In this document: positions 1 through 64,000 of the stretch, piece after piece
Position numbering within the stretch: the first letter of the stretch is position 1
How the letters are laid out: each line of letters begins with the position of its first letter
From: Haloferax marinisediminis
Lineage (GTDB): Archaea > Halobacteriota > Halobacteria > Halobacteriales > Haloferacaceae
Assembly: GCF_009674585.1 (NCBI RefSeq)
Contig: NZ_WKJP01000001.1
Coordinates: 1,488,001 to 1,552,000, forward strand
Reading direction: 5' to 3'
DNA length: 64,000 nt
Notes under the pieces: model-generated
What the model was told of the DNA's origin: nothing
Databases searched by the model: none
Seen by the model: the letters and a program-made list of their open reading frames with translations, nothing else
Made by a program: the position numbers and the translations under genes

Positions 1-2
1 CG

Positions 3-104
3 GGAGTCGTGGAACCGAGCGAACGGGCACGAGACCCCGAGACAGCAGCGCGACTCTGGGAGGTTTCAGAGACGTTGACTGATACCCGGTTCCGACTCGC
101 TTGA
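3..104 (+). CDS. C-terminal fragment of a probable short-chain dehydrogenase (SDR)
   Basis: An open frame enters from the left edge and stops at the TGA at 102-104, giving 33 residues. Of the three forward frames this is the only one with haloarchaeal-like acidic composition. The residues ARDPETAARLWEVSETLT look like the tail of haloarchaeal SDR oxidoreductases, which commonly end in a similar ARDP...LWEVSE segment. The catalytic part lies outside the window, so substrate and function cannot be given. The family call rests on this tail only. Confidence 0.45.
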   Translation, partial: GVVEPSERARDPETAARLWEVSETLTDTRFRLA

Positions 105-210
105 GTGCGAACTGATTGCGTGTTGATTGCCGTCGGCTGATTTCTACTCACACGTCTGAAAGCCTGAACGTGGCGAGATAGCCAAGTACTGGCGAGTGCT
201 ATGAGTGTCT

Positions 211-651
211 ATGACACGTTCCTCCATTGACGTTTCACAGGCCTTCACAGACGCCATCGTCTCCACCTGCCGCACGACGCTCGGCGACTCTCTCCGGAGC
301 GTCGTCTACTTCACGCGTGACGACTTCGAGACGCTCTACATCCGACAGGACCTCTACGGCGGCGACGAAGAGATGGCACGCGCGGCCAAGGAGAGACTCG
401 TGGAAAACGAGCGTGCGGCGTTCGGTCCACACGAGACGTACAGCAAGACCAGAGACGACAGCAGTGACCTCACCAGAACCGAGTTCGGCGAGTACGAGTT
501 TACGCTCCGTATCTTCTCTGAGGGCTTCGTCGGTCGCGCCGTCATCGGTGACCACGGCGTCATCGTCACCACAGACGAACTCGAACTCTCCGAATTCGAA
601 GAGATGGAAGTCGCAATCTGCCAGATTCTCGAAGAAGAGTCCGCTGCGTGA
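211..651 (+). CDS. Haloarchaeal DUF7522-like protein
   Basis: This is a 146-residue acidic protein with no membrane segment, signal peptide or cysteine cluster beyond two isolated cysteines. Its pattern (an N-terminal helix, then VVYFTRDDFETLYIR, then EYEFTLRIFSEGFVGRAVIGDHGVIVTTD) resembles a small conserved haloarchaeal family that I associate with DUF7522. That family has no assigned biochemical role. An in-frame GTG two codons upstream (205) is an alternative start; I prefer the ATG. The gene stands alone, with about 95 nt before the next gene on the same strand. Confidence 0.6.
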   Translation: MTRSSIDVSQAFTDAIVSTCRTTLGDSLRSVVYFTRDDFETLYIRQDLYGGDEEMARAAKERLVENERAAFGPHETYSKTRDDSSDLTRTEFGEYEFTLRIFSEGFVGRAVIGDHGVIVTTDELELSEFEEMEVAICQILEEESAA

Positions 652-746
652 ACATGCCACCGGCCGGACAGAGACTCTACCGCTCTGTCGACTCGGGCGC
701 ACAGCCAAGCAATTCGTTTTTGTAACCGTGCTCAATACGAGTGTGT

Positions 747-1379
747 ATGACCGACGCTGACGCGGAGAGCATCACTGTCTACTCGGATTACGTGTGTCCG
801 TTCTGTTATCTCGGACGCGAATCACTGAAGCGCTACCAGGAGACGCGCGAGGACGAACTCGACATCGACTGGCATCCGTTCGACCTTCGAAGCCAGAAGC
901 GCCGGCCCGACGGAACCATCGATTTCTCCGTCGACGACGGCAAGGACGAAGACTACTACGAACAGGCGAAACAGGGTGTCCGTCGCCTCCAAGACCGCTA
1001 CAACGTCGAGATGAAACAAGAGATTGCGACGGACGTCGACTCGCTTCCCGCGCAGGTCGCGTCGTACTACGTGAAACAACACTACGACAACGAGACGTGG
1101 CTCGCGTTCGACGTGTCCATCTTCGAGGCGCTCTGGCAGGAGGGTTCCGACATCGGCGACGAAGCACTCCTCGTCGAACTCGCCGAAGACGCCGGTATCG
1201 ACGGCGACGAGATTCGGTCTGCACTGGACGACGACACGTTCTTCGAAGAAGTTCGTGAGCAGTTCGCCGAAGCACAGCGCCACGGCGTCACCGGCGTTCC
1301 GACGTTCGCCTACGAGGGTTACGCCGCGCGCGGTGCTGTCCCACCGGAACAACTGGAACGACTCGTCGAAGGCGTCTAA
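747..1379 (+). CDS. DsbA family (FrnE-like) thiol oxidoreductase
   Basis: This 210-residue cytosolic protein has a thioredoxin-fold active site CPFC at residues 17-20, preceded by a beta strand (ITVYSDYV) as in FrnE/DsbA proteins. A cis-proline loop GVTGVP lies near the C-terminus. The middle is the all-helical insertion typical of the family. There is no signal peptide, so it probably handles dithiol/disulfide or polyketide-isomerase-like chemistry inside the cell. The ATG at 747 is preferred over the GTG at 741 because a T-rich box (716-721) sits about 26 nt upstream, as expected for a leaderless transcript. Confidence 0.8.
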   Translation: MTDADAESITVYSDYVCPFCYLGRESLKRYQETREDELDIDWHPFDLRSQKRRPDGTIDFSVDDGKDEDYYEQAKQGVRRLQDRYNVEMKQEIATDVDSLPAQVASYYVKQHYDNETWLAFDVSIFEALWQEGSDIGDEALLVELAEDAGIDGDEIRSALDDDTFFEEVREQFAEAQRHGVTGVPTFAYEGYAARGAVPPEQLERLVEGV

Positions 1380-1466
1380 GCGGGTTCAGGGCCCAGTTTT
1401 GGGGACTATTCATCTCGAACCGTTCCCCCAGCCTAGGTTAATCTTGTTAGCTGTCGTAGGTTTACC

Positions 1467-1622
1467 ATGACCAAGCGACATCACCGCTGTAACCTCTGTG
1501 GACGCGACTTCGACGCTGGCGACAAACTGAAAGAACACGTCGAGCGACGCCACCCCAAAGAAGACGTTCGCTGGTGGGTCGTCGCCGAGAACCCCGAGAA
1601 GGACCTCAAGTTCTCCCGGTGA
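1467..1622 (+). CDS. C2H2 zinc-finger microprotein (51 aa)
   Basis: The ATG at 1467 opens a 51-codon frame ending at TGA 1620-1622. Near the N-terminus it carries CNLC, twelve residues, then HVERRH, which is an exact C-x2-C-x12-H-x4-H finger. The rest is short and basic-aromatic (EDVRWWVVAEN). Haloarchaea encode many such single-finger microproteins, possibly nucleic-acid or protein binding, but most have no known role. A box GTTAATC at 1437-1443 lies about 26 nt before the ATG and supports leaderless expression. The exact zinc-ligand spacing and the promoter make a chance ORF unlikely. Confidence 0.75.
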   Translation: MTKRHHRCNLCGRDFDAGDKLKEHVERRHPKEDVRWWVVAENPEKDLKFSR

Positions 1623-1651
1623 GACGGGGTCCGTCTCGTAGCGCGGGTCGG

Positions 1652-2290
1652 TCAGAGATGCGTCTCGAACCACTCGGCCGCCACGTCGGCGACGGCCTCC
1701 AGTTGACCTGCCCCCTCGAACAGGTGACCAGCGCTCGGAACGACCTCCAACGACTTTTCACAGTCGAGTTTTTCGTACGCCTCACGGTTGAGACTGAGGA
1801 CGGGTTCGTCTGCACCACCGACGACGAACAGCGTCGGCGCAGTCACCTCCGAGAGACGTTCGTCTGCGAGGTCGACGCGGCCGCCACGTGAGACGACGGC
1901 ACCGGTCTCGTCACCGAGTTCGGCCGCTGCGAGCAGTGCTGCTGCAGCACCCGTACTCGACCCAAAGTAGCCAATCTTCAGGTCGCGCGTCTCGTCTCGA
2001 CTCCGAAGCCACTCGGTCGCGGCGAGCAGTCGCTCGACCAACAGCGGGATGTCGAACCGTGTTTCGTACGTCTCGTCTTCTTTCTCGGTCAGGAGGTCGA
2101 ACAAGAGCGTCCCGACGCCGTGTTGTCGGATGACGTCCGCGACGTAGTTGTTTCGGGGACTCTTCCGGCTGCTCCCGCTTCCGTGCGCGAAGACGACGAG
2201 GCCCGAAGCATCCGCAGGAATCCCGAGGTCTCCTTCGAGTTCGACGCCGCCAGCGGGTATCGTGACTGGCGTTGGTGTCGTGTCAGCCAT
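1652..2290 (-). CDS. Alpha/beta hydrolase, dienelactone hydrolase-like
   Basis: This 212-residue protein has an alpha/beta-hydrolase core. The oxyanion loop is in FAHGSGSSRKSPRN (residues 35-48), the nucleophile elbow GSSTG carries Ser112, the acid is Asp161 in VVGGADEP, and the base is His189 in SAGHLF. It resembles the dienelactone-hydrolase-like proteins common in haloarchaea; the natural substrate cannot be read from sequence. It is transcribed opposite to both neighbours. Its promoter (2311-2324) puts an A/T-rich box about 26 nt ahead of the ATG. Confidence 0.8.
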   Translation of the reverse strand: MADTTPTPVTIPAGGVELEGDLGIPADASGLVVFAHGSGSSRKSPRNNYVADVIRQHGVGTLLFDLLTEKEDETYETRFDIPLLVERLLAATEWLRSRDETRDLKIGYFGSSTGAAAALLAAAELGDETGAVVSRGGRVDLADERLSEVTAPTLFVVGGADEPVLSLNREAYEKLDCEKSLEVVPSAGHLFEGAGQLEAVADVAAEWFETHL

Positions 2291-2310
2291 ACGGAGAGAG
2301 TCGTCGAGCG

Positions 2311-2324
2311 ATTACTTATTTTTG
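2311..2324 (-). promoter_or_regulatory. TATA-box promoter of the hydrolase at 1652-2290
   Basis: On the minus strand the sequence reads ACAAAAATAAGTAAT, centred about 27 nt before the ATG at 2290. This is the spacing of an archaeal box A for a leaderless mRNA. Confidence 0.55.
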
Positions 2325-2387
2325 TACGCTAGCGGCCCCACAACTGTCAATTTCAGTGGTTCGGTGAAACAGACGGTCCTATTCTTC

Positions 2388-2412
2388 ACAATTAATGTTA
2401 ATACAATATATC
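2388..2412 (+). promoter_or_regulatory. Promoter of the E1-alpha/E1-beta/lipoyl operon
   Basis: A very AT-rich stretch (TTAATGTTAATACAATATAT) lies 19-43 nt before the ATG at 2431, in otherwise GC-rich DNA. It contains several possible box A elements, so the exact start site is open. Confidence 0.55.
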
Positions 2413-2430
2413 GTGTAGTCTCACGAGCAT

Positions 2431-3462
2431 ATGGTGAGTGTTACCGAACTACGGACGATGTACGAGCAGATGGTGACTGCTCGGTACTACGAAGAGCGAT
2501 TACAAGAGGAGTATCTCGTCGGCAAGCAACCGGCGTTCGACATCTCGGCGGGGCCGATTCCGGGTGAACTGCACCTCGCTGCAGGGCACGAGTCTTCGGG
2601 CGCCGGCGTCTGCATCCACCTTCGAGACGACGACACAGTGACGGCACCGCACCGACCGCACCACATCGCGATTGCGAAAGGTGTGGACCTGAAGAAGATG
2701 ACAGCCGAGATATTCGGCCGTGAGACGGGACTGTGCCGCGGGAAGGGCGGACACATGCACCTGTTCGACCCGGACGTAAACTTCGCGTGTTCAGGCATCA
2801 TCGCACAGGGGTGTCCGCCGGCAGTCGGTGCCGCGATGGCCGCGAAGAAACGAAACACGGACTCGGTGGCCGTCGCGTTCCTCGGCGAAGGGGCAATCGA
2901 CCAAGGCGGGTTCCTCGAATCACTCAACCTCGCGGCGGTTCAGGACCTTCCGGTCGTCTTCGTCATCGAGGACAACGACTGGGCGATTAGTATGCCGAAA
3001 GACCGCGTGACCGACGTCGAAGACGGTTCTCGACGCGCGCAGGGATTCGACATGCCCGGAGAACGAGTCGACTCTGACGACGCGGTCGCCGTCTACGAGG
3101 CAGCGGAAAAAGCCATCATGCGCGCCCGCGATGGCAACGGACCATCGCTCATCGAAGTGCAGGTCCACCGCCGCATGGGACACTTCATGGGTGACGCCGA
3201 AGCGTACAGGCCAGAAGCGGACATCGAACGCGCCAAACAGCGCGACTCTATCGAACGACTGGCCGACGACCTCAGAGCACACGGCGTGAGCGACGACGAC
3301 CTCGACGAGATCCGAGAACGCGCACACGAACGGGTCGACGAAGCAATCGCGTGGGCGAAAGAGCAACCGGAACCAGACCCGTCGGAGGCGTACGAGAACG
3401 TCTTCACGAACCCGCCAGCGCAGACAGCGACTGACGGTGGGAGTGAGGGAGGTGAGCAATAA
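2431..3462 (+). CDS. ThDP-dependent 2-oxoacid/acetoin dehydrogenase E1 component, alpha subunit
   Basis: This 343-residue protein binds thiamine diphosphate in the E1 component that decarboxylates a 2-oxoacid or cleaves acetoin and passes the acyl group to a lipoyl arm. The ThDP motif runs from GEGA (152-155) to the DN pair near 181. The HRPHH segment (74-78) and GKGGHMHLFD (104-113) are typical of the E1-alpha fold, with GKGG..H closest to acetoin dehydrogenase and Gram-positive PDH enzymes. The stop overlaps the beta-subunit start by one base (TAATG). Haloarchaea carry several such complexes whose substrates are mostly unproven, so I leave the substrate open. Confidence 0.88.
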   Translation: MVSVTELRTMYEQMVTARYYEERLQEEYLVGKQPAFDISAGPIPGELHLAAGHESSGAGVCIHLRDDDTVTAPHRPHHIAIAKGVDLKKMTAEIFGRETGLCRGKGGHMHLFDPDVNFACSGIIAQGCPPAVGAAMAAKKRNTDSVAVAFLGEGAIDQGGFLESLNLAAVQDLPVVFVIEDNDWAISMPKDRVTDVEDGSRRAQGFDMPGERVDSDDAVAVYEAAEKAIMRARDGNGPSLIEVQVHRRMGHFMGDAEAYRPEADIERAKQRDSIERLADDLRAHGVSDDDLDEIRERAHERVDEAIAWAKEQPEPDPSEAYENVFTNPPAQTATDGGSEGGEQ

Positions 3463-4502
3463 TGGCGACTGAATCACGAGATATCACGGAAGCAACCGAG
3501 ACGGACCGCGAACTGACCATGAGTCGCGCGATGGTCGAAGCTATCGCGTGGGAGATGCGTGAGAACGAAGAAGTGTTCTACATGGGCGAGGACGTCGCCG
3601 ACTACGGCGGCATCTTCTCCAGTACGACCGGCCTGTTAGACGAGTTCGGCCGAGACCGCGTGATGGACGTGCCAATCAGCGAGACGGCGTTCCTCGGTGC
3701 CGCCGTTGGGGCGGCACAGGCCGGCATGCGGCCGATTGCCGAACTGATGTTCGTCGACTTCTTCGGCGTCGCCATGGACCAGATCTACAACAACATGGCG
3801 AAGAACACCTACATGAGCGGCGGGTCGTTCTCCGTCCCGATGGTGCTGACCACCGCCGTCGGTGGCACCTACAACGACGCCGGGCAGCACTCCCAGACGC
3901 TCTATGGGACCTTCGCCCACCTCCCCGGGATGAAAGTCGTCGTCCCGAGTACGGCCTACGACGCCAAGGGACTGATGCACAGCGCCATCCGCGACGACGA
4001 CCCTGTGGTGTACATGTTCCACAAGCGCCTGATGGGTCTCGGCTGGATGCCGTCGCCCACGGGCCCGAAGACGCCCGTTCCGGAAGAAGACTACACGATT
4101 CCGTTCGGTGAAGCCGACATCAAGCGCCACGGGAACGACGTGACCGTCGTCACCCTCGGCCTGCACGTCCACCGGTCGTTGGAGGCGGCGAGTCAACTCG
4201 AAGACGACGGCATCGACGCCGAAGTCATCGACCTGCGGACGCTCGTCCCACTCGACACCGAGACTGTCCTCGACTCGGTCCGCAAGACCGGGAAACTCCT
4301 CGTCGTCGACGAGGACTACCAGTCGTTCGGTGTGACGGGCGAAATCATCGCCCGCGCCGCAGAAGGCGCGCTCGACGACCTCTCGGCGGTCAAGCGCCTC
4401 GCCATCCCGGACGTGCCGATTCCGTACGCTCGCTCGCTGGAAGACGAAGTCAACCCCAGCACCGACAAAATCGCGGCGGCCATCCGCGAACTCCACGAAT
4501 GA
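3462..4502 (+). CDS. ThDP-dependent 2-oxoacid/acetoin dehydrogenase E1 component, beta subunit
   Basis: This 346-residue protein has the transketolase pyrimidine-binding domain (about 18-195, with GEDVADYGG near 42-50 and the conserved PISE at 71-74) followed by the transketolase C-terminal domain (about 215-340, including VIDLRTLVPLDTETV). It pairs with the alpha subunit to form the alpha2-beta2 E1. Its start shares one base with the alpha stop, so translation is probably coupled and the two subunits are made in equal amounts. The next gene in the operon supplies a lipoyl domain. Confidence 0.9.
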   Translation: MATESRDITEATETDRELTMSRAMVEAIAWEMRENEEVFYMGEDVADYGGIFSSTTGLLDEFGRDRVMDVPISETAFLGAAVGAAQAGMRPIAELMFVDFFGVAMDQIYNNMAKNTYMSGGSFSVPMVLTTAVGGTYNDAGQHSQTLYGTFAHLPGMKVVVPSTAYDAKGLMHSAIRDDDPVVYMFHKRLMGLGWMPSPTGPKTPVPEEDYTIPFGEADIKRHGNDVTVVTLGLHVHRSLEAASQLEDDGIDAEVIDLRTLVPLDTETVLDSVRKTGKLLVVDEDYQSFGVTGEIIARAAEGALDDLSAVKRLAIPDVPIPYARSLEDEVNPSTDKIAAAIRELHE

Positions 4503-4522
4503 GCGGGTCGCCCGACGCAAAC

Positions 4523-4530
4523 GGAGGAGG
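4523..4530 (+). promoter_or_regulatory. Shine-Dalgarno site of the lipoyl-domain gene
   Basis: GGAGGAGG ends 3 nt before the ATG at 4534. It is the clearest Shine-Dalgarno sequence in this part of the window and fits an internal operon gene that must be translated from a leadered mRNA. Confidence 0.6.
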
Positions 4531-4533
4531 CAC

Positions 4534-4794
4534 ATGACCGAGGACGTCGACGTCGATTCGGCATCCATCTGGCCCGACGACGCGGACGACGTCAACGAGG
4601 GCTACCTCGCCAACTGGTTCGTCCGCGAAGGCTCTGCCGTCGACGAAGGCGAAGCCATCGGCGAAATGCAAGTCGAGAAGGTGAGTATCGACGTGTCGGC
4701 ACCGACGAGTGGCACGGTGACCGAACTCGTCGTCGCGGAAGGCGGTGAGTTCAGTCGCGGTGACGTCCTCGCTCGGATTCGACCGAGCGCCTGA
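4534..4794 (+). CDS. Stand-alone lipoyl (biotin/lipoyl attachment) domain protein
   Basis: This is an 86-residue single lipoyl domain. The modified lysine is Lys49 in QVEKVSIDV, at the hairpin turn, followed by the typical APTSGTVTELVVAEGGEFSRGDVLARI half of the flattened barrel. It lies 31 nt after E1-beta with a strong ribosome site, so it belongs to the same operon. It has no peripheral-subunit-binding or acyltransferase domain and therefore is not a complete E2. The partner acyltransferase and E3 are not within reach in this window. Confidence 0.85.
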   Translation: MTEDVDVDSASIWPDDADDVNEGYLANWFVREGSAVDEGEAIGEMQVEKVSIDVSAPTSGTVTELVVAEGGEFSRGDVLARIRPSA

Positions 4795-4801
4795 GGACGG
4801 C

Positions 4802-4810
4802 TATTTTTCG
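4802..4810 (+). terminator. T-run terminator between convergent genes
   Basis: TATTTTTCG follows the lipoyl-gene stop by about 8 nt, in the short gap before the convergent ppk gene. Oligo-T without a strong hairpin is the usual archaeal termination signal. Confidence 0.4.
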
Positions 4811-4861
4811 GGGAGCTAGGAGAGACGACAGCACCACTGGAAACCACCCCTACCTGCCCCG

Positions 4862-7132
4862 TTACGACTCGTGCTGACCGTTTCTCGCTCGGTGCGTCTC
4901 GGCCAGCGCACGGTTCATCAACTCGGTGTGTGCTTCCACCTCGGGTTCGTCGTCTGCTGGGCGGAGTTGCTGATATCGTCCCTCGGAGTCCATCACCCAG
5001 CGTCGGCGATTGTCCGAGAGGAGCGCGTCGAGAACGGCGTCGAGTTCGACCCGCAGCGACGGGTCTACGACGGGGGCAATCGCTTCGACGCGACGGTCGA
5101 GGTTTCGCGTCATCCAGTCCGCCGACCCGACGTAGTACTCGGGGTTGCCGGCGTTCTCGAAGTAGAAGATACGCGAGTGTTCGAGGAACCGGCCGACGAC
5201 GCTCGACACCGAGATGGTCTCGGAGATTCCCTCGATACCGGGGCGAAGGCGGCAGATGCCACGGACCACGAGGTCGATTTTGACGCCAGCCATCGACGCT
5301 CCGTAGAGTTCACGGACCATCTCCGGGTCTTCGAGCGCGTTCATCTTGGCGACGATGTGGGCGTCGCGCCCGGCGCGAGCGTGGTCGGCCTCGCGACGGA
5401 CGAGTCGGGTCATCTCCTCGCGGAGGTTGGTCGGTGCGACGAGCAGTTTGCGGTACGTCTCGTGCCGCGAGTGGCCGGTGAAGAAGTTGAACAGGCGCAC
5501 GAGGTCGTGACCGATGTCTGGGTCGGCAGTGAACAGGCCGAGGTCGGTGTACAGTTTGGCCGTCTGGGAGTGGTAGTTCCCGGTCGAGACGTGTGAGTAC
5601 AGTTGAACCCCGTCGCCTTCTTCGCGGACGACGAGCGCCGTCTTCGTGTGCGTCTTCAGGCCGATGGTCCCGTAGGCGACGTGGATACCCTCTTCTTCGA
5701 GGCGACGGACCCATCGGATGTTGTTCTCCTCGTCGAACCGGGCTTTGAGTTCGACCATCACCGCGACCTGTGTCCCGTTCTTCGCCGCCTCGATGAGCGT
5801 CTCGATGACCTCTGAGTCGGGTGCGGTTCGGTAGATAGTCGCCTTGATAGCGAGCACCTTCGGGTCGTTCGCCGCCGCGCCGAGGAACGTCCCGACGGTG
5901 CCCGTAAACGAGTGATACGGATGATGCACGAGGACGTCTTTCCGCGCGATTTCCGCGAAGAGCGCGTCAGGGTCGTCCGCCGAGAGGCCGGCAAACCGTG
6001 GGTGGGGTTGTGGGTGCCACGGGTCGACTTCGAGTTCGGGCCGGTCGAGGTCGAACAGCGTCGTCAGTTCTGTGAAGTCCAGTGGAATCTCGCGCTCGAA
6101 CACCTCTCTCTCGTCGAGGTCGAGCTGTTCGACGAGGAGGTCACGAACCGCAGTCGGCGTGTCGTGTTCGACTTCCAGTCTGACGACCGTGGCGAACCGA
6201 CGCTGCCGGAGCACGTCTTCGATCATCTCGATGAGGCCCTCTGCGACCTCCTCGTTCCGCCGGACTTCGGCGTTTCGCGTCACCCTGAACATCGACGTGT
6301 CGAGGATGTCGACGTTCGGAAACAGCAAGTCGAGGTTGTGTTCGATGACGCGAGCGAGCGGAACGAACCGTTTCGTGGTGCTGGTCTCGTCGGCGTCGCC
6401 GCTCGGGCCGGTGTCGCCGTCGACGTGGGCGTCCACTCGGACAAGTCGTGGGCGGTTGCCGGGGACTTTCACACGGGAGAACTTCGTCGGTGCATCGTCG
6501 TGTTCTCTCGTGAGGACAGCGAGCGACAGCGAGAGGTTCGAGATGAACGGAAACGGGTGTGCAGGGTCGAACGTGAGCGGTGTGAGCGTCGGGAGAACCG
6601 CGGCCTCGAAGTAGTCTCGGAGCGCGGCTTGTTCGTCCGACGAGAGCGAGTCGTACGTGACGATGTCGATACCGGCGTCTGCGAGAGCGGGGCGAACGAG
6701 GTCACGGAAGCAGTCGGTCTGTTGGTCGAGAAGAGTCCGAGCGCGCTCTAAGACGAGTGCCCACTGTTCGCGTGGTGTGCGACCGTCGGGAGAGAGCTCC
6801 GTCACGTCCGCGGCGATTTGCTGTTTCAACCCGCCGACGCGTTTCATGAAGAACTCGTCGAGGTTCGAGGTGAGAATCGAGAGGAACTTGACGCGCTCGA
6901 AAAGCGGGTTGCGCTCGTCGAACGCCTCGTTGAGCACGCGCTCGTGGAACGACAGTTCGCTCAGTTCGCGGTTGAGATACAGCGTCGTCTCTGAGAGGTC
7001 CACCGTGTCTGGAGCCTCCGGTACGTCGACGACGCGACCGACGCGGACGGGCTCGGTCGTTGGACGCTGAACAGTCGTCTGGCCGCCGTCGAACTCGGTT
7101 GGCTCACCGCTCTGCGCCTCATCTTCGGACAT
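4862..7132 (-). CDS. ppk1: Polyphosphate kinase 1
   Basis: This 756-residue protein makes polyphosphate reversibly from the terminal phosphate of ATP. The PPK1 N-domain signature LNRELSELSFHERVL is at residues 53-67. The two active-site histidines are His495 in GLKTHTKTAL (the phosphorylated one by analogy with the E. coli enzyme) and His514 in YSHVSTGNYH. The phospholipase-D-like C-terminal half is intact. The N-terminus has a disordered acidic extension of about 45 residues that bacterial enzymes lack. It lies 54 nt downstream of an ApaH-like phosphatase on the same strand and may share its transcript. Confidence 0.93.
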   Translation of the reverse strand: MSEDEAQSGEPTEFDGGQTTVQRPTTEPVRVGRVVDVPEAPDTVDLSETTLYLNRELSELSFHERVLNEAFDERNPLFERVKFLSILTSNLDEFFMKRVGGLKQQIAADVTELSPDGRTPREQWALVLERARTLLDQQTDCFRDLVRPALADAGIDIVTYDSLSSDEQAALRDYFEAAVLPTLTPLTFDPAHPFPFISNLSLSLAVLTREHDDAPTKFSRVKVPGNRPRLVRVDAHVDGDTGPSGDADETSTTKRFVPLARVIEHNLDLLFPNVDILDTSMFRVTRNAEVRRNEEVAEGLIEMIEDVLRQRRFATVVRLEVEHDTPTAVRDLLVEQLDLDEREVFEREIPLDFTELTTLFDLDRPELEVDPWHPQPHPRFAGLSADDPDALFAEIARKDVLVHHPYHSFTGTVGTFLGAAANDPKVLAIKATIYRTAPDSEVIETLIEAAKNGTQVAVMVELKARFDEENNIRWVRRLEEEGIHVAYGTIGLKTHTKTALVVREEGDGVQLYSHVSTGNYHSQTAKLYTDLGLFTADPDIGHDLVRLFNFFTGHSRHETYRKLLVAPTNLREEMTRLVRREADHARAGRDAHIVAKMNALEDPEMVRELYGASMAGVKIDLVVRGICRLRPGIEGISETISVSSVVGRFLEHSRIFYFENAGNPEYYVGSADWMTRNLDRRVEAIAPVVDPSLRVELDAVLDALLSDNRRRWVMDSEGRYQQLRPADDEPEVEAHTELMNRALAETHRARNGQHES

Positions 7133-7186
7133 GTACTGAGAGAAGATGGTACGGCAGTGAACTTTACTTCGCCGCCTGTTCGGGAG

Positions 7187-7888
7187 TCAGACGAGTGCGG
7201 GTTGCCGCGGTTCGAGAATCTTCGAGTCTTTGCGTGACTCGTGGGTCACGTCCACGTCGACCGAGACGAGTTCGTCCGCGTGAAGGTCGTAGGCGGTGAG
7301 TGCGCCCCCGTAGACTGCACCGGTGTCGAGACCCATCGCGTACCGGAACACCGCTGGGTGTGCCATGACGGTGTGCCCGAAGAAGACGCGGTCTGGACCC
7401 TCGTAGTGTTCGAACCAGAACGGCCCGTCGTAGCTGTCGCCCGGATTCATCGCACGGGTGTTTTCGAGGGCGTCGACGTCGTGTTCTTCGAGTGGGACGT
7501 CGGGGTGGACGCCGCCGTGGACGACGAGTGCGCCGTCCCACGAGATGGCGACCGGGAGGTCTTCTATCCACTCGAGGTCGTCGTCGGTGAGTGCGTCGAT
7601 TTCCTTCTTCCCACGGATGAGTTTCTCTTCGTTGTTCCCGCGGACGGTGAGGAAGTTGTCGCGTTCGCGGACGTAGTCGACCACACCTTTGCTGTCCGGT
7701 CCTTTCCGAACGAGGTCGCCGACGAAGACGACGAGGTCGTCGTCGGAGGGGTCGAGGCGGTCGACGAGCCGTTCGAGCGCAGGGAGACACCCGTGGACGT
7801 CACCGACGACGTACACGTCGTCCCAGTCGTCGATATCTACACGAAGGTGCTGTTCGGCGACGTCGGGGTGGAAGGTTGGGACACTCAT
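7187..7888 (-). CDS. ApaH/PP2A-like metallophosphatase
   Basis: This 233-residue protein has the metallophosphoesterase signature in order: GDVHG at 29-33, GDLVRKGP at 57-64, RGNNE at 83-87 and the later VVHGGVHPDVP and FGHTVM histidines. This is the serine/threonine phosphatase/ApaH subgroup, which removes phosphate from proteins or splits dinucleoside polyphosphates; the substrate is not decided by sequence. It lies upstream of ppk1 on the same strand, which hints at a role in phosphate or polyphosphate metabolism but does not show it. Confidence 0.82.
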   Translation of the reverse strand: MSVPTFHPDVAEQHLRVDIDDWDDVYVVGDVHGCLPALERLVDRLDPSDDDLVVFVGDLVRKGPDSKGVVDYVRERDNFLTVRGNNEEKLIRGKKEIDALTDDDLEWIEDLPVAISWDGALVVHGGVHPDVPLEEHDVDALENTRAMNPGDSYDGPFWFEHYEGPDRVFFGHTVMAHPAVFRYAMGLDTGAVYGGALTAYDLHADELVSVDVDVTHESRKDSKILEPRQPALV

Positions 7889-8060
7889 AGTGGGCGCTGT
7901 CTTCTCCTATCCAGCACCGGAGATTTAGAAAGGGTTACTAGTTGCTGAATGTTGAGCTATATAGTCACGCCAATGTGACACATGGCCTCCGACGAGAGAG
8001 CGCCGATGCGGTGCCACTCGTCCCGCAATCGCTTTCCGGCGGGACCCCGAATCCGGGAGC

Positions 8061-8951
8061 ATGAGCATCGGACCCCTCGACGACGAGACGGTCGAGAAGT
8101 ATCGAGAAGCAGGGGAGGTCCTCCGAACGGTGATGGACGAGTCGGCCGAGATGGTCGAACCGGGCGTCACCCACCTCGAAGTGGCCGAATACGCAGAAGA
8201 ACGGATTCGTGAACTGGCCGATGGCTGTGCGTTCCCAGTCAACATCAGCGTCAACGAAGAAGCGTCGCACGCGAGTCCGGGCCGCGGCGACGACACCGTC
8301 TTCGGCGAGGACATGGTCTGTCTGGACATCGGCGTCCACGTCGACGGCTACATCGCCGACTCGGCGGTGACAGTGGACCTCTCGGGCAACGACGAACTCG
8401 TCGAATCCGCCGAAGAGGCGCTCGACGCCGCGCTCGACATGGTCGAAGCGGGCGCACACACCGGCGAAATCGGTGCTGAAATCGAAGACGTCATTCGGGG
8501 CTACGGCTACACGCCGGTTCTCAACCTCTCGGGCCACGGCGTCGAGCAGTGGGACGCGCACACCGACCCGACGATTCCGAACCGCGGGTCTGACCGCGGC
8601 GTCGAACTCGAAGTTGGCGACGTCGTCGCTATCGAACCGTTCGCAACCGACGGGTCCGGGAAAGTTACCGAAGGCTCGAAGAACGAGATTTACAGTCTCG
8701 TCCACGACCGCTCGGTCCGCGACCGAATGTCGCGCAAACTGCTCGACGAAGTCCGCGAGACGTACAAACTGCTCCCCTTCGCGGCCCGCTGGTTCGAAGG
8801 TGGCCGATCCGAGATGGCGATTCGCCGCCTCGAACAGCAGGGCGTCCTCCGTGGCTACCCCGTCCTGAAAGAAGAAGAGGGCGCGATGGTCGGACAGGCG
8901 GAAGACACTATCATCGTCACCGAAGACGGCTACGAGAACCTGACTCGATAG
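8061..8951 (+). CDS. map: Methionine aminopeptidase, type II
   Basis: This 296-residue enzyme removes the initiator methionine from new proteins. The five metal ligands of the pita-bread fold are visible: Asp89 (CLDIGVH), Asp100 (YIADSAV), His159 (SGHGVEQW), Glu192 (AIEPFAT) and Glu281 (GQAEDT), with the conserved His70 in EASH. The helical insertion after the His159 region and the total length match the archaeal type II enzyme without the eukaryotic N-terminal extension. An HIT-family gene follows 57 nt later on the same strand. Confidence 0.95.
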   Translation: MSIGPLDDETVEKYREAGEVLRTVMDESAEMVEPGVTHLEVAEYAEERIRELADGCAFPVNISVNEEASHASPGRGDDTVFGEDMVCLDIGVHVDGYIADSAVTVDLSGNDELVESAEEALDAALDMVEAGAHTGEIGAEIEDVIRGYGYTPVLNLSGHGVEQWDAHTDPTIPNRGSDRGVELEVGDVVAIEPFATDGSGKVTEGSKNEIYSLVHDRSVRDRMSRKLLDEVRETYKLLPFAARWFEGGRSEMAIRRLEQQGVLRGYPVLKEEEGAMVGQAEDTIIVTEDGYENLTR

Positions 8952-9008
8952 GGCTCTCGCCCACCAGCGACCGAAACGGCTTGCATCCCCCCGTTCGTTC
9001 ACCCCGTC

Positions 9009-9560
9009 ATGGACCAACTGTTCGCCCCGTGGCGCATCGAGTGGGTGACCCGAGACGGTGACCAGGATGCAGACGACGACTCCTGTCCCTTCTGTGCGCT
9101 TCCCGAACGCGACGACGACGCCGAGAGCAACATCGTCGCTCGCTCTGAACACTCGTTCGTCCTCCTCAACAACTACCCGTACGCACCGGGTCACGTGATG
9201 GTCATTCCGTACCGCCACACCGGCGACTTCGCGGACCTCACCGACGAGGAACTCCTCGACCACGCCCGGTTGAAGTCGCTCACACTCGACGCCCTCGACG
9301 CCGCGTTCGGCCCCGATGGCTTCAACGCCGGCGAGAACCTCGGCGGGTCGGCTGCGGGCGGGTCGATCGACGACCACCTCCACACCCACGTCGTCCCTCG
9401 GTGGAGCGGCGATACGAACTTCATGCCAGTCATCTCGGATACCAAAGTCCTCGTGCAAGCGCTGGACGACTCCTACGAGCATCTTCACGAGGCGTTCTCG
9501 GACCTCGATGGGTCCAGCACCGACGGCGACGACTCGGCGGTTATCTTCGATTTAGACTGA
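9009..9560 (+). CDS. HIT family nucleotide hydrolase/phosphorylase
   Basis: This 183-residue protein has the histidine-triad motif HLHTHVVPRW (123-132) and an N-terminal CPFC (26-29) that usually pairs with downstream residues to hold zinc in this subfamily. It begins with FAPWRIEWV, typical of archaeal and actinobacterial Ap4A-phosphorylase-like HIT proteins. Likely substrates are dinucleoside polyphosphates or nucleotidyl conjugates. The C-terminal 25 residues are acidic and probably disordered. Confidence 0.88.
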   Translation: MDQLFAPWRIEWVTRDGDQDADDDSCPFCALPERDDDAESNIVARSEHSFVLLNNYPYAPGHVMVIPYRHTGDFADLTDEELLDHARLKSLTLDALDAAFGPDGFNAGENLGGSAAGGSIDDHLHTHVVPRWSGDTNFMPVISDTKVLVQALDDSYEHLHEAFSDLDGSSTDGDDSAVIFDLD

Positions 9561-9641
9561 CTCAAAAACTCTCTTAATCGTCGTCTAAACGGCTGCTATC
9601 ACCCGAAGCGCATTTCAACCCCACACCCGAAAGCCAGTGTA

Positions 9642-10577
9642 ATGGAGCGGAAACGGGCCATCCGTCGGGTCGGTGTCGTCGTCCTCGTGGCCAACGCCAT
9701 ACTCGTCCTCGGGAAGGGGGCGGTGTGGTGGACGACTGGAAGTCTGGCGGTTGGGTCCGAAGCGGTGAACAGTCTCGCAGACGTCATCTACAGCACCATC
9801 ATTCTGGCGGGCCTCTATCTGACGACGAAACCGCCGGACTTCGAACACCCGCACGGACACGAGCGAATCGAACCGTTCGTCTCGCTGTTCGTCGCCGTCG
9901 GTATCTTCGCGGCGGGTGGCGCGATTCTCTGGCAGAGTACGAGCAGTATTCTCAACCAGAGCTACGGCGGTGCCGCAGGGATGCTCGGTGTCGTCGTCCT
10001 CGTCGGCGCCGGCGTGTTCAAATTCGCGCTCTATCGCTACTGCCTGGACGTCGGTAAAACGCGGAACTCCCCCGCGCTCGTCGCCGCCGCACTCGACAAC
10101 CGCAACGACATCCTCACGGCGGCGGCCGCACTCGTCGGTGTCCTCGGCGCACAGTTCGGCTATCCGATTTTGGACCCGCTGGCCGCGATGGTCGTCTCCA
10201 TCGGCATCGTCTACACCGGGTACGAAATCGTCCGCGACAACGTGAACTACCTCGTCGGTGCTGCCCCACCCGAGTACCTCCGCGCACTCATCGTGCAGAC
10301 GGCGCTGTCCCACCCGGACGTGAAAGGTGCCCACGACGTGGTGGCCCACTACGTCGGCCCGGAAATCGACGTGAGTCTCCACATCGAAGTCGAAGGCGAC
10401 ATGACGCTCGCGGAGGCCCACGACATCGAGACGTGGGTCGTCCAAGCCATCCGCAACATCGACGAAGTCGACGACGTGTTCGTCCACATCGACCCCAGGG
10501 AACTCGGCGAGTGGAAAGAAGACCCGGACGCAGAGCGGTTTACACCGTTCACGCCCGACGGCGGCGATGGAAAGTAG
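9642..10577 (+). CDS. Cation diffusion facilitator (CDF) metal transporter
   Basis: This 311-residue membrane protein exports divalent metal (Zn, Co, Mn or Fe) against protons. About six transmembrane helices fill residues 8-205, followed by a cytoplasmic ferredoxin-like domain (about 210-290, VQTALSHPDVKGAHDVVAHYVGPE). The helix-2 site reads EAVNSLADV, with Asn in the first position where zinc-specific members usually have His or Asp. The helix-5 site is ALDNRNDI. The cytosolic HPHGHERIEP loop is conserved in CDFs. The Asn substitution argues against a classical zinc-only transporter. Confidence 0.88.
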   Translation: MERKRAIRRVGVVVLVANAILVLGKGAVWWTTGSLAVGSEAVNSLADVIYSTIILAGLYLTTKPPDFEHPHGHERIEPFVSLFVAVGIFAAGGAILWQSTSSILNQSYGGAAGMLGVVVLVGAGVFKFALYRYCLDVGKTRNSPALVAAALDNRNDILTAAAALVGVLGAQFGYPILDPLAAMVVSIGIVYTGYEIVRDNVNYLVGAAPPEYLRALIVQTALSHPDVKGAHDVVAHYVGPEIDVSLHIEVEGDMTLAEAHDIETWVVQAIRNIDEVDDVFVHIDPRELGEWKEDPDAERFTPFTPDGGDGK

Positions 10578-10601
10578 CGTCGGACACCACTGATTCTCCC
10601 G

Positions 10602-11192
10602 TTAGAGTGCGTCTTGCAGTTCGAGCCTGACGGTTCCCAGATACGGGACGTGGAACTGCGCTTTGGCCTTAATCCACTCGGGACGGACGGGTGGCGCGAT
10701 GCTGGACGCCTGGTCGTAGTAGCCGTTATTGTCGCCTTGGGTGATGTACCCTGCATGCGGTGCGGGACAGTTCCGCAACTCTGCACAGGAGTTCGCACCG
10801 CGGACGTACGCGCTGTTCGCTTCGTCGTACCAGTTCTCACCGGCGTCGACGTAGAACACCGCTCGGTGGATTATCGGTGACCCGTCTCTCGTCGGCGGTG
10901 CGTACACGATAACGTCACCTTCGGCACCGACTCTCTGGTATCCATCACTCGCACTCGCCGTGACGATGCCGTGGTCGTCAGCACTGGGGCCAGCGTACCT
11001 GTCCTCGTCTGTGACGACGACGAGGTCACCGCGTTCGAGATGTGGCTCCATACTGCCACTCTCGACGGCGACCATGGGTGGCCAGACGCCGGTGACCGCA
11101 AAGAGAACGAGACCGACGAGAGTGACGGCGAGAACGAGTTGGAGCGCATCTCGGGCGACGAGTCGCGAGAGTGGCGGGGCGTCAGCTGACAC
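10602..11192 (-). CDS. Signal peptidase I, archaeal type
   Basis: From the GTG at 11192 the protein has 196 residues. One membrane anchor (about 16-36) is followed by the catalytic box ESGSMEPHLERGDLV with Ser47, the ligand-pocket segment and HRA in SPIIHRAVF, and the late GDNNGYYDQ. The archaeal/ER-type enzyme uses Ser with His rather than Lys, as here. It cleaves Sec signal peptides outside the membrane. The frame is open to an ATG at 11294, but the extra 34 residues are not acidic and would overlap the promoter of the divergent gene, so I prefer the shorter form; the start is not certain. Confidence 0.85.
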   Translation of the reverse strand: MSADAPPLSRLVARDALQLVLAVTLVGLVLFAVTGVWPPMVAVESGSMEPHLERGDLVVVTDEDRYAGPSADDHGIVTASASDGYQRVGAEGDVIVYAPPTRDGSPIIHRAVFYVDAGENWYDEANSAYVRGANSCAELRNCPAPHAGYITQGDNNGYYDQASSIAPPVRPEWIKAKAQFHVPYLGTVRLELQDAL

Positions 11193-11305
11193 ACGCGATG
11201 CTGTGTTCCGAGTGACAACAAGGTATCGGTGGGGGAATAGTACGTCCGTCAGCTTCCTGGGGACAAGTATATGTGTCACGGTCACATGTGGCAAGGTGCA
11301 TCGCT

Positions 11306-11575
11306 ATGAAACCGTGTCACCGTTGTCAGGCGGTCGTCGACGAGTACATCCTGGATAAACAACTCGAACCCTTGCGCGACCTCACAGTTGACGAATTCAA
11401 CATCTGTGCGGACTGTGCGACAATCGTTGCTGATGCGTGTGTGGAGTGTGGCGGCGGCGTGTACGTCCCTCGTACCGAATCAACCACTCCTGACTACTGT
11501 CCCGCATGTCGGTCCGACCTCATACGCCGTACCGGCCACGACCCCGGTTGGCACTGTGATGCTGTGTCTCCCTGA
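11306..11575 (+). CDS. DUF7571-like zinc-ribbon protein
   Basis: This 89-residue protein is rich in paired cysteines: CHRC at the N-terminus, CADC, CVECGG and CPAC. These eight cysteines can make two zinc ribbons. The N-terminal MKPCHRCQAVVDEYILDKQ is characteristic of a conserved haloarchaeal family that I recall as DUF7571; its function is unknown. The start at 11306 is chosen because the conserved family sequence begins there. It is divergent from the signal peptidase. Confidence 0.7.
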   Translation: MKPCHRCQAVVDEYILDKQLEPLRDLTVDEFNICADCATIVADACVECGGGVYVPRTESTTPDYCPACRSDLIRRTGHDPGWHCDAVSP

Positions 11576-11701
11576 CCGACACCGCAGACCACGCCCTCTT
11601 TTGGTTCCGACAGTCAGTCTGCGTTTTCAACAGTACAGATGATTTCAACAACCGTCGCATACCGAGCGAAGGTTTAAGGACGAATCGGACGCAGACCGTC
11701 C

Positions 11702-12451
11702 ATGGAATCGGATGGCGTCATCGACTTCTACGACACGTGGGCCCCGTTCTACGACGCAGAGGAGACACCGACGACGGACGTGTCGTACTACGTCGCCCGC
11801 GCCAGTGAGGTGGATGGTCGCGTCCTCGAAGTTGGGTGTGGCACCGGACGAATCTACCTCGAACTGCTCCGTGAGAACATCGACGCCGCCGGAATCGACC
11901 TCTCGGAATCGATGCTCGACCGCCTCCGAGAGAAAGCGACCGCCGAGGGACTGGAACCCGAGGTATGGCAGGCAGACATGCGGGAGTTCACCGTCGATGC
12001 GCCGTTCGACCTCGTCATCGTCCCCTTTCGGGCGTTCCTCCACAACCTGACTATCGACGACCAACTGGCCGCACTCCGGTCGCTCCTCGATGCGACGGCC
12101 GACGACGGCGAGTTGGTGCTGAACTTCTACGCGCCTGACTGCGAGTTCGTCGTCGAGAACTACGGCGTCGAAGAAACGGAAGCAGTCGAGGTTACGGGCG
12201 AACCGCACCGAGTGCTCCACCGTGCCGACTTCGAAGACGAAATCGACGCCATCGTCCGGGGCGAAAAGGTCCTCTTGGACGAACACGACGAGGTGGTCGC
12301 CTCTGAGACCTACCGATTGAAGTCGGTCTCGAAACGCGAGTTCGAACTCCTGTTGCGACTCGTCGGCGTGTCGTCGTGGACGCTGACGAACTTCGACGGC
12401 GACCCACCAGCGTCGGCAAAAGACGAACTCGTGTGGTCGATTCGACCGTAA
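11702..12451 (+). CDS. SAM-dependent class I methyltransferase
   Basis: This 249-residue protein has a complete Rossmann methyltransferase core. Motif I is VLEVGCGTGRIYLEL (about residues 40-54), motif II is AGIDLSESML with the SAM-ribose acidic residue, motif III surrounds WQADMREF, and motif IV follows in DLVIVPFRAFLHN. The substrate cannot be inferred. A box GGTTTAAGG (11670-11678) lies about 26 nt before the ATG, so it has its own leaderless promoter. It ends convergently 18 nt from the tRNA methylthiotransferase gene. Confidence 0.85.
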   Translation: MESDGVIDFYDTWAPFYDAEETPTTDVSYYVARASEVDGRVLEVGCGTGRIYLELLRENIDAAGIDLSESMLDRLREKATAEGLEPEVWQADMREFTVDAPFDLVIVPFRAFLHNLTIDDQLAALRSLLDATADDGELVLNFYAPDCEFVVENYGVEETEAVEVTGEPHRVLHRADFEDEIDAIVRGEKVLLDEHDEVVASETYRLKSVSKREFELLLRLVGVSSWTLTNFDGDPPASAKDELVWSIRP

Positions 12452-12469
12452 AAGTGGGTCCGCAGTCTC

Positions 12470-13750
12470 TCAGGCCGCTTTCGGCTCGACTCGTGTTTCG
12501 ACCGGTTCGCCGAAGGCGTAGACAGTCTGGTGAGCGGTGACCGTCACGCGAGCGAAGTCACCAGGTTCGAGGCCGTGTTCGGAGGCGTTCTGGACGATGA
12601 TTTGCCGATAGGCCTCGTCGCGGCACTTCACGGAGTCGCCAGTTCCCTCTTCGACGACGAGCACGTCGTGTTCGGTGCCGACCATCTCTTCGTACGCGGC
12701 GGCGACGATGTCCATCTTGGCTTCGGACATCTCCTTCGACCGCTCTTTCTTGATGGTCCCACCGAGGCCCTTCAGGTCGGCAGCGTCGGTGCCGGGGCGC
12801 TTCGAGAAGCGCGTGACGTTGATCTTCTCGGGGCGAATCTCGCGGAGCAGGTCCATCGACTTCGCGTGGTCCTCGTCGGTTTCGGTTGGGTAGCCGACGA
12901 TGAAGTCCGTCGAGAGCGTCCAATAGCCGAGCGTCTCGTCGAACGTCTCGACGATGTCACGGAACTTGTCGACGCGGTGCTGGCGGCGCATGTGTTCGAG
13001 GACTTCGTCGGACCCCGACTGCACGGGCGCGTGGATGAAGTTGTAGAGTTTGTCGTGCTTTGCGAACACGTCCGCGAGTTCCTGCCGGATGCCGTGGACG
13101 CCGCCGGGGTTGGCCATGCCGACACGAACGCGGAAGTCGCCCTCGATTTCCGAGCAGATGCGGTCGAGGAGTTCCGGAAGCTTCCGGTCGCCTTTGTCCC
13201 AGCCGTAGACGCCGGTGTCCTGGCCGGTGATGCGGAGTTCCTTCGCACCGGCGTGGACGAGTGCGCGGGCTTTCTCGACGTTCTCTTCGACCGATGGGGA
13301 GTCGACGCGACCGGTCGCGAACTTCGTGATGCAGTACGAACAGTTCGACATGCACCCGCGGGCGATGGGGAGGATGCCGACGACGCCGTCTAAGACGGGT
13401 TCGACACCCGGGCCGGGCGTCGGACATTCGCCGTTGGTGACGGCAGTCGGCACGTCGTCCCAGTGGAGAATCTGGGCGTCGATGCCCTCCTCGCGGAAGT
13501 CGTTCCCCTGTGCGAGCGCCATACAGCCGGTGATGATGAGGTCGGCCGTTTCCTGTTCGAGTTCTTTGGCCCGACGGAGCATGTTCCGCTCCGTCTTCTC
13601 CACGACCGTACAGGTGTTCATGATGGCAACGTCGGCTTCCTCGGGACCATCGACGCGGTAGTGACCCGCGTCGCGGAGCGCACTCTCGATGGCACGGCTC
13701 TCGCCGCGATTCGAGGTACAGCCGTACGTCTCGATGTGGTATCGGGCCAT
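12470..13750 (-). CDS. Radical SAM tRNA-t6A37 methylthiotransferase, archaeal MtaB/CDKAL1 type
   Basis: This 426-residue enzyme adds a methylthio group to t6A37 of ANN-decoding tRNAs. The N-terminal MTTase cluster cysteines are Cys11, Cys47 and Cys76, and the radical-SAM cluster is RGCMSNCSYC with Cys133, Cys137 and Cys140. A TRAM domain closes the protein (about 360-420). The RGCMSNCSYCITKFATG form and the overall layout fit the archaeal/eukaryotic e-MtaB group rather than bacterial MiaB or RimO. The start at 13750 (MARYHIETYGC) is preferred because the frame upstream is not haloarchaeal-like. Confidence 0.9.
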   Translation of the reverse strand: MARYHIETYGCTSNRGESRAIESALRDAGHYRVDGPEEADVAIMNTCTVVEKTERNMLRRAKELEQETADLIITGCMALAQGNDFREEGIDAQILHWDDVPTAVTNGECPTPGPGVEPVLDGVVGILPIARGCMSNCSYCITKFATGRVDSPSVEENVEKARALVHAGAKELRITGQDTGVYGWDKGDRKLPELLDRICSEIEGDFRVRVGMANPGGVHGIRQELADVFAKHDKLYNFIHAPVQSGSDEVLEHMRRQHRVDKFRDIVETFDETLGYWTLSTDFIVGYPTETDEDHAKSMDLLREIRPEKINVTRFSKRPGTDAADLKGLGGTIKKERSKEMSEAKMDIVAAAYEEMVGTEHDVLVVEEGTGDSVKCRDEAYRQIIVQNASEHGLEPGDFARVTVTAHQTVYAFGEPVETRVEPKAA

Positions 13751-13944
13751 TCGGTTACTCCAAGTATCGGGTGCGCGGCCAAAAGCGACGCGGTATCCGA
13801 CGAGACGACGACGGACTCGAAGGCTGTGAAAGACGGTGACCACGTACGATGGAGTCACATCCACTCTCCCTCGAATCACGTTCCGTATTCTGGATCTTCA
13901 GCCGCTGTAGATGCTCTGGTCGCCGGAATCATCCGTAAAACCGC

Positions 13945-13979
13945 GAATATAATTCATGCCCTCATCCGTTGTATATAGA
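13945..13979 (+). promoter_or_regulatory. Promoter region of the DUF5518 gene
   Basis: Two AT-rich boxes, AATATAAT (13946-13953) and GTATATAG (13971-13978), precede the ATG at 13986. The first is about 36 nt upstream and the second only about 10, so a short leader from the first box is more likely. Nothing else is seen between 13751 and 13945. Confidence 0.4.
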
Positions 13980-13985
13980 TTTGCT

Positions 13986-14387
13986 ATGGAACTTAGTCTA
14001 CGCGCGATTGCATACGGTTTCGCCGCAACACTCGTCATCGGGTTACTCAGTGGCTTCACAGTGCCGTTTACGAGCTTCACTCTCCCGACGATTGGGTACA
14101 TCCTGACCGGGATTATCGGTGGGTTCGTCGCTGGATACATGGTCACGACGGGAACGACAGACGGCGCGATTAACGGCCTCGTCGCAACGACTGTCGGTGC
14201 CATATTCGTCGCCATCGGACTCGTCCTGTTCAACATCCTGTTCACAGGCGTGTTCTTCGGCCTGACCACGTTCGCGGCCGCCATCGTCATCATCGCGATC
14301 GCCGGCATCCCGGGCGCCCTCGGTGGCGCAGTCGGCAGCATGATGCACGACCGCTCCGCAGAACGTGCCGGCAGACCCGCTGCCTGA
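13986..14387 (+). CDS. DUF5518-type four-helix membrane protein
   Basis: This 133-residue protein consists of four hydrophobic segments (about 6-24, 32-51, 58-82 and 88-113) with short loops and a charged C-terminus containing the MMHDRSAERAG tail. Glycine-rich helices such as GYILTGIIGGFVAGYMVT are typical of the small haloarchaeal DUF5518 membrane family. Function is unknown. It is followed by a leadered gene with a strong inverted repeat, so it probably ends its own transcript. Confidence 0.7.
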   Translation: MELSLRAIAYGFAATLVIGLLSGFTVPFTSFTLPTIGYILTGIIGGFVAGYMVTTGTTDGAINGLVATTVGAIFVAIGLVLFNILFTGVFFGLTTFAAAIVIIAIAGIPGALGGAVGSMMHDRSAERAGRPAA

Positions 14388-14466
14388 GTTCGCACAGCGG
14401 ACGTGCGAAACAGCCGGCCCAGATTCCTTCTTATTCGACTGTCCCTTCGAGCGAGAGCAGCCCATT

Positions 14467-14499
14467 TTCACAACAAGGTACTTGTCACCCTGTTGTGAA
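14467..14499 (+). promoter_or_regulatory. 12-bp stem inverted repeat in the leader of the PQQ-lipoprotein gene
   Basis: TTCACAACA and TGTTGTGAA pair perfectly over 9 bp (14467-14475 with 14491-14499). After one mismatch, GGT/ACC adds 3 bp, leaving a 7-nt loop. It ends 10 nt before the ATG at 14510. A TTATT box at 14431-14435 would start transcription near 14460, so the repeat lies in the mRNA leader. It could be an operator or an RNA hairpin controlling translation. Confidence 0.6.
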
Positions 14500-14509
14500 C
14501 TCGTGACCA

Positions 14510-15778
14510 ATGAATTCGCGCGATACGCCCTCCAGTCGACGCGAAGTCGGCGGACGGCGGTCACCTTCGTCGGGACACCGACTACAACGGCGTGACGTGC
14601 TTCGACTCGCCGGCGCAGGCACGCTCGCCGCGCTCACCGGATGCCTCGGTGGCAACGACGCCGGGTCGACCGGCGACGGCCGTGCCGACTGGCCACATCC
14701 GAACTTCTCGCCACGGGGAACCAGCTACAATCCCCGAGCGGTTGGACCGTCATCGAAACCGAGCGAAGCGTGGGGCGTGGAGGTCGGCGGGTTGGGACTG
14801 GCTCGGCCGACCGTCTACGAAGATACGGTCTACTACGCGACGGCTGAGCAACTCCGGGCCTTCGCCGTCGAGGACGGGACGGAGCGCTGGTCGGTCGACG
14901 TAGAGTCACGAAGTGGGTTCAGGTCGCCGGTGACCGTCGACTCCGACCACGTCTACATCGGCCAGACGGGAACCAGAACGGGAGTCCTCGCGTTCACCCA
15001 CGACGGCGAAGAGGTGTGGCACGCGCCGACCGAGTCGAGCGTCTGGGCATCGGTACTCCGTCCGAATCCTGATGACGACCACGTCTACGCGGCCGATACA
15101 GACAGCAACGTCTTCCGTATCCGAGCGAGCGACGGTACTGTCGAGTGGCAAACAACCGTGTTCGGTCCTGTGGTCAGGCTGGTTGCTCGATGGGACGAAC
15201 TGGTCGTCGGGACCGAGGCTGGCGAAGTCGTCGCACTCCTCGATTCGGGGGCAGAACCGACGGGCATGTGGCGGACGAAACTTCCCGGGTCGATACAGGC
15301 ACTCTCCATCATCTCTGGCGGTGACGTCATCGCAGGCGCGTTCGGGGCAGGAGTCGCCCACCTTCGAGGTGCCGGCCGTGCCGGTCGAATCGGGTGGCAT
15401 CAAACCGAGTCCTCGCCGCACCGCTCCGTGGTCGTCGGGCCGGACCGCGTGTTTTCCACCGACGGGAGCGGCATCCACGCCTACGACGAAAACGACGGGT
15501 CATCCTCGTGGAACGCCGACGGCGACTACTTCGCGCCGCCTGCTGGTGCTGGGGACACGATTTTCGTCTCAGAGACGAGCGACGGGGGCGGTGTCATCGC
15601 CTACGACCGCTCGGGTGGAATCGGCGTCGGAGGCGCGAGACTCGGTAACCATCGCTGGGAGTACTCGTTAGAGGGCGGTGCTGCGACAGGACCGACGCCT
15701 GCACACGACACGCTGTTCGTCGTCGAAGATGGCGGCGAAAACGACTCTGCGAGATTGGTCGCGTTGCGGGAAGAGTAG
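14510..15778 (+). CDS. PQQ-type beta-propeller lipoprotein, Tat exported
   Basis: This 422-residue protein has a Tat motif (RRDVLRLAG from residue 27) and a lipobox ending in Cys45 (ALTGC), so it is probably exported folded and anchored by lipid at the cell surface. The rest is a chain of PQQ/quinoprotein-like blades (for example DTVYYATAEQLRAFAVEDG, DHVYAADTDSNVFRIRASDG and DTIFVSETSDGGGVIAYD) that build a propeller. It lacks other domains, so it is more likely a binding or scaffold protein than an alcohol dehydrogenase. Its leader carries a strong inverted repeat. Confidence 0.82.
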   Translation: MNSRDTPSSRREVGGRRSPSSGHRLQRRDVLRLAGAGTLAALTGCLGGNDAGSTGDGRADWPHPNFSPRGTSYNPRAVGPSSKPSEAWGVEVGGLGLARPTVYEDTVYYATAEQLRAFAVEDGTERWSVDVESRSGFRSPVTVDSDHVYIGQTGTRTGVLAFTHDGEEVWHAPTESSVWASVLRPNPDDDHVYAADTDSNVFRIRASDGTVEWQTTVFGPVVRLVARWDELVVGTEAGEVVALLDSGAEPTGMWRTKLPGSIQALSIISGGDVIAGAFGAGVAHLRGAGRAGRIGWHQTESSPHRSVVVGPDRVFSTDGSGIHAYDENDGSSSWNADGDYFAPPAGAGDTIFVSETSDGGGVIAYDRSGGIGVGGARLGNHRWEYSLEGGAATGPTPAHDTLFVVEDGGENDSARLVALREE

Positions 15779-15790
15779 CAGAACAGACCG

Positions 15791-16429
15791 TTATTCGTCT
15801 GGCGCGCCCGAGACGATTTCGACACCTGAAGACGCACCGATACGCTCGGCACCTGCTTCGAACATCGCCAGCGCGTCCTCGTAGGACCCCACGCCGCCGG
15901 ACGCCTTCACGGGTAGATACTCCGCCATGAGTTCGACGTCTTCGACCGTCGCGCCACCGTCTGCGAATCCGGTCGAGGTCTTGACGAAGGCGGCGTCTGC
16001 TTCGACTGCCGCCTCACAGGCACGGTGCTTTTCCTCGTCCGTGAGGAGCGCCGTCTCGATGATGACCTTCACCGGGATGGGGACGGCTGCGACGACTTCC
16101 GAGATATCCTCGGCGACGAGTTCGTCTTCGCCGGCTTTGAGCCGACCGACGTTGATGACCATGTCGAGTTCGTCGGCGCCAGCCTTCCAGGCGTCGACCG
16201 CTTCTTCGCGCTTCGCGGCCGTCGTGTTCTGGCCGTGGGGAAAGCCGATGACCGTGGCGAGGACGACGTCTGGAGCGTACTCACTGGCTTCGGCGACGTA
16301 ACACGGCGGGATGCAGGCGTTCATCCCCCATTCGGCGGCGTCGTCGAGGATGGCTTCGACGTCTTTCATCGTCGTCTCGGGTCCGAGGACCGTGTGGTCG
16401 ATACGGGGCGCGAGGTCGTCTCGGTTCAT
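15791..16429 (-). CDS. deoC: Deoxyribose-phosphate aldolase
   Basis: This 212-residue class I aldolase splits 2-deoxyribose 5-phosphate into glyceraldehyde 3-phosphate and acetaldehyde. The Schiff-base lysine is Lys150 in [10 protein letters not shown]; the helper residues are Asp89 (ELDMVINVG) and the lysine in PVKASGGVG near residue 182. The length matches archaeal DeoC. The start at 16429 ([13 protein letters not shown]) fits the family N-terminus, with a box CTTTAGG on the minus strand (16451-16457) about 26 nt upstream. With the nucleoside phosphorylase and PfkB kinase nearby it fits nucleoside salvage, though not in one operon. Confidence 0.92.
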
Positions 16430-16495
16430 ACCGGGTGGAGGCGACGGGGACCTAAAGAACGTAAGGCTTTCACGCCGCCCGGTTGGGCCTCTTGC

Positions 16496-17308
16496 ATGGC
16501 CATCCTCCCCGAAGGATTCGCGCTTCCCCCACTGCCGTATCTCGTCGTCCTCGTCGCTGGCCTCGTCGGCGTCGGTGTCGGCCTCGTTAGAACGCGCCCG
16601 TCTGTCTCGGAGGGGCACATCCTCGCACTCGTTCCGTGGATGGTGTCGGGGTCGGCGCTTCACGTCCTCTACGTCGTCGGACTGCTCCCGTCCGCTATCG
16701 AACCGTTCGGCGGGACGCCCGCAGTCTACCTCACTGTCGCAGTGCTCGCCGGAGCAACGTGGCTTGCACTGGCGCTCGCCGAGTCTGCGTCTCCTCGAAA
16801 CCTCGCACTCCCGGGTATCGTCCTCGCGGGACTGCTCGTCGTACTCGCCCTCGGTAGCGGACTGGCCGCCGGGACGCTCAGCCCACTCTGGCCCGGAATC
16901 GCCCTCGCCGTTGCGTTACTCATCACGCCCGTGACGTGGGGTGTCCTGACCCGAATCGACCCCAACGCAGCGGTCGCAGGCACCCTCGGCGTCGTCGCCA
17001 TCTTCGGACACGCGCTCGACGGTGTCTCGACTGCCGTCGGCATCGACGTTCTCGGCTTCGGCGAGCGAACACCACTCTCGCGTCTCATTCTCGAAGCGGC
17101 CGGTGCACTTCCAACGGCGGACATCATCGGGACCGGGTGGCTCTTCGTCCTCGTGAAACTCGCCGTTGTGAGTGTCGTCGTGGCGCTCCTCGCCGATTAC
17201 GTCCGCGAGGAACCCGTCGAAGGGTCGCTTCTCTTGGGGCTCGTCGCTGCCGTTGGACTCGGACCCGGCGTCCACAACCTGCTGTTGTTCGCAATCTCGG
17301 GAGCCTAA
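16496..17308 (+). CDS. DUF63 family polytopic membrane protein
   Basis: This 270-residue protein is almost entirely membrane-embedded, with seven to eight predicted helices. It contains DUF63-like features: an N-terminal [18 protein letters not shown], a conserved charged loop before [14 protein letters not shown], and [21 protein letters not shown] with a conserved His-Asp in a helix. The family is restricted to archaea and has no proven function. It is divergent from deoC with 66 nt between the starts. Confidence 0.75.
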
Positions 17309-17540
17309 CTTCACGTAACGCTCGTTGCACGCGTTTCGAAAAACGAGCGTAGTCGACAGGAAAGCAGTGAGCGACGATAGCCTCACGATTCAAAACACAT
17401 AGCCAGTTAATTTCTGAACTTTCTGACATCACCTGCATCAAATTTAAATATGTCCTGTTTTAACTATCTTCTCTCCAAGTTTAACATAGGCTTTTGTGTT
17501 TTTGTGACGAATTGTCCCATTGCAGGATTTGATTATTCTG
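17309..17540. other. AT-rich intergenic region with no gene seen
   Basis: About 230 nt, clearly richer in A/T than its surroundings, with the tracts AAATTTAAATATG (near 17440) and CTTTTGTGTTTTTGTG (near 17490-17505). I find no reading frame with haloarchaeal composition and no tRNA-like fold. It presumably holds the promoter of the DUF7344 regulator. Confidence 0.5.
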
Positions 17541-17909
17541 ATGTATGATGCTTATTCAACGACCGATAGGTTAGCAGTGTCCGATATCCTCGGAAATCCA
17601 CACCGCAACCACGTACTGCACGTCCTCAGGTGTCATGGGACACCGATGACATTGGAGACGCTCGCGATGCACGTCGACCGCTCAAACGCAACTGACCCAT
17701 TTCCCGGTTCGGCCACCGGTGTGGAACCTGTTTCGATGGTGAAACTTCACCACACACATCTTCCAAAACTGGATGACGTCGGTGTAATTAGGTACGACTC
17801 GTACGAACAGACCGTGGTCTCTGTGAACGACGAACGACTCGACTCACTCGTCGAGTTGGGACAGCAGATGCTCGAGTCACTTCGATATGACCGACCAAGA
17901 ACCGACTAG
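17541..17909 (+). CDS. DUF7344-like winged-helix regulator
   Basis: This 122-residue protein has a segment typical of the haloarchaeal DUF7344 winged helix: DILGNPHRNHVLHVLRCHGTPMTLETLAMHV, then a variable part, then VKLHHTHLPKLDDVGVIRYDSYEQTVV, which reads as the recognition helix and wing. Family members are thought to be DNA-binding regulators. The ATG at 17541 is chosen over an in-frame TTG at 17520 because the family usually begins just before the LAVSDILGNP stretch. The gene is flanked by an AT-rich promoter region and stands alone. A relative lies at 43.5 kb. Confidence 0.72.
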   Translation: MYDAYSTTDRLAVSDILGNPHRNHVLHVLRCHGTPMTLETLAMHVDRSNATDPFPGSATGVEPVSMVKLHHTHLPKLDDVGVIRYDSYEQTVVSVNDERLDSLVELGQQMLESLRYDRPRTD

Positions 17910-18023
17910 CACACAGCACCTATTTACCCATCCAGAGTGGGTCACGAAGACAGCACATCGAGGATGGCAGCACAAAATCACCCGAGAGAGTTATCTGGCC
18001 AGCGGAACGACACACGGGGACGA

Positions 18024-18962
18024 ATGTCCCGTGTCATCTGTGCCGGCCACGTGAACTGGGACGTCACCCTCCGCGTGGACGCTCTTCCCGAACCAGACGG
18101 CGAAGCAACTGTCGAGTCCCGGGTCGGTGCTGGCGGCGGCAGTGCCGCGAACGTCGCCAGCGGGTTGGTCGGCTTGGACCTCCCAACCTCGCTCCTCGGG
18201 AGCGTCGGCGACGACGAGTACGGGCACGCCGCCATCGCCGAACTCGCATCGAAGGGTGTCGACTGCAGTCACATCGTCAGCGTCGACCACGGTCCGACGA
18301 CGGTCAAGTACATCGTCGTCGACGCCGACGGCGAAGTGTTCGTTCTCGGGTCTCCGGGCGTGAACGAGGCGTTCGAGGCGTCCGACCTCTCGACCGATGC
18401 GCTCGTCGAGGCAGACCACCTTCACTTGACGAGTCAGTCACCGGGGACCGCGGCCGCACTCGCCAGACGAGCACTCGACGCCGAGACGACGGTGAGTTTC
18501 GACCCCGGTCGGCGCATCGGTGACCGAGGCTACACCGAGGCACTCCGACTGGTCGACTACGTCTTTCTCAACGACCGTGAGGCCGCGACGGCGCTCGGAG
18601 AGGCGGCAGAGTCGCACCCGAACGGGGGCAAAAGACGGAGACACGACGGTCCCGGTGGCAACGGCGGCGTCGTCGGCGACGCACTCGACGACACGACACT
18701 GGTCCTCAAACACGGCCCGAAGGGAGCAGAAGTCCGTGATGAGGACGAACGACACGTCCACCCGGGGTACCCCGTCGACGCGGTGGACACGACTGGCGCG
18801 GGCGACGCGTTCGCTGCCGGATTCATCGCGGCGCGACTCGACGGCCGGTCTTACGAACGGTCTCTCGCCGTCGCGAACGCGTGTGGTGCACTCACTGCGG
18901 CCGAGCCGGGTGCCCGAACACAACTGAGCTGGCGACGACTCGACGACCTCGTGGAACGGTGA
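18024..18962 (+). CDS. PfkB family sugar/nucleoside kinase
   Basis: This 312-residue ribokinase-family protein has the N-terminal signature GAGGGSAANVASGLVGL (about 34-50) and the C-terminal DTTGAGDAFAAGF with the catalytic Asp. A glycine/charge-rich insertion (NGGKRRRHDGPGGNGG) interrupts the middle and looks like a lineage-specific loop. The substrate could be ribose, a nucleoside or a keto-deoxy sugar. I take the ATG at 18024 (MSRVICAGHVNWDV) because the family begins with this strand; an in-frame ATG at 17964 would add 20 residues of low similarity. Confidence 0.83.
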   Translation: MSRVICAGHVNWDVTLRVDALPEPDGEATVESRVGAGGGSAANVASGLVGLDLPTSLLGSVGDDEYGHAAIAELASKGVDCSHIVSVDHGPTTVKYIVVDADGEVFVLGSPGVNEAFEASDLSTDALVEADHLHLTSQSPGTAAALARRALDAETTVSFDPGRRIGDRGYTEALRLVDYVFLNDREAATALGEAAESHPNGGKRRRHDGPGGNGGVVGDALDDTTLVLKHGPKGAEVRDEDERHVHPGYPVDAVDTTGAGDAFAAGFIAARLDGRSYERSLAVANACGALTAAEPGARTQLSWRRLDDLVER

Positions 18963-19061
18963 CGACGCGACTCGGAGATTCAGGGACGCCGTGTCGATGT
19001 CGCTGACGCTCGCCCGAAACGACCAGACCAATTTTATCCTCGCCGGTCATTCCTCGGAACG

Positions 19062-19586
19062 ATGCTGGAGCAGATTTCGGCCGTCGTCGCCGCACTCGGG
19101 TCGCTTCCGAGTGTCGGCGGCCTCGCCGGACGAGTGGCACTCGGTGCGCTCGTCGGCGTCGCGGCCGCTGTCGTGATGGACATCCCGATGTGGCGCCAAG
19201 AAGAGGGCTTCACGCCCGCGTACATCGCTGCATCGGTCCTCCAACGGACTCGCCCGGACGACGTCGATTTCCTCGACGCGAACCTCGTCCACCACGTCGC
19301 AGGCGCCATCTCGGGTGCCTTCTACGCGGTGGTCTACCTCGCAATCGACTCACTCCTCCCCGAGGCCCCACTCCTCGGCGTCGACTTCGCGCCACACGTG
19401 GTTTCGACGGGGGTAGTGGTGGCGAGTATCTACTTCCTGTTTTCGTACTTCGTCCTCCCACGGGCAGGCCGGAGCATCTACGAAGAACGAGCGACGGCAG
19501 TTCGTGGGCAATGGCTTCGCTCGTCGCTGGTCTTCGGCGTGACGCTCTTCGTTCTCGCCCCGGCGCTCTTCGCGGGTATCGCCTGA
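19062..19586 (+). CDS. Haloarchaeal four-helix membrane protein
   Basis: This 174-residue protein has four hydrophobic segments (about 20-40, 76-97, 108-131 and 153-173). Conserved-looking features are MDIPMWRQEEGFTPAYIAA in the first loop and LVHHVAGAISGAFYAVVY, with paired histidines at the membrane face. I do not recognise a named family. It sits alone between the PfkB kinase and the nucleoside phosphorylase on the same strand, with about 90-100 nt on each side. Confidence 0.7.
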   Translation: MLEQISAVVAALGSLPSVGGLAGRVALGALVGVAAAVVMDIPMWRQEEGFTPAYIAASVLQRTRPDDVDFLDANLVHHVAGAISGAFYAVVYLAIDSLLPEAPLLGVDFAPHVVSTGVVVASIYFLFSYFVLPRAGRSIYEERATAVRGQWLRSSLVFGVTLFVLAPALFAGIA

Positions 19587-19676
19587 CGGGCGGGTCTTCG
19601 ATTCAGCTCGTCGATCTACGTGTCGGTGTCCCCCACGAACCGCGGCGTTTTTGCCCGCGACACGAGTGGGTCGAAT

Positions 19677-20405
19677 ATGGCGAAACAGCCCCATCTCCTC
19701 GTCGAAGAAGGCGACGTAAACGACATCGCACTCATCCCGGGCGACCCAGGGCGCGTCGACCGCATCGCAAAGCAGTGTGAGAACGTCGAAGAAGTCGCAG
19801 AGAACCGCGAGTACAAGGTCGTCAACGCGGAGTACGAGGGCGTCCCGCTGACCATCTCCTCGACGGGTATCGGGTGTCCGTCGGCCGCAATCGCGCTCGA
19901 GGAACTCTCCCGTGTCGGTGTGGAGACGTTCATCCGCGTCGGCACCATCGGTGCACTCCAAGAGGACATCGAAATCGGCGACATGATCGTCGCGACCGGT
20001 GCCGCCAAAGAGGAAGGCACGTCCAAGCGCTACGAGTCTGAAGTCTACCCGGCCGTTCCGGACTACGAGGTGCTCACCTCGCTCGTCGACGCGGCGGAAG
20101 CGAACGACGAAGACGTCCACGTCGGCCCAATCGTCTCCGACGACGCGTTCTACAACGAGTCCGACGAGTACGTCGAAGACTGGAACGCGGCCGGTCTCCT
20201 CGCCATCGAGATGGAGGCGGCGACCGTGTTCTCCCTCGCCCGCCGCAAGGGCCTCCGCGCTGGTGCCATCTGTACGGTCGACGGCAACCTCGTCGCCGGC
20301 ACCCAGAAGGGCGCCGACTCCGACGAAGAACTCCCTGAGAAGGCGAAGAACAACGTCGAGCGCGCTATCAGTATCACGCTCGACGCCGTGGTCGACCTCG
20401 CGTAA
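19677..20405 (+). CDS. udp: Nucleoside (uridine-type) phosphorylase
   Basis: This 242-residue enzyme of the PNP/UDP family splits a nucleoside with phosphate. The phosphate-binding N-terminus LIPGDPGRVDRIA (about 19-31), the RVGTIGALQEDIEIGDMIVATGA block and the nucleoside-binding AIEMEAATVFSLARR (about 175-189) are all present. The EMEA arrangement with a short loop before it favours uridine over purine nucleosides, though this is not decisive. The start at 19677 is supported by a GTTTTTG box about 26 nt upstream. An HPP-UspA gene begins 7 nt after the stop. Confidence 0.88.
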   Translation: MAKQPHLLVEEGDVNDIALIPGDPGRVDRIAKQCENVEEVAENREYKVVNAEYEGVPLTISSTGIGCPSAAIALEELSRVGVETFIRVGTIGALQEDIEIGDMIVATGAAKEEGTSKRYESEVYPAVPDYEVLTSLVDAAEANDEDVHVGPIVSDDAFYNESDEYVEDWNAAGLLAIEMEAATVFSLARRKGLRAGAICTVDGNLVAGTQKGADSDEELPEKAKNNVERAISITLDAVVDLA

Positions 20406-20412
20406 AGCGGCA

Positions 20413-21882
20413 GTGGACATTCGCCACCTCGCGGCCCGTGTGGTCGCACGCGTCAGCGAACTCCGCACTCGAATTCGGCGGATAGAGCGGCGCGAGGCGG
20501 TGGCGTTCGGCCGCTGGATAGAGAATACGAACAATCTCCTTCATCTCACCGTCTTACTCGTCATTCCGCTCCTCATCGCGAGCGTGACGTTCGTCTCGAA
20601 CGCGGTGAGCACCCTCTCGTTCCTGCTGTTTCCTCCACTCGCGTCCGGTTCGTACACACTCTTTTCCGACCCCGAAGGGCAGTACGCCTCGCCAGTGAAG
20701 TTCATCCTCGCGCTCACGGTTGGCGCACTCTGTGGCCTCGTCGCCTACGGATTCACCACGTGGGTCTACGGGCCGACGGGAACCGCAATCGTCCACCCGT
20801 CGTCTGCCGCGCTCGCGATTTTCCTCGCTGGCTCTGCGACGTGGGCGCTCGACATCGAAGCACCCTCTGCGTTCTCGACTGCGCTCTTGACGCTCGTCAC
20901 GGGAGATGTGAACCCAGAGGAGTACGTGGTGAGCATCTTCTTCGCGAGCGTCGTCATCGCGATCGTGTTCAGCGTCTGGCGCCAGCGATTCTACGAGCGA
21001 CGCGCTGAGTACCTCTACGGAACGGTCAAAGGTGACGACCACGTCCTCGTCCCGATGCGTGGCGAGACAGCGGAGCGAACTGCCTTCTTCGCTGCGCTCC
21101 TCGCGGCGGCGCACGAGGCTGGAAAAGTCGTCCTGCTCGACGTTCTCCCGCCGGAGTCGACGGCGGAGACGCAGGCGTCTACAGTCGATGCCGACACAGA
21201 GACGAAGTCAGAGACAGAGACGAAGCCGGAGACGCCGGAAGATTCGACCGGCAACCCTGCCGCCGACGCTGCAGTCGAGCGTCTCGAACGGTGTGCGCAC
21301 AGGATTCGAACCAGAGTGGGCGTTCCCGTCGAAGTCGTCGTGGCGCGAGGCGACCCACTGACGGCAACGGTCGAGGCCGCTGCAAACACTAACTCAGACC
21401 TCGTCGTCACGCCGTACGAGGAAGACCGTGGCCTGCTGTCGGACTACGTCCGCGGGCTGTTCGGTGGTGAGTACGACACGGTCGCCTTCCGGTCGAAAGG
21501 AGAGTCAGACCGTTGGAAACGGGTTCTGGTGCTCGTCTCTCGGCCGGGCGATGCCGCACACGCGATGATAGACTTCGCGACCCGACTCGCTGGAAAGACC
21601 GGGAGTGTGAGCGTCACGACCTGCATCGGTGCAGAGGTCGAGCGTCGGCCGGCAGAGTCAAAACTGGCGAACCTCGTGGAGACGGCAGACGGAAACATCG
21701 AGACGCGTGTCGCCCGAACCGAAGTGACGAAGTTTATCGCTTCGAACGCCGCGACGTACGACCTCGTTGTCCTCGGGTCGAGTGGAGAACGCTCTGCAGC
21801 CTCGCGATTCATCGCACCGCCGACGTTCGAACGAATCAGAGAAACCGACTGCGACGTCGCCGTCTTCGACCGCGGAAACTAG
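20413..21882 (+). CDS. HPP-like membrane protein fused to UspA domains
   Basis: From the GTG at 20413 the protein has 489 residues. An N-terminal membrane part (about 45-190, four to five helices) carries LLFPPLASGSYTLF and GPTGTAIVHPSSAALAIFLAGSATWALD, the HPP-family signature. From about 208 to the end there are two universal-stress-protein folds (DDHVLVPMRGETAERTAFFAALL and WKRVLVLVSRPGDAAHAMIDFATRL), split by an acidic linker. Such fusions are usual in haloarchaea and are thought to be stress-responsive transporters or sensors. It starts 7 nt after the phosphorylase, so co-transcription is likely, and overlaps the convergent channel gene by 4 nt. Confidence 0.8.
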   Translation: MDIRHLAARVVARVSELRTRIRRIERREAVAFGRWIENTNNLLHLTVLLVIPLLIASVTFVSNAVSTLSFLLFPPLASGSYTLFSDPEGQYASPVKFILALTVGALCGLVAYGFTTWVYGPTGTAIVHPSSAALAIFLAGSATWALDIEAPSAFSTALLTLVTGDVNPEEYVVSIFFASVVIAIVFSVWRQRFYERRAEYLYGTVKGDDHVLVPMRGETAERTAFFAALLAAAHEAGKVVLLDVLPPESTAETQASTVDADTETKSETETKPETPEDSTGNPAADAAVERLERCAHRIRTRVGVPVEVVVARGDPLTATVEAAANTNSDLVVTPYEEDRGLLSDYVRGLFGGEYDTVAFRSKGESDRWKRVLVLVSRPGDAAHAMIDFATRLAGKTGSVSVTTCIGAEVERRPAESKLANLVETADGNIETRVARTEVTKFIASNAATYDLVVLGSSGERSAASRFIAPPTFERIRETDCDVAVFDRGN

Positions 21883-23090
21883 TCGTCGGAGTTGGCGTCG
21901 GTGTCGGCGGCGTTAGTATCGGCGTCTTCGACCATCTCGTCCGGTTGTTCTTCGAGCAGTCGTTCTTCGACCGTTTCGAGGCCGCCGCCACCGATAGCTG
22001 ACTCGGCGAGGAAGTGACCACCGAGTGCAGCAGGACTGATGACGGTATCCGCGCCGGCGCGGCGGAGTTTCGGTTCGTTCTCGCGCTGTGTCGCCGCCGC
22101 GACGATGTGGATGTCGGGGTTGAGCTGTCGGGCTGTTAGGATGGCGAGCGCGTCTTCGGCGTCGTTGTTGGTGGCGACGATAGCCGAGCGGGCGACTTCG
22201 ACGCGGGCGCGCTTGAGCGACTCTTCGTCGCTTGGGTCGGCCGTGAAGACGTCGTACCCACGGTCGGAGAGTCGTTGTGCCCGTTCTGCGTTGGGCGTGA
22301 TGATGAGTACGTCTGCGCGGTCTTCGAGTTCTTCGAGAATCGGTTCGGTCAGTTCCCCGTGTCCGAGGACGAGGATGTGGTTGTCGAGGATTTCGAGTTG
22401 TGATTCGGTCATGCGTCCAAGTGCTTTGGTGAGTCGTGCTTCGATGGCAGGCGTGAGCAGGACACCGAGTGCCACTGCGAAACTCGCGACGGTGACGAGC
22501 AGTGCCGACATCCCGAACAGTTTCGCAACTGCCGTTCGCGGGGTGATGTCGCCGTATCCGACGGTACTGCCGGTCACGAGTGCGAAGTAGAACGCGTCGA
22601 ACAGCGAGTCGACGCCGTTGAACTGCTCTCTGAGTGCGTACGCCCCCGCCGTTGCGTACGTCTGTGCGCCGGCGATAGCCAAGAGCGCCGACAACTGCGT
22701 GACGTTCCAGTCGAGGTCGCGGTCGAACGCCCGGTAGTTCAGCAAACAGAGGACGAGACTGATAATCGAGAAGCCAATCAGCGGAATCGCGCGAGCGGGA
22801 GACTGGATGAGTCCCTGCGCGGCGGACACCGGGAGGAGGATGACTGTCGAGTACCACGCCGGCCGGAGACGCCGTCGGAGGCCGTAGACGCTGGCCAGAA
22901 GCAGAAATCCGGTCAGCGTGCCGGTGAACCCCGCCGTGATGCGAATCACTTCGGGGATGACCGAGCTGAAAACGCCACCCGCCACGGGCGAACTGATGTT
23001 CAATATCCCTGTCACTGCAGACAGGATTGCGACGATGAAGACGGTCGTCACTGTGGTTCGGGCGCCTACCCAGTCGCGTGCCGACACCAT
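21879..23090 (-). CDS. Potassium channel with TrkA-N (RCK) domain
   Basis: This 403-residue protein has an N-terminal set of hydrophobic helices (about 12-30, 50-70, 80-97 and 103-118), then the pore with selectivity filter TVGYGD (176-181) and a final pore helix, then a Rossmann RCK domain beginning NHILVLGHGELTEPI (237-251). This is the classical Kch/MthK-like gated K+ channel, with NAD(H) or ligand sensing by the RCK domain. The start at 23090 is chosen over upstream in-frame codons because the residues before it are basic and unlike the family. It is convergent with the HPP-UspA gene. Confidence 0.88.
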   Translation of the reverse strand: MVSARDWVGARTTVTTVFIVAILSAVTGILNISSPVAGGVFSSVIPEVIRITAGFTGTLTGFLLLASVYGLRRRLRPAWYSTVILLPVSAAQGLIQSPARAIPLIGFSIISLVLCLLNYRAFDRDLDWNVTQLSALLAIAGAQTYATAGAYALREQFNGVDSLFDAFYFALVTGSTVGYGDITPRTAVAKLFGMSALLVTVASFAVALGVLLTPAIEARLTKALGRMTESQLEILDNHILVLGHGELTEPILEELEDRADVLIITPNAERAQRLSDRGYDVFTADPSDEESLKRARVEVARSAIVATNNDAEDALAILTARQLNPDIHIVAAATQRENEPKLRRAGADTVISPAALGGHFLAESAIGGGGLETVEERLLEEQPDEMVEDADTNAADTDANSDD

Positions 23091-23231
23091 GTCGGCGGAA
23101 CGTCTGCATGGAAGGGGGAAAACCGTTGGGTATCGAGACGGCGACACGGGAGAACTGCGCAGAGCCCACCTTCGTGAGAGAAACTCAGTCACGCCGCCAC
23201 GCATTTATCTCGGGAGTGAGTGAACCAGCCT

Positions 23232-24437
23232 ATGGCTTCACTCCCTGTCGAAGTAGTCTATGGACTCTACTTCGGCATCCTCACGGGACTCGTCCCGGCC
23301 GCCGTCGCGTGGCTCTTCGGGTTCGGGTTCCGCTACGTGACCGGGGTCACGATTCCCGGTCTCGCAGTCGTCGTCCTCAGCGTCGCCATCGCGGGTGCGA
23401 GCGGTGGCCTCATGGCTCTCGCGGACCCGACGATTACGCAGTCCGACAATCAGGCCAGACTGACTGTCGCGCTGTTGGTCGTGCTGATGGGCGCACTCTA
23501 CGCACACAATCGCGGCGACGCGTTCGCGAACGAAATTCCCCGGAAGATGTCGCTTCGAATGCTCACCGAACGGACGCTCTCGACCGACGTGGTCGAACTC
23601 GTCGGCGGCCGCGGACAGGTCACTGTGAGCGTCACGCGAGAAGTCGACGACATAGAAGGCTACCCGCCGGTCCCACTCGACATCCGCACTGCGATTCGTG
23701 ACGGCGAGTGGACGTTCCCTGCGGACATCCCACTCGTCGAACTCGAATCGCGGTTCGCAGACCGACTCCAGACCGAGTTCGACCTCGTCGCAGTCGAAGT
23801 CGAAATCGACGAACAGGCCCGTGCGAGCGTTGCTGCTGCTGCACCCGTCGGTGGCCTCTCGAAACGCCTACCCGCCGGGAAGCGAGCCGTCTCTATCGAG
23901 GCACTCGTCCCGACCGGTCTCGCACGAGGAGACGACGTCGTCGTCGCCACCGATGGTGGCACTGTCACGGCGAGCGTCGTCGGCGTCGATTCGGTCGCAG
24001 AGGTGACAGAGACCGACGATTCGGAGGACGAAGACGCCCCCAAAGCACCGACTCGGGCACCGACAGCGGTCGGTGGCGAAGGCCGCGTGACGGTCGCAGT
24101 CGAGCGACCCGACGTTGAAGCACTCCTCCAAAGCGACACGAAGCAGTTCGTCGTCACCTCTCGTGGCGTCCGCCGTGAGTTCGAACTGGTCTCGCTGCTT
24201 CGCCGCGTTGGCAAGCGGTTCTCCAGACTCACCGCGGGCGTCGACGGCCCCCTCGACGGGGTGACACTCAGAGCGGCCAGTGTCCGCGACACGTACGGCG
24301 TGGCCATCCTCGCTGTTCGACACGGTGGGACGTGGACGATTGCACCTCGCGGCGATCAGGAAGTCTCGGCCGGTGACACACTGTACGCCGTCGGGTCGCG
24401 TTCTGACCTCGCCGCGTTCGAGGAGGCGATTGCATGA
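23232..24437 (+). CDS. Membrane-anchored TrkA-C (RCK_C) domain protein, first of a tandem pair
   Basis: From the ATG at 23232 the protein has 401 residues: three hydrophobic helices (about 7-28, 34-56, 70-90), a soluble domain (about 110-240), an acidic linker (DDSEDEDAPKAPTRAP) and a C-terminal TrkA-C-like fold containing LRAASVRDTYGVAILAVRHGG and GDTLYAVGSRSDL. It has no TrkA-N domain and no pore. It resembles its downstream neighbour in layout and sequence (DDIEGYPPV versus GDIEAYDPV). Its stop codon overlaps the start of a micro-ORF (ATGA), so the genes are translationally linked. It probably senses ligand for K+ transport. Confidence 0.75.
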   Translation: MASLPVEVVYGLYFGILTGLVPAAVAWLFGFGFRYVTGVTIPGLAVVVLSVAIAGASGGLMALADPTITQSDNQARLTVALLVVLMGALYAHNRGDAFANEIPRKMSLRMLTERTLSTDVVELVGGRGQVTVSVTREVDDIEGYPPVPLDIRTAIRDGEWTFPADIPLVELESRFADRLQTEFDLVAVEVEIDEQARASVAAAAPVGGLSKRLPAGKRAVSIEALVPTGLARGDDVVVATDGGTVTASVVGVDSVAEVTETDDSEDEDAPKAPTRAPTAVGGEGRVTVAVERPDVEALLQSDTKQFVVTSRGVRREFELVSLLRRVGKRFSRLTAGVDGPLDGVTLRAASVRDTYGVAILAVRHGGTWTIAPRGDQEVSAGDTLYAVGSRSDLAAFEEAIA

Positions 24438-24496
24438 GCAGACAACGCCGGCACGTGCGGACACACCAGTACGGAGTTCTGGAGGTGGGTGCGTGA
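24434..24496 (+). CDS. 20-residue micro-ORF bridging the TrkA-C pair
   Basis: The reading frame ATG 24434 to TGA 24494-24496 encodes MSRQRRHVRTHQYGVLEVGA. Its start overlaps the upstream stop as ATGA and its stop overlaps the downstream ATG as TGATG, so it tiles the gap exactly. A GGAGGTG run inside it (24481-24487) acts as the ribosome site of the next gene. The peptide is basic, unlike the acidic proteome. It may serve only to carry ribosomes between genes, or be a chance frame. Confidence 0.35.
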   Translation: MSRQRRHVRTHQYGVLEVGA

Positions 24497-25866
24497 TGTC
24501 GTTCCTCGCCGCCGAACTCGTCGCAGGCGTCGTCGGGCAGGTCTCACTCCCGCCGGCGAGCGACCCACTGGTCAGGACCATCCTCCGCGTCATCGGCCTC
24601 ATCGTTGGGGCGTTCCTCGCGTCGGGTGTCGCCGCACTCACGTATCGATGGTACACGCGCGAAGTCATCCCTCGGGCGCTCGCACTCCTCTTTGGTACCT
24701 CGGTCGTGGCGCTGTACCTGAACACCGTCGGCCTGTTCGGAAACTTCGTCACGGGGAGTGACACGGCGGTCTTCCAACTCGACACAGTGCTGTTCAACAC
24801 GACGGCGCTGGCGGGTGGCGCACTCGCCTCGCCGGTCGGCCGTCTCGTCGGTGACAGACTCGCGACCGACGTGTTCGCCGTTGCGGGGGCGAAAGAACTC
24901 GACGCCGACGTGAGTCGTCTCGTCCGCACCGTCGGGCGGGTGACGACGGTGACGATTCCAGAAGAGATTGGCGACATCGAAGCCTACGACCCAGTCTCCG
25001 AGACTATCAAGACCCAGTTGAGCGGGAAGACGCTGCTGTTCCCGCGGCGACTCACAGAAGACCAACTCCGAGAACGCCTCGTCGAACGGGTCAAAGACGA
25101 CCACGGCGTCGGCCACGTCGACGTGGAGTTCGAAGACGGTGACGTCTCCTACTTCGCACTCGGGAGTCGCGCTGCCGGCCTCGGCCCGACGCTCGCACCG
25201 GGGACTGTCGCCGTCGCAATCCGCGCAGACCCCGGACCGGGGGCAGCCGCCGGCGACCCAGTGCAAGTGTGGGCCGTTCCGAACGCGTCGGACGACACCG
25301 AGTCTGACGCGACGACCGCGACCACGAACGGGGAAGAAACCCGTATCGAGAGTGATGGCAGTGGCTCTGTGCCGACCCGCGTTGCGTTCGGCGAACTGCG
25401 CGGCGTCGCCGACGACGTCGCCACCGTCGCTCTCGACGAAGAAGACGCGAGCAAACTCACCGGTGCCGACGAATACCGGGTCGTCACCCTTCCAGCAGAC
25501 CCTCGCGTCGACCGTGAGTTCGCGTCACTGCTTCGGAGCGCCGACGAGACGATGGCAGTCACGACGGTGCAACCCGACGCCGCGCTCGACGGGGGACGCG
25601 TCGCCGACGTGGACACGACTGTCGTCGCCATCCGCCCGGCGAACAACCCCATCGACGCCATCCCTGCGCGAACCCGAGAACTGCGTGCTGGGGATACGCT
25701 CTACGTCATCGGCCGTCCAGAGGTGCTCCGGAAGGTCGAACGGCGTGCGGCGACGGACGATAATCTGACCGATGGTGGCGAGGACGAGGATGGAGACACA
25801 GACACCGATGGCGGCGATTCCGTCGGTGCAGAGTCGGCGACACAGTCGGGGGCGCAATCCTCATGA
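24496..25866 (+). CDS. Membrane-anchored TrkA-C (RCK_C) domain protein, second of a tandem pair
   Basis: This 456-residue protein repeats the layout of its neighbour: N-terminal helices (about 26-46, 57-76, 92-112), a soluble domain with IPEEIGDIEAYDPVSETIKTQ (about 155-175), and a C-terminal TrkA-C fold with VDTTVVAIRPANNPIDAIPARTRELRAGDTLYVIGRPE. The acidic Asp/Gly tail (about 425-456) is low-complexity. The two proteins probably arose by duplication and may act as partners. The start is fixed by the GGAGGTG site and by the overlap with the micro-ORF. The stop overlaps an ATG that reads in frame into samp1. Confidence 0.75.
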   Translation: MSFLAAELVAGVVGQVSLPPASDPLVRTILRVIGLIVGAFLASGVAALTYRWYTREVIPRALALLFGTSVVALYLNTVGLFGNFVTGSDTAVFQLDTVLFNTTALAGGALASPVGRLVGDRLATDVFAVAGAKELDADVSRLVRTVGRVTTVTIPEEIGDIEAYDPVSETIKTQLSGKTLLFPRRLTEDQLRERLVERVKDDHGVGHVDVEFEDGDVSYFALGSRAAGLGPTLAPGTVAVAIRADPGPGAAAGDPVQVWAVPNASDDTESDATTATTNGEETRIESDGSGSVPTRVAFGELRGVADDVATVALDEEDASKLTGADEYRVVTLPADPRVDREFASLLRSADETMAVTTVQPDAALDGGRVADVDTTVVAIRPANNPIDAIPARTRELRAGDTLYVIGRPEVLRKVERRAATDDNLTDGGEDEDGDTDTDGGDSVGAESATQSGAQSS

Positions 25867-25889
25867 GCACCGAGAGAAGAGACGATAGC

Positions 25890-26153
25890 ATGGAGTGGAA
25901 GTTGTTCGCAGACCTTGCGGAGGTTGCTGGTGCACGCACCGTCCGCGTCGACGTACGAGGGGAGGCGACTGTCGGTGACGCACTCGACGCACTCGTCGGG
26001 TCGCATCCGTCACTCGAATCGCGCGTGTTCGCCGACGATGGCGAGTTGTACGACCACATCAACGTCCTGCGAAACGGTGAGAACGCGGCGCTCGACGACG
26101 CCGCCGAAGTTGGCGACGAACTCGCGCTCTTCCCACCTGTCAGCGGTGGGTGA
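25890..26153 (+). CDS. samp1: Small archaeal ubiquitin-like modifier protein SAMP1
   Basis: This 87-residue beta-grasp protein starts MEWKLFADLAEVAG and ends in the free diglycine PPVSGG. It closely matches what I recall of Haloferax volcanii SAMP1. SAMP1 is adenylated by UbaA and attached to lysines of target proteins, and it also acts as the sulfur carrier (MoaD-like) in molybdopterin synthesis. An in-frame ATG at 25863 overlaps the upstream stop as ATGA and would add MSTERRDDS; the known protein begins at MEWK, which I follow. Its position directly after the TrkA-C pair suggests co-transcription. Confidence 0.92.
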   Translation: MEWKLFADLAEVAGARTVRVDVRGEATVGDALDALVGSHPSLESRVFADDGELYDHINVLRNGENAALDDAAEVGDELALFPPVSGG

Positions 26154-26174
26154 CTCCCGAATCGAAGCGCTGTT

Positions 26175-27248
26175 TCACGTCATCGCGTCGGAGCGAATCT
26201 CTGGATTTTCACGGACGAACGCGACTAACTCGGAGACGTAGGACTCGAACGCCGGCGGTTCGATACCGGTTCCCGAGAGGTGTTTTCGCGCGTTTCCACC
26301 GACGTAGCGAGTCGGGTGCGTGAAGTACGGAAGCGTCTCGGGTTCGATATCGACGACGTCTCTGAGTGTCTCCCACCGGTGTAGTGCTGACTGTGTCACC
26401 CCAACTGGTGTCGGTACGGGGACACCGACGCGGTCTGTGGCGTCCAGGAGCATCCGGACGAACTCGCGAATCGTCGGTGGATTCGGGTCGCACAACTGGT
26501 AGGTGACGTTCTTCGAACGGTCGAGTTGCGAGAGGTAGTCGATGGCGTCGACGACGTAGTCCCGCGGGACGACGTTCAACTCGCTCGCGTCGGGGTCACC
26601 GAGCCGGGGAACGACTGCGACTCGTGGTTGCCGGAGCAATAACTGAATCAAGTAGTAGGGGCCGTCGTACTTCTGGGTCTCTCCGGTTCGACTGTCGCCG
26701 ACGACGATAGCCGGCCGATAGACGGTCGCCGGAACCTCGTCCATTCGGTCGCGGACGAGGACTTCGGCGTGGAACTTCGTCTCTTCGTAGTGGTTGTTGA
26801 ACGACTGTCCCACGTCGAGGTCGGATTCGGTGAAGACGCCGTCGTACCGGCCGCTGACGTAACACGTGCTGACGTAATGGAGTCGGTCGACACCCGCGGA
26901 TTCGGCGAAGTCGAGGACGTGTCGCGTTCCGTCGACGTTGACCGCCTGTCCGACGTCGGGCGAGACGGCGAGGTCGTAGACGGCGGCGAGGTGGAACACC
27001 TCCGTCACGCGCGATTCGAGGTCGGTGCGCGTCGTCTCCGAGAGTCCGAGCGCGGGGTCGGTGATGTCGCCTTCGACGAGTGTGAGTGTCTCGTTCCACT
27101 CCGGGCCGAGGAGGTCAGCGGCGCGTGACACTGCCGCATCACGATAGCGTGGTTGGACGAGACAGACGAGTTCGTCGGTCCGGTCGGCGAGGCGTTCGAC
27201 CAGTGCGCTCCCCAGAAACCCGGGAAAACCGGTGAGGAAGACGGTCAT
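26175..27248 (-). CDS. NAD(P)-dependent FAR-like (thioester reductase-type) SDR
   Basis: This 357-residue extended SDR starts with the nucleotide-binding motif TGFPGFLGSALVERL (residues 6-20, the form found in fatty acyl-CoA and thioester reductases). The active site YEETK has Tyr154 and Lys158 with the earlier VSTCYVSGRY serine/threonine region. The FHLAAVYDLAV block is also typical of this subgroup. It may reduce an acyl thioester to an aldehyde. Its ATG overlaps the stop of the upstream aldehyde dehydrogenase by 4 nt (ATGA), so the two are translated together. It is convergent with samp1. Confidence 0.78.
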   Translation of the reverse strand: MTVFLTGFPGFLGSALVERLADRTDELVCLVQPRYRDAAVSRAADLLGPEWNETLTLVEGDITDPALGLSETTRTDLESRVTEVFHLAAVYDLAVSPDVGQAVNVDGTRHVLDFAESAGVDRLHYVSTCYVSGRYDGVFTESDLDVGQSFNNHYEETKFHAEVLVRDRMDEVPATVYRPAIVVGDSRTGETQKYDGPYYLIQLLLRQPRVAVVPRLGDPDASELNVVPRDYVVDAIDYLSQLDRSKNVTYQLCDPNPPTIREFVRMLLDATDRVGVPVPTPVGVTQSALHRWETLRDVVDIEPETLPYFTHPTRYVGGNARKHLSGTGIEPPAFESYVSELVAFVRENPEIRSDAMT

Positions 27249-28810
27249 GGAAGCGCCTCTGAGATGCGTTTCCAGACGCGGAGGCCGAGTGTCGCGCCCT
27301 CGGCCCAGACCTGTTTTCCGCGCTTCGGCGGCGAGAGGAGCCCCAGTCGTTGGGTCGCAACCGTCTGTGACTCCGTGTACTTGAGCAGACCGTGACGGCC
27401 GTGGCGACGGCCGATACCGGACGCTTTCATCCCTCCCATCGGCGCGTCGATGGACGCCCACGCTGCGGCGTAGGCTTCGTTGACATTGACGGTCCCCACC
27501 TCGAGTCGTGCGGCGACCTGTTCGCCACGTTGGGTTCGTTCCGTCCAGACGCTCGCGTTCAACCCGTACGCGGAGTCGTTCGCGCGCTCGATAGCCTCGG
27601 AGACGCTCTCGACCTCGTACAGCGAGACGACCGGGCCGAACGTCTCTTCGTCGGCGAGCGTCATCTCCGGCGTCACGTCGGTCACGATTGTCGGTTCGTA
27701 GAAGTACGGGCCGAGGTCTGGCCGGGCGCGCCCCCCTGTGAGGACTGTCGCGCCCTTCTCGACGGCATCTTCGACGTGGGACTCGACTTTCTCCAGCAAC
27801 TCACGGTCGAGAAGCGAGCCGACGTCGTGGTCGTAATCGTACCCTGCATCGAGCGTCAGTCCGCGCGTCTCTCGAACGAGTGCGTCGCGGAAGTCGTCGG
27901 CGACTGCCTCGTGGACGTAGATTCGTTCGAGAGAGATGCACAGTTGCCCTGCGTTGGCGAAACATCCCCGGACTGCTCCGCGAGCGGCTTTCTCTACGTC
28001 GGCGTCGTCGAGGACCAACAGAGGGTTCTTTCCGCCCAGTTCGAGCGAGCACGCCGTGAGGTGACGACCTGCGGTTTCGGCGACGATGCGACCAACGTCC
28101 GTACTCCCAGTGAAACTCACGTAGTCGACGCCTTCGATGAGCGGGTCACCGAGTGTCGGCCCCTCACCCGTCACGACCTGAAAGACGTCCTCTGGAAGGC
28201 CGCACTCGCGGAGGAGTTCGAGCGCCCAGAGTGCCGTAAACGGTGTTCCCTCGTCAGGTTTGAGGACGATTGCGTTCCCTGCGAGTAAGGCCGGAATGGA
28301 CTCCGAGACAGACAGTGAGAGCGGGTAGTTCCACGGCGAGATGATGCCGACGACGCCGACGGGGTGGTGATGTTCGACGGCCTTCGTCAGCAGTGGTATC
28401 GCACCCGTTCGTTGTTTCGACGTGAGTGCTCTGTCGGCGTGGTTCGCGTAGTATCTGGCCGTCGCGGCAGCGTCGAGCACCTCTTCGAGCGCGTCTGCGC
28501 GTGCTTTGCCCGTCTCGGTTTGGATCACGTCGAGCAGCGACTCGCGACGGTCGAGGAGGGCGTCGTGAAATCGGCTGAAGACGGCGACTCGGTCTTCGAT
28601 TGGCCACGTGGCCCACTCGGTGCCCGCCGTCCGCGCATCGGAAACTGCCGCTCGAACGTCGTCGGGCGTACACAGTGGGACTTCGCCGACGACACTGTCG
28701 TCGTACGGGGCACGAACGGGAAGATCAGGACGGTCGTCGAGAGGAGAGACGAGTCGGGCGAGTTCGTCCAGTCGGGTTGCGGAGACCGGAGCGGAGGGGG
28801 CGTTCGTCAT
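27245..28810 (-). CDS. Aldehyde dehydrogenase (NAD(P)+-dependent)
   Basis: This 521-residue enzyme oxidises an aldehyde to the acid. Catalytic Cys291 is in FANAGQLCISLERI, Glu257 in LELGGKNP, Asn161 in ISPWNYP and the coenzyme Lys184 in VLKPDE, so all main active-site residues are present. The family is the succinate-semialdehyde/general ALDH group. A palindromic box ACTATAGT (28832-28839) lies about 26 nt before the ATG at 28810, which favours this start over the ATG at 28819. The downstream reductase overlaps it. Confidence 0.9.
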   Translation of the reverse strand: MTNAPSAPVSATRLDELARLVSPLDDRPDLPVRAPYDDSVVGEVPLCTPDDVRAAVSDARTAGTEWATWPIEDRVAVFSRFHDALLDRRESLLDVIQTETGKARADALEEVLDAAATARYYANHADRALTSKQRTGAIPLLTKAVEHHHPVGVVGIISPWNYPLSLSVSESIPALLAGNAIVLKPDEGTPFTALWALELLRECGLPEDVFQVVTGEGPTLGDPLIEGVDYVSFTGSTDVGRIVAETAGRHLTACSLELGGKNPLLVLDDADVEKAARGAVRGCFANAGQLCISLERIYVHEAVADDFRDALVRETRGLTLDAGYDYDHDVGSLLDRELLEKVESHVEDAVEKGATVLTGGRARPDLGPYFYEPTIVTDVTPEMTLADEETFGPVVSLYEVESVSEAIERANDSAYGLNASVWTERTQRGEQVAARLEVGTVNVNEAYAAAWASIDAPMGGMKASGIGRRHGRHGLLKYTESQTVATQRLGLLSPPKRGKQVWAEGATLGLRVWKRISEALP

Positions 28811-28829
28811 ACTACCCATACCAGCGAGG

Positions 28830-28841
28830 CGACTATAGTAG
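28830..28841 (-). promoter_or_regulatory. TATA box of the aldehyde dehydrogenase/reductase operon
   Basis: The symmetrical ACTATAGT at 28832-28839 is centred about 26 nt before the ATG at 28810, giving a leaderless start separate from the upstream Rieske gene. Confidence 0.5.
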
Positions 28842-28891
28842 TGATTACACGTCGGGAGAAACTGAGAAGAACGAAAACGAGCGTTCGAGAG

Positions 28892-29737
28892 TTACTCTTC
28901 GGGGCGCGGGAGTGCCGTAAAGAGCGTCTGGACGATAGAGAACGGGTCGTAGACGGACTGGTGGCACTGACAGTAGACACCGTCTTCTGCGTTGAACTTC
29001 GCGGCGTCAGCGGCCTGCTTGTATCCGGGGACACAGCAGAAGTGCGTACACTTGTTGAGCCACGCGATGACACCCTGGTCCGTCGCAGCGGCGAGGAAGT
29101 CGTTGTCCTGTGCTGCTTCCTCGATACGGCTCGAGCGGAGCACCTGAATCGGCATGGTATCTTCGGTGTCCTCTGAACGCCACGTCCCGGTTGCGGGCTT
29201 GCCGAGGCCGGCGCGTCCGATGCCGTTACCCCACGACTCGTAGTCGTCGAAGTCGTTGACGTTCAGTCTGTCACCGTCACTGTAGACTTCCTGCTGCCAC
29301 TCGTATCCGCCGGAGTCGGAGCGGAAGTAGTTGTCAGACTCGAAGTCCGGTGCCATGCCCTCGTAGGACTGCACACCGCAGTACTGGAACCATGCCTGAG
29401 AGTACGTGACACCGGTTCCCTTGTAGTCGTCCGTCTGTGCAACCTGGGCTTCGACACCGCCCTGGGTAATCGTCTGTATTTCCGGCCAGACGCCTTTGAT
29501 GAAGCCCTCGCCGTCGATTTCGATTGGAATGACCGGCATTCCGCGCGGCGCGGGACCGCCGGTGTTCTCGATGGCGTACGCCTGTGTTGGACCGCCACCT
29601 GCGCCCGGTGAGGTGGTTGCGGAGTTGATTGCGGCCGCGCCAGTCGTTCCCACGCCAGCGAGCGCCGCTCCCCCGACGACGCCCTTGACGAACCGACGAC
29701 GACCCGAATCGGCGGGGTACTTGTCGCTATCGCTCAT
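28892..29737 (-). CDS. Rieske 2Fe-2S protein, Tat exported
   Basis: This 281-residue protein has a twin-arginine motif (SGRRRFVKG) and a hydrophobic helix (GVVGGAALAGVGTTGAAAI), so it is probably exported folded by Tat and stays anchored. Near the C-terminus the Rieske cluster ligands are Cys230-x-His232 and Cys256-x2-His259, with Cys235 and Cys258 placed to form the stabilising disulfide. The large middle insertion (about 95-195) is acidic and Tyr/Gly-rich, as in haloarchaeal bc-type Rieske proteins. No cytochrome b gene is in the window, so the partner is unknown. Confidence 0.88.
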   Translation of the reverse strand: MSDSDKYPADSGRRRFVKGVVGGAALAGVGTTGAAAINSATTSPGAGGGPTQAYAIENTGGPAPRGMPVIPIEIDGEGFIKGVWPEIQTITQGGVEAQVAQTDDYKGTGVTYSQAWFQYCGVQSYEGMAPDFESDNYFRSDSGGYEWQQEVYSDGDRLNVNDFDDYESWGNGIGRAGLGKPATGTWRSEDTEDTMPIQVLRSSRIEEAAQDNDFLAAATDQGVIAWLNKCTHFCCVPGYKQAADAAKFNAEDGVYCQCHQSVYDPFSIVQTLFTALPRPEE

Positions 29738-29759
29738 ACCCTGAAGTTCGACCCGTCCA

Positions 29760-29767
29760 GTAAAAGC
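29760..29767 (-). promoter_or_regulatory. TATA box of the Rieske gene
   Basis: On the minus strand CTTTTACT lies about 26 nt before the ATG at 29737, the expected distance for a leaderless transcript. Confidence 0.5.
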
Positions 29768-29929
29768 GTGACGAATCCACCGTGTTAGTACACCCCACGA
29801 AATCACCGCCCTCAGTAGTGTGGGATACTAATAACGCGGATTTTGGCGTTTGGAGTGAAATTCACCAGTCGTTTACAAACATTCGTTTAGAACGTCATTT
29901 CGGGCAATTTTTCGACCGTACTCGTGGAC

Positions 29930-29957
29930 TTTTACAATGAGTACTCATATTCGAGTA
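29930..29957 (+). promoter_or_regulatory. ppc promoter with palindrome over the start site
   Basis: TTTTACAA (29930-29937) is placed about 26 nt before the ATG at 29962. Between them lie the perfect 8-bp palindrome GAGTACTC (29939-29946) and an overlapping inverted repeat TACTC-N6-GAGTA (29942-29957). A protein bound here would block transcription initiation. The rest of the 224-nt gap holds no gene. Confidence 0.5.
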
Positions 29958-29961
29958 GGAG

Positions 29962-32655
29962 ATGCGATTGCACACCAGAGACGTCAGACAGGACGTCCGC
30001 GAGCTTGGGGCGTTGCTCGGGGACGTTCTGGAGGCACAGACCTCTACGGCGTCGTTCGAGACGGTCGAGGAGCTTCGACAGGCGGCCATCGCCTATCGAA
30101 AAGGTGAGTCGGGGTCCCGCGAGAAACTCTACGACGTCGTGGGTGACCTCGACCCGGAACGTGAGAGTATCGTCGCACGCGCGTTCACGACCTACTTCGA
30201 ACTCATCAACCTCGCCGAAGAGCGAGAACGGGTTCGAGTCATCCGCGAGGCGTCACAGGAAGGTACCCTCGCCGATGGTATCCTCGCCACACTCGATTCC
30301 CTCCACGAGGACGACGTCGACGAAGAACTTCTCGAACAGGTACTCGAAGACATCCTCATCGAACCGACGTTCACGGCGCACCCGACGGAGGCCCGCCGAA
30401 AGACGGTCAAGGCCAAACTCCGCTCGATTGCGAACCGGTTGGAGACCCTCGACGAACGCCGTCTCACCGACCTCGAAAACGACCAGGAGTGGCGCCACGT
30501 CGTCGCCGAGGTAACGAGTCTCTGGCAGACCTCGCAGGTCCGGAACCGACGCCCGGAACCGACCGACGAGGCTCGAAACGTCCAGTGGTACCTCGAAAAC
30601 ATCCTCTTCGACGTCGTCGGCGAAGTGTACGAAGAACTCGAAGAAGAGTTCCACAACGAGTATCCAGACCTCGACGTCCCGAAACTGTTCGAATTCCGCT
30701 CGTGGGCAGGGTCTGACCGCGACGGCAACCCGTTCGTCACGCCCGAGGTCACAGAAGAGACGCTCGCCCGCCAGCGCAGCGTCGCTCTCGAGAAGTACAG
30801 TAGCGCGCTCAAACGTCTCTCCGGTGTGCTGAGTCAGGACGCGACACGAATCGACCCCGGGTACGAACTCGAACGGTCGCTGAAAGCCGACCGAGAACTG
30901 CTCCCCGTCGTGGCCGAAGAAGCGGACGAACGGTATCCGGACGAGCCGTATCGACAGAAACTGAAACTGATGCGCGAGCGTCTCCGCCGCATCGAAGACG
31001 TCCGCCCCAACGGGTACAGCCACGCGGCCGAACTGATGTCCGACCTCGAAGTCATCGACACCAGCCTCCGTGGAGCCGGTGCCGGACAGGTCGCCGACGT
31101 GTACGTCGAACCGTTGATGCGACAGGTCGACACCTTCGGCTTCACACTCGCCAGTCTGGACCTCCGCGACCACCAGAAAAACCACACCAAGGCGGTTCAC
31201 GAGGCACTCGCACACGAGGGCATCGACTACTACAGTCGGTCGGAAGACGAGCGCGTCGAACTCCTCACCGATGCGATTCTCCAGAACGAGCCGATTATCG
31301 ACCTCGAAGACCCCGGAGAACTCTCTGAGACGGCGGAACGCGTCCTCCAACTGTTCCGCAAACTCGGCGAGTGGCAGCGTGAGTACGGCGTCGCCGCCAT
31401 CGACACCTACTGTATCTCGATGACCGAAGAGCCGTCGCACGCCCTCGAAGTGCTCTTCCTCGCCGACCAAGCGGGCGTCGTCTCACTCCCAGACCACTGT
31501 GGTATCGACGTGGTTCCGTTGTTAGAGACCGAGTCGGCACTGAACGGTGCGCGCCGTATCATGGGCACGCTGTTCGAAAACGAGGCGTACGAACAGGCGC
31601 TCGCCGCACGGAACAACGTCCAGGAGATTATGCTGGGCTACTCCGACTCCAACAAAGAAAACGGATTCCTCGCAGCCAACTGGGACCTCTACAAGAACCA
31701 ACGCCGTCTCGCGGACATTTGCGACGACTTCGACGTGACGATGCGGTTGTTCCACGGCCGCGGTGGGTCTATCTCCCGCGGTGGCGGCCCGATGAACGAG
31801 GCGATGCTGGCGCTTCCGAACGAGACCATCACCGGGCAGATCAAGTTCACCGAACAGGGCGAGGCAATCGCCGAGAAGTACGCCAATCCGCGCATCGCCG
31901 AGCGCAACCTCGAACAGATGCTCAACGCCCAGATTCGCGCCCGCCTGAACGCAATTCGTGAACCCGAAGAAGACGTGCCCGACCGATGGGTCGACGCCAT
32001 GGACACGATGGCCGCCGCCGCCCGCGACGAGTACCGCGACCTCCTCGAATCAGAGGGCTTCGTCTCCTACTTCGAGCAGGCGACACCCATCACCGTCATC
32101 GAGGAACTCAACCTCGGGTCTCGCCCGGCCTCTCGGAGCGGTGAGCGTACTGTCGAAGACCTCCGCGCCATCCCGTGGGTGTTCTCGTGGACGCAGTCGC
32201 GGTGCATCCTTCCCGGATGGTACTCACTCGCCGCCGGTGTCAACGCCTACCTCGACGACGGTGGCACCCTCGAAACGGTTCGCGAGATGTACGACGAGTG
32301 GCCGTTCTTCCGCAGCACCCTCGACAACGCGGCGATGTCGCTCGCCCGCACGGACCTCGAAATCGCCACCGAGTACGCGAACCTCGCAGACGCCGAACTC
32401 CGTGAAGAGTTCTTCCCGCGACTCGAAACCGAGTACGAGGACGCCGCCAGCCTGATGCTGGAAATCAGCGGACGGAGCGACCTGCTAAAACGTGAGTGGC
32501 TACAGGAGAGCCTCGAACGCCGGAACCCGTACGTCGACCCGCTGAACCTGCTGCAAACGCACCTGCTCGCACAGACTCACCGGACCGACGACGAAGAACG
32601 AACCCTGCGGCTCACCGTCAAAGGAATCGCCGCTGGGATGAAAAACACGGGCTAA
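29962..32655 (+). CDS. ppc: Phosphoenolpyruvate carboxylase
   Basis: This 897-residue enzyme fixes bicarbonate onto PEP to give oxaloacetate and feeds the citric-acid cycle. The catalytic His140 is in FTAHPTEARRKTV. The second signature GYSDSNKENGFLAANW, the glycine-rich FHGRGGSISRGGGP with the PEP-binding arginine, and the C-terminal end KNTG are all intact. It is the long bacterial-type enzyme, not the short archaeal PpcA. Its own promoter has a palindrome at the start site. Confidence 0.96.
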   Translation: MRLHTRDVRQDVRELGALLGDVLEAQTSTASFETVEELRQAAIAYRKGESGSREKLYDVVGDLDPERESIVARAFTTYFELINLAEERERVRVIREASQEGTLADGILATLDSLHEDDVDEELLEQVLEDILIEPTFTAHPTEARRKTVKAKLRSIANRLETLDERRLTDLENDQEWRHVVAEVTSLWQTSQVRNRRPEPTDEARNVQWYLENILFDVVGEVYEELEEEFHNEYPDLDVPKLFEFRSWAGSDRDGNPFVTPEVTEETLARQRSVALEKYSSALKRLSGVLSQDATRIDPGYELERSLKADRELLPVVAEEADERYPDEPYRQKLKLMRERLRRIEDVRPNGYSHAAELMSDLEVIDTSLRGAGAGQVADVYVEPLMRQVDTFGFTLASLDLRDHQKNHTKAVHEALAHEGIDYYSRSEDERVELLTDAILQNEPIIDLEDPGELSETAERVLQLFRKLGEWQREYGVAAIDTYCISMTEEPSHALEVLFLADQAGVVSLPDHCGIDVVPLLETESALNGARRIMGTLFENEAYEQALAARNNVQEIMLGYSDSNKENGFLAANWDLYKNQRRLADICDDFDVTMRLFHGRGGSISRGGGPMNEAMLALPNETITGQIKFTEQGEAIAEKYANPRIAERNLEQMLNAQIRARLNAIREPEEDVPDRWVDAMDTMAAAARDEYRDLLESEGFVSYFEQATPITVIEELNLGSRPASRSGERTVEDLRAIPWVFSWTQSRCILPGWYSLAAGVNAYLDDGGTLETVREMYDEWPFFRSTLDNAAMSLARTDLEIATEYANLADAELREEFFPRLETEYEDAASLMLEISGRSDLLKREWLQESLERRNPYVDPLNLLQTHLLAQTHRTDDEERTLRLTVKGIAAGMKNTG

Positions 32656-32703
32656 TTCGACACCTCGGCCACCAACCGAGGCCGTCGACCCGTCCGCGAA
32701 CCG

Positions 32704-32871
32704 TTACGCGCGCCGCAGGTCGTACGCATTCGAACAGACCGGACAGGTCTGCCGCGCGATACGGTATTCGCTCTTGAGGCGTTGCCGAACGCCGTCGAAA
32801 TCGGCGTTACCTTCGTAGCTCGATTCTACTTGCTGTCCACAGTGTGGGCACACCACCACCACCGACGCCAT
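32704..32871 (-). CDS. Zinc-ribbon microprotein (55 aa)
   Basis: This 55-codon minus-strand frame runs from ATG at 32871 to TAA at 32704. It contains CPHCGQQVESSY near the start and CPVCSNAYDLRR at the end, which gives four cysteines in two CPxC knuckles and predicts one zinc ribbon. Small CPxCG-type proteins are abundant in haloarchaea and several are needed for stress responses, but this one has no known role. It lies convergent to ppc with a 48-nt gap. Confidence 0.72.
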   Translation of the reverse strand: MASVVVVCPHCGQQVESSYEGNADFDGVRQRLKSEYRIARQTCPVCSNAYDLRRA

Positions 32872-33093
32872 AATTGACGGTAGGGGAGTATTCGTGATAT
32901 ATGTTTACCCTCGTTGTGAACGACTCGCACACCAAACTAGAGTCTGCCGAAAATAAGAGTGCTGAGGCGTCTAACTCGCAAATGAGGATATCTCAAAATG
33001 GCTAGTTTCAGCCATTATTTGTCGGATTAAAGCCGCCTCGACCCTGATATATCAAGCTAAATTCTGTGGAAAACGCGGTTCGACCTTGATATC
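32872..33093. other. AT-rich intergenic region between the zinc-ribbon gene and the aldo/keto reductase
   Basis: About 220 nt with no gene seen. It includes an inverted repeat at 32997-33016 and two similar 18-nt blocks, TCGACCCTGATATATCAA (33036-33053) and TCGACCTTGATATCTCAG (about 33080-33098), differing at four positions. The second runs into the reductase stop codon. The region near 32875-32900 should contain the promoter of the zinc-ribbon gene. Confidence 0.4.
32997..33016 (-). terminator. Possible hairpin terminator of the aldo/keto reductase gene
   Basis: AATGGCT and AGCCATT (7 bp, 6-nt loop) lie about 80 nt beyond the reductase stop on the minus strand and are followed there by TTTT. 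An operator for the zinc-ribbon gene is the other option. Confidence 0.35.
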
Positions 33094-33894
33094 TCAGACG
33101 CGATTCCACGGTGCTTCGTCGAAGTCGACGATGCGGTGGTCGGTTTCGATGTCGTCGATGGCAGCGATGTCCTCGTCGCTCAGTTCGAGTTCGAGTGCAG
33201 CGAAGTTGTCACGGATGTGGTCGGGCGTGGCCGCCTTTGGAATCGCCGTCGCGCCCTTCGCCAGAACCCACGCGAGAGAGACCTGTGCAGGTGAGACCTC
33301 GTGTTTCTCGGCAATCTCGACGATGGTGTCGTTTTCGGCGACCTCGTTACGTGCAATCGGCGAGTACGCGACGAGGTGGTGGTCGTACTCGTCGGCGAGT
33401 GCGAGGAGTTCTTCCTGGGGGAGCAGTGGGTGCATCTCCACCTGATGAGCGAACACGGGGGCATCGAGTTTCTCGATGGCCGATTCGAGTTGGTCGGGAC
33501 GGAAGTTGCTCAGGCCGATGTTGGCGATGAGACCCTCCTCGTAGAGTTCGTCGAGGGCCGAGAGCGTCTCTTCGTCGTCGTAGGCGTCGAGTGGCCAGTG
33601 GACGTACAACAGGTCGATGGTGTCGACGCCGAGTTTGTCGGCCGACTCGCGAGCGGTCTGAATTGCGTCGTCGTAGCCGAGGTTTTCAGGTTTGAGCTTC
33701 GTCGCCACGAACACGTCGTCGATGTCCACGTCTGACTCGGCGAGTGCCTCACCGACGTACTCCTCGTTGTTGTACATCTGGGCCGTGTCGATGCTGCGAT
33801 AGCCGACGTCGAGGGCGGTTGTGACCGCAGAGACACACTCGTCTCGGTCTTCGAGTTTGTACGTGCCAAAGCCGAGTTGCGGGAAGTCTTTCAT
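33094..33894 (-). CDS. Aldo/keto reductase
   Basis: This 266-residue NADPH-dependent reductase has the catalytic tetrad Asp36 (SIDTAQMY), Tyr41, Lys66 (VATKLKPE) and His99 (LLYVHWPLD). The C-terminal NADP-binding segment AIPKAATPDHIRDNFAALEL is also present. It belongs to the prokaryotic AKR group near 2,5-diketo-D-gluconate reductases; the natural substrate is not determined. The start at 33894 (MKDFPQLGFGTYKL) fits the family. A perfect palindrome lies 3 nt upstream of the start codon. Confidence 0.9.
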   Translation of the reverse strand: MKDFPQLGFGTYKLEDRDECVSAVTTALDVGYRSIDTAQMYNNEEYVGEALAESDVDIDDVFVATKLKPENLGYDDAIQTARESADKLGVDTIDLLYVHWPLDAYDDEETLSALDELYEEGLIANIGLSNFRPDQLESAIEKLDAPVFAHQVEMHPLLPQEELLALADEYDHHLVAYSPIARNEVAENDTIVEIAEKHEVSPAQVSLAWVLAKGATAIPKAATPDHIRDNFAALELELSDEDIAAIDDIETDHRIVDFDEAPWNRV

Positions 33895-33896
33895 AC

Positions 33897-33910
33897 ACGA
33901 GTGGACTCGT
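33897..33910. promoter_or_regulatory. 14-bp palindrome at the start of the aldo/keto reductase gene
   Basis: ACGAGT-GG-ACTCGT is perfectly symmetrical and ends 2 nt from the reductase start codon. If the mRNA is leaderless, a protein bound here would cover the transcription start. Confidence 0.4.
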
Positions 33911-33982
33911 TGAAGAGGGTCAAGTTCTGCGGTAGCGGAAGTCCGTGAGTACACTTACACTCTCGCCGCTAGTTGTCGAACT

Positions 33983-34540
33983 ATGCCCTCTGAGAAGGAG
34001 AAGATGCTCGCGGGCGAGTTGTACGACGCGAGTGACCCGGAACTCGTCGCAGAGCGCAGGCGCGCGCGACGACTCACGCGCCTGTTCAACGACACCGAGG
34101 AGACGGAACTCGACCGGCGCGAAGAACTCGTCCGCGAACTCTTCGGTGACGTTGGCGACTCCCTCGAAATCGAACCGACGTTCCGCTGCGACTACGGCTA
34201 CAACATTAGCGTCGGCGACAACTTCTTCGCCAACTTCGACTGCGTCTTCCTCGACGTCTGCCCCATCACTATCGGCGACAACGCCGGACTCGGCCCCGGC
34301 GTCCACATCTACACGGCGACACACCCACTCGACGCAGCAGAACGAATCAAAGGCCCCGAATCAGGGGAACCGGTCACGATTGGCGACAACGCGTGGATTG
34401 GCGGACGCGCAGTCATCAATCCGGGCGTCACCATCGGCGACGACGTGGTGGTCGCCTCGGGGTCGGTCGTGACGAAAGACGTGCCGGATAGTGTGATCGT
34501 CGGTGGGAATCCGGCACGAGTCGTCAAAGAACTCGACTGA
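33983..34540 (+). CDS. Sugar O-acetyltransferase (maltose acetyltransferase type)
   Basis: This 185-residue protein has the N-terminal Mac domain ([31 protein letters not shown]) and a left-handed beta helix of hexapeptide repeats (about 70-175). The catalytic His is in [12 protein letters not shown]. This is the LacA/Maa family, which acetylates sugars such as maltose or glucose from acetyl-CoA. A box CTTACA (33954-33959) about 26 nt before the ATG marks the promoter, shared as a divergent region with the aldo/keto reductase. Confidence 0.88.
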
Positions 34541-34667
34541 CAACCAAACTGACCGACGGGGAACCAGCTCGCTGTGTCACGATTCCTCAGATATCGCCCA
34601 TGTGCGGTTCTCTGGCACACGATGATGGCTCCGAAATCGTTTTGAAGTACGCTCGCACACGGTCAGT

Positions 34668-36317
34668 ATGCCGACGGACGAATACGACCCAGAGATGGGG
34701 CGCAAGTTCATTTTCGTAACCGGGGGTGTCATGTCCGGCCTCGGGAAGGGTATCACGGCCGCGAGCACTGGCCGACTCCTGAAGAATGCCGGGTTCGACG
34801 TCACCGCAGTCAAAATCGACCCGTATCTGAATGTCGACGCCGGGACGATGAATCCCTACGAGCACGGCGAAGTGTACGTGCTGAAAGACGGCGCGGAAGT
34901 CGACCTCGACCTCGGGAACTACGAGCGCTTCCTGGGCATCGACATGACCGCCGACCACAACATCACGACGGGGAAGACCTACCAGCACGTCATCCAGAAG
35001 GAACGCGCTGGCGACTACCTCGGCAAGACGGTCCAGATTATCCCGCACGTCACCGAAGACATCAAGCGTCGCATCCGCGAGGCGGCCGAAGGGACGGACG
35101 TCTGTATCGTCGAAGTCGGCGGCACCGTCGGTGACATCGAGTCCATGCCGTTCCTCGAAGCCCTCCGCCAGTTCGCCTCAGAGGAAGAAGACGGCGACGT
35201 GCTCTTCACCCACGTCACGCTCGTCCCCTACTCGAAGAACGGCGAGCAGAAGACCAAGCCAACGCAGCACTCGGTCAAAGAACTCCGGAGCATCGGCCTC
35301 CAACCCGACATCCTCGTCGGGCGCGCCGACGACAAACTCGAACCGGAGACGAAGCACAAGATTGCGCAGTTCTGTGACGTGCCGGACGCCGCCGTCTTCT
35401 CGAACCCCGACGTTCCGGACATCTACCACGTCCCCCTGATGGTCGAAGAAGAAGGCCTCGACGATTACGTGATGGAGCGACTCGGCATCTCCGACGAAGC
35501 GCTTCCGAAAGAAGAACGCGACAGCCGCTGGCGCGAACTCGTCACCGCCGAGCGCACTGGGTCCGTCGATATCGCCCTCGTCGGGAAGTACGCGCTCGAA
35601 GACGCGTACATGTCGATTCACGAGGCGCTCAAGCACGCCGGCATCGAGTGCGGTGTCGACGTGAACATCCTCTGGGTCGATGCCGACGAGATGGACGACA
35701 AACACGAAGCGCGCCTGAAGGACGCCGACGGAATCGTGGTCCCCGGCGGCTTCGGGTCGCGTGGCACCGACGGCAAGATAGACGCTATCCGGTACGCCCG
35801 CGAGAACGACATTCCGTTCCTCGGCCTCTGTCTCGGCTTCCAGATGGCCGTCGTCGAACAGGCTCGCAACGTCCTTGGCCACGAAGGCGCACAGTCGACG
35901 GAACTCGACGCCGACACGCCCTACCCGGTCATCGACCTGCTTCCCGAACAGTACGAGGTCAACGACATGGGCGGGACGATGCGTCTCGGCGCACACGACA
36001 CCGACATCACGCCCGGAACCCTCGCAGAGGCGGTCTACGGTGATACCACCTGTACGGAACGCCACCGCCACCGCTACGAGGTGAACCCAGAACTCATCGA
36101 CGAACTCGAATCTGAAACCCTCCGATTCTCCGGCCGCGCAGACAACCGCATGGAGATTCTCGAACTGACCGACCACCCATTCTTCTTCGGCACGCAGTTC
36201 CACCCCGAATTCCGTTCCCGACCCGACCGCGCAAGCCCGCCGTTCGTTGGCTTCCTGCGCGGCGTTCTCGGCGAACTCGACGCACGTGAACTCGACAACG
36301 AAGAGGTGACAGCATAA
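34668..36317 (+). CDS. pyrG: CTP synthase
   Basis: This 549-residue enzyme makes CTP from UTP, ATP and glutamine. The synthetase domain begins [21 protein letters not shown], the exact family start, and contains [23 protein letters not shown]. The C-terminal class I glutaminase has GLCLGFQ with the nucleophilic Cys and FHPEFRSRP with the His-Glu pair. A CGTTTTGAAG box about 26 nt upstream supports the ATG at 34668. Its stop shares one base with the next gene (TAATG). Confidence 0.97.
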
Positions 36318-37234
36318 TGGTAAACGTAGACGAATTCATCGACGAAGCAAAAGAATCGATTCGTGACCAAATCGGCGACGAACACGCCATCATCGCTCTC
36401 TCGGGCGGTGTGGACTCCTCCGTCGCAGCGACCCTCGCGTACGAGGCCGTCGGCGAGCAACTCACGCCGGTGTACGTCGATACCGGCCTGATGCGCAAGG
36501 GCGAGACCGAACAGATTGCAGAGACGTTCTCCTTCATGGAGAGCCTCCGCGTCGTGGACGCCAAAGAACGGTTCTTCGACGCCCTCGAAGGCGTCATCGA
36601 CCCCGAAGAAAAGCGCGCCGTCATCGGCGAGCAGTTCATCCGCGAGTTCGAGCGTGAGGCGAAAGACACCGACGCCGAGTACCTCGTCCAGGGGACCATC
36701 TACCCCGACCGCATCGAGTCCGAAGGGAACATCAAATCCCACCACAACGTCGGCGGCCTGCCGGACGTCGTGGACTTCGAAGGCATCGTCGAGCCCGTCC
36801 GCGACCTCTACAAAGACGAAGTTCGCGAGGTCGCTCGCGCACTCGGTCTCGAATCCATCATCGCCGAACGCATGCCGTTCCCGGGTCCGGGGCTGGCAGT
36901 CCGCGTCCTCGGCGAAGTCACGCCCGAGAAGGTCGACGTGGCCCGCGAGGCGTGTCACATCGTCGAAGACGAGACGGAAAAGCACGAACCGTGGCAGGCG
37001 TTCGCCGCGGTCATCGGCAAAGGAACCGGCGTCAAGGGTGACAACCGCGTCCACGGATGGATCGTCTCGGTTCGCTCCGTGGAGTCGCGTGACGGCATGA
37101 CCGCCCGCGCACAGGAACTGCCGTGGGACACCCTCCAGCGCATCCAGTCGCGTATCACCGGAACGAACGAGAACGTCGCCCGCGTCGTCTACGACGTGAC
37201 CCACAAACCACCGGCGACAATCGAGTACGAATGA
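36317..37234 (+). CDS. guaAb: GMP synthase, PP-loop (ATP pyrophosphatase) subunit B
   Basis: This 305-residue protein is the synthetase half of GMP synthase. It activates XMP with ATP through the PP-loop SGGVDSS (29-35) and carries the dimerisation domain ending in [17 protein letters not shown]. Archaea commonly encode the glutaminase as a separate subunit; that gene is not in this window. The start shares a base with the pyrG stop and the stop overlaps the next ATG (ATGA), so three genes are coupled. This joins the amination steps of pyrimidine and purine synthesis. Confidence 0.95.
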
Positions 37235-37551
37235 CGACGGCAGTCGTCGCGGGGACGGACCCCGACGGACTCGGTGAAGCGCTCGAAGCGGAAGGCGCGA
37301 CAGTGGTTCGTGTCGTCGGCATCGCGTCCGCCGACTCGCTCGAAGAGGCCGGCATCGACGAGGCCGACCTGCTCGTCCTCACCGACATGGACGACGCGAC
37401 GGCCATCTCGGTCGCAAAAGAAGTGAACCCCGACGTTCGCGTCGTGACCTACTCGCGCGACTCCCTTCCGGAGTTCGCTCGCGGGCAGGCCGACCTCGCT
37501 GTCGACCCTGACCTCCTCGCGGCCGACGTGGTCGCCGAAGAGATCGTCTAG
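37231..37551 (+). CDS. DUF7126-like Rossmann-type protein
   Basis: This 106-residue acidic protein starts in the guaA(B) stop codon (ATGA), so it is part of the nucleotide operon. Its pattern, [63 protein letters not shown], is that of a shortened nucleotide-binding TrkA-N/CheY-like fold with alternating strands and helices. It lacks the full NAD pocket. I recall it as the haloarchaeal DUF7126 family, which is uncharacterised. The strict position after GMP synthase suggests a regulatory or accessory role in that pathway. Confidence 0.72.
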
Positions 37552-38074
37552 GCAGTCGGCCCCCTGCGAGGACCCCAGAACCGAGACTTCATTTTCGGAC
37601 TCGACACGCCAGAAGCGAGTGAGCGACGGCTTTGTGAGTGGCTCGAACGCGTCTGGCACCCGAGAGTCAAATCGGCTGACACCCCCTTCAGCCGAACCCA
37701 CCGCAATTCGGCGAGGAACGGCCACCGTAGATTCTCAGTTTCCACGAAATTCGGCGAAAGTCGCGTCGAATTGCACCCAATTTCGCACTAACGAGTGCAA
37801 TCCAGTACAGCGATTTCCACCTTTCAATACCCCAGCGTCCACAGGCAGAACTGCCGCGACACGTCGGCTGCCCTCGCACCCCGGAACGCTCCCTGCCCGG
37901 TTGTCACACGCAGGGCCGACACGTCGTGGACCACGGCCTACGCAGGCCGCTTCATGAGCATTCCCCCCCCTTCCCCCTCCCCTCGGTCGTACACGCAGAC
38001 AACGACCACGAGTGGAACGAAGCACAGACAACCAAGATGAAACGCGGAATACACAGACGAAACCTGATACACCA
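37552..38074. other. 523-nt noncoding region with several hairpins and a polypyrimidine tract
   Basis: No frame has haloarchaeal composition. It contains perfect hairpins: TCGGCTGA-N8-TCAGCCGA (37672-37695), GCACT-AACG-AGTGC (37785-37798) and GGCCT-ACGC-AGGCC (near 37937). A long C/T tract with eight consecutive C lies around 37964-37982. I tried to recognise a tRNA, RNase P RNA or SRP RNA here and could not. It may encode a structured RNA, or be the leader of the DUF4382 gene. Confidence 0.5.
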
Positions 38075-38704
38075 ATGACACAGAATCGACGTACGTTCGT
38101 CAAGCGTGCCGCTGGAATCGCCGCTCTGAGTACCGTCGGAACTGCCGGTTGTATGGGCACCGCGTCCGCGAAGACGGGTACCCTGTCGACGCGTGTGAGC
38201 GACCGCCCCGGAGACATCGACGACTTCGAGTCGTGTCTGGTGACGCTCTCGACCGTCCGAATCAAACCGACCGACGGTGACGCGAAAGAACTCGACGTCA
38301 GCGACACCGAAGTCGACCTCGTCGACCTGCAGGGCGATGCGTCGGCCCTCGTCGCAGACAGCGAAGTCGACGCGGGTGACTACGAGTTCCTCCAGTTGGA
38401 AGTGAGCAACACCGACGCGACCCTGACAGATGGCTCCGACGCGACTGTCGAAGTCCCCGGGTCTGCGCCGCTGAAGTTCGAGAAGTCGTTCGAAATCCGT
38501 GCCGACGAGACCACGACGTTCACGGCTGACTTCACTCCTGTGAAGACTGGAAACGCCGGAAAATACGTCATCCAACCCGTGGCTGAGGAGGTGTCCGTGG
38601 TCTACGAATCCGACGACAGTACGGCCAACGAGACGGAGACGACGGCTTCGAACACCACATCCACCACGAAGGAGACGGCCACTACGAACACCACGTCTGA
38701 GTAA
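38075..38704 (+). CDS. DUF4382 domain lipoprotein, Tat exported
   Basis: This 209-residue protein starts MTQNRRTFVKRAAG, a Tat motif, and has a lipobox ending in Cys26 (GTAGC), so it is probably anchored at the cell surface. A beta-rich DUF4382 domain follows (about 35-180), with the conserved LSTRVSDRPGDIDDFESCLVTLSTVRI opening. The last 25 residues are almost all Thr, Ser, Asn and Glu and probably form a glycosylated stalk. The function of the domain is unknown. Confidence 0.8.
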   Translation: MTQNRRTFVKRAAGIAALSTVGTAGCMGTASAKTGTLSTRVSDRPGDIDDFESCLVTLSTVRIKPTDGDAKELDVSDTEVDLVDLQGDASALVADSEVDAGDYEFLQLEVSNTDATLTDGSDATVEVPGSAPLKFEKSFEIRADETTTFTADFTPVKTGNAGKYVIQPVAEEVSVVYESDDSTANETETTASNTTSTTKETATTNTTSE

Positions 38705-38865
38705 TCGCCTGTCTCACGGTCAGTGGTACCGCTGACGCCCGGCCCTCCTCTCGCCCCTCTCCCCGCTCCTTCTCCCCACCAAACCACCGGTCTGCGCGAC
38801 CAAATGGCGGCCCTCGTTGCCATTGTCGCAACTCCCTTTATCAGTGGTCGCTGACCTCCGATGAC

Positions 38866-39828
38866 ATGGTACGGGTTTCGGCCGGTGCGCGCATCCACTT
38901 CGGCTTCCTCAATCTGAGTCTCGCCCGCGACCGACTCTACGGTGGTCTCGGCGTCGGACTCGACGAGCCGCAGGTCGTGGTGTCGGCCGAACCTGCAGCG
39001 GAGGTCGACTGTCGCCACCCCGCAGCACGTCAGTACGCCGAGCAAGCTGTCGACCTCCTCGGCGTCGACGGTGCGAACGTCGTCGTCGAACGAACGCTCC
39101 CACGGCACGCTGGCCTCGGAAGCGGGACGCAACTCGCACTCGCCGTCCTCCGGGCAGTGGCCGCCGCGACAGAGACTGACGTGGATGTTCGACAACTCGC
39201 ACCGGAGATGGGTCGCGGCGGCCGTTCTGGAATCGGTGTCGCATCCTTCGAGCACGGTGGTGCAATCCTCGACGCCGGGCATCCGACCGCGCGGTTCACC
39301 ACCGACCGGCCGGCAGACGGGTCGTGGACGGTCCCTGCAGTCGCAGCACGGCACACCGTTCCCGACGACTGGCGCTTCCTCCTCGTCGTCCCAGACGTGG
39401 ACCCCGGGAGAAACGGCGCTGCGGAAGAAGCGAGCATGCGGTCGGTCGTCGAGCGCGCCGACCCGGCAACGAGCGACCGAATCGCGGGCATCGTCACCCG
39501 ACGACTCCTCCCAGCCCTCGCGGAGGGGTCTGCCGAGCGCTTCGGAGAGGCGGTCGAATCCGTCGGCCGACTCAACGGGACGTGGTACGCCGACGAACAA
39601 GGTGGCGTCTACCGGCCGCCAGTCGGCGCGCTCGTCTCGTCGCTCTCGGAGTCGCCAGCAGTGTACGGTTCCGGGCAGTCTTCGTGGGGTCCAACGGTGT
39701 ACGGCGTGACCGACGCCGCCCACGTCGACGAGGCGATAGCCGCTGGACGAGCGGCGCTGGCTGACGCAGGAATCGAGGGAACGGTGACCATCTCACGCGG
39801 GCGCAATCGTGGTGCGCAGGTCGAGTAA
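38866..39828 (+). CDS. GHMP superfamily protein, beta-RFAP-synthase-like
   Basis: This 320-residue protein opens with SAGARIHFGFLNLS and has a glycine-rich RHAGLGSGTQLALAVLRA (about 86-103), the pattern of beta-ribofuranosylaminobenzene 5'-phosphate synthase and related GHMP proteins. RFAP synthase makes the first pterin-linked intermediate of methanopterin. Haloarchaea use folate-type C1 carriers, so a related pterin or PABA-ribose step is possible. A CTTTATC box about 26 nt before the ATG supports this start. Confidence 0.72.
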   Translation: MVRVSAGARIHFGFLNLSLARDRLYGGLGVGLDEPQVVVSAEPAAEVDCRHPAARQYAEQAVDLLGVDGANVVVERTLPRHAGLGSGTQLALAVLRAVAAATETDVDVRQLAPEMGRGGRSGIGVASFEHGGAILDAGHPTARFTTDRPADGSWTVPAVAARHTVPDDWRFLLVVPDVDPGRNGAAEEASMRSVVERADPATSDRIAGIVTRRLLPALAEGSAERFGEAVESVGRLNGTWYADEQGGVYRPPVGALVSSLSESPAVYGSGQSSWGPTVYGVTDAAHVDEAIAAGRAALADAGIEGTVTISRGRNRGAQVE

Positions 39829-39901
39829 GTCGCCCCTGTGACGATGCCGCGACACATCGGCCCCCGAAACGCCTAACCATCGTGCTTGAGTCGGGTTGGA
39901 C

Positions 39902-40738
39902 ATGCACTCCATCCCCTTCGGAGTCCCTCGACTCGACAGCATCATCGGCGGAGGGGCACCGCCGGGCAACGTCGTTCTCCTCGCGGGAGAGTCCGGCGCA
40001 GGCGCTCGTGAGTTCCTCTACACGAGTGTCACCATGAACGCGCTCTCTCGCGCCGACGAAGACCTGTTCGACCTGCATTACGGGTCACTGGACGACTCTG
40101 CGAGTCCGCCGCCCGAGATTCACTACGTCTCGTTCACCGCCGGTGAGCCATATCTCCGCCGAGAGATGGAGTATACGATGGACAGCGACGTCGTTGCGGC
40201 CGCCATCGACCACATCGAGTTCCACGACTTGTCGCCGGAGTTCTTCCAGTTGAGTCCGATTCCTCGGGAGTGGTACCTCGGCAAACCGACGGAGTTGGAA
40301 GACCTCGGACACCGACACAACCGCGAGTCGGTGTTAGGTGCACTCGGGACCACCCTCAGTGAACACGCCCCCGGTAACCTCGTCGTCATCGACTCACTGA
40401 CCGACCTCGTGGCCAGTCGGTCTGACGATATGACGTGGTCGGACATCGCCATGGTGGTGAAGGGTCTCGAAAAGGCCTCCTACCAGTGGGGTGGCCTCAT
40501 CTTGGTCCTCGTGAGCACCGAAGCACTCTCCGAGACAGAACTCGGCATCCTCAAGGGGGCGACGGACGGGACACTCCTGTTCAAATGGGAGACCGGTGGC
40601 TCGAAACGTGCACGAACCATGGTCGTCCAAGAGTTCCGTGGCGTCCTGTCGCAACTGGAGAGCGAGAACATCGTCCAGTTCGAGACGGAGATAAACGAGA
40701 GTGGCCTCGACGTGAGCGACGTTCGGAAGATTCGCTAA
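39902..40738 (+). CDS. KaiC/RadA-like P-loop protein with degenerate Walker A
   Basis: This 278-residue protein has the KaiC/GvpD-type layout: FGVPRLDSIIGGGAPPGNVVLLAGESGAGAREF (6-38), then strands and GNLVVIDSLTDLV as Walker B. The Walker A, GESGAGAR (29-36), lacks the lysine and the Ser/Thr that normally hold the nucleotide phosphate. It may not hydrolyse ATP, or may do so weakly. Several haloarchaeal paralogs show similar changes and may be regulators. The ATG at 39902 is preferred over a TTG two codons earlier. Confidence 0.75.
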   Translation: MHSIPFGVPRLDSIIGGGAPPGNVVLLAGESGAGAREFLYTSVTMNALSRADEDLFDLHYGSLDDSASPPPEIHYVSFTAGEPYLRREMEYTMDSDVVAAAIDHIEFHDLSPEFFQLSPIPREWYLGKPTELEDLGHRHNRESVLGALGTTLSEHAPGNLVVIDSLTDLVASRSDDMTWSDIAMVVKGLEKASYQWGGLILVLVSTEALSETELGILKGATDGTLLFKWETGGSKRARTMVVQEFRGVLSQLESENIVQFETEINESGLDVSDVRKIR

Positions 40739-40866
40739 TGTCCCCGTAGTCGACGGGTACAGCACTGTCGAAGCTCGTACACACTTCACTGACGAGCCTC
40801 ACACACTGCACTGCGAACGAATGCTTCCTCGGCGATAGTTCTTAAGGGCCTGTGGACAAACTGGAA

Positions 40867-41787
40867 ATGAAGATGGAAGGGGATGTTGGGGGTACGCTAC
40901 CGGCGGACCTCCGAGAGTGGGTCACCGCCCGTGCCCACGCGCAGGATGTCGACCCAGCGACGGTTCTTGCACGAGCGGTCGGCACGTACCGACTGGCGGT
41001 GACCGACTCGGGAGCGTCACTCGACGACGTGGAGTCCGTTCCTGACCGACTGGACACTGTCGAAGGGCGTGTCGATGGGCTCGAAGACTCGCTCGACGAG
41101 AAGATAGGCGACGTTCGGAAGCGAGTGGTCCAGGTCAAACGCGAGACCGACGAGAAGGCTCCGCGAGACCACGCTCACCCAGACCTCCAGGAGGGAATCG
41201 ACCAAGCGACGGCCAGTCTCGACGCGGTCCGCGCCAGCATCGCCGAGGTCGACGAGCGCGTCGACGCCGGGTTCGAAAACTACGAAGAGATTCTCACGTA
41301 CCTCGACGAGACGACTGCAGACCTCGACGAGAACCTCCGCGTGGTCGCGCAATCGCTCGTAGAACTGCGCTCACGAGCGGCCGACATCGAGGCAGCGGAA
41401 CTCGAACGCAAGGCACTCGGTGATTTGCTGCGCGTCGCCAACGACGCCGGCGAACACAAGGCGACGTGTGCAGAGTGCGGACAGACCGTCCACCTCGACC
41501 TCCTCACCGAACCTCGGTGTCCGGGCTGTCGGTCGTCGTTCGACGAGTTGACTCCGTCTCGGGGCTTTTTCGGGTCGGCGACGCTCCACACCGGGCAACC
41601 ACCGGCGCTGGAGGCCGCGGAGTCGTCGGAAGACGAGATAGAAACACTGCTGGACGAGCAGGCCGCTGGAGACACAGACACCGATACCGAAACCGTCAAC
41701 GATACCGACACCGACACGGCCGCTGTCGAGACACACGACGACTCAGTTCGCGGCACGAGAACCAAGGGAGAACAAGCGAATGACTGA
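40867..41787 (+). CDS. Coiled-coil protein with zinc ribbon
   Basis: This 306-residue acidic protein has a long coiled-coil region (about 55-185) rich in Asp/Glu/Arg heptads. A zinc ribbon follows, CAEC at 201-204 and CPGC at 218-221, then a disordered acidic Thr/Asp tail with TDTDTETVNDTDTDT. The first 40 residues look like an RHH-type segment (TLPADLREWVTARAHAQDVDPATVLARAVGTYR). Function is unknown. The ATG at 40867 has a TTCTTAAGG box about 26 nt upstream, favouring it over the GTG at 40852. It overlaps the next gene by 8 nt. Confidence 0.7.
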   Translation: MKMEGDVGGTLPADLREWVTARAHAQDVDPATVLARAVGTYRLAVTDSGASLDDVESVPDRLDTVEGRVDGLEDSLDEKIGDVRKRVVQVKRETDEKAPRDHAHPDLQEGIDQATASLDAVRASIAEVDERVDAGFENYEEILTYLDETTADLDENLRVVAQSLVELRSRAADIEAAELERKALGDLLRVANDAGEHKATCAECGQTVHLDLLTEPRCPGCRSSFDELTPSRGFFGSATLHTGQPPALEAAESSEDEIETLLDEQAAGDTDTDTETVNDTDTDTAAVETHDDSVRGTRTKGEQAND

Positions 41788-42280
41788 CGACAGCGAGCCC
41801 GCTGAGAACCAACACGCCGACGATATCGACGACGAGTTCGACTTCGGGAACGACAGCCCCGAACGACTCGACCCTGAGCGAACTGACAGCGACCCGGACG
41901 ACAACGTCCCGCTCTCGGACCTCGCGGGGCGCGTGGCAGAGCGACGGTCCCGCTCGGCGGCCACCAAAACAGATTCCGACGAGTTGTTCGAGTCTGTCCG
42001 TGTCGAGGAACTAGACAGCGACGACGTGTGGACCTCGTTGGTCGACAGTGGTGACGACGACGCGAGCGTCGGTGCCGGTGCCGACGCAGAACCAGTCGAC
42101 GCGACAGACAGCGTCTTGGACCACATCGTCCCCAAAGCAACGTTCTGCCAGCGGTGTGAGCACTTCGCTGGCCCACCAGAACTCGGGTGTTCTCACGACG
42201 GAACCGCAATCGTCGAAGTCGTCGACACCGAACACTTCCGCGTCCGAAACTGCCCGATGGTCGACCCCGAAGACGACTGA
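41780..42280 (+). CDS. Acidic protein with C-terminal Cys/His cluster
   Basis: This 166-residue protein starts inside the end of its neighbour, so the two are co-translated. The first 115 residues are very acidic and probably disordered (about one third Asp/Glu). The last 45 contain CQRC at 123-126, Cys137, His139 and Cys158 in the context CEHFAGPPELGCSHDGTAIVEV and RNCPMV, which looks like a small metal site. I cannot assign a family with confidence. It is a likely binding partner of the upstream coiled-coil protein. Confidence 0.68.
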   Translation: MTDDSEPAENQHADDIDDEFDFGNDSPERLDPERTDSDPDDNVPLSDLAGRVAERRSRSAATKTDSDELFESVRVEELDSDDVWTSLVDSGDDDASVGAGADAEPVDATDSVLDHIVPKATFCQRCEHFAGPPELGCSHDGTAIVEVVDTEHFRVRNCPMVDPEDD

Positions 42281-42349
42281 GCCCCGTCACCACCGGCGTG
42301 GAGTGCAGAGAGTGACAGATTCTTAGTACCGGGCCCGCTAACGCCGCGT

Positions 42350-42679
42350 ATGCAATTTTGCGACGAGTGTGGGTCGATGATGGTCACACAGAACGGTGCG
42401 ATGACCTGCACGAACGACGACTGTGGGGCGACCACCGAGCGCGACGAAGAACTGGCCGAGCAGTTCGTCTCCACCGAAGCACAGTCGGGCGACGAACTCA
42501 TCGAGACCGAAGAGGGTGCAGAGTTCGAGGGCAAACCGACGGCCAAAGACGTTCACTGCGACGAATGTGGCCACACCGAGGCGTGGTACACCATCAAGCA
42601 GACGGCGTCCGCCGACGAACCGCCGACGCGGTTTTTCAAGTGCAAAGAGTGTGGCTACCGCTGGCGCGAGTACAACTAG
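42350..42679 (+). CDS. tfs: Transcription factor S (archaeal TFIIS-like)
   Basis: This 109-residue protein stimulates RNA cleavage by stalled RNA polymerase. The N-terminal ribbon has Cys4, Cys7, Cys20 and Cys25, and the C-terminal ribbon Cys70, Cys73, Cys98 and Cys101. The catalytic acidic pair Asp89-Glu90 lies in ASADEPPTRFF, the tip of the hairpin that enters the polymerase secondary channel. Both ribbons and the acidic pair are intact, so it should be an active cleavage factor. A TTCTTAGTACC box lies about 26 nt upstream. Confidence 0.93.
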   Translation: MQFCDECGSMMVTQNGAMTCTNDDCGATTERDEELAEQFVSTEAQSGDELIETEEGAEFEGKPTAKDVHCDECGHTEAWYTIKQTASADEPPTRFFKCKECGYRWREYN

Positions 42680-42687
42680 TTGGCACC

Positions 42688-42713
42688 GCCTGTGCGTGAG
42701 AGGGGAGACAGGC
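42688..42713 (+). terminator. Inverted repeat downstream of tfs
   Basis: GCCTGT and ACAGGC (6 bp, 14-nt spacer) lie 9 nt after the tfs stop and directly before the AATAATTAGG box (42717-42725) that serves the next gene. It may end the tfs transcript or regulate the Lrp gene. Confidence 0.3.
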
Positions 42714-42749
42714 CTCAATAATTAGGTCGTTTCCTGTCGTAGTGCTCAC

Positions 42750-43265
42750 ATGGGACGAGACTTGGATGATGTCGACCGGAGCATCATCTATTTGCTTCAG
42801 AAAGACGCTCGGAACAAGACAGCAAAAGAGATTGCTGATACGGTTGGCGTTTCAGCTAGCACTGTTCGCAATCGTATCGACCAACTCGAGTCAGACGGCA
42901 TCATCAAAGGCTACCACCCAGAGATCGATTACGAAGCGGCCAACCTGCCGTTGCAAGTGTCGTTCGTCGTCACCGCGGATCCGACCAAACTCTCCGAATT
43001 TTCGGAAAAAATCCGGTCGATTCAGGGAGTTATCGACGTTCGTGAGATGCTCACCGGCCGACGAAATATTCAGGTGGACGTCGTCGGGACGAGCACGTCC
43101 GAAATCGCCAGAATAACCGACGCAATTCACGAACTGGGGACCGAAATTGAGAGCTCTGAAATGATGAGAAAACGCCACGTTCAGCCGTTCAATCACTTCT
43201 TCTTGCAGGGGACTGAGCAGGTGCGCAGTGACGATGAACACACGCATTCAGAAGAGAGAGAGTGA
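42750..43265 (+). CDS. Lrp/AsnC family transcription regulator
   Basis: This 171-residue protein has an N-terminal AsnC helix-turn-helix (LDDVDRSIIYLLQKDARNKTAKEIADTVGVSASTVRNRIDQLESDGIIKGY, about 5-55) and a C-terminal RAM ligand-binding domain (about 65-150). It ends in an acidic HTHSEERE tail. Such proteins bind DNA as dimers or octamers and respond to amino acids. The downstream gap contains two AT-rich palindromes that could be its sites. An AATAATTAGG box about 26 nt before the ATG forms the promoter. Confidence 0.87.
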   Translation: MGRDLDDVDRSIIYLLQKDARNKTAKEIADTVGVSASTVRNRIDQLESDGIIKGYHPEIDYEAANLPLQVSFVVTADPTKLSEFSEKIRSIQGVIDVREMLTGRRNIQVDVVGTSTSEIARITDAIHELGTEIESSEMMRKRHVQPFNHFFLQGTEQVRSDDEHTHSEERE

Positions 43266-43350
43266 GCTGGATACTGGCAAGAGTGTGATTTTCGCAGAAT
43301 ACTCTGGATGAGTTGGGGAATCCACCACTGGCACATCGACTATGCGCAGA

Positions 43351-43393
43351 ATTTGACACCAAATAATGCGAAAAGTCAAATTTGGCAATTTGA
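43351..43393. promoter_or_regulatory. Two palindromes built from CAAAT/ATTTG half-sites
   Basis: The first reads ATTTG-ACAC-CAAAT (43351-43364). The second, TCAAATT-TGGC-AATTTGA (43376-43393), is perfect over 7 bp. Their centres are 27 nt apart. The half-site order is reversed between them. They lie 85 nt after the Lrp gene and 110 nt before the DUF7344 gene, which makes them candidate operators for one of these regulators. Nothing else is seen in the 237-nt gap. Confidence 0.5.
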
Positions 43394-43502
43394 ATACACA
43401 GTGAGGTTATCCGTCTAGGAACACTGCTGGTATGGAGGGGATAAAATCGGCGGTCTGGGGAAGGGACGCTCCAATCCGTTGATTCCCCCTCTTCTGAGAA
43501 TA

Positions 43503-43796
43503 ATGAACGACAATTGCTTTATCGCGCTGGCCAACGAACACCGCCGAAGCCTCTTGATAGGACTGCTCGAGTCGAACCAGCAACGTGCGGCGGGTTGTAT
43601 TTCAGCCACTGAAGGCGCGCAGCATCTCCAACCGAGCCACTCACAAGCGGTGGCGATGTATCATCAACATCTCCCCACACTTGTCGACTATGGGTTCATC
43701 CGCTGGACCCGTGACACTCATGAGGTCACACGAGGTCCTGAGTTCGAGGACATACGTCCGCTGCTCGAATTTATCCGGCGTCACTCCGAGCAGTAA
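43503..43796 (+). CDS. DUF7344-like small winged-helix regulator
   Basis: This 97-residue protein has FIALANEHRRSLLIGLLESNQQ, then AVAMYHQHLPTLVDYGFIRWTRDTHEVTRGPEFEDIRPLLEFI, the same scheme as the 17.5-kb DUF7344 regulator (NPHR..VL, then HHTHLPKLDDVGVIRYD). The H-x-H-L-P-x-L-x-x-x-G-x-I core is the recognition helix of this haloarchaeal family. It is less acidic and more AT-rich than its neighbours. It follows an AT-rich gap containing two palindromes. Confidence 0.72.
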   Translation: MNDNCFIALANEHRRSLLIGLLESNQQRAAGCISATEGAQHLQPSHSQAVAMYHQHLPTLVDYGFIRWTRDTHEVTRGPEFEDIRPLLEFIRRHSEQ

Positions 43797-43867
43797 TCGT
43801 TCTCTAGCGATGCCACGCCGTATTTCGAGCGCTCTGTGAACTGACGGTACTGGCCAGCGTGCTGTCC

Positions 43868-45025
43868 TTACTGCGTCATCGACTCTTGACTCGCTGCACA
43901 GTTGTTCGGGCCGAGTTCGAGTTGGAACGCCACGTAGTTGGGCGTATCGAGCTGTCCGAGGTTGGTCTGGATAATCTGCTCGTGATTCGACGGGCGCGGC
44001 GGCACGTCGGCGGTGATGTACTCGACGAACTCGTCTTCGGGCATCGAGAGGGCGGCCATCTTCGCCGTCAGGTCGCCGAGCGTCGCAGTGTAGGACCAGT
44101 CGTCCGCTGGGTCTGCACTGTCACTGTAGTGTGCGGGGGCGACGATGGTCTCGTCGGCGAGTGTGAGGATGCGGTTCTGGAGCGAGTCGTAGAGGGTCGC
44201 CGCCGCGTCGGCAGCGCCTTCGTCACCGTCTTCGAGGTCCGGTCGGGCGACGCTCTCGGTGAACAGTCCGTCACCACTGAGGAGGACGGCGTCGTCGACG
44301 AGGAACGAGGTCATTCCGGAGGTGTGGCCGGGCGTGTGAATCACGTCGATCGTGCTATCGCCGACTGCAATTTCGTCTCCGTGGGCGATGGTCTCGTACG
44401 CAACGTCGTAGTCGATACCGCGAGCGACTGCGGGTTCGGGGACGACCACATCGGCTTCCGAGCGAGTCGCAAATGCCCGGACGCCGCTGATGTGGTCGGC
44501 GTGGACGTGCGTGTCGACGGCCGCGGTAATCTCTGCCCCGTAGTCGCGGGCGACTTCGATGTACGTGTCGACGAACGCGAGGAGTGGGTCGACGACGACT
44601 GCTTCGTCCCCGGAGACGACCATGTAGGCGAGACACCCACTCGACGGGCGACTGAACTGGAGAACCGTTGCATTCGCATTCGTCTCCAGTTCTTGGTGAA
44701 CGTAGAGATTCGCCCATCCGTTCATCCCGTACTGGAGATTTTTCGCGTCGATACCCGCCTGTTGGAGCATTTGAACCGCCATCTGACTCGTCTGACCGGA
44801 GGCACAGACTGCGACGACTTCGCCCTCCGAAGCCCCGTTCAGCAGTGTTGCGGGGTCGACTGCTTGCAGTTGCGTCACCGGGACGTTCACCGCCTCGACG
44901 TTGTCGCCGTCGATGTGCCACTCGTCGAAGTCGTGCGGACCGCGTACGTCCACGATTGTGACGTCTGACCCGCTGTCGATGGCTTCTTTCAGTTCCTGCG
45001 GTTGGATGCTCGGGATACGCGTCAT
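43868..45025 (-). CDS. Rhodanese-metallo-beta-lactamase fusion (persulfide dioxygenase-like)
   Basis: This 385-residue protein has an N-terminal rhodanese domain (about 5-112) with the sulfur-carrying Cys74 in VCASGQTS. The C-terminal MBL-fold domain (about 118-375) has metal motif THVHADH (172-178), then HTPGHTSG and LSGDGLF. It resembles the ETHE1/persulfide dioxygenase group, which oxidises glutathione- or CoA-type persulfides. The order rhodanese first, MBL second is the reverse of many bacterial fusions. It presumably moves sulfane sulfur between its two domains. Confidence 0.85.
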   Translation of the reverse strand: MTRIPSIQPQELKEAIDSGSDVTIVDVRGPHDFDEWHIDGDNVEAVNVPVTQLQAVDPATLLNGASEGEVVAVCASGQTSQMAVQMLQQAGIDAKNLQYGMNGWANLYVHQELETNANATVLQFSRPSSGCLAYMVVSGDEAVVVDPLLAFVDTYIEVARDYGAEITAAVDTHVHADHISGVRAFATRSEADVVVPEPAVARGIDYDVAYETIAHGDEIAVGDSTIDVIHTPGHTSGMTSFLVDDAVLLSGDGLFTESVARPDLEDGDEGAADAAATLYDSLQNRILTLADETIVAPAHYSDSADPADDWSYTATLGDLTAKMAALSMPEDEFVEYITADVPPRPSNHEQIIQTNLGQLDTPNYVAFQLELGPNNCAASQESMTQ

Positions 45026-45343
45026 GTGGTATGGACCGAGATGCGGTCCTGAGGCACATAAGAATTCCCATTATATTGGGGTTGTCGCACAAGACACTAA
45101 TAGACCCAATCAGCGTTGTTGTGGGGATTTCACTGGGGCGAATAAGCGCGATTATTCGACTGCAGACGGCCTAAAATCTGGCATAGGGTGTCGAACGACT
45201 CGAAACACCGAGTGTGAGAGCCACCGACGAACTGACGATATATATTGTAGTAAAAGAACACAACAGCTATCGCCAGCGACGACTGAAACGGTCAGTTCGC
45301 TCGATGTCTCGATGCCGTCGAACTGGACGACGTGGGCCGCAGT
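45026..45343. other. Intergenic region with no gene seen
   Basis: About 318 nt, more AT-rich than average. It holds a promoter-like TTATATTGG (45071-45079), a perfect inverted repeat at 45139-45158, AT tract GATATATATTG (45236-45246) and a small inverted repeat ACTGA-N5-TCAGT (45282-45296) that could end the hydrolase transcript from the right. No frame has haloarchaeal composition. Confidence 0.45.
45139..45158. promoter_or_regulatory. Perfect 7-bp inverted repeat CGAATAA-N6-TTATTCG
   Basis: CGAATAA (45139-45145) and TTATTCG (45152-45158) flank GCGCGA. It lies about 115 nt before the rhodanese-MBL start and about 190 nt from the hydrolase stop. It could be an operator or an RNA hairpin. Confidence 0.4.
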
Positions 45344-45970
45344 TCAGTGTTCGGCCACGAGGGTCGGCACGAGAAACTCGGCCACCGCGTCGGCGACTTT
45401 TCCGGTCTGGCCGATGAAGAAGTGGTCTGCGGCGAACTCGACGGTCGACTGGTGATATTCGGTGGCACAGTCGACGACGGGTTGCCAGTCGGCGATGTCG
45501 TCGCGGGTCCCGTAGACGACCTGAACGGGGACCGGGATTTGGTCGAACTCCTCGGTCACGTCGAGGTCAGCGGCGAGACGTGCTGCGGGACCGAGTGCCG
45601 AGACGGCCTCCACGTCCGCTCCGTCTGCGGCAGCGAGGAGTGCCATCGCACCGCCGAAACTGAACCCGAACAGACCAACGCGGTCGTATCGTTCGTTCGC
45701 CCACTCGACTGCCCTGAGCGTGTCGGCGCGTTCGCCGTAGCCTTCGTCCCACTCACCGTAGTCGAATCGGAGGCAGTCGATGCCACGACTCCGGACGGCA
45801 TCGCTCACAGCGACGAGGCGAGCGTCGCCACGGTGGCCACCTTGTTGCGGGTGGGGTGGGCAGGCGACGACGACAGCGTCAGGAGAGTCGCCAGCGACAG
45901 CTGCAGAGTCGGCGGCGTCCAACGTCGCCTTCACGTCTCGCCCACCGGGTACGAGAATCGTCTCAGTCAT
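45344..45970 (-). CDS. Alpha/beta hydrolase, dienelactone hydrolase-like
   Basis: This 208-residue protein has the nucleophile elbow GFSFGG with Ser104, an acid in VVYGTRDD and a base His in FAADHFF. The N-terminal CPPHPQQGGHRGDARLVAVSDAV is characteristic of a haloarchaeal subgroup related to bacterial YsgA/dienelactone hydrolases. The substrate is not known. It is divergent from pspA, with a single AT-rich box in the middle of a 54-nt gap. It is a distant relative of the hydrolase at 1.7-2.3 kb. Confidence 0.82.
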   Translation of the reverse strand: MTETILVPGGRDVKATLDAADSAAVAGDSPDAVVVACPPHPQQGGHRGDARLVAVSDAVRSRGIDCLRFDYGEWDEGYGERADTLRAVEWANERYDRVGLFGFSFGGAMALLAAADGADVEAVSALGPAARLAADLDVTEEFDQIPVPVQVVYGTRDDIADWQPVVDCATEYHQSTVEFAADHFFIGQTGKVADAVAEFLVPTLVAEH

Positions 45971-45991
45971 ACCAACCTCTTACGCTGGTGA

Positions 45992-46000
45992 GGTTTTAAG
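45992..46000. promoter_or_regulatory. Single TATA box centred between divergent genes
   Basis: GTTTTAAGC lies at the middle of the 54-nt gap. Its centre is 26-29 nt from both the hydrolase ATG (45970) and the pspA ATG (46025), the leaderless spacing in both directions. Because TTTTAA is nearly symmetrical, one element may serve both genes. Confidence 0.5.
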
Positions 46001-46024
46001 CCGAGCGTCGCGTACTTATTGGGT

Positions 46025-46849
46025 ATGGGAATTCTCTCTCGCGCGTCGTACGTCATCCGCTCGAAAATAAACGCCCTCCTCAACCGTGCGGAGGACCCTA
46101 CGGAGACACTCGACTACTCCTACGAGAAGATGCGTGACGAGCTTCAGCAGGTCAAACAGGGCATCGCAGACCTAACGACACAGAAGAAACGACTGGAGAT
46201 TCAGAAGCGACGACTCGAAGAGAACGTCGAGAAGCACAACGACCAGGCACGGCAAGCCGTCCAGCAGGACCGTGAGGACCTCGCGCGCAAGGCCCTAGAG
46301 AAGAAGCAGGCCAAGATGAACCAAATCGAGGAACTCGATGGCCAGATTGCGCGCCTCCAAGAGACACAGGATACCCTCGTCCAGAAGAAAGATGAACTCC
46401 AGAGCCGTATCGAGGAGTTCCGCACGAAGAAGGAGACGATGAAGGCACGCTACGAGGCGGCCGAAGCATCGAGTCGCGTCTCCGAGGCCATGTCCGGTGT
46501 CGGCGACGAGATGGCAGACGTGGGTCGTGCGCTCGAACGTGCCGAAGAACGGACCGACGAGATGGAAGCCCGTTCGGCCGCCATGGACGAACTCATGGAA
46601 TCCGGCGCGCTCGACGACGTCCTCTCGGACAAAGACTCCATCGAGCGCGAACTGGAAGCGGGTCGGACCAACGCGGAAGTCGATGCCGAACTGGAGACGC
46701 TGAAAGCCGAGATGGGCAAATCGTCTGCCCCCGCGGAAGAGGAACCGGCCGAAGAAGCGGAGGTCGACGTCGACGTCGAAGAAGAAGTCGTCGACGAAGA
46801 AGTCGAAGCCGAACTGGAAGAGCTGAAGAACGAAGAAGAGTCGTCGTAA
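46025..46849 (+). CDS. pspA: PspA/IM30 family envelope-stress protein
   Basis: This 274-residue protein is mostly coiled coil (about 25-160 and 170-225), beginning with GILSRASYVIRSKINALLNRAEDPTETLDYSYEKM, the family N-terminus that contains the membrane-binding amphipathic helix. The C-terminal 50 residues are extremely acidic (EEEPAEEAEVDVDVEEE). PspA proteins coat and protect damaged membrane. Haloarchaeal homologs respond to salt and hypo-osmotic stress. The start is supported by the box at 45992-46000. Confidence 0.9.
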   Translation: MGILSRASYVIRSKINALLNRAEDPTETLDYSYEKMRDELQQVKQGIADLTTQKKRLEIQKRRLEENVEKHNDQARQAVQQDREDLARKALEKKQAKMNQIEELDGQIARLQETQDTLVQKKDELQSRIEEFRTKKETMKARYEAAEASSRVSEAMSGVGDEMADVGRALERAEERTDEMEARSAAMDELMESGALDDVLSDKDSIERELEAGRTNAEVDAELETLKAEMGKSSAPAEEEPAEEAEVDVDVEEEVVDEEVEAELEELKNEEESS

Positions 46850-46948
46850 CGGGTCTAGCCAATACACATCGGGTGCTGTGAGTTGCTGTGCGGACCACGT
46901 TCGACCGACTGCGACGACCGATTTTAGTCCGTCAATGAACACTACATC

Positions 46949-48061
46949 ATGTCGAGTAACGAGGGGTCATCTGCTGGCGAACCCAGTGACAGAATGCGAG
47001 AGCGAGGGTCAACGAGTCGGTCGAAACTCGCCGTCTACCTTTGTGCCGACCGGTGGGTCGTCGCTGCCGTCCCGCCCGCAGTCATCTTCGTCAGTATCGT
47101 CGTTCTCGGAACGCTCGACCCGACCCCACTCCGGAGTGCTGTCGAATCGTCTGACCCGATCGAGACGCTCGCACAGGGTCTCCTCACTGCAATCGTCACC
47201 GGTGTCACACTCGTCGTCAGTATCAACCAACTCGTCCTGTCGCGCGAACTCGGCCCGCTCGGAGACCAGCGCGAGCGAATGGAAGGGTCGGTTGCCTTCC
47301 GCGAAGACGTCGCCGACCTCATCGGTGTCTCTGTCGCGCCACCCGAACCTGCTGCGTTCATGCGTGCGTTAGCCGAGAGCATCGCGACACGGGCGCAAGC
47401 CGTCGGTGAGACAGTACAGAGAGACACCACCACTGACGACACCGACGCCGAGGCTGGCGACGCTGACGTGGCTGGTGAAGATGCACCACCAGAACAGATT
47501 GAACACCGTATCAGTGAGTTCGCGACCAACGTCGCGGAGAACGCAGACGACGTTGCGGACCGACTCGATGGACGACAGTTCGGGACGTTCGAGGTGCTCT
47601 CGGCCGCGTTGGACCTCAACTATTCGTGGAAAATCTATCAGGCGACGCGACTCCGCCGGATGCACGACGGCCTGTCTTCGGAGACCAAAACGGCGCTCGA
47701 CGACCTTCGAGACGCCCTCGAACTGTTTGGCCCCGCTCGCGAACACGTCAAGACACTCTACTTCCGTTGGGAACTCGTCGACCTCTCGCGGGCGATGTTC
47801 TACACCGCAGTTCCCGCGCTCGTCGCGAGTATCAGCGCGATACTGTTTCTCGACAACCCCGCTAGCCTGCCCGGAGCGACGCTCGGGGTGTCGAACCTAC
47901 TTCTGGGAGTCGCGTTCGTCACCGCAATCTCGATTGTTCCGTTCTCGGTGCTTGCAGCCTACGTCCTTCGTATCTCTACGGTCGCCAAACGAACGCTCTC
48001 TATCGGACCGTTCGTGCTGCGGTCAGAGACGAGCGGCGAGGATATCGATTGGGAGTCCTAA
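46949..48061 (+). CDS. Haloarchaeal four-helix membrane protein
   Basis: This 370-residue protein has two N-terminal helices (about 35-55 and 70-95), a soluble acidic middle (about 105-260) and two C-terminal helices (about 270-290 and 305-335). The loop ETLAQGLLTAIVTGVTLVVSINQLVLSRELGPLGDQRERM is well formed and probably conserved. I do not recognise a named family with confidence. The N-terminal 30 residues look disordered. It lies on the same strand 99 nt after pspA, which could link it to envelope stress, but that is only position. Confidence 0.62.
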   Translation: MSSNEGSSAGEPSDRMRERGSTSRSKLAVYLCADRWVVAAVPPAVIFVSIVVLGTLDPTPLRSAVESSDPIETLAQGLLTAIVTGVTLVVSINQLVLSRELGPLGDQRERMEGSVAFREDVADLIGVSVAPPEPAAFMRALAESIATRAQAVGETVQRDTTTDDTDAEAGDADVAGEDAPPEQIEHRISEFATNVAENADDVADRLDGRQFGTFEVLSAALDLNYSWKIYQATRLRRMHDGLSSETKTALDDLRDALELFGPAREHVKTLYFRWELVDLSRAMFYTAVPALVASISAILFLDNPASLPGATLGVSNLLLGVAFVTAISIVPFSVLAAYVLRISTVAKRTLSIGPFVLRSETSGEDIDWES

Positions 48062-48152
48062 CAGACTCTGTTCGAAACGAACACTCAGCGGTGCGCACCG
48101 GTCCCCGGCCGGTCGAGTGCGTCGAGGCCGACTGAAAAACAAGTACTGTGGG

Positions 48153-48560
48153 TCAGGCTTGTGCCGACCGACCCGAGAGAAAGGCTTTCGTCAGGATGGA
48201 CAGGCCGAACAGAACCACTACCAGTGGCCACGTCAGCGTGAATCCAGCAAAGCCGCCGAGACCAATGAGTAAGAAGATGGCGGTCCAGAAGTAATCGTCA
48301 GTCGTTGGGTTTGGGTAGTTCGGAGAAGAGAGACGAACCGCTCCGAGCAAGAGCGCGTACGCCCCGACTCCCACGAACAACCAACTCCAGATATCACCTT
48401 GCGCGATTTGTGGGAGCGCCCCCAGACTATCGACTGCAAGGAGTACACCAGCGATGACGACGACACCACCCCAGAAGAAAGCATCAAACTGCTTCTTCAC
48501 GGATTTTACTTGGGAGTCGTCTTGCTGGTACAGTTCCTCAGTTCCGGCTCGAGTCGCCAT
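48153..48560 (-). CDS. Small four-helix membrane protein
   Basis: This 135-residue protein has four hydrophobic segments (about 28-48, 57-76, 94-110 and 112-128) and short charged ends. ATG codons at 48590, 48566 and 48560 are all in frame; I chose 48560 (MATRAGTEEL). I see no catalytic motif. It is convergent with the preceding membrane protein. The 190 nt upstream, to the next gene on the same strand, hold no other gene. Confidence 0.6.
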   Translation of the reverse strand: MATRAGTEELYQQDDSQVKSVKKQFDAFFWGGVVVIAGVLLAVDSLGALPQIAQGDIWSWLFVGVGAYALLLGAVRLSSPNYPNPTTDDYFWTAIFLLIGLGGFAGFTLTWPLVVVLFGLSILTKAFLSGRSAQA

Positions 48561-48756
48561 TTTCATCACCTCGTTGCTGTGTTGGCCCACGCGTCACGCA
48601 GTGGAATCTCCGAGGCGCGCAGACACCACATGATAACATACACCACGGCCCCACATATCGGTATCAGTTCGTTCCTGAGAGGCGAGAAAAATACTGAACA
48701 AATTACTGTACGGGGTTCGGACACACGAGCGAGTGATTCGGCCGAGTGAACGATTG

Positions 48757-49794
48757 TTAGTTCTTCTTCGCGCCAGTTCCCGGACGGTCGAGTGCGTCGA
48801 GGTCGATTGCTCCCTGTGGCATCGGGACACCCTTGTACGGGTCGTCCGCGAGGAGGAGCGACCCATCGAGATCGACGTAGTCGAGAAGCGGTGCGAGGTG
48901 GCACCCAGCGGCGATTGCGGCGTTCGTCTCTATCATACAGCCGAGCATGACTTCGAGACCGTGTGAGCGGGCAGTGTGAATCGCACGCTTCGCCTCGGTG
49001 AGTCCACCCAACTTCATCAGTTTCAGGTTCGCGATGTCGACGCGGTCGGCAATCTTCGGGATGTCGTCGGCCGTGATACACGACTCGTCGGCCGCGATGG
49101 GGAGCGCCGAGTGGTCGTAGACGAATTTGAGACCCTCGTAGTCCTCGGCAGGAACCGGTTGCTCGATGAACTCGACGCCGTAGTCTGCGAGGAACTCGCT
49201 CATCTCGACGGCCTCACGGGGCGTCCACGCCTCGTTGGCGTCGACACGGATAGTCACGCCAGGTGCCTCGTCGCGGACGGCCTCGATGATGGCTTTGTCG
49301 CGGTCGGTTCCGACTTTCACTTTGAGGATGTCGTACCCTGCTTCGTACGCCTCTGCGGTCTTCTCACGAATCGTGTCGAGGTCGTCGAGACCGATGGTGA
49401 ACGACGATGTCGGAGACCGTTCGGGGTCGAGGCCCCAGAGTCTGTAGAGCGGGACGCCGAGTCGTTTCGCAGCGAGGTCGTGGAGGGCGATGCTCACCGC
49501 AGTTCGGGCGGCCGGGTTGCGACGAACCGTCTGCGCCATCTGGCGTTCGATTCGGTCGATTGCGTGGGGGTCACCGACGGCTTCGACGACGTCGAGCAGG
49601 GCGGGAAGGACCGCTTCAACGGTGTCTGCAGTCTCCCCGTAATGAGTCGACGGCGCGGCCGCGCCGACGCCCGTCATCCCGCCTTCGTCTTCGATACGGA
49701 CGACGACGTTCTCGGCTTCCGTCTGCGTCCCACGGGAGATTCCAAACGGGTCGGCGAGTGGCATCGAGATGCGCTCGAACTCGGTCGAGAGCAT
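48757..49794 (-). CDS. Enolase-superfamily epimerase/racemase, DgcA-like
   Basis: This 345-residue protein has the muconate-lactonising/dipeptide epimerase layout: catalytic lysines in LKVKVG (Lys158 and Lys160), metal ligands Asp185 (RVDANEAW), Glu211 (EQPVP) and Asp236 (ADESC), and a second lysine pair in LKLMKLGGL (Lys258 and Lys261). It would be called L-Ala-D/L-Glu epimerase by similarity. It begins directly after the DUF1611 gene stop, and this pair matches bacterial DgcN-DgcA, in which DgcA racemises N-acetyl-D-glutamate. The specificity here is inferred from context. Confidence 0.85.
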   Translation of the reverse strand: MLSTEFERISMPLADPFGISRGTQTEAENVVVRIEDEGGMTGVGAAAPSTHYGETADTVEAVLPALLDVVEAVGDPHAIDRIERQMAQTVRRNPAARTAVSIALHDLAAKRLGVPLYRLWGLDPERSPTSSFTIGLDDLDTIREKTAEAYEAGYDILKVKVGTDRDKAIIEAVRDEAPGVTIRVDANEAWTPREAVEMSEFLADYGVEFIEQPVPAEDYEGLKFVYDHSALPIAADESCITADDIPKIADRVDIANLKLMKLGGLTEAKRAIHTARSHGLEVMLGCMIETNAAIAAGCHLAPLLDYVDLDGSLLLADDPYKGVPMPQGAIDLDALDRPGTGAKKN

Positions 49795-50820
49795 TCAAAA
49801 CACCTCGTCGATGAAGGCTGCGGCGTCCTGCCGGACGGGGTCGACAGCGGGGACACCGAGTTCGTCGGCGAACGCTTCGACCGCTGCGGAAGCCTCGTCG
49901 TCGTCTTCGACGTTCGAGGTGTTGAGCGCGCCACCGACGATATCGGCTTCGTGGACGGGGGCCGCGAGGTTCTCGTAAAGCGAGACGTACTCCGAGAGGT
50001 CAGGAAGCGCGAACGACTCGTAGCCGTGAATCGCCTCGCGGGTGGACTCGTGGCAGAGAATCAGTTTGTCCGCCATCGCGCCGTGGAGGATGCCACAGGT
50101 GACTGCGGAGTACGCAGGGTGGACGATACTGCCCTGCCCTTCGACGAAGAGCACGTCGTACTCGTCGCCTTTCTCCAGAATCATCTCTTCGACCGACCCT
50201 GCGGTGAAGTCGCTCACGACGCGGTCGACGGGGTTGCCCCACCCGGCAATCATGATTCCTGTCTGGCCCGTCGGGATGAATCCTGCGTCGATACCCTGCT
50301 CGCGGGCGGCCTCGACGAGTTCGAGCGTCGCGGTCATCTTTCCGACAGAGCAGTCGGTTCCGACGGTGAGGACGACTTCTGCGTCGACGTCCGCGCTCTT
50401 ACCCTGTGCGACGCCGATGTCGTCGTGTGGCTTGCGAACGTCGTTGATGTCACAGCCGTGTTCGGCGGCGAGTGCGGCGAACTCCTCGTCGTCGTTGAGG
50501 AAGTAGTGAAGGCCAGCGATGATGTCACAGCCGCGTTCGAGGGCCGTCCGAACGTCTTCGCGCCACGTCTCGTCGAACCCGCCACCGATGGGGGCGATGC
50601 CGATGAGGAGGGCATCGGCCTCGGGCGCATCGGCCATCGAAGAGACGATTGGGACGTCTGGGAGGTCACGGCGGTGGTCTGCTGTCGAGGTTCCGGGTTT
50701 GTCTCGGTCGAGGACGGCAACCACGTCGTAGTCGGCGTACTTGAGGACGCCCGTAGCGGTCTTCGCGCGGTCGGGGAACTTCTCGTGTGCGAGGACGACG
50801 ACTCGTTGTGGGTCGCTCAT
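49795..50820 (-). CDS. DUF1611 P-loop protein, DgcN-like (D-glutamate N-acetyltransferase type)
   Basis: This 341-residue protein has an N-terminal Rossmann part (RVVVLAHEKFPDRAKTATGVLKYADYDVVAVLDRDKPG) and a P-loop GTDCSVGKMT (154-163) in a DUF1611 C-terminal domain with FVEGQGSIVHPAYSAVTCGILHGAMADKLILCHE. Bacterial DgcN of this family acetylates D-glutamate. Its stop codon is adjacent to the start of the DgcA-like gene with no gap. A box CTTTTAGGG on the minus strand (50844-50850), about 26 nt before the ATG, forms the promoter of the pair. Confidence 0.8.
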   Translation of the reverse strand: MSDPQRVVVLAHEKFPDRAKTATGVLKYADYDVVAVLDRDKPGTSTADHRRDLPDVPIVSSMADAPEADALLIGIAPIGGGFDETWREDVRTALERGCDIIAGLHYFLNDDEEFAALAAEHGCDINDVRKPHDDIGVAQGKSADVDAEVVLTVGTDCSVGKMTATLELVEAAREQGIDAGFIPTGQTGIMIAGWGNPVDRVVSDFTAGSVEEMILEKGDEYDVLFVEGQGSIVHPAYSAVTCGILHGAMADKLILCHESTREAIHGYESFALPDLSEYVSLYENLAAPVHEADIVGGALNTSNVEDDDEASAAVEAFADELGVPAVDPVRQDAAAFIDEVF

Positions 50821-50843
50821 ACTGGGTGAGACTACGTGCCACC

Positions 50844-50850
50844 CTAAAAG
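50844..50850 (-). promoter_or_regulatory. TATA box of the DgcN-DgcA-like operon
   Basis: CTTTTAG on the minus strand, about 26 nt before the ATG at 50820, fits a leaderless start. Nothing else is seen between 50821 and 50958. Confidence 0.5.
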
Positions 50851-50958
50851 GTCGGGCGATTCGGCAGCGTCTGTCGGTGAATCGTCACCGAAGAGTCGAA
50901 TGGTCGCCGAGTCGTCTTTGGCGGGACCGTCGGCGGGAGTTCCGCACTGATGTGGGAC

Positions 50959-51858
50959 TCAGATTCGGAACAGTCGCGTCGTCCAGAACTCACGCGAGGC
51001 CTCTCGAAGGGCCGCCTCGGGGTCGCCACTGGCATCGACCGTCGCGGTCAGTGACGCTCGCTCGCGGAACTCGCCGAGGACCGTCCGTTCGCCGAGGACG
51101 ACGAGGTCTGTCTCGGCGCCGAGGTGGTCGTCGAGGGCGTCGTGACACGCGTCGAGGTGGTCGTCTATCTGGCCCTCACGGATACGTTCGAAGCGTGCCT
51201 GTGAGAACCCTCCTTTCGAGTGTGCCGACTTCACGTCGCTCTCGAACCCCGTCTCGTAGACGAGTTCGTCGTCTTCGTAGTAGCCGAGGGCGAACAGGTC
51301 GGAGCGAACGAGCGCGACCACGGTCTCCGGGGTAGGAAAGAACCAGTCTGTGTCGAGGAGGAACCCGTCGCCCCACGCGTCGAACTGGTCGGCGGAGCGC
51401 GGTGGTGAGAGGGCGACACTCACGAGTCCGGCATCGTCGGTGAGTGCGACACAGGGGGCGGCCCGGCGGACGAGTGACGCACGGTCGCCGAAAGCGGACT
51501 CGACGGCGGACGGAATCGACTGTTCGTCGGTGACGACCGCAGTCAGGGCACCTTCGGGCGCGGTCGAGACGGAGTCGAGGCGACTGACGACCTCGCGGAG
51601 GCGACCACCACGAAGGTCTTCAGTCCCGCGAAAGTCGAGCGAGTCGTCGTCGCCGGAGAGGCGCGCGACTCGGTCTTCGAGTTCAGTGATACGGTCTTCG
51701 AGGCGGTTGACCTCCGCTTCAGCGTTTTGTCGCGCACGGACCGCGTCTTTCCGCCGGTCCGACTCACCTTCGAGGCGGCCTGCTAACGCGTCGCGTTCGT
51801 CTTCTAACTCCGCGATGCGCTCTTTGAGTTCGGCCCGGCCCAACAACTCGTCCAGCAT
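50959..51858 (-). CDS. Vms1/VLRF1-type peptidyl-tRNA hydrolase, archaeal
   Basis: This 299-residue protein starts with a coiled coil (about 7-69, heptads of Glu/Arg/Leu) and has an eRF1-like central domain. The diagnostic loop SKGGFSQARFERIREGQ holds Gln220, the position of the catalytic glutamine of Vms1/ANKZF1. These enzymes cut the peptide or the CCA end from tRNA on stalled large ribosomal subunits. The usual C-terminal ankyrin and VIM parts of eukaryotic Vms1 are missing, as expected in archaea. Confidence 0.83.
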   Translation of the reverse strand: MLDELLGRAELKERIAELEDERDALAGRLEGESDRRKDAVRARQNAEAEVNRLEDRITELEDRVARLSGDDDSLDFRGTEDLRGGRLREVVSRLDSVSTAPEGALTAVVTDEQSIPSAVESAFGDRASLVRRAAPCVALTDDAGLVSVALSPPRSADQFDAWGDGFLLDTDWFFPTPETVVALVRSDLFALGYYEDDELVYETGFESDVKSAHSKGGFSQARFERIREGQIDDHLDACHDALDDHLGAETDLVVLGERTVLGEFRERASLTATVDASGDPEAALREASREFWTTRLFRI

Positions 51859-51956
51859 GCTCGGAAGCGTGCAGGCCGTCCACTTGAGACTTCGGACGTC
51901 GAACGCCTCGGCTACTCGGTGCAGTTGTGCGGGAGGTGTGGCACCGTCAGGTCACG

Positions 51957-52322
51957 TCAGGTCTTTCGACGCGACTCCGAGAGGTCGTCGAGGTCGTACC
52001 CGGCGTATCGGAGCAGTTCTGCCGCACGAGTGGCGTCAGCGAGGAGAACCGGTCTGTCGTCCGGAAGCGTGTTCGGGCCGACTGCATCGCGCGGAAGCAC
52101 GAGCGTCCCTGCAGGAACGCCATCGTCACCAACGACGGGGAAGTGGGCACTGTCGAGTTTCATGACGAGCGGATAGTCGATTCGCTCGACACCACATCCG
52201 GTCGCGTAGACGTGCTCGTTCAACTGCTCGTGTTCGGTACGCTGGATGGCCGCCTCGGTCCCATCGTACGGTTCGACGTACAATCGTCCGAGGTAGTAGC
52301 CGCTGGAGAATCGTTCGAACAT
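51957..52322 (-). CDS. DUF5802-like protein
   Basis: This 121-residue protein begins MFERFSSGYYLGRLYVEPYDG, which I recognise as the conserved opening of the haloarchaeal DUF5802 family. It has no cysteine cluster or membrane segment. The middle is beta-rich (LVMKLDSAHFPVVGDDGVPAGTLVLPRDAV). Function is unknown. A perfect palindrome GTTATCATAAC (52331-52341) lies 9 nt before the start codon. Confidence 0.75.
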   Translation of the reverse strand: MFERFSSGYYLGRLYVEPYDGTEAAIQRTEHEQLNEHVYATGCGVERIDYPLVMKLDSAHFPVVGDDGVPAGTLVLPRDAVGPNTLPDDRPVLLADATRAAELLRYAGYDLDDLSESRRKT

Positions 52323-52462
52323 CGCTACATGTTATCATAACTCACGATTGACGATAAGCGTTGTCGAGACTATTTATATTGGCCCGCAATTCGACCGTTC
52401 AAAACGGCCAGACCGCTTCGGTGGTGCGATAGAGAAAAACAGGTGTCGTCAGAGCGACTCGG

Positions 52463-52759
52463 TCAGTCGTCGCCACGAGTCGCCGCCGTCATCGACCAGA
52501 CCGCAACAGCGCCGAGGAGGACTGCCGGAAGCATCGGCAGTGCCAACATCGCAGCGATGTACGGCAGTCCGACCATCGCCGGCAGCGACGGGACGAGGTA
52601 CACCGCGCCGGGGACGACGAGGAAACAGAAGGCGACGACGCCGACGAGGGCCCACCCACGGGTGCCGAAGCCTTTCGGTTCCGGTTCGTCACCTCCGATA
52701 TCGGACTCGCCCGGGCGGTGAACGTAGGTATCTTCCCGAGACGTGGTGTCAGAGCTCAC
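52463..52759 (-). CDS. Small two-helix membrane protein
   Basis: From a GTG at 52759 the protein has 98 residues: an acidic N-terminus (SSDTTSREDTYVHRPGESDIGGDEPEPKG), then two hydrophobic helices (about 37-57 and 65-90). It overlaps the end of the upstream quinone oxidoreductase gene by 11 nt, so it is translated after it on the same mRNA. I do not recognise a named family. The start is the only sensible codon, since the frame upstream is inside the neighbour. Confidence 0.6.
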   Translation of the reverse strand: MSSDTTSREDTYVHRPGESDIGGDEPEPKGFGTRGWALVGVVAFCFLVVPGAVYLVPSLPAMVGLPYIAAMLALPMLPAVLLGAVAVWSMTAATRGDD

Positions 52760-53789
52760 TATCTGGGATAACGACCACCTTGCCAAAGCCCTGTCGCTCC
52801 TCGATGAGTTCGTGCGCACGGTCGATCTCGCTCATCGGGAGCGTCTCGCGGATTCGTGGCTCGAACGTGCCGTCCCAGACGAGTTCGAGTACTTCGTCTG
52901 CTTCGCCGGGCGTCGCCATCGTCGACCCGATGACCGACAGCTGGTTCCAGAAGATGTAGTTGAGACCTGCACCTGGGTCCGGTCCGGTCGTCGCACCGCA
53001 GGTGACGACGCGGCCACCTTTGACGAGGCTCTTGAGCGACTGTTTGTACGTTGCGTCACCGATGTGGTCGACGACCATGTCGACGCCGCGGCCATCGGTC
53101 AGTTTGCGAATCTCTTTCGAGAAGTCCTCTTCTTCGTAGTTGATGACGTGGTCGGCACCACACTCGCGGGCGTACTCCAACTTCTCGTCGGTGGACGCAG
53201 TCGCGTACACTTCGGCACCAGCGTAGTCGGCGATTTGGACGGCCGCGTGGCCGACGCCACCGGACGCACCGAGGACGAGCACCTTCTCGCCGGGGCGGAG
53301 TTCACCACGGTCGATGAGCATGCGCCACGCCGTCTGGAAGACGAGCGACGCGGACCCAGCAACTTCCCACGCGACGTCCTCGGGGACAGGGACGAGGTTC
53401 TCTTCGGGGATGGCGGCGAACTCCGCGTGGACACCACGCAGGTGTTCGCCGATGATGCGGAAGTCCGGGGCGAGCGTCTGGTCGCCCTTCCGCGAGAACT
53501 CGTCGCCGCCGCTGGCGATGCCCGCGATGAGTGCGACGTGGTCGCCTTCTTCGAATCGAGACACTCGTTCGCCGACTTCGGTGACGACGCCCGCCATGTC
53601 GCTGCCGGGGATGTGCGGCATCTCTAATTCGACGCCCGGGAGACCCCGTCGAGTCCAGATGTCGAGGTGGTTGAGCGAGGCCGCCTTCACGTCGACCAGT
53701 ACCTCTTCGGGACCGACTTCGGGGTCAGGGAAGTCGCCATATTCGAGAACGTCTCGATCTCCATGCTCGCTGAATTGGACTGCTTTCAT
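52749..53789 (-). CDS. Zinc-independent alcohol dehydrogenase/quinone oxidoreductase (MDR)
   Basis: This 346-residue protein has the GroES-like N-terminal domain (NHLDIWTRRGLPGVELEMPHIPGSDMAGVVTEVG) and a nucleotide-binding domain with LVLGASGGVGHAAVQIA (about 157-173). The structural zinc cysteines and a clear catalytic zinc site are missing, which fits the quinone oxidoreductase or enoyl reductase branch of the MDR family. I choose MKAVQFSEHGD (53789); an ATG five codons earlier (53804) is an alternative and would also suit an AT-rich box nearby. Confidence 0.85.
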   Translation of the reverse strand: MKAVQFSEHGDRDVLEYGDFPDPEVGPEEVLVDVKAASLNHLDIWTRRGLPGVELEMPHIPGSDMAGVVTEVGERVSRFEEGDHVALIAGIASGGDEFSRKGDQTLAPDFRIIGEHLRGVHAEFAAIPEENLVPVPEDVAWEVAGSASLVFQTAWRMLIDRGELRPGEKVLVLGASGGVGHAAVQIADYAGAEVYATASTDEKLEYARECGADHVINYEEEDFSKEIRKLTDGRGVDMVVDHIGDATYKQSLKSLVKGGRVVTCGATTGPDPGAGLNYIFWNQLSVIGSTMATPGEADEVLELVWDGTFEPRIRETLPMSEIDRAHELIEERQGFGKVVVIPDSEL

Positions 53790-53804
53790 CTCGTTCGGAC
53801 CCAT

Positions 53805-54053
53805 GAAAGCATATGATAAAAACATAAGTTTACGCCAATTGTCTTTCTCATAGTTCGTTATTTGTCGAATATTTGGCCACGATACGAGTGTTCACATGGG
53901 ACACACTCATTATGGGCACCAGAGTAGAAGGGAAAGCGAAGTCTGACACACACTAATTCAAAATATGATAGGTCACTTTCCGTCGCAGTTGGGACGAGCC
54001 GACGAACGCGCCGCACGTCACGATGGGCGGCTATCGAGGGGCGTTCTCTGCCG
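53805..54053. other. Divergent promoter region with no gene seen
   Basis: About 249 nt between the quinone oxidoreductase and a DUF1724 regulator, AT-rich at 53807-53880. It carries AACATAAGTTTACG and CATAGTTCGTTATTTGTCG tracts and an imperfect symmetrical element GTGTTC-N5-GGACAC (53888-53904). The element is a possible site for the adjacent regulator. Confidence 0.4.
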
Positions 54054-54869
54054 ATGACGCAGAATCGAGCGCAGCGTGGTGAAGAGTTGCTCGACCTCCT
54101 CGTACATCGTTCGAGGTTTGTGGAAGCGCTCGCCGAGCGCCCTCGCGACAAGCGAACGTTGGCCGAGGACCTCGATACGTCGCGGTCGACTGTCGACCGT
54201 GTTCTTCGTGACCTCCAGCGCGTCGGGTTCGTACGGAAGCAACAGGGCGACTACGAACTGACAGTCGTCGGCCGGTGTGCGCTCGAATCGTTCGAGCGGT
54301 ACGAACGGGCTATCCACGGCGTCTCGAACGCACAGGACCTCCTTCGGATGCTCCCACGAGACGCACCACTCGACCCGGCACTCTTCGCTGGCGCGAGAGT
54401 GTTCACGTCGAGTCCCGACATTCCAGACGGCGTCATTCAGGAGTTGTTCACGAGTGTCGAAGAGGGCGAGAGGCTCTACGGTATCGCGCCCGTTGCAATC
54501 ACCGGCCAACTCGAACCATTCTACGATGCGGCGACCGCGGGTGGGACGGAAGTCGAGATGATCGTTGCCAACGAACTGCTCAGGAAACTACTCGATGCGC
54601 CCCGTTCGCGTGCAGTCATGGTCGAACAACTCCAGAAGGACGCGGTGAACATCTATCGCGCTGAGATTCCGTTCGGATTCGGTCTCTGGGCCGTCGACGA
54701 CGAGGCCGGCATCGTCGTCTACACAGACACCGGCGTCGGTGGACTCGCCCTCAACGACGACCCCGAGGCAATCTCGTGGGTGACCGACTGCTTCGCGTCG
54801 CTTCAGGACGACGCAGAGTTGGTCACACTCTCGTCTATCGGCGAACAGCGTTCCGACGACACCGAGTGA
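54054..54869 (+). CDS. DUF1724 (FilR1-type) winged-helix regulator
   Basis: This 271-residue protein has an N-terminal winged helix (RGEELLDLLVHRSRFVEALAERPRDKRTLAEDLDTSRSTVDRVLRDLQRVGFVRKQQGDYELTVVGR, about 8-75) and a C-terminal DUF1724 sensor domain (about 125-255) with YGIAPVAITGQLEPFYDAATAGGTEVEMIV. The family includes methanogen regulators such as FilR1/MsvR-like proteins, and haloarchaea have many. It is divergent from the quinone oxidoreductase and may control it. Confidence 0.85.
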   Translation: MTQNRAQRGEELLDLLVHRSRFVEALAERPRDKRTLAEDLDTSRSTVDRVLRDLQRVGFVRKQQGDYELTVVGRCALESFERYERAIHGVSNAQDLLRMLPRDAPLDPALFAGARVFTSSPDIPDGVIQELFTSVEEGERLYGIAPVAITGQLEPFYDAATAGGTEVEMIVANELLRKLLDAPRSRAVMVEQLQKDAVNIYRAEIPFGFGLWAVDDEAGIVVYTDTGVGGLALNDDPEAISWVTDCFASLQDDAELVTLSSIGEQRSDDTE

Positions 54870-54913
54870 CGACCGACGCGGGAATTTTACCGCCCGACGA
54901 CGAAGCCAGCGCC

Positions 54914-55567
54914 GTGAGCGACGACGACCACGGGCACGGACACGAGCACAGCGACGACGACCACGGGCATGGAGACAGCCATGGTCACGACCACGGCCAC
55001 GGTGATAGCCACAGTCACGACCACGAGCACGGGCACGGTCACACCCACGACCATAGCCACAGCCACGACCACCACGAACACGACGTGGTGGAACTCGACT
55101 TCGCAGTGCTCACCGTCTCGTCGACTCGCACTGTCGACGACGACCCTGCAGGCGACGCCATCGAGGCGATTCTCCACGACGCCGGCCACTCTATCTCGGT
55201 TCGCCGCGTCGTCGACGACGACTTCGACGAAATCCAGACTGAAGTCGCCCGGATGGCGGACCGTGGCGACGTAGACGTAACAATCACGACCGGTGGAACT
55301 GGTGTCACGCCCGACGACCAGACGGTCGAAGCCGTCGAGCAACTCTTCGAAAAGTCACTGCCGGGGTTCGGCGAGTTGTTCCGCAGTCTCTCGTTCGACG
55401 AGATTGGAACGCGCGTCGTCGGGACACGCGCGACGGCGGGAATCGTCGACGAGATGCCAGCGTTCTGCCTTCCGGGGAGTGAGAACGCCGCCCGCCTCGG
55501 AACGAGCGAGATAATCGTCGCCGAGGCACCGCACTTGACGGGCCTCGCACGGCGTGATACCGAGTAG
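54914..55567 (+). CDS. moaB: MoaB/MogA-type molybdopterin protein with histidine-rich N-terminus
   Basis: This 217-residue protein has a typical MoaB/MogA domain from about residue 58. TTGGTGVTPDDQT holds the substrate Asp, and AFCLPGSENAA is the second signature; it would adenylylate molybdopterin before metal insertion. Residues 6-56 contain 23 histidines in HGH and HDH repeats with Asp, Gly and Ser. That is far outside the family norm and suggests metal storage or delivery. The GTG at 54914 is supported by a TTTTAC box about 26 nt upstream. Confidence 0.85.
   Translation: MSDDDHGHGHEHSDDDHGHGDSHGHDHGHGDSHSHDHEHGHGHTHDHSHSHDHHEHDVVELDFAVLTVSSTRTVDDDPAGDAIEAILHDAGHSISVRRVVDDDFDEIQTEVARMADRGDVDVTITTGGTGVTPDDQTVEAVEQLFEKSLPGFGELFRSLSFDEIGTRVVGTRATAGIVDEMPAFCLPGSENAARLGTSEIIVAEAPHLTGLARRDTE
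54929..55081 (+). repeat. Degenerate repeat encoding the histidine-rich segment
   Basis: Imperfect 6-nt repeats of the type CACGGN/CACGAC run through the His-rich coding segment of moaB. The pattern is at the protein level (His-x-His), with varied codons. Confidence 0.6.
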
Positions 55568-55600
55568 AGCGTCGAGTTTTACCCATCAAAAGTCACGTTC

Positions 55601-57652
55601 TCACCCATCAGGAGCCATCCCGAAGGGAACACCACGGACGTGACTCTCGACGAGGAGGACGAACGTCGCCTGCGCCCACTGGAGGTTCGAGTTCCACCGA
55701 ACGTCGCCGTTCCCATCGACGCGTTCGGGGAGGAGTCCAGCGGCCGTCGCCCACGACTCGGCGTGTTCGAAGATGTGGTCTGAGACGGCGTCGTCGTCTA
55801 CGCCGCCGAGCCATCGGACCATGTCGGCGTAGGCTTCACAGAGGGGCCACCCACCGTCTTCGGCGGTTCCAGTCGGCGTGTAATCGTCGCCGGGATACCG
55901 GTCGACGCACGGCGTCTTGTCTGCACGCCACCACTGCTCGTCGGCGAGTCTGACCGTCGATTGCATCGGTGGGTGCGTCGCCGAGACGACGTTCCACGGC
56001 CAAACAGCCATGAACGCCGCAGCGTCGGGTCGGCTATCGGGTGCAGGGTGCTCGTTTCCCTCCGGTGCGTCGGCAGTGACGTAGTGGTCGCCGTAGGGCG
56101 TGTCCTGCTTGAAGCAGTAGCGGTCGATGTTCTCGGCCCAGACTGCCGCTTGGTCCCGACACTGTCCGGCGAACACGTCGTCACCGCTCGCGTCGGCGAG
56201 TTCGGCCATACAGCGCAACCCGGCGATTGCAGCGGCGCTCCCGGCGGTCGCGTGACCCCACACTTCCTCCCACGTATCCTGACTCTTCTTCGGGAACCCC
56301 CACCCGTTGTCCCACTGGAGGAGGAATTCGGCCGCTCGGCGAGACATCTCGTAGTGTGCGTCGAGGACCCCGTCGTCACCAGTTTCACGCCACGTGAGCC
56401 AGTGCGCGTAGATGGGCCCCCCAACTTGGTCGAGTTGGAGCGCTCGCCAGTGGGCCGTCCCATCGACGAAGTAGTTTTGCCACCACGACCCGCCGCGCTC
56501 GATACCGCGAGGCCCGCGGACACCATCGGCAATCTGGACCGAATCCAACCACGCGAGCGCGTCGCGTGCTTCCGCACTCGCTCCGGCCGCGAGGAGCGCT
56601 TGAATGAGTATCACCTGGTCTCGGGGCCAGACGAACTTGTATTCGAAGTGAATCGGTTTGAACGCGCCCGCAATCATCGGCCCGCGAGGGTCCTGAACGC
56701 ACTTCATGCTCGTCATCGAGAGGTCGTACATCCGGTCTGCCGTCGGGTCACCTGTCGGCCCGTCTCTGACGGCTTCGTGCCAGTCGTTCCACGCGGCGTG
56801 AAAGGAGTCTCGAATCGGGTCGTACCCGGTGTCGAGAACGTTCGTCGCGGCCGTAATCGCGTCACGGTGGGTCGTCCCGAATCCGATACCGGTGAGCCAC
56901 GATACCTCCTGCTCGTGGCCGACGTAGAGACCGACACCGGCGTCGACGCGCCCGGTCGCCACGTCGTTGGGGGTGAGCCACCCATCTTCGTCCTCGTAGA
57001 TGTCGGCCCACGCACTTCGCTGGTCACCGAACGAGTGATTCTGCCTACCCACTCGGTGGCCGTGAAACGTCGAATCACCGGCCGATGGACGCCGTTGTGC
57101 GAGTGCGACGAACCGGTCGAAGTCGTACGCGACGATGTAATCGACACCCGCTTCGTGGGCGTAGTAGGCCTCGTCGACGCCGTCGATGCCGAGGACGTCT
57201 TCGATGCCGAAGTTGACGAGCGTGTAGATGGTGTGCTCGTTCGGTTGCTCGAAGGAGACGTGGTTTCGGAGGAGCAACGCGCGGTCGTCGACTGCGACGA
57301 GGAGGTCCTGTGAGAGTGTGGCTTCGTAACCGCTGACGAACCGAAACTGGTTCTCGATGTGGACTTCCGGGACGCGAGAGGTGTCGTAGGAGACCGAACT
57401 TGCGACGGCATCTTCGCGCACGTCGAGAACCTGTTCGAGGTCGGCGTCCCACAGGAGGACGTGCAGGTCGGAGAACTGCTCGATGTCGGAGCGGAACGCC
57501 GACGTCTCTTCGACGAGCGCGCCGTGACACCCCCGTTTGTGGACGCTCGGATACTGGTTCACCGTCGCCAGCACTGTCTTCCCGACACCTCGCGGGGCGC
57601 TCACGATAGCGTCTTTGTCGCTCGGCGGGGTGTCTCGCTCCCCGTGAATCAT
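55601..57652 (-). CDS. Glycoside hydrolase family 15 (glucoamylase-like)
   Basis: From the ATG at 57652 the protein has 683 residues. The catalytic (alpha/alpha)6 barrel shows [41 protein letters not shown], and the general-acid block [21 protein letters not shown], typical of GH15. The last part contains [17 protein letters not shown]. It should cut alpha-1,4-glucosidic bonds from chain ends, or act on trehalose or glucodextran. There is no signal peptide, so it is probably cytosolic. A GTG at 57694 is an alternative start. Near the N-terminus APRGVGKT (19-26) fits the P-loop pattern, probably by chance. Confidence 0.85.
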
Positions 57653-57763
57653 CACTCGAACGACACGCCGAGAGGAGTTGTAGATTTCTCTCACGCCCGC
57701 AATCCAACTGCAACGTCTGCCCAGTCGCCCCCATTTAAGTTCGCGCACACGTTCCGGACAGGT

Positions 57764-59518
57764 ATGAGCCAGCAGTCCCCACGCGAAGAGGACGCAGACG
57801 ACGTGTTCTCTAGCGGCAAGGACCCGAACCTCCGAAGTTCGGAAGTCACAGAGGGCCCCGACAAGGCCCCGCATCGAGCGATGTTCCGTGCGATGGGATT
57901 CGACGACGAAGACCTCTCGTCACCGATGGTCGGCGTCCCGAACCCCGCCGCAGACATCACGCCGTGTAACGTCCACCTCGACGACGTCGCCGACGCGGCA
58001 ATCGAGGGTATCGAAGCGGCCGGTGGCATGCCCATCGAGTTCGGTACGGTCACCATCTCCGACGCCATCTCCATGGGGACTGAAGGGATGAAGGCCTCGC
58101 TCATCTCCCGCGAGGTCATCGCCGACTCCGTCGAACTCGTCTCGTTCGGCGAACGCATGGACGCGCTCGTCACCGTCGCCGGCTGTGACAAGAACCTCCC
58201 CGGCATGATGATGGCCTCCATCCGGACGGACCTCCCCTCGGTCTTCCTCTACGGCGGGTCCATCATGCCCGGCCAGCACGAAGGCCGCGAGGTCACCGTC
58301 CAGAACGTCTTCGAAGGCGTCGGAACCTACGCCGAAGGGAAGATGAGCGCCGAGGAACTCGACGACCTCGAACGGCACGCGTGTCCCGGTGCAGGGTCCT
58401 GTGGTGGGATGTTCACCGCGAACACGATGGCGTCCATCTCGGAAGCGCTCGGGATGGCACCGCTCGGGTCGGCGTCGGCACCGGCCGAGTCCAAAGAGCG
58501 GTACGACGTCGCCCGTCGTGCTGGTGAAGCAGTTCTCCAGTGCGTCGAAAACGACCTTCGACCGTCGGACATCCTCTCGAAGAAGTCCTTCGAGAACGCC
58601 ATCGCGCTGCAGGTCGCCATCGGTGGGTCGACCAACGCGGTTCTCCACCTGCTCGCACTCGCCGCCGAGGCCGGCATCGACCTCGACATCGAGGAGTTCG
58701 ACGAAATCTCCCGCCGGACGCCGAAGATTGCGAACCTCCAGCCCGGTGGTACTCGCGTCATGAACGACCTCCACGAAGTCGGTGGCATTCCGGTCGTCAT
58801 CCGCCGACTCGTCGACGCAGGCTTGTTCCACGGCGATGCGATGACCGTCACGGGCCGTACCATCGAAGAAGAACTCGAACACCTCGACCTGCCCGACGAC
58901 GACGACATCGACGAGGACTTCCTCTACACCGTCGACGAACCGTACCAGTCCGAAGGAGCAATCAAGATTCTCACCGGCAACCTCGCCCCTGACGGTGCAG
59001 TCCTGAAGGTGACTGGTGACGACAAGTTCCACCACACCGGTCCCGCACGCATCTTCGAGAACGAAGAAGACGCGATGCGCTACGTCCAAGAGGGACACGT
59101 CGAGTCAGGCGACGTCATCGCCATCCGCAACGAAGGTCCGCGCGGTGGCCCCGGCATGCGTGAGATGCTCGGTGTCACCGCCGCAGTCGTCGGCCAGGGC
59201 CACGAAGACGACGTGGCACTGCTCACCGACGGTCGGTTCTCCGGCGCGACGCGCGGCCCGATGGTCGGCCACGTCGCTCCAGAGGCCGCAGACGGCGGCC
59301 CCATCGCACTCCTCGAAGACGGTGACGAGGTGACGGTGGACATTCCGAACCGCGAACTCTCGGTGAACCTCTCTGACGACGAACTCGAAGCGCGAAGAGA
59401 AAACTGGGAGCCGAAGCCACCGAACTACACCTCCGGTGTGCTCGCGAAGTACGCTCGTGACTTCGGGTCGGCGGCGAACGGTGCCGTGACGAACCCTGCG
59501 CTCACGCGCGACGAGTAA
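57764..59518 (+). CDS. ilvD: Dihydroxy-acid dehydratase
   Basis: This 584-residue enzyme makes 2-oxo acids in valine, leucine and isoleucine synthesis. The Fe-S ligands are Cys68 (TPCN), Cys141 ([10 protein letters not shown]) and Cys213 ([12 protein letters not shown]). The C-terminal [21 protein letters not shown] signature is intact. It has an N-terminal extension of about 20 acidic residues. A CATTTAAG box (57731-57738) lies about 26 nt before the ATG. It is divergent from the GH15 gene. Confidence 0.95.
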
Positions 59519-59596
59519 TCGACTGAACAGGCACGGGACGATTGAACGGGTGCGGTACCGACTGAACGGGTCCGATGCCCGACTTTTCCTCCGTTC

Positions 59597-60556
59597 TTAG
59601 ACGACGCGATTTCGCAGGTCGTCGTCGCCCTCGTCTAACTTGGCGACGTTCTCGGCGATGATGTCGGCCAGGCGCTCCCAGTAGTTCGGCGTGTGGCCCG
59701 CGTTGTGGGGCGTGATGAGGACGTTGTCGAAGTCCCAGAGTTCGTGGTCCGACGGGAGCGGTTCGGGGTCGGTCACGTCGAGTGCCGCGCCGCGAATGCC
59801 GTTGCTCCGGAGTTCGGAGACGAGTGCGTCAGTGTCGACGACCGGACCGCGGCCGACGTTGACGAGGACAGTGTCGGGAGCCATCGACCTGAACGCGTCT
59901 TCGTCGACGAGTCCGCGCGTGGTGTCTGTCAGCGGGCACGCGATGACGACGTAGTCGGAGCGTGCGAAGGCGTCGTGGAGGCCTTGCTCGTCGTCGAAGC
60001 CGACGACTTCGTCGGTGGGTCCGCCTTTCTCCGGTGTGTAGCGGACGCCGATGGTCTCGACGCCGAAGGAATCGAGACGGTCGACGATTGCCTGCCCGAG
60101 TGCGCCGAGGCCAACGACAGTGACCGTCGAGCCCTGTAGTTCGTGGGTTTGGAACGACTGCCAGACGTTGTGCTGTTTCTGTCGCTCGGCGACGTGGAAT
60201 CGTCGGGTGAAGTAGAGGATGTTGCCGAGGACGTGCTCGGCGATGTTCGGGCCGTGGACGCCCGCCGCGTTGGTCACTGCGATGTCGTGGGCCTCGAACG
60301 CCTCGATGGGGAGGTGGCCGGTGCCCGCGAAGACACAGGCAAACAACTCGAGGTTGTCAGCCGAGTCGAGCGTCTCTTCGTCGGTGCTGAACCCAGTCGC
60401 GACCCGAGCGCGAGAGAGCAGGTCTCGCTCCTCGGCGGGCGTTCGTGCGAGTGCGACCTCGTGGTCGGGGAGTCGGTCACGAAGCGTTTCTGCGAACTCT
60501 TCGGCGGACAGTCCGTGAATCTTCTGCCGAAGAACCGCGATGTCTGGGTCGGTCAT
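59597..60556 (-). CDS. D-2-hydroxyacid dehydrogenase
   Basis: This 319-residue NAD-dependent enzyme has a Rossmann motif GLGALG (149-154) and the catalytic residues Arg236 (NVGRGPVV), Glu265 (DPEPLP) and His284 (ITPHNAGHTP). This layout is shared by glyoxylate/hydroxypyruvate and phosphoglycerate dehydrogenases; there is no ACT domain, so it is not the serine-pathway enzyme in its long form. The substrate remains open. It is convergent with ilvD. Confidence 0.88.
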   Translation of the reverse strand: MTDPDIAVLRQKIHGLSAEEFAETLRDRLPDHEVALARTPAEERDLLSRARVATGFSTDEETLDSADNLELFACVFAGTGHLPIEAFEAHDIAVTNAAGVHGPNIAEHVLGNILYFTRRFHVAERQKQHNVWQSFQTHELQGSTVTVVGLGALGQAIVDRLDSFGVETIGVRYTPEKGGPTDEVVGFDDEQGLHDAFARSDYVVIACPLTDTTRGLVDEDAFRSMAPDTVLVNVGRGPVVDTDALVSELRSNGIRGAALDVTDPEPLPSDHELWDFDNVLITPHNAGHTPNYWERLADIIAENVAKLDEGDDDLRNRVV

Positions 60557-60727
60557 GGTGGATGATTCTCGAAGTCGGTGATGAATCTGTCCGAATCAGT
60601 GTACGTCGTCTTACTATCGCACCGATGTGACCGGTGCAGTTTGTCGCCGTGGAACAGGTTGATCGGACGGGTCACCCGTCTGGCCGTGAAACAGAGTTGT
60701 ATATACGATTACTTCGTAGGTGCCTGT

Positions 60728-61984
60728 GTGACCACTCCCTCCCTTCGGAGCCGAGTCCTCGTCGCCTTCGCGGCGATTACCCGATTCGGCAGCGGTGTCC
60801 TGATGGGGACGGGGTTAGCCTACTTCATCGGCGCATCCGGCGGGTCGACGTTCGCCGTCGGAATGGTCCAGACGGCCTACTGGTTCGGTTTGATGCTCTT
60901 CGCCCCACTCTGGGGTGCCATCGCAGACGTCACTGGCCGACAGCGAGGCGTCCTCGTCGCAACCGGCGTAGGTGCTACACTCGCTGCGGGCGCACTCGTC
61001 GTCTTCGACCCCGGACCGTGGGGCGCAATCGGCCTGCGGGGAATCTACGCCGCATTCGCCGCTGGATTCCCGCCGGTGATGCTCACGATTGCAAGTTCGC
61101 TCGGCGGGACCGAGAAACGCGGCCGCGAACTCGGCTTTTACAACAGTGCTCGTGCTGCTGGCTTCACCGGCGGGCAACTGGCCGCAGGATTCGTCGTTGG
61201 AATCTTCCTTCCGGCAGACCTCTACATATTCATCGTCGTCACGTCGCTCGCGTCGACGCTGGCAGTGGCCCGACTCGGCGGGACCACCGAACGCAAAAGT
61301 GTGAATCCGAACAGCATCCTCACGGAACTCCGTGGCCGCCTCATCCCCGCCCGCGAGGACCGTGCACATCTGCGGACGAACGGTCTCCGCTGGCTCTACG
61401 TCGCGCTCGCGTTGCGGAATGTGACGGTTCTCGGTGTCATGGCCTTGATGCCGGTCTACCTCCCGCAACGTCTCGGCGTCACCGAGTTACAGATGGGCGC
61501 GTTGCTCGCACTCAACCACGGTTTGCAGGTCGGGTTCAACTATCTGTTCGGTCACGTCGCGGACACGGCCGGCAGGAAAGTACTCATCACGACCGGAATG
61601 GCGGGGAGTGCTGCGTTCACGCTGGTCGCTGCAGCGTCGAGTCTTCCGGGGTCACTCGTGGGGCGACTCGCCATCAGTGCGTTCGGGTTCGTCCTCCTCG
61701 CCGCCTCGTTCTCGGCGATGACGACTGGGTCGCTCGCGTTCATCGGTGACGTCGCCCCCAAGTCGAGAGCGTCGGAACTCATGGGTCTTCAGTCGACGGC
61801 GAAGGGCGTCGGCGGCGTCCTCGGGCCCACGCTCGTCGGTGCACTCGCAGCACTGGTCGGCGTTGCGACAGCGTTCGCTATCGCGAGTGTCCTCGCCGGT
61901 GTCGCTGCGGTTCTCGTCACGATGTTGCTCGTCGAGAGTTTCGACGGGAGTGGGACGGTCCGCACTGTTACTAGCGACGACTAG
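60728..61984 (+). CDS. Major facilitator superfamily (MFS) transporter
   Basis: From the GTG at 60728 the protein has 418 residues and about 12 membrane helices. The cytoplasmic A-motif-like loops are GAIADVTGRQRG (about 60-71) and GHVADTAGRKVL in the second half. The substrate is not evident; the closest types by eye are drug or sugar efflux carriers. A GTATATACG box (60694-60702) about 26 nt before the GTG supports a leaderless start here, over in-frame codons further upstream, which read as basic residues. Confidence 0.85.
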   Translation: MTTPSLRSRVLVAFAAITRFGSGVLMGTGLAYFIGASGGSTFAVGMVQTAYWFGLMLFAPLWGAIADVTGRQRGVLVATGVGATLAAGALVVFDPGPWGAIGLRGIYAAFAAGFPPVMLTIASSLGGTEKRGRELGFYNSARAAGFTGGQLAAGFVVGIFLPADLYIFIVVTSLASTLAVARLGGTTERKSVNPNSILTELRGRLIPAREDRAHLRTNGLRWLYVALALRNVTVLGVMALMPVYLPQRLGVTELQMGALLALNHGLQVGFNYLFGHVADTAGRKVLITTGMAGSAAFTLVAAASSLPGSLVGRLAISAFGFVLLAASFSAMTTGSLAFIGDVAPKSRASELMGLQSTAKGVGGVLGPTLVGALAALVGVATAFAIASVLAGVAAVLVTMLLVESFDGSGTVRTVTSDD

Positions 61985-62038
61985 ACACTAGCGACGACGA
62001 GACGACGGAGTGCTGCGAATCCAAACTCCCGCACTGAG

Positions 62039-62260
62039 CTACAGTTCTCGGGGATTTCTGCGGTGTCTCGAGATGGTTCTCGTGACGCTGACGACGTCGA
62101 CAGTCGGGTCGACGACGAATCTGGACCCATCTTCGCCGAGTTTCCACGCGACGGGGGCGTAGCCCTGCGGTGCAGGCCCGCCGTCGACGAAGACGAGGTC
62201 TCCCGTTTCGTCGCGGAACACGACCGGTGCTCTGGTTTCGCCCGGCTCGTCAGCGTTCAT
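62039..62260 (-). CDS. Small haloarchaeal protein of unknown function
   Basis: This 73-residue acidic protein contains APVVFRDETGDLVFVDGGPAPQGYAPVAWKLGEDGSRFVVDPTVDVVSV, a compact beta-rich pattern with no cysteines. I do not recognise a family with certainty. The acidic composition and the codon pattern (G/C at third positions) suggest it is real. It lies convergent with the MFS gene and divergent from the geranylgeranyl-reductase-type gene. Confidence 0.6.
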   Translation of the reverse strand: MNADEPGETRAPVVFRDETGDLVFVDGGPAPQGYAPVAWKLGEDGSRFVVDPTVDVVSVTRTISRHRRNPREL

Positions 62261-62441
62261 TGACCCGGAACTCGGCCGGACTGCCTGATAAACCTCCGCA
62301 CCCAGTTATCACACACGGTAGTGAGACTGCGGACGCGTCCTCGAACGCGCGAAATCTCGTCGTCTACTCGAGCAGGTGGCGAGCCGTGAAGGACCACGTC
62401 GGTTCAGGGGGTTTAATAGCCGAGCGAAGTGCTGTAGCGGT

Positions 62442-63833
62442 ATGGAACGCGTAGACGTCGCCATCGTCGGTGGCGGCCCGGCCGGAACGGCGGCAGCACA
62501 CGCCGCTGCGTCGGCCGGGGCCACCGCTGTGGTCTTTGAGAAAGGCGTCCCCCGAGCGGACCGACAGGGCCTCGGTCCAGATTCGACGGACGCAGCAGGT
62601 ATCCTCGACTATTGGGTGGACATCATGGGAATCGATCCCGACGAGATGCCAGACGACGTCGTCCTCGACATCCTCGACCGGGCCGAGTTCATCGGGCCGA
62701 CCGAGTCGCTGACGCTTCGGAGCACCGGTATCGACTCGTCGTACGACGAGTTCGGATACACCTTCCACCGTGCGAAGTTCGACGACTGGATGCGGAGTCG
62801 TGCAGAGGACGCAGGTGCAGAGTACCGTGTGAAGGCGTCCGTCCGTGACGTCGAGACCGACCTCGACGCGGCTGACAGTGCGGACGACCCACGACACGTC
62901 GTTCGGTTAGCGAACGGTGAGGACATCGGTGCCGACTTCCTCATCCTCGCCGACGGTCCACAGCGGACGGTCACCAACAAGGTTCTCGACAAGTACCTGT
63001 CCTTCGACATCACCGACCGCCTCGCCGCACCGAAGGTGAACCACATCGCCTATCAGGAACACCGAGAATTCCCGCCCGAACTGTTCGACGAAGTCGACGG
63101 TGCAATCAAGTTCTGGTGGGGGTACATGCCCGGCCACACCGCCTATCCGTGGATTTTCCCGAACGACAACAACGTCTGCCGGGTCGGTCTCACGATGCCA
63201 ATCGGCCTCGACATCGACGAGGTGAAAGACCGAGACGACTACAAACTCCTCCGCCCTGACGACGAGCGCATCCCACAGGGACGTGAGTACATCCGCCGAC
63301 TCCTCGAACAGGAGTACGGTGACGAGTACGATATCGACGAGGACTTCCCCATCGTCGAAGACCGAGGGAAGACCAAAGGGACCGAGACGTACGCTATCTC
63401 GTCGACGCGACCAATCGACTCGCCCGCGAAAGCAGGCATCGCCGTGACTGGCGGTGCGATGGGGTCGACGTCGGCTTTCCACGAAGGTGGCGACCACGTC
63501 GCCGTTCGAACTGGTGCCATCGCCGGCGAACTCGCCGCTGCGGGTGACATGAGCGAGTACAACGAGCGGTGGAAAGACGCCATCGGCGACGAAATCCTCC
63601 GGAACGTCGCGATGGCCGAAATCGTCCACGACTACGGGCCGAACGACTGGGACAAGACGTTCAAAGCGGCACGGAAACTGCTCGCAGAAGACGGCGGCTA
63701 CACGGCGTTCGACACCGCCAAACTCTCTGCGGGCTTCAGCGCGGCGAAACTCGCCACACGATACAAGAAGACGAAACTGAAGTACCGCAACGGGAAGTAC
63801 GTCCAACTGAAGGAATCCGAGTACACGCTGTAA
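62442..63833 (+). CDS. Geranylgeranyl-reductase-type FAD oxidoreductase
   Basis: This 463-residue flavoprotein starts with VDVAIVGGGPAGTAAAHAAAS, the FAD dinucleotide motif (4-24). Further on come GADFLILADGPQRTVTNKV, the second flavin site, and AGIAVTGGAMGSTSAFHEGGDHVAVRTGAIAGELAA, the FAD phosphate motif. This fits the archaeal geranylgeranyl reductase/halogenase-like family, which saturates isoprenoid chains of membrane lipids or quinones. It lacks the CxxC features seen in the main lipid reductase, so a different isoprenoid substrate is possible. A GTTTAATAG box (62411-62419) lies 26 nt upstream. Confidence 0.82.
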   Translation: MERVDVAIVGGGPAGTAAAHAAASAGATAVVFEKGVPRADRQGLGPDSTDAAGILDYWVDIMGIDPDEMPDDVVLDILDRAEFIGPTESLTLRSTGIDSSYDEFGYTFHRAKFDDWMRSRAEDAGAEYRVKASVRDVETDLDAADSADDPRHVVRLANGEDIGADFLILADGPQRTVTNKVLDKYLSFDITDRLAAPKVNHIAYQEHREFPPELFDEVDGAIKFWWGYMPGHTAYPWIFPNDNNVCRVGLTMPIGLDIDEVKDRDDYKLLRPDDERIPQGREYIRRLLEQEYGDEYDIDEDFPIVEDRGKTKGTETYAISSTRPIDSPAKAGIAVTGGAMGSTSAFHEGGDHVAVRTGAIAGELAAAGDMSEYNERWKDAIGDEILRNVAMAEIVHDYGPNDWDKTFKAARKLLAEDGGYTAFDTAKLSAGFSAAKLATRYKKTKLKYRNGKYVQLKESEYTL

Positions 63834-63907
63834 GCTGCCGCCGAGTGTCGCGACTCAGCCACACCGCTCGGTCGGAACTCGTTTTACCCCCGGTGAACTA
63901 GACGCTT

Positions 63908-64000
63908 GTGCGTACCTCAAGTCCCCGTCCGAGTTGTCCCACTTTGGGAGCGATGACAGAACGGCGAACCCGGGTGCGCGACACCTACTGGCCGGCACAC
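63908..64000 (+). CDS. Start of a gene cut by the right edge
   Basis: A frame open to the window end begins at GTG 63908 or ATG 63953, reading MTERRTRVRDTYWPAH from the second. A TTTTAC box (63882-63887) lies about 24 nt before the GTG. Too little remains to name a family, and it could be a chance frame. Confidence 0.3.
   Translation, partial: MRTSSPRPSCPTLGAMTERRTRVRDTYWPAH

Follow-up and report, generated by a model that had tools for sequence, protein, structure and literature searches.

In Haloferax marinisediminis, two adjoining genes on the minus strand of the window, the 64,000-nucleotide stretch of DNA that we analyzed, probably form one transcription unit that encodes a haloarchaeal DgcN-DgcA-like route for D-glutamate, in which the substrates, the donor of the acetyl group, the deacetylase and the origin of the D-glutamate are inferred. 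The first gene (50820..49795, including its TGA stop codon) encodes a DUF1611 protein of 341 residues, a candidate DgcN-like N-acetyltransferase and the only DUF1611 protein encoded in this genome. The second gene (49794..48757, including the stop codon) begins with ATG and encodes a DgcA-like enolase-superfamily racemase/epimerase of 345 residues. At the TGAATG junction (49792..49797, minus strand), the stop codon of the DUF1611 gene is followed by the start codon of the enolase gene with 0 nt between them, so that both reading frames and the gapless boundary described in an earlier sequence-only reading of this DNA were borne out. A putative haloarchaeal TATA box, TTTTAGG (50843..50849, minus strand), lies 29 nt 5' of the DUF1611 ATG, a distance as expected for leaderless promoters in haloarchaea. 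When the loci of the genus were aligned, the box was conserved in 10/10 of them while the surrounding bases varied, and this sequence conservation supports the earlier proposal that a single promoter is common to both genes. A sigma-70 promoter scan, which is ill-suited to archaea, gave no match.

DgcN is reportedly an acetyltransferase and DgcA a racemase, and the pair is said to occur widely in Halobacteria. The window pair resembles this pathway in both protein families, in gene order and tight spacing, and in its P-loop and catalytic motifs. NCBI-named dgcN-dgcA pairs in Vibrio, Pantoea, Sphingobium and Enterobacter show the same order and similarly tight spacing, which argues for the DgcN-DgcA-like reading. 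The two systems differ in that no LysR-type regulator or transporter gene adjoins the window pair, and in that the window proteins remain below the NCBIfam equivalog cut-offs and occupy clades of their own in both trees. Judging from the title of the study that described the DgcN-DgcA D-glutamate pathway, which names halophilic archaea, a finding of this kind in this taxon is already known (Yu et al., 2023, ISME J 17:537-548). That title lends further weight to the DgcN-DgcA-like reading; by the same token, the haloarchaeal occurrence of the route was published in 2023 and our result is mainly a confirmation. The D-glutamate assignment of the sequence-only reading thus stands as the best explanation, but it was not the open inference for haloarchaea as which it had been offered. 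Searches of the literature on D-glutamate or racemases in haloarchaea turned up no additional studies.

The DUF1611 protein has the domain architecture of DgcN, combining a Rossmann-like DUF1611_N domain (PF17396, 104.7 bits) with a P-loop DUF1611 domain (PF07755, 253.1 bits). Its top NCBIfam match was DgcN (NF041892, 266.8 bits), short of the equivalog cut-off of 480, with Vibrio DgcN reaching 555.9 bits on the same model. All motifs of the NCBI-named DgcN proteins, GTDCSVGKM, TGQTGI, EGQGS, LCHE..R and NTS, were present, and GTDCSVGKM, LCHE..R and NTS were missing from a haloarchaeal paralogue described below. An AlphaFold model of the protein (pLDDT 96.4), compared with the PDB (VIA), matched 2obn (Z 43.9), 2g0t (Z 37.5) and 7xrj (Z 36.2) over nearly its full length. 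The last of these is 'N-acetyltransferase DgcN-25328', to which the model aligned over 325 residues with 35% identity; together with the retained DgcN-type motifs, this match argues for the DgcN-DgcA-like reading. The P-loop, GTDCSVGKMT (50332..50361, minus strand; residues 154-163), carries Met162 at the Walker-A Ser/Thr position. Among 48 aligned relatives, G154, G160 and K161 were invariant and Met162 was present in 44/48. With methionine in place of the Mg-binding Ser/Thr, the loop would seem to fit a CoA phosphate better than Mg-ATP, which would likewise favor a DgcN-like function. An ATPase or ligase role, suggested by the BioD/MinD-like fold (Z ~14), appeared less likely because of this substitution. 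In the free tree, the haloarchaeal DUF1611 proteins formed a single clade, largely tracking the haloarchaeal families and separate from the DgcN clade, but a joint clade of the two was not rejected (AU p 0.563). A viral origin of DUF1611 was also considered and set aside, as one scan with a single query sequence found no relative on viral contigs.

The downstream gene product comprises the mandelate-racemase/muconate-lactonizing domains MR_MLE_N and MR_MLE_C and gave a high-confidence predicted model (pLDDT 97.2). Its top NCBIfam match was DgcA (NF042940), with 260.7 bits against a cut-off of 400. The two models for L-Ala-D/L-Glu epimerases scored lower, at 201.3 bits for the YcjG-type (NF011708) and 183.4 bits for the Thermotoga-type (NF041118), and here, too, the protein was below the cut-offs of 343 and 500 bits, respectively. 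That DgcN and DgcA are the top matches, ahead of both epimerase types, argues for the DgcN-DgcA-like reading, and the distance of both scores from the curated cut-offs argues against it. Because both cut-offs were missed and both proteins fall into their own clades, the window proteins are, as judged from their sequences, DgcN- and DgcA-like and not members of the NCBIfam equivalogs.

The KxK motif, a catalytic motif of enolase-superfamily epimerases, is represented by K-V-K (Lys158 and Lys160; 49315..49323, minus strand), and a DxD motif by D-L-D (Asp308-Asp310; 48865..48873, minus strand); the lysines and both aspartates were invariant in our alignments. Including these positions, the KxK, metal-ligand and DxD residues of the epimerase subgroup were all kept (K158, K160, D185, E211, D236, K258, K261, D308 and D310), in agreement with the catalytic residues and family membership noted earlier. 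The enzyme thereby shares its enolase-superfamily subgroup, KxK motif, metal ligands and DxD motif with the L-Ala-D/L-Glu epimerases of the E. coli YcjG and Thermotoga types. It may consequently be asked whether the enolase is a dipeptide epimerase that acts on L-Ala-D/L-Glu, or X-D-Glu, from bacterial peptidoglycan peptides, with the DUF1611 protein acting on those peptides or on released D-glutamate. We consider this unlikely. The DxD motif and Arg21 of the 20s loop are indeed common to the window enolase and YcjG, and the dipeptide epimerases 3jva and 1jpd are among the nearest solved structures by sequence, ranking after 3iji; yet the dipeptide-epimerase models score 59-77 bits under the DgcA model, and no peptidase or peptide transporter gene lies next to the window pair. 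More generally, the window pair differs from L-Ala-D/L-Glu epimerase systems in having no peptidoglycan-peptide genes nearby, and the ycjG locus of E. coli K-12, unlike the window enolase, has no DUF1611 neighbor. Two potential discriminators were rejected. The DxD motif, which in dipeptide epimerases serves the dipeptide ammonium group, was found in every DgcA, YcjG and haloarchaeal enolase examined, with both aspartates invariant, and therefore does not distinguish DgcA from a dipeptide epimerase. The enolase tree was equally uninformative in this respect, as E. coli YcjG fell inside the proteobacterial DgcA clade and the haloarchaeal enzymes formed a clade apart, a placement that argues against the DgcN-DgcA-like reading. 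Because YcjG groups with DgcA and the catalytic and DxD residues are common to both, sequence comparison does not separate an N-acetyl-glutamate racemase from an L-Ala-D/L-Glu epimerase, and the choice between the automatic names DgcA and dipeptide epimerase cannot be made from sequence.

Genome comparison placed the linkage of the two genes far above chance. Among 194 Halobacteria genomes, a DUF1611 match was found in 176 and none in 18, and all of the latter also lacked a close enolase (best E no better than ~1e-33). Both genes were present in 174 genomes, DUF1611 alone in 2 (G021 and G161), the enolase alone in 0 and neither in 18, such that the genes were jointly present or absent in 192/194 (Fisher's exact p 1.8e-23, which overstates independence as the genomes are related). 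Absences were spread over ~10 genera in four families. In all 144 Halobacteria genomes in which coordinates were compared, the enolase gene lay directly downstream of DUF1611 on the same strand, with a median match-to-match gap of 23 bases; in Halovenus and Saliphagus, the enolase gene was found at another genome site, unlinked to DUF1611. This adjacency and joint occurrence confirm the tight linkage proposed from the sequence and argue for the DgcN-DgcA-like reading. In the phylum sample, strong matches were confined to Halobacteria, apart from two genomes of a single family outside it. Directly upstream of the pair, the window carries a VLRF1-type release factor gene and a DUF5802 gene (50959-52322, minus strand). 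A VLRF1-type gene was found just upstream in most haloarchaeal loci examined, often together with DUF5802, and this order was kept in many families. Since the upstream neighbors are mostly retained and the DUF1611 tree largely follows the haloarchaeal families, the sequence data indicate that the pair is old, vertically inherited and fixed in place. Beyond the other end of the pair, ~2 kb from the enolase gene, the window contains a PspA gene (46019-46849). A PspA/IM30-like match also occurred, possibly by coincidence, within ~2 kb of DUF1611 genes that lack a linked enolase in 13 Gemmatimonadota loci (L079, L081, L084, L085, L090, L091, L093, L096, L100, L101, L105, L107 and L120). Where DUF1611 genes have no linked enolase, a Pfam scan of the flanking regions yielded mostly unrelated genes.

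Some haloarchaea, including Halorussus and Haloprofundus, contain a second DUF1611-enolase pair, which shares with the window pair the two-gene architecture and the class of organisms. Its DUF1611 protein is ~40-45% identical to that of the window, has GKR instead of GKM in the P-loop and lacks the LCHE and NTS motifs, whereas its enolase is of the Thermotoga epimerase type, scoring 259.1 and 315.4 bits on the Thermotoga L-Ala-D/L-Glu epimerase model versus 162 and 166.6 bits on that of DgcA. An enolase gene adjoined the paralogous DUF1611 gene in all seven further copies examined, and two plasmid copies, from Haladaptatus and Natrononativus, had no enolase nearby. Several of these pairs lie near peptide transporters and D-amino-acid hydrolases, as illustrated by Haloprofundus, with a D-aminoacylase and an ABC transporter nearby. 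In Halorussus halophilus, the related pair is found among genes for NlpC/P60, DacB, a DAP/ornithine-type decarboxylase annotated lysA and a peptide ABC transporter, a setting that would suit a dipeptide epimerase; however, the Thermotoga-type enzyme belongs to this paralogous pair and not to the window pair. The sequence-only reading had argued that the operon arrangement speaks against a dipeptide epimerase. As DUF1611 also pairs with an enolase of the L-Ala-D/L-Glu epimerase type and YcjG groups with DgcA, this argument is weaker than stated, and a DUF1611 neighbor alone is not enough to rule out a dipeptide epimerase; the existence of the second pair counts against the DgcN-DgcA-like reading. 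The Halorussus halophilus cluster resides on a plasmid (NZ_CP044524.1, 159366-172247, L043, and 171000-185000, L051) and comprises NlpC/P60, DUF1611, dipeptide epimerase, HTH and prolyl oligopeptidase genes, DacB, a five-gene peptide ABC transporter and the lysA-type decarboxylase. It possibly serves the scavenging of bacterial peptidoglycan peptides in an archaeon. At three further loci (L153, L154 and L155, from genomes G009, G008 and G015), the paralogous pair adjoins a second, different enolase-superfamily gene, accompanied in L154 by an Amidohydro_3 (D-aminoacylase-like) gene and a family-5 solute-binding protein gene.

In the proposed D-glutamate route, the DUF1611 protein would transfer an acetyl group from acetyl-CoA onto D-glutamate, yielding N-acetyl-D-glutamate. 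The enolase-superfamily protein, using two lysine bases and Mg2+ to take the alpha proton off and put it back on, would convert this product to N-acetyl-L-glutamate, from which an M20-family deacetylase encoded elsewhere would release L-glutamate. The genome contains 15 M20 peptidase-family matches, and the 14 over cut-off represent candidate deacetylases by sequence. No glutamate racemase above the curated cut-off was found in the genome, the best match reaching 28 bits versus 146.65. Both the presence of deacetylase candidates and the absence of such a racemase argue for the DgcN-DgcA-like reading. In contrast, the window neighborhood contains no transporter, regulator or deacetylase gene beside the pair, and a pathway for optional scavenging would not usually be conserved on the chromosome throughout a class; both points speak against that reading. 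The vertical and nearly universal inheritance of the pair at a single site, with neither transporter nor regulator, would be explained if the pair were core housekeeping of Halobacteria rather than a scavenging system, repairing or recycling D-glutamate, or an N-acyl amino acid related to it, that arises inside cells that have a large glutamate pool and no peptidoglycan; we put this forward as a tentative, rather doubtful proposal. If the D-glutamate route is real, most haloarchaea keep a dedicated pathway for D-glutamate despite having no peptidoglycan, which bears on how bacterial cell-wall matter is turned over in hypersaline waters. Beyond confirming published work, our analysis contributes the class-wide linkage count, the caution over automatic names and the housekeeping question.

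Finally, the pair could employ the same chemistry on another substrate, acting on a different amino acid or with a different acyl group, as in N-succinyl derivatives. The distinct haloarchaeal clades, set apart from those of DgcN and DgcA, are in line with this idea, as are DUF1611 relatives that neighbor other racemase folds, but the window proteins have kept both the DgcN motifs and the Arg21 and DxD residues of Glu-specific enzymes, and we regard a different substrate as quite improbable. The relatives in question are found in Poribacteria (L082), beside the gene of an alanine-racemase-fold protein, and on an Aliiroseovarius plasmid (L045), beside an alanine racemase gene, which suggests that DUF1611 proteins pair with racemases of different folds.
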